Assembly (NCBI GenBank): GCA_903870305.1
Contig: CAIQCM010000100.1
Coordinates: forward strand, 1 to 17,866
From: an uncultured bacterium
GTDB lineage: Bacteria; Patescibacteriota; Patescibacteriia; CAIQCM01
Length of the DNA stretch: 17,866 nucleotides
Reading direction: 5' to 3'
A program made the translations under genes and the position numbers. The notes below the pieces were generated by a model, which saw only the letters and a program-made list of their open reading frames with translations, did no database searches and was not told where the DNA came from. Below, piece after piece: positions 1 through 17,866 of this stretch (within the stretch, counting starts at the first letter, position 1; the number at the start of each line of letters is the position of its first letter).

Positions 1-19
1 ATACTAATATAACAAAATA

Positions 20-1873
20 GTGTCTCTTTCCAGCCCCTTCTTGATATTAAAGAAAAAATCGCTTAAACGCGCTGTATTTAAGGTTTTGATCATTATTTTG
101 TTGGTTTCGAGTTTTGTGATCAAGACGAAAATCGCATCAGCGGCTGATGTTCTAGTCACGACCGCTTCGCCACAGGATTGGGGAGAGGCGATGCTTGGTT
201 CCGGGCAAAGAGCGCTCTTTAAGAGTTCTGGCAACAAGCTTCTGATGTTCTACTTTGACACGGGTAGTTTTTATTACAAGATCAGCTCCGACAATGGCGC
301 TACGTGGGGTACTTCAACTCTTGTGATTTCCAATTACGATAGTTATGAAAACTATTTTTTTAGCGGAACAAAGGACTCGTCGGATAATGTATATTTGGTA
401 TTCACGCCAACCAGACGCGACAGCGATGAAAGGGTTTATTGCGTAAAATTCACCTACTCCGGCGGCACTTGGACGCCGGGAACATCGCATTTTGTCGCGG
501 ACGATACCGGTGTTGCGGATGATTTTGGCCCAAATATTGCGGTGAGCGCGTCGGGCGACCTATGGGCATCGTATTTTTATGACACCGCCTGGCCGGCGTC
601 TGTGATCAAGATTAAAAAATCAACAGACGGCGGCGTTACTTGGTCGGCGGCGACCACATTATCATCTCTATCGTCGGATTGGACCTATGTTGAACAGGTT
701 ATCTCTATTTATGACGGCACGAATCCGCTTATTGTTTATTCGATCGACCAGCCGGGATCGACGCTGGATGTGAGGTATAGGTATTATAACGGCACATCAT
801 GGGTCGCGGAAGCAACGCTTGATCCGAGTAATGATGATGGAGGCAATGGTTTCTTCACCCTGACAAAATTAAGCACCGGGGTTCTTTACGTTGCCGGCGG
901 GCATTATGCGCAAAAAATGAACTACGCAATTTTTAACGGTTCAAGCTGGTCAACGCTGACCGACATTTTTACCGTTTCAACAACGACTGATTTTGAGCCG
1001 CAGGTGGTGACCGACGGAACCAATGCATGGGTGTTATATTTGCTCAATAACAGCGGAACCGGTGGATATGACTTAAACTACAGAAAATTTAATGGTACGA
1101 GCTGGGGGGGTGCTACGGCGCTCACGACTAACGGCGCCATTAATCAATATCCCCATGTTCCCGAATCGATCGCGTCCGGCGGTTATATTCCATATCTTTA
1201 CCAAGTCGGGGACCCTGATCCACGTTCAATATACTACGGAAGCATTGCGGGGAGTGGCACAAGTTCGTGCCCAAGTGGTATAATGTGTTCGACTGGCTTT
1301 ATCGTCACGAGCGACGATATTTCGACGGGGGGCGGAAACATAAATTCACCGTCATTCATTGCGGAAAGCGATTTGGGTGGAAAGGCGACGGGCGAAGACC
1401 TGACAGCAACCTCGTTTAGGGCTTGCGCCGGTTACCCTTGCACCTTGAATACCTCGGCGCCGTCGATCACCTTCACCGTTTCGCCAAACAGCGTAAACCT
1501 TGGTACACTGACATCATCGGCAACGGCAACGGGGACGGCAACCATTACGACCACGTCGAATGCCGGGAGCGGATATGTCACAACGGTTATTGCCGATGGC
1601 CACTTGCGAACGGCCGGCGGCAAATTCGTACCCGATGTAACTGACGGCGCGGTGACAACCGGAGCGGGGGAGTACGGCATCGGTTTAACGGGCACCGATC
1701 GGGCGTTTGTCGATGACCGGTCGGTGACAACCAGCGTGCGAACGGTCGCGTCGAGCGCGGGCGCGGTGACGAATTCAAGCGTGACGGTGACGTTTAAAGC
1801 GGCGATCAGCAGGACGGTGACCGCCGGCAGTTATTCGCAAATTGCAACATTTATTTCAACGGGAACATTTTGA
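20..1873 (+). CDS. Secreted Asp-box (sialidase-like propeller) surface protein with C-terminal WxL-like beta domain
   Basis: The 617-residue product is exported. Basic residues 11-21 and a hydrophobic stretch 22-34 lead to ASA|AD near residues 39-43, a signal-peptidase-I-like site. Two Asp-box motifs (S-x-D-x-G-x-T-W) are visible, SSDNGATW at 89-96 and STDGGVTW at 201-208, and further Trp/Gly-rich blades run to about residue 420, so a sialidase-type beta-propeller is likely. I could not identify a catalytic set, so enzyme activity is not claimed. Residues ~430-475 carry a SDDIS-GGG / SPSF / GG-ATGE / ACAGY pattern seen in many CPR surface proteins. Residues ~480-617 are a beta domain ending IATFISTGTF, related to the C-terminus of the next gene. 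An in-frame stop at 5-7 forces the start to lie after it. GTG at 20 is the longest option and TTG at 41 is possible; no Shine-Dalgarno is evident. The stop is TGA. The next gene begins 20-40 bp downstream, so co-transcription is likely. Confidence 0.8.
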   Translation: MSLSSPFLILKKKSLKRAVFKVLIIILLVSSFVIKTKIASAADVLVTTASPQDWGEAMLGSGQRALFKSSGNKLLMFYFDTGSFYYKISSDNGATWGTSTLVISNYDSYENYFFSGTKDSSDNVYLVFTPTRRDSDERVYCVKFTYSGGTWTPGTSHFVADDTGVADDFGPNIAVSASGDLWASYFYDTAWPASVIKIKKSTDGGVTWSAATTLSSLSSDWTYVEQVISIYDGTNPLIVYSIDQPGSTLDVRYRYYNGTSWVAEATLDPSNDDGGNGFFTLTKLSTGVLYVAGGHYAQKMNYAIFNGSSWSTLTDIFTVSTTTDFEPQVVTDGTNAWVLYLLNNSGTGGYDLNYRKFNGTSWGGATALTTNGAINQYPHVPESIASGGYIPYLYQVGDPDPRSIYYGSIAGSGTSSCPSGIMCSTGFIVTSDDISTGGGNINSPSFIAESDLGGKATGEDLTATSFRACAGYPCTLNTSAPSITFTVSPNSVNLGTLTSSATATGTATITTTSNAGSGYVTTVIADGHLRTAGGKFVPDVTDGAVTTGAGEYGIGLTGTDRAFVDDRSVTTSVRTVASSAGAVTNSSVTVTFKAAISRTVTAGSYSQIATFISTGTF

Positions 1874-1880
1874 CGGGACA

Positions 1881-1920
1881 TGAACTATAAACAATGAACA
1901 ATGAACGATTAATTATGAAT
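1881..1920. repeat. Intergenic ATGAAC-type iterated words
   Basis: The junction between genes 1 and 2 holds iterated words of the type (C)ATGAAC and AATGAAC. Similar but not identical word runs occupy three other intergenic spots (3962-4020, 6471-6567, 7501-7545). Because these words recur outside genes, the ATG at 1894 that falls inside them is a doubtful start for gene 2. Confidence 0.4.
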
Positions 1921-2967
1921 TCAAAAACTAAAATTTTTTTCGCAAAAATTTTGACTGTTGCCGTCATTGCGGTTTCAATTTTTCAATTCGGTTTGTTACC
2001 GGCCATGGCCGCGACTGCGACGGGTATAAGCGATACCATGAGCCGGAACAAGGTCGGAATAACAGCCGTTACGCACTCGGTCAGCATGACGCTACCGTCC
2101 GGGCCGTTTAGCGGAACACTTACGCTTACCTATGCCAACTTCACAGCTTTTGCGGGAACGCCGACCGGAACATGCGCTGGCGGCACGGTAACCGGCGGCA
2201 CAGCCAGTTCCAACATCGCGACGGTGACCTTGGGTTCGTGCGGAGCCGGTACACTGACCGTGACCTCGTTCACCGGCACCAATCCCGCCGCCGCCGGTTC
2301 TAATTTGGTTACATTGGCCGGTGCCGCCGGCATTACCGGCTCGTTCGCCGTTGCCATTGTTAATGACGACCAAGTCGGAGTCAGCGCTTCGGTCGATCCG
2401 ACGATCACCTTTGACGTCGGCGCCCAGGCCTCGGCCACGGCTTGCGCCACCACCTTTTCCGTTGATGGCGGCACGGTCGCCTTGGGAACGCTTTCCACCA
2501 CCACGGTCACCAGTTCCGACCTTTCGTCGGTTATGCACATTTGCTCGCGCCTCACGACCAACGCCGCAAGCGGCGCGGTCGTTACGGTGAAGTCGCTAAA
2601 CGGCAATCTTAAATCGACATCAGCAACATCTGACGTCATTGCTTCGAACACGGCGACCCCGCTTGCCACCGGCACCTCCGGTTACGGCTTGTGCGTCGGT
2701 TCCGCCGGCGGCGACACGGGCATGGACGCGACCGTTCCGGTCGGCATTCTGCCCACCCGCATCTCGCCCTTCAATAATGCGAGCTGCACCTCCGCGGCGC
2801 ACAACATTGGCGCCGTCACGACCAGCGCCCAAAGCATTTGGTCGGTTTCCGCGGCCTCGCAGAACGCCTTTGCGCGCATCTATGTGAAAGCGGGCATCTC
2901 CGGTACGGTTGTCTCGCACGCCGACTACGCCGACACCCTCACCTTTGTGGCGACGGGAACTTTCTAA
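1915..2967 (+). CDS. Secreted two-domain surface protein: DTMSR-KVG domain plus WxL-like C-terminal domain
   Basis: From ATG 1915 the product has 350 residues. An in-frame ATG at 1894 would add seven, but it sits in an intergenic word repeat, so I prefer 1915. A signal peptide (KIFFAKILTVAVIAVSIF then LLPAMAA) precedes the first domain, which opens ATGISDTMSRNKVG and ends near DDQVGVSASV. The same domain begins the fourth gene. The second domain runs from about TVALGTLSTT to the terminal TLTFVATGTF. It aligns by eye with the end of gene 1: V-LGTL, TT-A-SG, G-YG, VKA-IS-TV and Y---TF---GTF. Its position and final strand resemble WxL domains, but the W-x-L signature itself is absent. Six or more Cys residues could form disulfides in the exported protein. 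It has no TM anchor or sortase motif. Function is unknown; a structural or adhesive role on the surface is inferred from its DUF916-like neighbour. Confidence 0.75.
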   Translation: MNSKTKIFFAKILTVAVIAVSIFQFGLLPAMAATATGISDTMSRNKVGITAVTHSVSMTLPSGPFSGTLTLTYANFTAFAGTPTGTCAGGTVTGGTASSNIATVTLGSCGAGTLTVTSFTGTNPAAAGSNLVTLAGAAGITGSFAVAIVNDDQVGVSASVDPTITFDVGAQASATACATTFSVDGGTVALGTLSTTTVTSSDLSSVMHICSRLTTNAASGAVVTVKSLNGNLKSTSATSDVIASNTATPLATGTSGYGLCVGSAGGDTGMDATVPVGILPTRISPFNNASCTSAAHNIGAVTTSAQSIWSVSAASQNAFARIYVKAGISGTVVSHADYADTLTFVATGTF

Positions 2968-2988
2968 AATATTCCCCCCTGACCCTCT

Positions 2989-3957
2989 ATGAAAAAAATA
3001 TTTTTTCCTTCTTTCATTGCGCTAACACTTGGATTTTTTTTGATGAGACCGGCAAGCGCGCTGACGCTTTCGCCGCCGACCGCCGAGATCGCGGCCAAGC
3101 CCGGCGAAACGGCCGAGGTGGTTGTAAAACTTTACAATGAAGGCAAAGAGGCGCTCACGATCGAGCCGGGCGTTTTGAGTTTTAACACGGCAAACGAAAA
3201 CGGCCAACCGAATTTTTATAACGACAAGACAGGCATAGATCTTCAGCATTGGATTACCTTGCCATCTTCTTTGACGCTTGCGCCCGATGAGACGCGGTCG
3301 GTTGTTGTCACGGTATCCGTGCCCAAGAGCGCCGACCCCGGCGGCCATTACGCCGCCGTCTTTTGGGGCACTTCACCGCCAAAGGTTGAAGGAAGCGGCG
3401 CCGGCGTTGCAGGTCAAATAGCCATGCTGTTGCTTGTTGACGTCGCGGGCAATATTAAGGAAGACGCGCATGTGATTGAATTTCATTCGCTCAAGTCGGT
3501 GCTTACACACCTGCCGGCCGATTTCATGGTTCGCTTTCAGAATAACGGCTCGGTGCATGAACACCCGGCCGGCGACATCGTCATCCGAAATATTTTCGGC
3601 CGCCAATCGGCGACGTTGCCTTTTAACATTCAGCCCGCGACCGGCAACGTGCTCCCCAAGAGTATCAGGCGATATGATCTTTCTTGGACAAAGAATGTCT
3701 TGGACAAATCGGCGTCCGAGTGGACCAACGAGTGGCGCAACTTCGCCTTTGGACGGTACACGGCCGAGCTCGATGCCACCTACGGCGCCGGCAATACTTT
3801 GGTCATCGCACATACTTCTTTCTGGGTAATTCCTTGGATGGTTTCGCTTGTCGGCCTGGCCGTGCTCATTGCGCTCTTCTTTATTCTGCGCAGCTTGGTT
3901 GGGAGTTATAATAAATCGATCATCAAAAAGTATACCCAAAGAAACGGCCGAAGATAG
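2989..3957 (+). CDS. DUF916/WxLIP-like membrane-anchored surface protein
   Basis: This 322-residue protein has a clear signal peptide (MKKIFFPSFIALTLGFFLM, cleavage after PASA). An N-terminal beta-sandwich carries the DUF916-type pattern: SPPTAEIAAKPGETAEVVVKL, then YNEGK, LQHWITLPSS and PKSADPGGHYAAVFWG. A second beta domain follows (about residues 145-265). A single C-terminal TM helix (about 279-301, WMVSLVGLAVLIALFFIL) ends in a short Lys/Arg-rich cytoplasmic tail. In Firmicutes, WxL-interacting proteins have this order of DUF916, DUF3324 and C-terminal TM, and are encoded beside WxL proteins that they hold at the cell wall. Here the gene lies 21 bp after gene 2, whose C-terminal domain looks WxL-like, which supports a receptor-ligand pairing. 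The family resemblance is strong to the eye; the partnership is inference. Start ATG 2989 directly precedes the Lys-rich signal peptide. Confidence 0.75.
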   Translation: MKKIFFPSFIALTLGFFLMRPASALTLSPPTAEIAAKPGETAEVVVKLYNEGKEALTIEPGVLSFNTANENGQPNFYNDKTGIDLQHWITLPSSLTLAPDETRSVVVTVSVPKSADPGGHYAAVFWGTSPPKVEGSGAGVAGQIAMLLLVDVAGNIKEDAHVIEFHSLKSVLTHLPADFMVRFQNNGSVHEHPAGDIVIRNIFGRQSATLPFNIQPATGNVLPKSIRRYDLSWTKNVLDKSASEWTNEWRNFAFGRYTAELDATYGAGNTLVIAHTSFWVIPWMVSLVGLAVLIALFFILRSLVGSYNKSIIKKYTQRNGRR

Positions 3958-3961
3958 GTTA

Positions 3962-4020
3962 AATAATGGACAATGGACAACGTACCATGGACCAAGGACC
4001 GATCGGTTCATGGTCCATTG
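3962..4020. repeat. Intergenic near-palindrome between genes 3 and 4
   Basis: A 32-nt imperfect palindrome (3987-4018) is centred on ACCGATCGGT, with only two non-Watson-Crick positions per arm. An overlapping outer arm CAATGGAC (3971-3978) can instead pair with GTCCATTG (4013-4020). The words ATGGAC/ATGGACC echo the iterated words at other junctions here. No T-run follows, so it is a weak terminator candidate. It could be a REP-like element, a transcript-stabilising hairpin or a protein site. Confidence 0.5.
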
Positions 4021-4033
4021 TTTATACTAAGAT

Positions 4034-6271
4034 ATGCCGCGTTGGTCTCACAGAAATATTGACGAGTTCGTTGGAATATTTTTGGCGTTTTTTTTATTTT
4101 CGATCGCGTTTTTTTGCGTGCGCGCCTCATCCATAACCGGTGTGAACGATACGATGTCGCGCGGCAAGGTTGGCACGGCGTCGAACCATACGATTGTTTT
4201 TGTCACGCCAAGCGGCGTGAGCGAAGGGTCGACAATGACGGTAACGTTTCCCGCCGGTTTCGGCACCTCGGGCATGACGGAGAATGATGTTGATCTTTTG
4301 GACAACGGTTTGTCGGTCAGCACGGCGCCCGACTGTTCCGGCGCCGAGCAAGCCGCCGCCGTTTGGGTTGGAAACACTTTGTCTTTTCAAATTTGTCCCG
4401 GGGACGGGGGAGCGTTCGCCTCGGGAAGCGCCGTAACAATACTTATAGGAACGAACGCGATTGATTTTGGCGTCGGCGTTAATCGCATCATCAACCCTTC
4501 CGCGCCCGGTTCGTATCGAATAACGATCGGCGGGGGTTTTGGCGACAGCGGCGAAGCGCCGATTGCGCTTGGCGCGGACGACAGCGTCGGGGTCACGGCT
4601 TGCGTCGGCGATGCGTGCAATGCCGGACGCCATTCGTTACCATCTCCGTCGGCGATACTGCCGCCGCAAATATCCGGCGTCGTCATTGATCAAATAACAT
4701 CTTCAACGGCGCGCGTGAATTGGCGCACGGACACAATGTCAAACTCGTATGCGCTCTACGGATTAACGGCGAACCATGGGACAATCATCGGCAACGACTT
4801 TCGGACGCAAAGCCATACGTTAACGCTGGTCGGTTTGAATGCCCAGCTTGTTTATCATATCCAGGTGCGATCGGTTGATAATTTTGGCGGCGCAAGTTTA
4901 AGCGATGATTACACTTTTTCAACCTCGAGCATAAATAATGTTATTTTACCCCAAATAAGCGGTATCCGGCTTGAAACGGTTGGCGGCAATACGGCGACGA
5001 TCACATGGATAACAAATATTCCCACGTATTGGCGGATTGATTTTGGCCGCGCCGTGGTCTATGAAAACATTGTTCAAAACTCACAATTCAATACCGCACA
5101 CACCGCGAACCTTGGAAATTTGAATCCCAATACGACCTATCATTTTCGTATAACAGCGACTGCCGCGACCGGAGACCAAACCGTTTCAGCCGATCAGTCC
5201 TTTACCACTTTCGATACGACACTACCGTTAATATCCGATATCCATGTTGATAATATCACGACGCATTCGGCGGACATTGTTTGGCAAACGAACAAGCCCG
5301 CGACCGGCGGCGTAAAATTCGGAATCGGCGCCGCCTATGATGGCGGTGAAAATTTGGAAACCGTTGGTTTTGCAATAAGCCATCGAGTAACGCTATTGAA
5401 CCTCTCCGCCTCAACTCTCTATCACTATAATGTTTATCAGACCGATCAAGTCGGCAACGATGCTCAAGGCGCTGACCAAGTTTTTAAAACAGCGGTGAGT
5501 GTGTTGCCGCTGGAAAACACGGCCAAGCCCGCCGCTCCCGTTGCCCCGGGCGCGCCCACTCCTGTTTCACCCGTTACGATCCCGAAGAACGCAGTGGCGG
5601 TGGGATCTGGTATTTTGCAGCTTAAGGTGAACGGCGTGCCTGAGGGGATCGCAGCAAATGTCGCCACGGTCGTCCCCGGAAGCGCGGTTGAGATCGAATT
5701 GCCACGGGAGTTAACGGAAAAGCCGATCGCTAATGCGAGTGTTTCGGTCGGCGGCAACGCATATAAATTAATAAAAAATACAGACGGCGCTTTTAGAACG
5801 GCTTTTGCCGCGCCGCAAGCCGCCGGCAATCAAACGGTCATGGTCATAATACGTTATGTCGATGGTTCAACAAATTATTCGCGATTTAATATTGTAATTT
5901 CGTCAAAAGGTAAAATTATCGAAGTAAGCGGTGGCAAAACAGCGCCGGTGGCCGGAGCCAAGGTGAGTATTTTACAAAACGGAAAGCCGTGGGACGGTTC
6001 TAAATTCGGGCAAAATAATTATTTAAAAACCGACAACAAGGGAAATTTTGTTTTCTATGTCCCCAAAGGAAAATATTCGCTTAAAATAGAGAAAAATGGC
6101 TACATTACAAAAATTACCACACCAACATCATATTCGGGGGTAGTCCATGATACGATTAAATTGCTAAAATTGCCTAAAAAAGTTTCGATAATTTCCCAAA
6201 CATCCTCAAATATTATAAAAGCGGGCGATAATTTATTTGGCCAAATCGTGAAATTTTTCTCGAAAATGTAA
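4034..6271 (+). CDS. Secreted three-FN3 surface protein with C-terminal regulatory-like beta domain
   Basis: The 745-residue product has a hydrophobic N-terminus (FVGIFLAFFLFSIAFFCV, then RASS) that acts as a signal peptide or uncleaved anchor. Residues ~34-195 form a domain opening ITGVNDTMSRGKVG and ending ADDSVGVTACVG, homologous to the first domain of gene 2. Three fibronectin type III-like domains follow at about 210-300, 304-395 and 398-489. Each opens P-ISG/ISD and carries the A-V-W-T / Y-Y----D pattern of the FN3 domains linked to extracellular enzymes. A Pro/Ala linker (~492-517) leads to a beta domain (~518-630) and a carboxypeptidase-regulatory-like domain (~632-711, GAKVSILQNGKPW then GNFVFYVPKGKYSLKIEKNGY). 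The last ~500 bp are visibly richer in A/T than the rest. No catalytic domain is seen, so an adhesive or spacer role is inferred. Confidence 0.8.
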   Translation: MPRWSHRNIDEFVGIFLAFFLFSIAFFCVRASSITGVNDTMSRGKVGTASNHTIVFVTPSGVSEGSTMTVTFPAGFGTSGMTENDVDLLDNGLSVSTAPDCSGAEQAAAVWVGNTLSFQICPGDGGAFASGSAVTILIGTNAIDFGVGVNRIINPSAPGSYRITIGGGFGDSGEAPIALGADDSVGVTACVGDACNAGRHSLPSPSAILPPQISGVVIDQITSSTARVNWRTDTMSNSYALYGLTANHGTIIGNDFRTQSHTLTLVGLNAQLVYHIQVRSVDNFGGASLSDDYTFSTSSINNVILPQISGIRLETVGGNTATITWITNIPTYWRIDFGRAVVYENIVQNSQFNTAHTANLGNLNPNTTYHFRITATAATGDQTVSADQSFTTFDTTLPLISDIHVDNITTHSADIVWQTNKPATGGVKFGIGAAYDGGENLETVGFAISHRVTLLNLSASTLYHYNVYQTDQVGNDAQGADQVFKTAVSVLPLENTAKPAAPVAPGAPTPVSPVTIPKNAVAVGSGILQLKVNGVPEGIAANVATVVPGSAVEIELPRELTEKPIANASVSVGGNAYKLIKNTDGAFRTAFAAPQAAGNQTVMVIIRYVDGSTNYSRFNIVISSKGKIIEVSGGKTAPVAGAKVSILQNGKPWDGSKFGQNNYLKTDNKGNFVFYVPKGKYSLKIEKNGYITKITTPTSYSGVVHDTIKLLKLPKKVSIISQTSSNIIKAGDNLFGQIVKFFSKM

Positions 6272-6296
6272 AAAATGGCTTAATTACATATGATAC

Positions 6297-6325
6297 TTGA
6301 AATATTGCTGAAAATGTGGTATAGT
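6297..6325 (+). promoter_or_regulatory. Sigma-70-type promoter
   Basis: TTGAAA (6297-6302) and TATAGT (6320-6325) are separated by exactly 17 bp, close to the sigma-70 consensus. Initiation is expected near 6332. No credible + strand ORF follows for over 1.3 kb, so it drives a non-coding transcript or a long leader. A strong terminator at 6434-6470 favours the former. Confidence 0.65.
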
Positions 6326-6415
6326 AGACATGTAAGTTCTTTAAAGGGCAAAAACTAGCCCAATAGAGCGAAAAATAAAACAAAAACCAAAACGAAAACC
6401 TGTCTAGGGATAATT

Positions 6416-6435
6416 ATATCCACATATTATCCACA
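6416..6435 (+). promoter_or_regulatory. Two DnaA-box-like 9-mers in direct repeat
   Basis: TTATCCACA (6427-6435) is a perfect match to the classical DnaA box. ATATCCACA (6416-6424) differs by one base. Their starts are 11 bp apart, about one helical turn. No dnaA gene or AT-rich unwinding region is visible nearby, so an origin is not claimed. Confidence 0.25.
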
Positions 6436-6470
6436 TGGCTCTCCGTTTTGGGGAGCCATGTTTGTTTTTT
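6434..6470 (+). terminator. Strong intrinsic terminator
   Basis: An 11-bp stem pairs CATGGCTCTCC (6434-6444) with GGGGAGCCATG (6450-6460), with one T·G pair and a GTTTT loop. TTTGTTTTTT (6461-6470) follows directly. This is a textbook Rho-independent terminator on the + strand. Confidence 0.8.
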
Positions 6471-6567
6471 ATGAAACATAAAGCATGAAACATGGAACAC
6501 GAAACACGAAGCATTACCACGGAAGTTTCTGGTCGATTGTTTCATGATTCATGTTTCATGCTTCATC
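6471..6567. repeat. Iterated ATGAAACAT-type words with a 14-bp inverted repeat
   Basis: Variants of ATGAAACAT / GCATGAAACATG / AACACGAAACACG run from 6471 to about 6515. The inverse words lie at about 6538-6566. AAGCATGAAACATG (6481-6494) is perfectly complementary to CATGTTTCATGCTT (6550-6563), giving a 14-bp stem around a ~55-nt spacer. It belongs to the same loose family as the other junction repeats here. The window's last bases (GTTCATGCTTC) resemble its right arm. Confidence 0.5.
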
Positions 6568-6615
6568 CCAACCTATTACAACGAATGAAATAACTTCATT
6601 AACAAAACAATTTAG

Positions 6616-6789
6616 AAAAAAGTTCTGCCCCGAACTTTTGCGCCAGAGTTCATTGTCCCTGGTTCAGGTCACATAACCCCAGATGTGTGCCATGAACCAG
6701 GGGGAAATTGCCCCCTATAACTCTGATCAGAATGGAACACCTGCCCCTTAAACGCTAACAACCGCACCACGGTTGATTTCGGCGTTTTT
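6616..6789 (+). ncRNA. Structured RNA module A (first of two tandem modules)
   Basis: It begins with hairpin AAAAGTTC-TGCCCC-GAACTTTT (6618-6639). A multi-helix unit follows: CAGAGTT (6644-6650) pairs with AACTCTG (6719-6725). Inside lie CCCTGGTTCA (6657-6666) with TGAACCAGGG (6693-6702) and GGGGG-AAATTG-CCCCC (6700-6715), which compete for the same G-run. An apparently unpaired TGCCCC (6742-6747) precedes a hairpin with a T5 tail. No credible ORF exists. A minus-strand terminator reading of the 6618-6639 hairpin is possible, so the strand is less certain here than for module B. Confidence 0.45.
6750..6789 (+). terminator. Terminator-like hairpin between the two RNA modules
   Basis: AAACGC (6750-6755) pairs with GCGTTT (6782-6787), and AACCG (6760-6764) with CGGTT (6770-6774), across an internal loop. 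A run of five T (6785-6789) overlaps the end of the stem. It is weaker than the other terminators here. Confidence 0.35.
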
Positions 6790-6810
6790 GGGACAATTCA
6801 ATACAACTAT

Positions 6811-6985
6811 TTGCTACATACTGTCTTCGTAGAGTTTATCCCTGGTTTTAGACCCCTCATCTGCTAAGGGGGTGTCTATGACCGGGGGGAAGCTAAGCCC
6901 CCCGATACGATAAGCGCAGTATGACAAAGAGTGCCCCGAATAAAACGACAGCCACATGCTCTTAAGTGGCCGTCGTTTTTGTTGT
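6811..6985 (+). ncRNA. Structured RNA module B (second tandem module)
   Basis: The architecture repeats module A with different base pairs. CATACTG (6817-6823) closes with CAGTATG (6917-6923). A long hairpin starting CCCTGGTTTTAGACCCC (6840-6856) pairs with 6868-6887, and GGGGGG-AAGCTAAG-CCCCCC (6884-6903) follows. An unpaired TGCCCCGAA (6932-6940) then precedes the terminator. T·G pairs in the long hairpin would be A·C mismatches on the other strand, which supports + transcription. I recognise no known riboswitch or ribozyme consensus. Confidence 0.5.
6942..6985 (+). terminator. Intrinsic terminator of module B
   Basis: AAAACGACAGCCAC (6942-6955) pairs with GTGGCCGTCGTTTT (6966-6979), 14 positions with a single A·C mismatch and a 10-nt loop. 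It continues TTTTTGTTGTTTT. The complementary strand also ends in a T-rich tract, so it may work in both directions. Confidence 0.7.
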
Positions 6986-7016
6986 TTTCAGAAATTCGAA
7001 AATTTCTGAAAACAAC
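6981..7016. repeat. 16-bp perfect AT-rich hairpin
   Basis: GTTGTTTTCAGAAATT (6981-6996) is perfectly complementary to AATTTCTGAAAACAAC (7001-7016) around a CGAA tetraloop. It begins just after the module B terminator stem. It may be a second termination signal, an RNase site, or a DNA-level cruciform between transcription units. Confidence 0.6.
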
Positions 7017-7030
7017 TTAAGAAAAATTTT

Positions 7031-7497
7031 GTTCTCGATCTCTTGTCTCTTTCGCCTCGGGGCGGTGAAAGCGACCAGAGATCGGAGACAAAACATGGGT
7101 GGCGCGTTAGGCCGGGGGGCTTAATGCGCCAAACATGCAAAGCCCCGCACTGAGAGTCGGGTTCACCGCCAGTGAACAAGACAAAGACGGCTCGGTGCGG
7201 GGCCGGTTGATGCGCATCGCTTTCTCTCACCATAGCTTCCCCTAAGAGCGGGAGTCGAATGGGAGACGAAACGGTGTGCGTCAGCCCCTGCGCCTTTGGT
7301 CGCAATCTGGCTAGCGGTGCGGGAAGTAACGGCCGATACGGCTGATCTCCGAAAAAGTTCTTTCTCATACCGTTTCTCAGTATCGCATTCGGTGCGGCGA
7401 TAACGAGAGACCTCCGCAAAACGGCGGAGCAACCCGGCCCCTCTCTGAATACTGTTTGTCCCGTTGGGGACTGCTGAGCAAAGAGGGGTCGGGGAAA
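7031..7497 (+). ncRNA. Large structured RNA or 5' leader before the giant adhesin gene
   Basis: About 470 nt are almost wholly foldable. Stems in order: CTTTC-GCC/GGT-GAAAG with loop TCGGGGC (7049-7071); CATG plus a 13-bp stem (7094-7137); a 13-bp stem 7142-7154/7191-7203 enclosing GTTCAC-CGCCA-GTGAAC; palindrome GATGCGCATC (~7209); CCTGCGCC/GGTGCGGG (~7287-7323); GTTTCTC..GAGAGAC enclosing TATCGC..GCGATA (7372-7411); CTCCG/CGGAG (~7412-7429); and a 12-bp stem 7433-7444/7482-7493 enclosing GTCCC-GTTG-GGGAC. Non-Watson-Crick pairs in these stems are consistently G·T on the + strand, so the RNA is + sense. No terminator or clear promoter bounds it; it may be the leader of the downstream gene. 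Confidence 0.5.
7049..7071 (+). repeat. TCGGGGC-loop hairpin, upstream copy
   Basis: CTTTCGCC (7049-7056), loop TCGGGGC (7057-7063), GGTGAAAG (7064-7071). It shares loop core and closing CC/GG pairs with the three hairpins at 16950-17146, but has a different outer stem and lacks the leading A of the loop. Confidence 0.5.
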
Positions 7498-7500
7498 TAC

Positions 7501-7545
7501 TATGAACGATGAAGTATGAATGATGAACGATGAACAATTCAATTC
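7501..7545. repeat. Iterated ATGAACG/ATGAATG words
   Basis: A run of ATGAACG, ATGAAGT, ATGAATG, ATGAACG, ATGAACA words lies between the structured segment and the adhesin gene. It matches the 1881-1920 run in type. A hairpin CATGCGA..TCGCATG (~7546-7579) and GCTGCC-GTTCA-GGCGGC (~7605-7620) follow, then an A-rich stretch up to the start codon at 7664. Confidence 0.4.
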
Positions 7546-7663
7546 ATGCGAGCGAAGCTAATTGGTTTCATTCGCATGCATTAGTGGATTGGTGTCGCGT
7601 CGCTGCCGTTCAGGCGGCCAACACAAAAACGAAAAATAAAAGTCAAAAACAAAAGAAAACAAA

Positions 7664-7858
7664 ATGTTTAAACGGCTTACAAATAAAACGTTGATGCAAG
7701 CGCTCCTCCGCGCGTGCTTCGTCGTTTTGTTTGTCGTTGCCACTGTCGCGGGTTTTGCGGCGCAAAATGCCAAAGCCGCCGCCGGCATCCCGCTCATTAT
7801 TAACTACCAGGCACGGGTGACTAACGCCTCCGGTACCCCCCATTACCGCGGCCACTAA
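7664..7858 (+). CDS. Detached N-terminus (signal peptide) of the giant adhesin
   Basis: ATG 7664 starts a signal peptide (MFKRLTNKTL, then ACFVVLFVVATVAGFAA, cleavage near NAKAAA). It runs into IPLIINYQARVTNASGTP, the usual opening of large CPR beta-repeat surface proteins. That family continues with a T-x-x-T-x-M-R-F block, and exactly this (ITAATNMRFVIWDS) is encoded one frame over from 7842. The frames meet in a run of six C (7836-7841), so dropping one C restores a single reading frame. In the given frame the product ends after 64 residues at TAA 7856-7858 and would be useless alone. It may be a homopolymer sequencing error or a genuine off-state. The start lies after an A-rich leader with no clear Shine-Dalgarno. 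Confidence 0.75.
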   Translation: MFKRLTNKTLMQALLRACFVVLFVVATVAGFAAQNAKAAAGIPLIINYQARVTNASGTPHYRGH

Positions 7859-7859
7859 C

Positions 7860-10800
7860 ATGCGCTTCGTCATCTGGGATTCGCTCTCCGGCGGCAGTTG
7901 TGTCTGGTCCGGCTGGGGCACCGGCGGCTCGAACGGTTGCAGCTCGCCTAATGGCAGCCAGGTCTCCGTCACTCCAGTTAACGGCGTCTTCTCGCTCGCC
8001 CTTGGCGACACGACCGTTTCTTCGCAGGTCGCGCTTCAGAACACCATTTTCAACGACGATAGCCGCTACTTGGAAATTCAGATGTATAACGGCGGAAGCT
8101 GGGAAACCTTGTCCCCGCGCAAACGCATCCTTGCCGCGCCGTATGCGATGAACTCGAATATGCTCGCCGGTCTCTCGACCTCGGCTTCCGGCGGCTCGGT
8201 TGCCTTTGTGCCGGTCACCGACTCCTCCGGCAAGCTCACGCTCACGGCCGGCACGACCGTTTCCGGCGCTTTGATCAGTTTGAATGACACTTCGAACTTC
8301 AATACCCAGATCAACACCGGCACCTCGACCGGCACGGTCACGATCGGCAACACCGGGTACGCCGGCGCGGTCGGCGTTCTTTCGCATGCCGCCCTCACCT
8401 TGACCGGCGGCGCAGCTTCGAGCTGGGGAACATCGGTGGGCAACTTAAACCTCTATGCCGCCGGCTCCGGAACGGGATCGGTCATAATCGGTAGCGGCGT
8501 CGGATCATCGACGCCAGACCTGTTCATTCTGGATAACAAGAACGACAACGCCACCGACCCATCGGGCTCGGCGGGTGCGATGTACTACAACTCAAACGCC
8601 GGCGTCTTCCGCTGCTACCAAGGCGCGGGTTGGACCAACTGTATCGGTTCGGGCGGCGGCGCGCGCCTTGATCAGGTCGCCGCGGCTACGACCACTGCGA
8701 CCATAGCGAACGCCAATAACGCGATCACTTGGAACTGGGGCACGCTTACCAATCAATTTGGTTTGACTTTGGGCGGCGGGACGGCGATGACGACCGGTTC
8801 GACTCTGCGCATCAATGCCTCGACCTTTGTTCATACAATCGCGGAAACCGGCGAAGCGGCCGAAGTTATTTTTGCCGATAACTCGACCAACAATAATGTC
8901 AGCACCTCGGTCACCAATGGTATCCATGTTGGTTCGTCGATCAGTACTTCCGGTCAAGGTCTTAAATCGGTTAACGCTTTTACGGCCAACGCGCCGACTT
9001 TAACCGGTTGCTCGGGCGGTGCCTGCGCTTGGAGCGGCTTTAACGTTAATACGCAAGCCACCGGCGCGCTTTCTACAATCACGCAAAACGGTTTAAATAT
9101 CGCCGGCGCCGGCATTTCGGCCGGTACCTTGAATGGCATTAATATCGGCGCCATCACCGGTTCGACCGGCGTTGAAAATGCCATTGCCATCGGCGGGGGT
9201 TGGGATACTTCGATCACGACGCTTGCAAACGCCGACCTGAATATTTATCCGAATGGTTCCGGCAGCACGGTTATTAAGACCGATGCTGATTCGTTTTTCA
9301 AAGTAACGGCCGTTGGCGTGCCGGGTCAGGACATGATCCAGATCACGAACGCCGGCCAACCGGTCGTGGCGCCGGGCGTTTCGGGCATTCAGCTTACTTA
9401 CGTGGGCGGCGCGGCGACGGTTGAGGCCTCGGCCGAGCGCATCGACATAACCGGCGGCACCTCGGCCGGCGCCGGCGCCATTTGGAATGGTTTGCGCATC
9501 GTGCAGGGCACGATCACGCCGGGCACGACGGTGAGTGATATCAAATTGGAGACCTACGCCCTATCGCAAAGCACCACCGATACGACCGTGATCAACGGTT
9601 TGAACATGCCGACTTCGGGCGCGCTTGCGCTAAACGCCGCCGGATCACTCACTTGGAACGGCGCCAACATTCAGATGCCGAACATCTCGCAAACGAGCGG
9701 CGCGATCGTTACGAGCGGCGTGGCGGTTACCACCGGCACGATCAATTTCGGCGGAACGCAGAACGGATTGAATATCATTGCCGCCGGCGTTGCCTATGGC
9801 ACGTTGAACGGCATTAACATCGGCGCCATCTCCAGCGGATTTGGCGCGGAAACCGCGCTCAATATTGGCGCCGGCTGGGACAAGGGGATTGCGATCGCGA
9901 CTGCCGATAATACCGGTTCGGGGTTGGTAATTACGACCGCCGGCGGCGGCACACCGACCGCCTTTAGCGTCGGCCCGAATGGAACCGTCAACCCGGCCTT
10001 TAACATCGACACGACGAATGCGGCCAACCTTGTTACCAACCCGAGTTTTGAGGTCAATACCGCCGGCTGGGTGGCTAAAGGAACCAACCCGACGATCGCG
10101 CGCGTGACGACGCAAGCGATCGCCGGCGGCGCTTCGCTCCTTGTCAACAACACCGCCGGTTCGCCGGCTGCGGGCGATGGTGTTAAGTACAACTATCTTT
10201 TTACCGGCGGGAACACTTACGCTTTGAGTTTTTATGCCAAGCTCGATCCCACCAGTAAGCCCTTCGCCTCGGCGACCGCACCATACAACGATTTTGCCGC
10301 CGGTTATTACAACGGCACCGCTGACACCGACTGCGCCTTAAGTCCCAACCAAGACCAGCAAGCGGTTTCCGCGACGCAATGGAACCACTATAGCTGTACC
10401 TTCACCCCGGGCTCGATCAACCAGTACTTCTATATCCGCCAGACCGACAATATGGCCGGTCATATGTATTTTATTGACGGCGTGCAGTTGGAAGTTGCCA
10501 GCCAGCCGACCTCTTACCACGAAAGCACGGTTTCCTTTGGAGCATCGATGCTCAAAGTTCAGGGTCTTAACAACTGCAACCGCCTTACCACCGACGCGAC
10601 CGGCACGGTCATTTGCGGCAACGGACTGGTGAATAATATTCCGCTCGTTATCGGCTTTGGCCACTCGGTCATGCGCGCGCTCTATGCGGCGACGAACGGC
10701 GCCACGAACGGTTACAACCGCTACTTGGCGCGTCTCGCCAATATGCTCCACGCGCAAGAAATAAACCATGCTGTTGACGGCTCGCAATCGTTCCTCGCCA

Positions 10801-13800
10801 ACAACGTCGGCGTGGGCGGCGGTTATGCGTACATGCTGCAAAATACCGTTCCGCCGCGGAATCAAGCGTTTGCGCCGGGACAAACCGGTCCGACCGCGCC
10901 ATATTTGGGATCGAATAATTTAGGCGTTTTGCAATACGGCATTAACGACGTATATCTCCTCACCGCGAACCGCGGTGCCGGCACGGCGTATGATTCGGCC
11001 GGTTGCAGCGCTTACAACTATTTCTCCTGCACCTTGGAGGACTCAAAAGAAGCCATGCGCACGATGATCGCGCGCGAACAGGCCTCGGCCGTTTTTGAAG
11101 AAGACACCAACAACCTCTCCCCTACAGCTTCGCCGACCGCGGTCTTCTACTCCGGGACCAACTCGCGCGTTCTTACGACCGCCCAGAACTCCGGCGCCGG
11201 CTATCAGCAATTCACGACCGCCGGTTCGGCCACCGTCTGTTTGCCACTCGACCTGAACGCCACCGGCGGCACCGTTGACATCGGCATTCTCGCCGACACG
11301 TCGGGGAACGGCGCCACCCACACGATCAGCTTGGACGGCACGACGGTCGCGACCGTTAACACCGTCGGATTATTGAACATGTCGGGCGCGGCCGCCACGA
11401 CACCGACCAACTTGAGCATTGTCCGCCGTATTAAGGTTCCGCAGGGGAACGCCAGCGGCACGACCGGCTGTTTGGCCGCCGGCACTCAGCACAAAATTGT
11501 CGACAATATTACCGCTGTCACCGGCAGTACCGGCTTTGACTACTACCAAATTGAAGCGACCACGCCGGTACCGACCCTAGTCATTAACACGGCGCGCCAG
11601 ACCAACTACAGCTACCAGGGGAACAGGATCAACGACAACGACGTTAACTTCGAGAATAATGCGATCTCCGACGTGATCAGCGAGTTCCCGTCGACCGTTA
11701 TGTCGGTCGACGAAGACTCGGCGCTTGGCAAGAATCCGGACAACTGGTCAACCGACTTGGTGCACCCCAACGACAAGGGTCACGCCCTTATCGCCGAAGC
11801 CGCTTACCAAACCCTGGAGAGTATGCCCGGGAATGCCCGGCAAACGACTTTGGGTTTGGCCGCCGGCAACACGACGCAAACCATTGAAACCGTAAATTAC
11901 GGCATCTACAATACAGATTACCAACCGACGCTGCTCATTAACACAACGCCGACGAACCCCGGCAACATAGCCAACAGCATTACCAATCCGGGTTTTGAAT
12001 TTGACTCTTCCGGGTGGGGCGTTTTCATTGGATCCATAAATCGCGTCGCCACCCAAAATTATACCGGCGCCGGTTCGCTTCAGGTTGTAACCAATCCGGT
12101 GGCGCCCTATTCCGGCCCTTACTGGAATTGGGCGTTTCCCGACACCAACCCTTTCACTTTTTCTTTCTACGCCAAGCTTGACGCCGCCAGTCCGGCATTT
12201 ACCACTCTTGCCGCCGGCTATTATGACAGCGGTTCTGCCTGGCATGCATGCTCGCTTAATTCCAATACCGTTGTCGCGACCGGCTGGACGCGCTATTACT
12301 GCACGTTTAGCACCACTTCGGGCAGCGTCTTCCCGTCAATTGTTGATTCAAGTTCGGGCGGCGGCGCGAAAACTTTTTATGTTGACGACGTGCTTTTGCA
12401 AGAAACCAGCACGCTTAACAATTGGGACGAGGGCGGCAGCATCAGCTTGGTGGGAAATGTGGTTTCCCCGGTCCAGTTCCAGAACACCAGCAACTCAACG
12501 ACCGCCTTCCAGATCAACGATGCCGCCGGCAATGTGCTCATGAGCGCCAACACGGTGACCGACAATGTATCTTTTACAACCACCGGGCTCGCGCAAACGA
12601 CGACCGCCGTTACGACCCTGAACCCGGTCTCGGTTTCCGCCACCGGCGCCATTTCGCAGACAACGAATACGGGCACGATCAATTGGCTTGGAAATTTGAT
12701 CACGACCCCCGCGACGACCATTAACGTCGCCGGCGGCACCATTTTGAACGACGGCCTAAAGATCGTTCAGGGCGCTTATAACGTGAACACGACCAACGGC
12801 GCCGCCGGCGGCATGAACGGCATTGATATTGCCGGCGGTACCATGTCGACCTTGGCCGCACAGACCGGCACAATTAGCGACATTAACTTGACGACCGCTT
12901 TGCTCGCCTCGAGTACGACCGGCATTAACAATGTTAACGGCATTTACTTGAGTTCGGCCGGCGCGCTTAGCACCGCGACGAACGCCGGCGTGGTCAACTG
13001 GGACGGCGTCATTATCAATCCGCCGGCCGCCACCGTCGGCATTATCGGCAGTACGGTCACCTCGAACGGATTTGACGTGAACGCCTCGAACCTGACCATG
13101 TCGGCGAACGGCACCGGCAATGTCTATGGCATCGATCTCGCCATGGGCACGTTAACCGCGAACGGTACCGGCGGCGTGATAGACGGCATTCTCATTGCCG
13201 GCCCGGCGATCGCCGGCACTTCGACCGCCGCCGGTACGGTGAACGATGTGGCCATGACAACCGCGATTTTGTCTCTTTCGACCGCGACCACGCAAAACAT
13301 TTATGGCTGGAACCTGAGCGCGGCGGGAAACATCACGACCACTTCGACCGGCACGATCAACTGGACCGGCAGTAACATTGTCATGCCGAACATCACGCAA
13401 GGCGCGGGCAGCACGATCGCCTCGAATGGTCTAAGTGTCACCTCGGGCACGATCACGACCGGCGGCACGATGAACGATATCAATATCGTTGGCGGAACGG
13501 CCGGCGCCGGCACAGAGAATGGCATCAACATCAATACAATAGCCAATGGCGCCGGTACCGAGAACGCGATCGCCATTGGCGGCGGCTGGGATACTTCGAT
13601 CACCACTCTTGCGAACGCCAACCTCGTGATCCAGCCGAACGGCTCGGGCAAGACAGTGTTCAATGTTGATGCCGACTCCCCGGTTTCTATTGCGGCTACC
13701 GCTGTTCCGGGCTTGGACATGCTCAACATCACCAACTCCGGTTTCCCGGCGGTTGGTGTTGGCGTGAACGCCCTCTCCATAAACTACTTCGGCGGCAATG

Positions 13801-16697
13801 CCAACGTGGAGTCCGGCGCCTTCCGCATTGACCTCACTCCGGGCGGCACGGCGGGCGCGACATGGAACGGTTTCCGCATTGTCCCGGCCTCGGTCACCCC
13901 GTCGACCACCCAGAACAATATTAAATTGGAAACCCCGATCTTTGCTCAGACGACCGCGGTTACGACCAATATTAATGGTCTTAATATCCCGACTGTCGGC
14001 GCTATTTCACAAGCGTCCAACGCCGGCACCATTAACTGGGCGGGCGTGAACATTACCACGCCGGCCGCCACTCTTAACTACGCCTTAAGCACCATCCTTA
14101 ATGATGGCATCAAGATCAGCACCGGCACCTTCGCCCAAAGCACGACCGGCACCGGCACTTCAAACGGCGTTGATATCTCGGTCGGCGCATTGACCGCCAC
14201 CGCCGCCGGCGGCACCTCGAACGGTATTTCCATCGTCGGCGGCTCGATCGTGGCCACTTCGACGGCGGCGAGTACGACCAACGGTATTGCTCTGACCACG
14301 GCCGGCTTGGCGCTTACGACCGCGACCGTGCAGACGGTTACGGGCATAAATTTGACCTCCGCCGGCGCGATCAGCACGGGCTCGACCACCGGCACGGTCA
14401 ACTGGGACGGCGTGGTCATGAATCCGCCGGCCGCCACCGTCGGCTATGTCGGCAGTACGGTCACCATGAACGGCTTTGACATCAACTCCTCGAACTTGAC
14501 CATGTCGGCGAATGGCACCGGCAACGTTTATGGCATCGACCTCGCCATAGGCACGTTAACCGCGAACGGCACGGGCGGCGTCATGGACGGCATTCTCATT
14601 ACCGGTCCGGCGATCGCCGGCGCTTCGACCGCCGCCGGTACGGTGAACGGCATAGCGATAACGACCGCGGCCTTATCGCTTTCAACCGCGACTACGCAAA
14701 ACATCTACGGCTTGAACTTGAGCGCGCCCGGGAACATCACGACCACTTCGACCGGCACGATCAACTGGCAAGGCGTGGGGATCACGATGCCGCCGATCAT
14801 GCAAACTTCGGGCACGATAAACGCAGACGGCTTGCATATCATAACCAACACCGTGACGACCGGCGGCCTTGTGCGCGCCATCAACGTCGTCGACGCGTCG
14901 AACAATTCGATCTTCGAAGTCAGAGACACGAGCACGAACGACAACAACTTCGGCGGCTTGGCCATGACCGGCGCCTTTGTGAGCCGCGATTCCTATTGGG
15001 GCGATGAGTTCTCTAATTTTAGAACCACAAACACCGTAACTTCTGTGGCTGAAGTTCGCGGCGATTATTATCCGGGCGCAGTTACGACAGCCCCGGCGCA
15101 AAACGCGGTCGGAAGCGGTGAGATCTCAACCAATGCCACTGTCGGTACAAGCGGTGTCTGCACCTTCTCAAGCGTTAACCAGATAAATGGCATAGAGCAG
15201 ATCCAGCCGACGACGGTCGGTACGACCGCTCCGGGCTCTACTTGTTTAGAATATCGATCCACCGGTACCGCCGGAACATTGTTAAACCAGTATCAAACCG
15301 GAAATTTGCCTGTTATCGTAATGAAGATCGCTCCCTCGGTAGCTGTTACCGGCAGCCAGAGATTATGGGCGGGCATTTCAGATTCTGTTGCGGCTTGGGC
15401 TACGGCGCCGGCAAACGCGGTTATGTTTTCAAACTGCAGCAATGCAACGCCGACCTGCGATAATAACTGGCACGGCATTACAAGATCGGCGTCCGGAACT
15501 GTTTCTACGGTGAATTGCGGGCTTGCGGTATTAGCCAATAAATTTGCTTACCTGCGCATTGAGGTCCGTTCGGCTACCGACATCCACTTCTTCGTTGACA
15601 ATGATGTTTCAAACGGAATTACAGAAACAGAATGCGGTACCGGTATTACCACCAACACCCCTGTCGGCACCGTCAACATGAGTATGAGCATTGAAAACCA
15701 AGTGTTGAACGCAGGTACTACGTATACTTTGCAAGTGGACTACTTCCGTTCATGGCAAGATGATTCCATTGCATCAAACGATTCAAATACCACCGTGGCA
15801 CCTGTTCAAGTTGTTTCTGCGCCGAGCGTCTTTGACGGTCGCGTGGCGCTTGCCGACCTCATGACGGCGAATGAAAATCTCGCCTACGACACGTCGGCGC
15901 ATTTGGACACGCAGGTGTTGAACGCGAGTGAGGGCGTTATTTCGCCGCTCGTTGTCGCGACGGGTTTGATCGTCGACAGCGTGAGTTCGCTTAAGGACGC
16001 AATTGCCTTTAATTCCGACATGTTCTTCTTCGGCCGGCCGTACTTTAACGCCGACACGGCCGGATTTGCGATAATTTCAAAGGGGCTGCAAGCGGTCAAA
16101 GTGTTGTTTGAAAAGGAATACTTAGATAAGCCCGTTGTGAGCGCGGCTATTTCGGTCGACCATAACGACGACCAATCCGCAGAACAGGCGCAGATCAGCA
16201 ATGCGCTAAATAGCGATATGCGCTATGTGGTTGCGGATTCTAGCACGAAGGGCTTCACGATCATGCTGAACAAGCCGGCGACGTCGGACATTCAGTTCAA
16301 CTGGTTCGCGCTCGCGGTAAAAGATGCCAAAACCTTTGCTTCGGATCCCAATGTGCAACAAACGTTCGGTTACCAAGCGCCGCCGGTAAACAGTCAAACA
16401 ACGGTCGCGCCGCCGCCCGTCCCCGCACCAACAACGCCTGACACGAACACGCCCGCGCCGGTCGCAAACGAACCCGCCCCCACCCCTCCCGTCGATCAAA
16501 CGCCAGCGGCAACGCAACCGGTTGCAACCGAACCGACCACCGACACTTCAATCCCAACCGCCGCGACCGCTTCTCCCGATATTTCAACCCCCACTGCAAC
16601 AACCGCCGCGCCTGACACGACCGCCGCGCCAATAACAACTTCAACTACCCCGGCACCGGAGCAGACGCTCGGTGCGGAGCAAGCCACCACCCCTTAA
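7860..16697 (+). CDS. Giant secreted beta-repeat adhesin with embedded SGNH hydrolase (main frame; true start 7664)
   Basis: This frame gives 2,945 residues, about 3,010 when joined to 7664. Numbers count from M at 7860. Residues 1-95 are the N-terminal beta domain ending YLEIQMYNGG, RKRILAAPYAMN. Low-complexity G/T/N-rich beta-repeats (NGI-I, TINW-G--I--P, GGT-NGI) fill most of 100-720 and 1530-2380. Residues 723-890 (NLVTNPSFEV..W) and 1372-1525 (NSITNPGFEF..W) look like CBM4/9-type carbohydrate-binding modules. Between them is an SGNH/GDSL hydrolase: GFGHSV (Ser936), GIND (Asn1029) and DLVHPND (Asp1299, His1302), with an inserted beta domain near 1090-1270. Block I reads GHS instead of GDS. 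Residues ~2381-2635 resemble a lectin jelly-roll (FFVDNDVSNG, LQVDYFRSW). A conserved-looking beta domain (~2685-2824) precedes a Pro/Thr/Ala tail (2841-2945). No LPXTG or TM anchor is present, so attachment is unknown. Adhesion to and trimming of glycans is inferred. Confidence 0.85.
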   Translation: MRFVIWDSLSGGSCVWSGWGTGGSNGCSSPNGSQVSVTPVNGVFSLALGDTTVSSQVALQNTIFNDDSRYLEIQMYNGGSWETLSPRKRILAAPYAMNSNMLAGLSTSASGGSVAFVPVTDSSGKLTLTAGTTVSGALISLNDTSNFNTQINTGTSTGTVTIGNTGYAGAVGVLSHAALTLTGGAASSWGTSVGNLNLYAAGSGTGSVIIGSGVGSSTPDLFILDNKNDNATDPSGSAGAMYYNSNAGVFRCYQGAGWTNCIGSGGGARLDQVAAATTTATIANANNAITWNWGTLTNQFGLTLGGGTAMTTGSTLRINASTFVHTIAETGEAAEVIFADNSTNNNVSTSVTNGIHVGSSISTSGQGLKSVNAFTANAPTLTGCSGGACAWSGFNVNTQATGALSTITQNGLNIAGAGISAGTLNGINIGAITGSTGVENAIAIGGGWDTSITTLANADLNIYPNGSGSTVIKTDADSFFKVTAVGVPGQDMIQITNAGQPVVAPGVSGIQLTYVGGAATVEASAERIDITGGTSAGAGAIWNGLRIVQGTITPGTTVSDIKLETYALSQSTTDTTVINGLNMPTSGALALNAAGSLTWNGANIQMPNISQTSGAIVTSGVAVTTGTINFGGTQNGLNIIAAGVAYGTLNGINIGAISSGFGAETALNIGAGWDKGIAIATADNTGSGLVITTAGGGTPTAFSVGPNGTVNPAFNIDTTNAANLVTNPSFEVNTAGWVAKGTNPTIARVTTQAIAGGASLLVNNTAGSPAAGDGVKYNYLFTGGNTYALSFYAKLDPTSKPFASATAPYNDFAAGYYNGTADTDCALSPNQDQQAVSATQWNHYSCTFTPGSINQYFYIRQTDNMAGHMYFIDGVQLEVASQPTSYHESTVSFGASMLKVQGLNNCNRLTTDATGTVICGNGLVNNIPLVIGFGHSVMRALYAATNGATNGYNRYLARLANMLHAQEINHAVDGSQSFLANNVGVGGGYAYMLQNTVPPRNQAFAPGQTGPTAPYLGSNNLGVLQYGINDVYLLTANRGAGTAYDSAGCSAYNYFSCTLEDSKEAMRTMIAREQASAVFEEDTNNLSPTASPTAVFYSGTNSRVLTTAQNSGAGYQQFTTAGSATVCLPLDLNATGGTVDIGILADTSGNGATHTISLDGTTVATVNTVGLLNMSGAAATTPTNLSIVRRIKVPQGNASGTTGCLAAGTQHKIVDNITAVTGSTGFDYYQIEATTPVPTLVINTARQTNYSYQGNRINDNDVNFENNAISDVISEFPSTVMSVDEDSALGKNPDNWSTDLVHPNDKGHALIAEAAYQTLESMPGNARQTTLGLAAGNTTQTIETVNYGIYNTDYQPTLLINTTPTNPGNIANSITNPGFEFDSSGWGVFIGSINRVATQNYTGAGSLQVVTNPVAPYSGPYWNWAFPDTNPFTFSFYAKLDAASPAFTTLAAGYYDSGSAWHACSLNSNTVVATGWTRYYCTFSTTSGSVFPSIVDSSSGGGAKTFYVDDVLLQETSTLNNWDEGGSISLVGNVVSPVQFQNTSNSTTAFQINDAAGNVLMSANTVTDNVSFTTTGLAQTTTAVTTLNPVSVSATGAISQTTNTGTINWLGNLITTPATTINVAGGTILNDGLKIVQGAYNVNTTNGAAGGMNGIDIAGGTMSTLAAQTGTISDINLTTALLASSTTGINNVNGIYLSSAGALSTATNAGVVNWDGVIINPPAATVGIIGSTVTSNGFDVNASNLTMSANGTGNVYGIDLAMGTLTANGTGGVIDGILIAGPAIAGTSTAAGTVNDVAMTTAILSLSTATTQNIYGWNLSAAGNITTTSTGTINWTGSNIVMPNITQGAGSTIASNGLSVTSGTITTGGTMNDINIVGGTAGAGTENGININTIANGAGTENAIAIGGGWDTSITTLANANLVIQPNGSGKTVFNVDADSPVSIAATAVPGLDMLNITNSGFPAVGVGVNALSINYFGGNANVESGAFRIDLTPGGTAGATWNGFRIVPASVTPSTTQNNIKLETPIFAQTTAVTTNINGLNIPTVGAISQASNAGTINWAGVNITTPAATLNYALSTILNDGIKISTGTFAQSTTGTGTSNGVDISVGALTATAAGGTSNGISIVGGSIVATSTAASTTNGIALTTAGLALTTATVQTVTGINLTSAGAISTGSTTGTVNWDGVVMNPPAATVGYVGSTVTMNGFDINSSNLTMSANGTGNVYGIDLAIGTLTANGTGGVMDGILITGPAIAGASTAAGTVNGIAITTAALSLSTATTQNIYGLNLSAPGNITTTSTGTINWQGVGITMPPIMQTSGTINADGLHIITNTVTTGGLVRAINVVDASNNSIFEVRDTSTNDNNFGGLAMTGAFVSRDSYWGDEFSNFRTTNTVTSVAEVRGDYYPGAVTTAPAQNAVGSGEISTNATVGTSGVCTFSSVNQINGIEQIQPTTVGTTAPGSTCLEYRSTGTAGTLLNQYQTGNLPVIVMKIAPSVAVTGSQRLWAGISDSVAAWATAPANAVMFSNCSNATPTCDNNWHGITRSASGTVSTVNCGLAVLANKFAYLRIEVRSATDIHFFVDNDVSNGITETECGTGITTNTPVGTVNMSMSIENQVLNAGTTYTLQVDYFRSWQDDSIASNDSNTTVAPVQVVSAPSVFDGRVALADLMTANENLAYDTSAHLDTQVLNASEGVISPLVVATGLIVDSVSSLKDAIAFNSDMFFFGRPYFNADTAGFAIISKGLQAVKVLFEKEYLDKPVVSAAISVDHNDDQSAEQAQISNALNSDMRYVVADSSTKGFTIMLNKPATSDIQFNWFALAVKDAKTFASDPNVQQTFGYQAPPVNSQTTVAPPPVPAPTTPDTNTPAPVANEPAPTPPVDQTPAATQPVATEPTTDTSIPTAATASPDISTPTATTAAPDTTAAPITTSTTPAPEQTLGAEQATTP
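12988..13420 (+). repeat. Intragenic duplication, copy 1
   Basis: About 145 codons from VNWDGVIINPPAATVG to about NITTTSTGTINW recur at 14392-14815 with only scattered substitutions, 1,404 nt (468 codons) downstream. Several shared stretches also match at the nucleotide level, so the duplication is recent relative to the other repeats. Confidence 0.75.
14392..14815 (+). repeat. Intragenic duplication, copy 2
   Basis: Second copy of the unit, with VNWDGVVMNPPAATVG, SNLTMSANGTGNVYGIDLA and STATTQNIYGLNLS retained. It lies just before the C-terminal non-repeat domains. Confidence 0.75.
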
Positions 16698-16698
16698 C

Positions 16699-17235
16699 TC
16701 GCATCTCCACCCACCACATTCTTAAAACAAAAAAGAATGTGGGGGGCGGGGATGCGACGGAAGGAAGGATGAACTCATGATCCTTTAGCAAGATCATGAC
16801 GCGGAAGAGCTCAGTGCCGGTTTACGGTTCTTTCGGCCAAAAGGCGTTTTGCCTTCGGCCACACAACACGCCACCGCACCACGTTGGGTGCGGGGCGAGC
16901 GGAACTGATCGAAAAGGCCTTATAACCCTGTTCGATCAGAACTCCGCACGGTTCATGCCAACACCATCGGGGCGGTGAAGGCATGAGCCGATCATATGCC
17001 GTCGGGTCGAGCGATCCTCGGTATCGATGCACAAGTTTTTCCAACCATCGGGGCGGTTGGGAGAACAAAAAGTGCGTTGATACCGGGGCATACGACCCGG
17101 TATCAACGCAAAAGTTCCAAAGACCATCGGGGCGGTCGGCGGAACTAAAAATGCGTCGATATCGGGCAAGCCACGCACCAGAACAAAGTTCGGTGCGGTG
17201 CAAGCCGACTCGACCCGGCGGCACGACTTCACACC
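16699..17235 (+). ncRNA. Large structured RNA or 3' UTR with a three-fold ATCGGGGC hairpin
   Basis: It begins two bases after the adhesin stop codon with a ~25-position hairpin (TCGCATC 16699-16705 / GATGCGA 16751-16757, inner CCACATTCTT/AAGAATGTGG). Then come TCATGATC/GATCATGA (~16776-16800), a GGCC-bounded hairpin with AAGGC/GCCTT (~16839-16864), CCGCACC/GGTGCGG (~16875-16892), and CTGATCGAA/TTCGATCAG inside GCGGA/TCCGC (~16899-16947). The three ATCGGGGC hairpins with a possible four-way junction (16950-17166) follow, then GCACC-A-GAAC-AAA-GTTC-GGTGC (17175-17196). Non-Watson-Crick pairs are mostly G·T on the + strand. No T-run follows the first hairpin, so read-through from the adhesin gene is plausible. 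I see no protein gene and do not recognise an RNA family. Confidence 0.55.
16950..17166 (+). repeat. Three hairpins with identical ATCGGGGC loops and covarying stems
   Basis: Hairpin 1 (16950-16989): GGTTCATGCC-AA-CACC, loop, GGTG-AA-GGCATGAGCC. Hairpin 2 (17035-17066): GTT-TTT-CCAACC, loop, GGTTGG-GAG-AAC. Hairpin 3 (17113-17146): AGTTCC-AAA-GACC, loop, GGTC-GGC-GGAACT. The loop and the ACC/GGT neck are constant. The next pair is C-G, A-T and G-C in turn, and the outer stems differ but stay paired. Hairpins 2 and 3 flank a perfect 14-bp stem (17074-17087/17096-17109), and 17019-17030 can pair with 17153-17164 to close a four-way junction. Confidence 0.75.
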
Positions 17236-17245
17236 TTCGCCTGAT

Positions 17246-17281
17246 TTGTTAATAAGAAAATTGTAGGGTAAAATTACCCTA
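17246..17281 (+). promoter_or_regulatory. Promoter with overlapping palindromic operator-like site
   Basis: TTGTTA (17246-17251) and TAAAAT (17269-17274) are spaced by 17 bp. The palindrome TAGGGTAAAATTACCCTA (17264-17281, 8-bp arms around AA) covers the -10 element, so a dimeric regulator bound there would block initiation. The 157-codon gene begins 42 bp further on. Confidence 0.55.
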
Positions 17282-17322
17282 AAGCGATTATCGCATCGGT
17301 TTTAAGACAATTACCAACCCTT

Positions 17323-17796
17323 ATGCTTAACAATGAAAGGATAGAAAAACCAGTCACCATTGCGCCGGTTTCGAAGAAAAAAATAATTAAAACTTTAACG
17401 CTGACGGTCTTGATCCTTGTGGTGTTCGCCGCTATTACCGGCGCGGGAGTATATTTTTATCTGCAAAACGTTCAATTGAAAAAGGCCGCCCAAGGTACGG
17501 CGGGCTCCCAGGTCGCCGAGGCCGTTTCTAGGGTTTCAAAACTTATTTTGCTTCCTCAAGGGGAAACGCCGACGCTGGCGTCGGTTTCCGATCCCTCCGC
17601 ACTAAAGAATCAGCCATTTTTTGATAAAGCGCAAAAAGACGACCAAGTGCTTATATATTCGACCGCCAAAGAAGCGGTTTTGTATCGGCCCTCGAGCAAC
17701 ATGATCATCAATGTGGCGCCTATTAACATTGGCGCGTCGACTAATACCAACACTCCCGCAGAAAACGCGCCGCCGCCCGCAGCCAAGAAAACATAA
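17323..17796 (+). CDS. Small single-TM conserved CPR-type protein, function unknown
   Basis: The 157-residue product has a basic cytoplasmic N-terminus (KKKIIK), one TM helix (about residues 26-48, LTLTVLILVVFAAITGAG), a short helical stretch (YLQNVQLKKAAQG) and an outer domain. The outer domain has the order VSKLILLPQGETPTLASVSD, QPFFDKAQKDDQVLIYSTAKEAVLYRPSSNMIINVAPINIG. I recognise this block as a common uncharacterised CPR protein type, often with D-VLIY---K-A-LYRPS---I--VAP-NI. A short Pro/Ala/Asn tail ends it. It has its own promoter with an operator-like palindrome and its own terminator, so it is probably a separate unit from the adhesin. It has no enzymatic signature. ATG 17323 is the first in-frame start; no Shine-Dalgarno is evident. 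Confidence 0.75.
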   Translation: MLNNERIEKPVTIAPVSKKKIIKTLTLTVLILVVFAAITGAGVYFYLQNVQLKKAAQGTAGSQVAEAVSRVSKLILLPQGETPTLASVSDPSALKNQPFFDKAQKDDQVLIYSTAKEAVLYRPSSNMIINVAPINIGASTNTNTPAENAPPPAAKKT

Positions 17797-17813
17797 GCGG
17801 TAGACCCAACAGT

Positions 17814-17837
17814 AAAACCCCGCCGAGGCGGGGGTTT
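17814..17837 (+). terminator. Intrinsic terminator after the small membrane protein gene
   Basis: CCCCGC (17818-17823) pairs with GCGGGG (17828-17833) around CGAG, flanked by AAAA and a G-bulge followed by TTT. It lies 18 bp after the stop codon. The T-tract is short, but the flanking A/T pairs suit a bidirectional terminator. Confidence 0.65.
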
Positions 17838-17866
17838 AATGTGGCGTGCCCCCAGGTTCATGCTTC

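Follow-up and report, generated by a model that had tools for sequence, protein, structure and literature searches.

Matched hairpin loops in two structured blocks flanking a giant surface-protein gene of a Patescibacteriota genome suggest pairing of the ends of one message

In bacteria, RNAs such as CsrB, RsmY and RsmZ each repeat one hairpin loop several times along the molecule. OLE, ROOL and GOLLD are large and dense bacterial RNAs in which kissing loops are found to matter (PMC12286853). Pairing between the two ends of one message is exemplified by the icaR mRNA of Staphylococcus aureus, where, according to PMC3868564, the 3' UTR motif UCCCCUG binds a G-rich part of the 5' UTR of the same gene; this pairing covers the Shine-Dalgarno site, by which ribosomes are blocked and RNase III is invited. 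In our study, the window (the whole stretch of DNA analysed, 17,866 nucleotides) has been found to carry one densely structured block directly before and another directly after a giant surface-protein gene, and the repeated hairpin loops of the 3' block have their complement in the 5' block.

The genome that includes the window as its contig C100 (G000) amounts to 947,774 bases on 160 contigs, and it was compared with the sole genome of the same genus among the 95 genomes of the set of relatives (G001, the sister genome). It holds surface-protein-like genes with WxL-binding, fn3 and similar Pfam matches, the last of which is the giant ORF, which has a carbohydrate-binding domain and matches GDSL weakly. 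The true start of this gene, with a signal-peptide-like segment, is probably the ATG at 7664. Its frame is shifted by one near 7836-7841, at a short C run; both sides of the shift match the G001 protein at 83% and the G001 genes are open there, and the shift may reflect either faulty sequencing or a true break. Of 285 class genomes, 96 contain the start of the giant protein. In genome G011 (contig C3, 15643-22435) the giant-gene homologue begins about 4.8 kb downstream of a 16S gene on the same strand, perhaps directly after an rRNA operon, and a 16S gene sought in G000 and G001 was not found. Further, GTTCTTT at 6336 has what we take to be a resemblance to boxA; antitermination of the boxA kind was rejected for this site, as none of five rRNA leaders of class relatives has a match within 700 nt.

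A scan of 177 segments of 200 nt along the contig for stability against shuffled sequences (z) confined all values below -3.5 to two regions, with nine such segments between 6301 and 7600 and six between 16601 and 17300. The features of the resulting leader and tail blocks are collected in Table 1. Very stable hairpin clusters, with z of about -9 to -10, were also observed elsewhere in G000 on L075 (contig C97, 4950-5450) and L073 (contig C136, 3601-3800). In the sister genome, L061 (contig C40, 1-1200) holds a gene with a Ro60 vWA domain (PF25045, E 1.3e-10), behind which long hairpins extend over about 500 nt (690-1200). Y RNAs are the ligands of bacterial Ro proteins, and the hairpins after this gene are a candidate Y-RNA-like element.

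Table 1. Features of the leader, the giant gene and the tail in the window, with the leaders of the sister genome
Feature	Position	Strand	Basis or remark
Promoter-like site TTGAAA-17-TATAGT	6297..6325	+	consensus scan; conserved in both G001 leaders
Structured 5' leader block, 1.3 kb	about 6332..7663	+	scanned segments with z < -3.5; homologous leaders in G001
Terminator-like hairpin early in leader	about 6433..6471	+	scan; hairpin kept in both G001 leaders
Acceptor GCCCCGAA	6627..6634	+	UGCCCC forms a hairpin loop, with GAA part of the stem
Leader unit 1, CCCTGGTT hairpin with loop ACCCCAGA	6640..6790	+	fold/alignment
Leader unit 2, diverged copy of unit 1	6812..6978	+	basis of model R1
Acceptor GCCCCGAA at 3' flank of unit 2	6933..6940	+	homologue of GCCCTGAA in G001 leader a
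Leader hairpin h3, loop UCGGGGC at 7057-7063	7036..7084	+	G001 leader a has AUCUGGAC here
Giant surface-protein gene	7664..16697	+	ORF called from 7860, i.e. 7860-16697
Structured 3' tail block	16699..17224	+	stability against shuffles; G001 homologue
Tail stem P1	16699..16757	+	fold
Tail stem P2	16776..16798	+	alignment with G001
Hairpin 1	16950..16989	+	loop AUCGGGGC at 16966-16973
Closing stem P7	16997..17223 (16997-17011 with 17209-17223)	+	identical in G001
Four-way junction	17019..17164	+	outer stem 17019-17031/17152-17164, inner stem 17073-17087/17096-17110
Hairpin 2	17037..17066	+	loop AUCGGGGC at 17047-17054
Hairpin 3	17114..17146	+	loop AUCGGGGC at 17126-17133
G001 leader a	L054 8101-9284		before giant gene A
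G001 leader b	L054 14254-15054, continued on L055		after gene A tail, before giant gene B

The tail block of 0.53 kb starts directly after the stop codon of the giant gene and has the three ATCGGGGC hairpins in its 3' half. The stretch 16690-17235 folds at -285.9 kcal/mol in comparison to -181.6 +/- 6.4 kcal/mol for 100 shuffles (z -16.4), and its reverse strand has a z of -12.4. A sequence-only reading of the same DNA had described here three hairpins with a shared loop and neck, and our analysis bears this out, since the 14-mer ACCATCGGGGCGGT lies at 16963, 17044 and 17123 and has no other copy on either strand of the genome. The pair next to the neck of the ATCGGGGC hairpin is C-G, A-T and G-C in hairpins 1, 2 and 3, just as had been read. 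A tandem duplication (69 nt, 77% identity, 79 apart) gave rise to hairpins 2 and 3, because of which their resemblance is not independent, and hairpin 1 has only the 14-mer and its near neighbours in common with them. The earlier claim of a structured RNA with compensatory stem changes is thus upheld by the stability of the block and by a compensated stem in the sister genome, but not by the likeness of hairpins 2 and 3. Within the tail block, the hairpins at 17171-17206 and 16874-16902 are of the GCACCAGAACAAAGTTCGGTGCGG kind. The former resembles a hairpin that is multi-copy in other genomes: G066 and G029 each have it at several places, and for G027 and G028 a single place is listed; the latter resembles a hairpin at 761-790 of contig C40 in the sister genome.

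The homologous tail of G001 was first reached through a weak DNA match (E 0.047). It follows immediately upon the homologous giant gene, spans about 370 nt and has a z of -7.1. P7 is identical between the two genomes in 14 of 14 pairs, and in the alignment register of P2 two of six pairs are changed on both sides and four are unchanged. The G001 tail has a single arm where G000 has the duplicated two, and the end of this arm reads CUAGGG-UUCAGGGC-CCCUGG as against CCAACC-AUCGGGGC-GGUUGG in hairpin 2. All six of these pairs remain paired, three being changed on both sides, one on one side and two unchanged, and the 8-nt loop of the same pattern therefore sits on a compensatorily changed stem. 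The search for homologues has in this way yielded a conserved-pattern loop on a compensated stem, though in one other genome only. The counterpart of hairpin 1 keeps its stem and has a different loop, and for stem P8 the G001 count is 2 of 12 pairs by direct comparison and 6 of 6 with a shifted register. The counts leave aside tail stem P6, whose register is not fixed. Consensus folding found compensated pairs in the 5' part of the tail (5 of 29) and in leader unit 1 (5 of 49); the count of zero for leader unit 2 arose because its outer stems failed to align, and the outer stem of unit 2 aligned by hand pairs at 7/7 in G000, 10/10 in G001 leader a and 5/7 in leader b.

The start of the leader at 6332 was taken from the promoter-like site. 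One promoter-like and one terminator-like site were found, for each of which 1.9 are expected in shuffles, and therefore these matches alone mean little. The leader contains two diverged copies of a unit bearing the CCCTGGTT hairpin. Its matched stretches are 89-93% identical with G001 leader b and 71-90% identical with leader a, and the order of leader, gene and tail is the same in G001 as in the window. R2, a model of the 5' part of the tail, was also used to look for a tail of gene B in G001 and found none; contig C17 ends inside this gene and the genome is 73% complete. The leader of the window also carries one arm of a dispersed palindrome at 7552-7642, with similar arms on contigs C34 and C157 of G000 and C37, C64 and C93 of G001, mostly as divergent pairs about 80 bases apart. 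A ATGAAACATG-type palindrome at 6478-6566 has relatives on contigs C65 and C103 of G000, and its absence from the homologous place of G001 leader b fits an insertion.

The main evidence comes from the match between the tail loops and the leader. When the whole leader of the window was scanned with the tail loop AUCGGGGC, the best sites were those at 6627 and 6933 (-14.3 kcal/mol), which precede the probable start codon by about 1030 and 720 nt. The G001 tail loop has its best site of leader a at 8694 (-13.5 kcal/mol), the homologue of 6933, and its best on the leader b part of L054 reaches -9.0 kcal/mol; by these modelled energies, the leader of its own gene suits the loop better than the paralogous leader next to it. 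From G000 to G001, GCCCCGAA becomes GCCCUGAA at the site and AUCGGGGC becomes UUCAGGGC in the loop, and at these homologous sites loop and site pair at 7 of 8 positions in G000 and 8 of 8 in G001. Among the 252 possible double substitutions of the window loop, just the observed one pairs 8/8 with the new site, and five fit at least seven positions. This co-variation, which comprises two positions in one comparison, suggests joint change and is not proof of it, the whole comparison covering two genomes, three leaders and two tails. In the model ensemble the three tail loops are unpaired with a probability of 0.95-1.0 (0.80-1.0 for G001), the site at 8694 has an openness of 0.42-0.82, and the site at 6933 is open in GCCCC (0.74-1.0) and mostly paired in GAA (0.11-0.15). 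The acceptor at 6933 is proposed as the partner of the tail loops. The array is then the 3' half of a two-part arrangement, and its 5' half at about 6332-7663, with the loop complements, lies outside the coordinates given for the array in the sequence-only reading.

The pattern U-C-N-G-G-R-C is common to seven donor hairpins on different stems in both genomes. Donors were defined as hairpin loops of the form WUCNGGRC and acceptors as the reverse complement GYCCNGAW. The acceptor motif lies at 6627 and 6933 of the window leader, 8439 and 8694 of leader a and 14470 and 14773 of leader b, with 0.19 to 0.35 expected per leader piece; it is absent from both tails, and the second piece of leader b holds neither motif. 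Lone motifs are not rare, since the other 15.3 kb of the window have five donor and two acceptor matches and three other contigs of 11-20 kb have the motifs 2 to 6 times each. In the folds of leader a, the loop AUCUGGAC lies on three hairpins with unrelated stems, and its complement GUCCAGA is present twice, once as a hairpin loop and once with AGUCCA in the loop and the following GA in the stem. The loops of unit 1 and h3 within the leaders also change jointly, with CCCC facing GGGG in G000 and G001 leader b and GUCCAGA facing UCUGGAC in leader a; their own pairs have energies of -8.4 to -11.9 kcal/mol and the cross pairs -3.3 and -5.4 kcal/mol.

For leader a, none of 1000 within-loop shuffles reached three complementary pairs (at least 6 nt) or three identical pairs (at least 7 nt). 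As controls, 222 stretches of 1200 nt were taken (28 regions lying upstream of homologous genes plus 194 pieces from 12 contigs, both strands), which are mostly coding and less structured than the leader and tail blocks. At least three identical-loop pairs were present in none of the 222, at least three complementary pairs (at least 7 nt) likewise in none, at least one identical pair in 16 and at least one complementary pair in 6. By the same kind of count the window tail has three identical-loop pairs, two of them involving the tandem duplication, and the window leader and the G001 tail have none. When the leader and tail of the window are taken together, complementary pairs of at least 5 nt exceed the shuffles (0.001, or 0.004 with each loop counted once), and those of at least 6 nt are not beyond them (0.173). 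Loop complementarity is not beyond chance in the G000 leader alone (shuffle fractions 0.085 at 5 nt or more and 1.0 at 6 nt or more) and not clearly beyond it in the partial G001 leader b (0.061).

The reading which we tentatively favour, and which could well prove wrong, is that leader and tail of one mRNA pair via their matched loops, thereby tethering or packing its ends. The count for P2 leaves the standing of this reading unchanged, because that depends on the loops. The two blocks would be the two UTRs of one message, a 1.3-kb 5' leader and a long 3' UTR with the array. A consensus scan found no promoter-like site between the gene and the tail, the one site found being at 17246 beyond the tail, and therefore read-through from the gene would be the simplest origin of the tail. 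The WUCNGGRC donor loops would pair with GYCCNGAW acceptors elsewhere in the same transcript; the tail donors would reach the leader acceptor at 6933 (or 6627) across about 9 kb, and this would join or pack the two ends of messages some 11 kb long in the window and some 6 kb long for G001 gene A. Counting against this reading are the distance, the small set of genomes, the 7-of-8 match and the mostly paired GAA in G000, the frequency of lone motifs, the chance-level loop complementarity of the G000 leader alone and the different loop of hairpin 1 in G001. In leader a, a further set of donors and acceptors may fold the leader on itself. The sequences show structure, position, conservation in two genomes, and complementarity together with its co-variation; a single transcript, pairing in the cell and a function are what we infer. 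The simplest role for pairing of this kind would be to tether or pack the ends, and this would likely protect the long message or provide a compact scaffold on which it is handled near the membrane.

A bolder extension, which is possible and held with clearly less confidence, is a genus-wide loop code in which each giant-gene message has its own letters, re-lettered jointly in paralogues, so that the ends of a 6- to 11-kb message are tied in cis and cross-pairing with neighbouring paralogous messages is avoided. If true, this would be an RNA system for joining or packing ends with built-in orthogonality. A title-level literature search on structured or noncoding RNA of Patescibacteria/CPR, UTRs, riboswitches, giant surface genes and groundwater genomes, mostly outside subscription papers and bioRxiv, returned no precedent of this form; in the excerpted part of PMC11665869, riboswitches feature as a tool only.

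The main rival to end pairing holds that leader and tail are separate structured ncRNAs, the leader made from its own promoter and the tail cut from the message, with loops which fold or oligomerise them and are unrelated to joining mRNA ends. We regard it as unlikely, though it deserves serious weight: the size and structure density of the blocks would suit it, as would the terminator-like hairpin early in the leader, and G001 leader a holds both loop partners within itself, in the manner of large ornate RNAs held together by kissing loops (PMC12286853). What speaks for one message is that the tail loop and the leader site covary across blocks on either side of the gene; the terminator T-run, moreover, is weaker in G001. 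Nor do the blocks resemble an Rfam family, as no family reaches its cut-off over the window, in agreement with the earlier description of the array as apparently undescribed, and lax searches with the window tail and the G001 tail locus and with the leader region gave lists of models that all score far under their cut-offs.

It is rather improbable that the blocks are mostly accumulated palindromic DNA without RNA function, their loops having spread by duplication or by copying between hairpins. Dispersed palindromes are indeed present in both blocks, from which it follows that some of the folding may be unrelated to the loop system, and hairpins 2 and 3 are a tandem duplication. Other hairpin clusters exist as well, with z below -6.5 listed for 5 of 713 sampled segments in G000 and 4 of 240 in G001. 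The strand preference is modest when segments of 120 nt are considered (the + strand more stable in 89 of 141), but at the level of whole blocks the + strand is more stable in six of six. The conservation of leader blocks at 89-93% between species, the occurrence of one loop on unrelated stems alongside its complement, and the tail 14-mer, which is not dispersed, also argue against this explanation.

Protein-binding sites of the CsrB/RsmZ type are an improbable account of the repeated loops. Several hairpins with one loop in one RNA, the GGA within AUCUGGAC and weak matches to RsmY (17.5 and 20.1 bits, cut-off 57) would be in keeping with it, but GGA loops occur only as AUCUGGAC of G001 leader a, and the three copies of AUCGGGGC in the window and the UUCAGGGC of the G001 tail are without GGA. 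Further, the loops change jointly with their complement, which protein binding does not need. The suggestion that a protein or RNA ligand is bound several times survives in its RNA form, the putative partner lying in the leader, and the protein form is less fitting.

Regarding the junction in the tail, a perfect stem between hairpins 2 and 3 had been noted and is present as a perfect 15-bp inverted repeat. The four-way junction can be closed as claimed, its outer stem pairing 13/13 with two G-T and its inner stem 13/13 with all pairs Watson-Crick. Of the alternative stems proposed for the two arms, that of arm 1 holds (13/13, two G-T) and that of arm 2 pairs 12/13 with an A-C mismatch. The stretch 17017-17168 has -82.7 kcal/mol as four-way junction and -77.7 kcal/mol as two-arm fold, and the junction accommodates the changes since the duplication better than two arms do. 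A two-state switch between these folds, which had been thought of similar quality, is highly improbable: both can be drawn with long stems, but the junction is favoured by 5 kcal/mol, the mismatch falls in arm 2 as against an intact inner junction stem, and the sister tail has a single arm.

Searches with R1, a model of leader unit 2, and with R2 show how far the arrangement extends; both large searches used strict filters, by which weak matches are lost. R1 matched three of 380 class genomes, namely G000, G001 and one weak match (E 0.076). R2 matched G000 and G001, and in a draw of 379 phylum genomes, to which G001 did not belong, it matched seven, of which the six besides G000 score 17-19 bits and are taken as chance hairpins. 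Nothing was found in viral contigs, and the DNA upstream of the giant gene at 28 loci outside the genus has no such leader. A z of -3 or below is reached by 6 of 7 upstream segments at gene A of G001, by 4 of 7 in the window, and outside the genus by at most 3 of up to 7 (L106). In the samples searched, the system is restricted to the genus, and it is either an invention of the genus or has relatives beyond the models or the sample.

If pairing of the ends through matched loops is true, a genome of about 1 Mb spends almost 2 kb of structured RNA on one gene, and the ends of its message are paired by an addressable code. Pairing between bacterial UTRs, so far exemplified by one short regulatory motif, would then extend to a large architecture. 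Nature would offer sets of orthogonal loop pairs which can be tested through simple swaps, and a first handle would be gained on how ultra-small bacteria manage giant surface-protein messages.

In comparison with the known systems, a likeness to REP-like palindromes is seen in the 17171-17206 hairpin with its relatives in other genomes, whereas the ATCGGGGC hairpins are confined to three places here. Unlike CsrB, RsmY and RsmZ, the window loop has no GGA and has a covarying complement, and the RsmY score is far below its cut-off. The dense fold and the loop-loop matches are shared with OLE, ROOL and GOLLD (PMC12286853), but the blocks here flank one protein gene and have no Rfam match. With icaR (PMC3868564) the likeness is in the proposed pairing of about 7-8 nt, of the CCCC/GGGG kind, which would also join the 3' and the 5' side; the blocks lie directly before and after the gene, as two UTRs of one message would. 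Unlike in icaR, the site here lies about 720 nt before the start codon and leaves the ribosome-binding site uncovered, because of which ribosome blocking in the style of icaR is unlikely; moreover, the loops here belong to repeated hairpins, and the leader of 1.3 kb and the tail of 0.53 kb are both structured.
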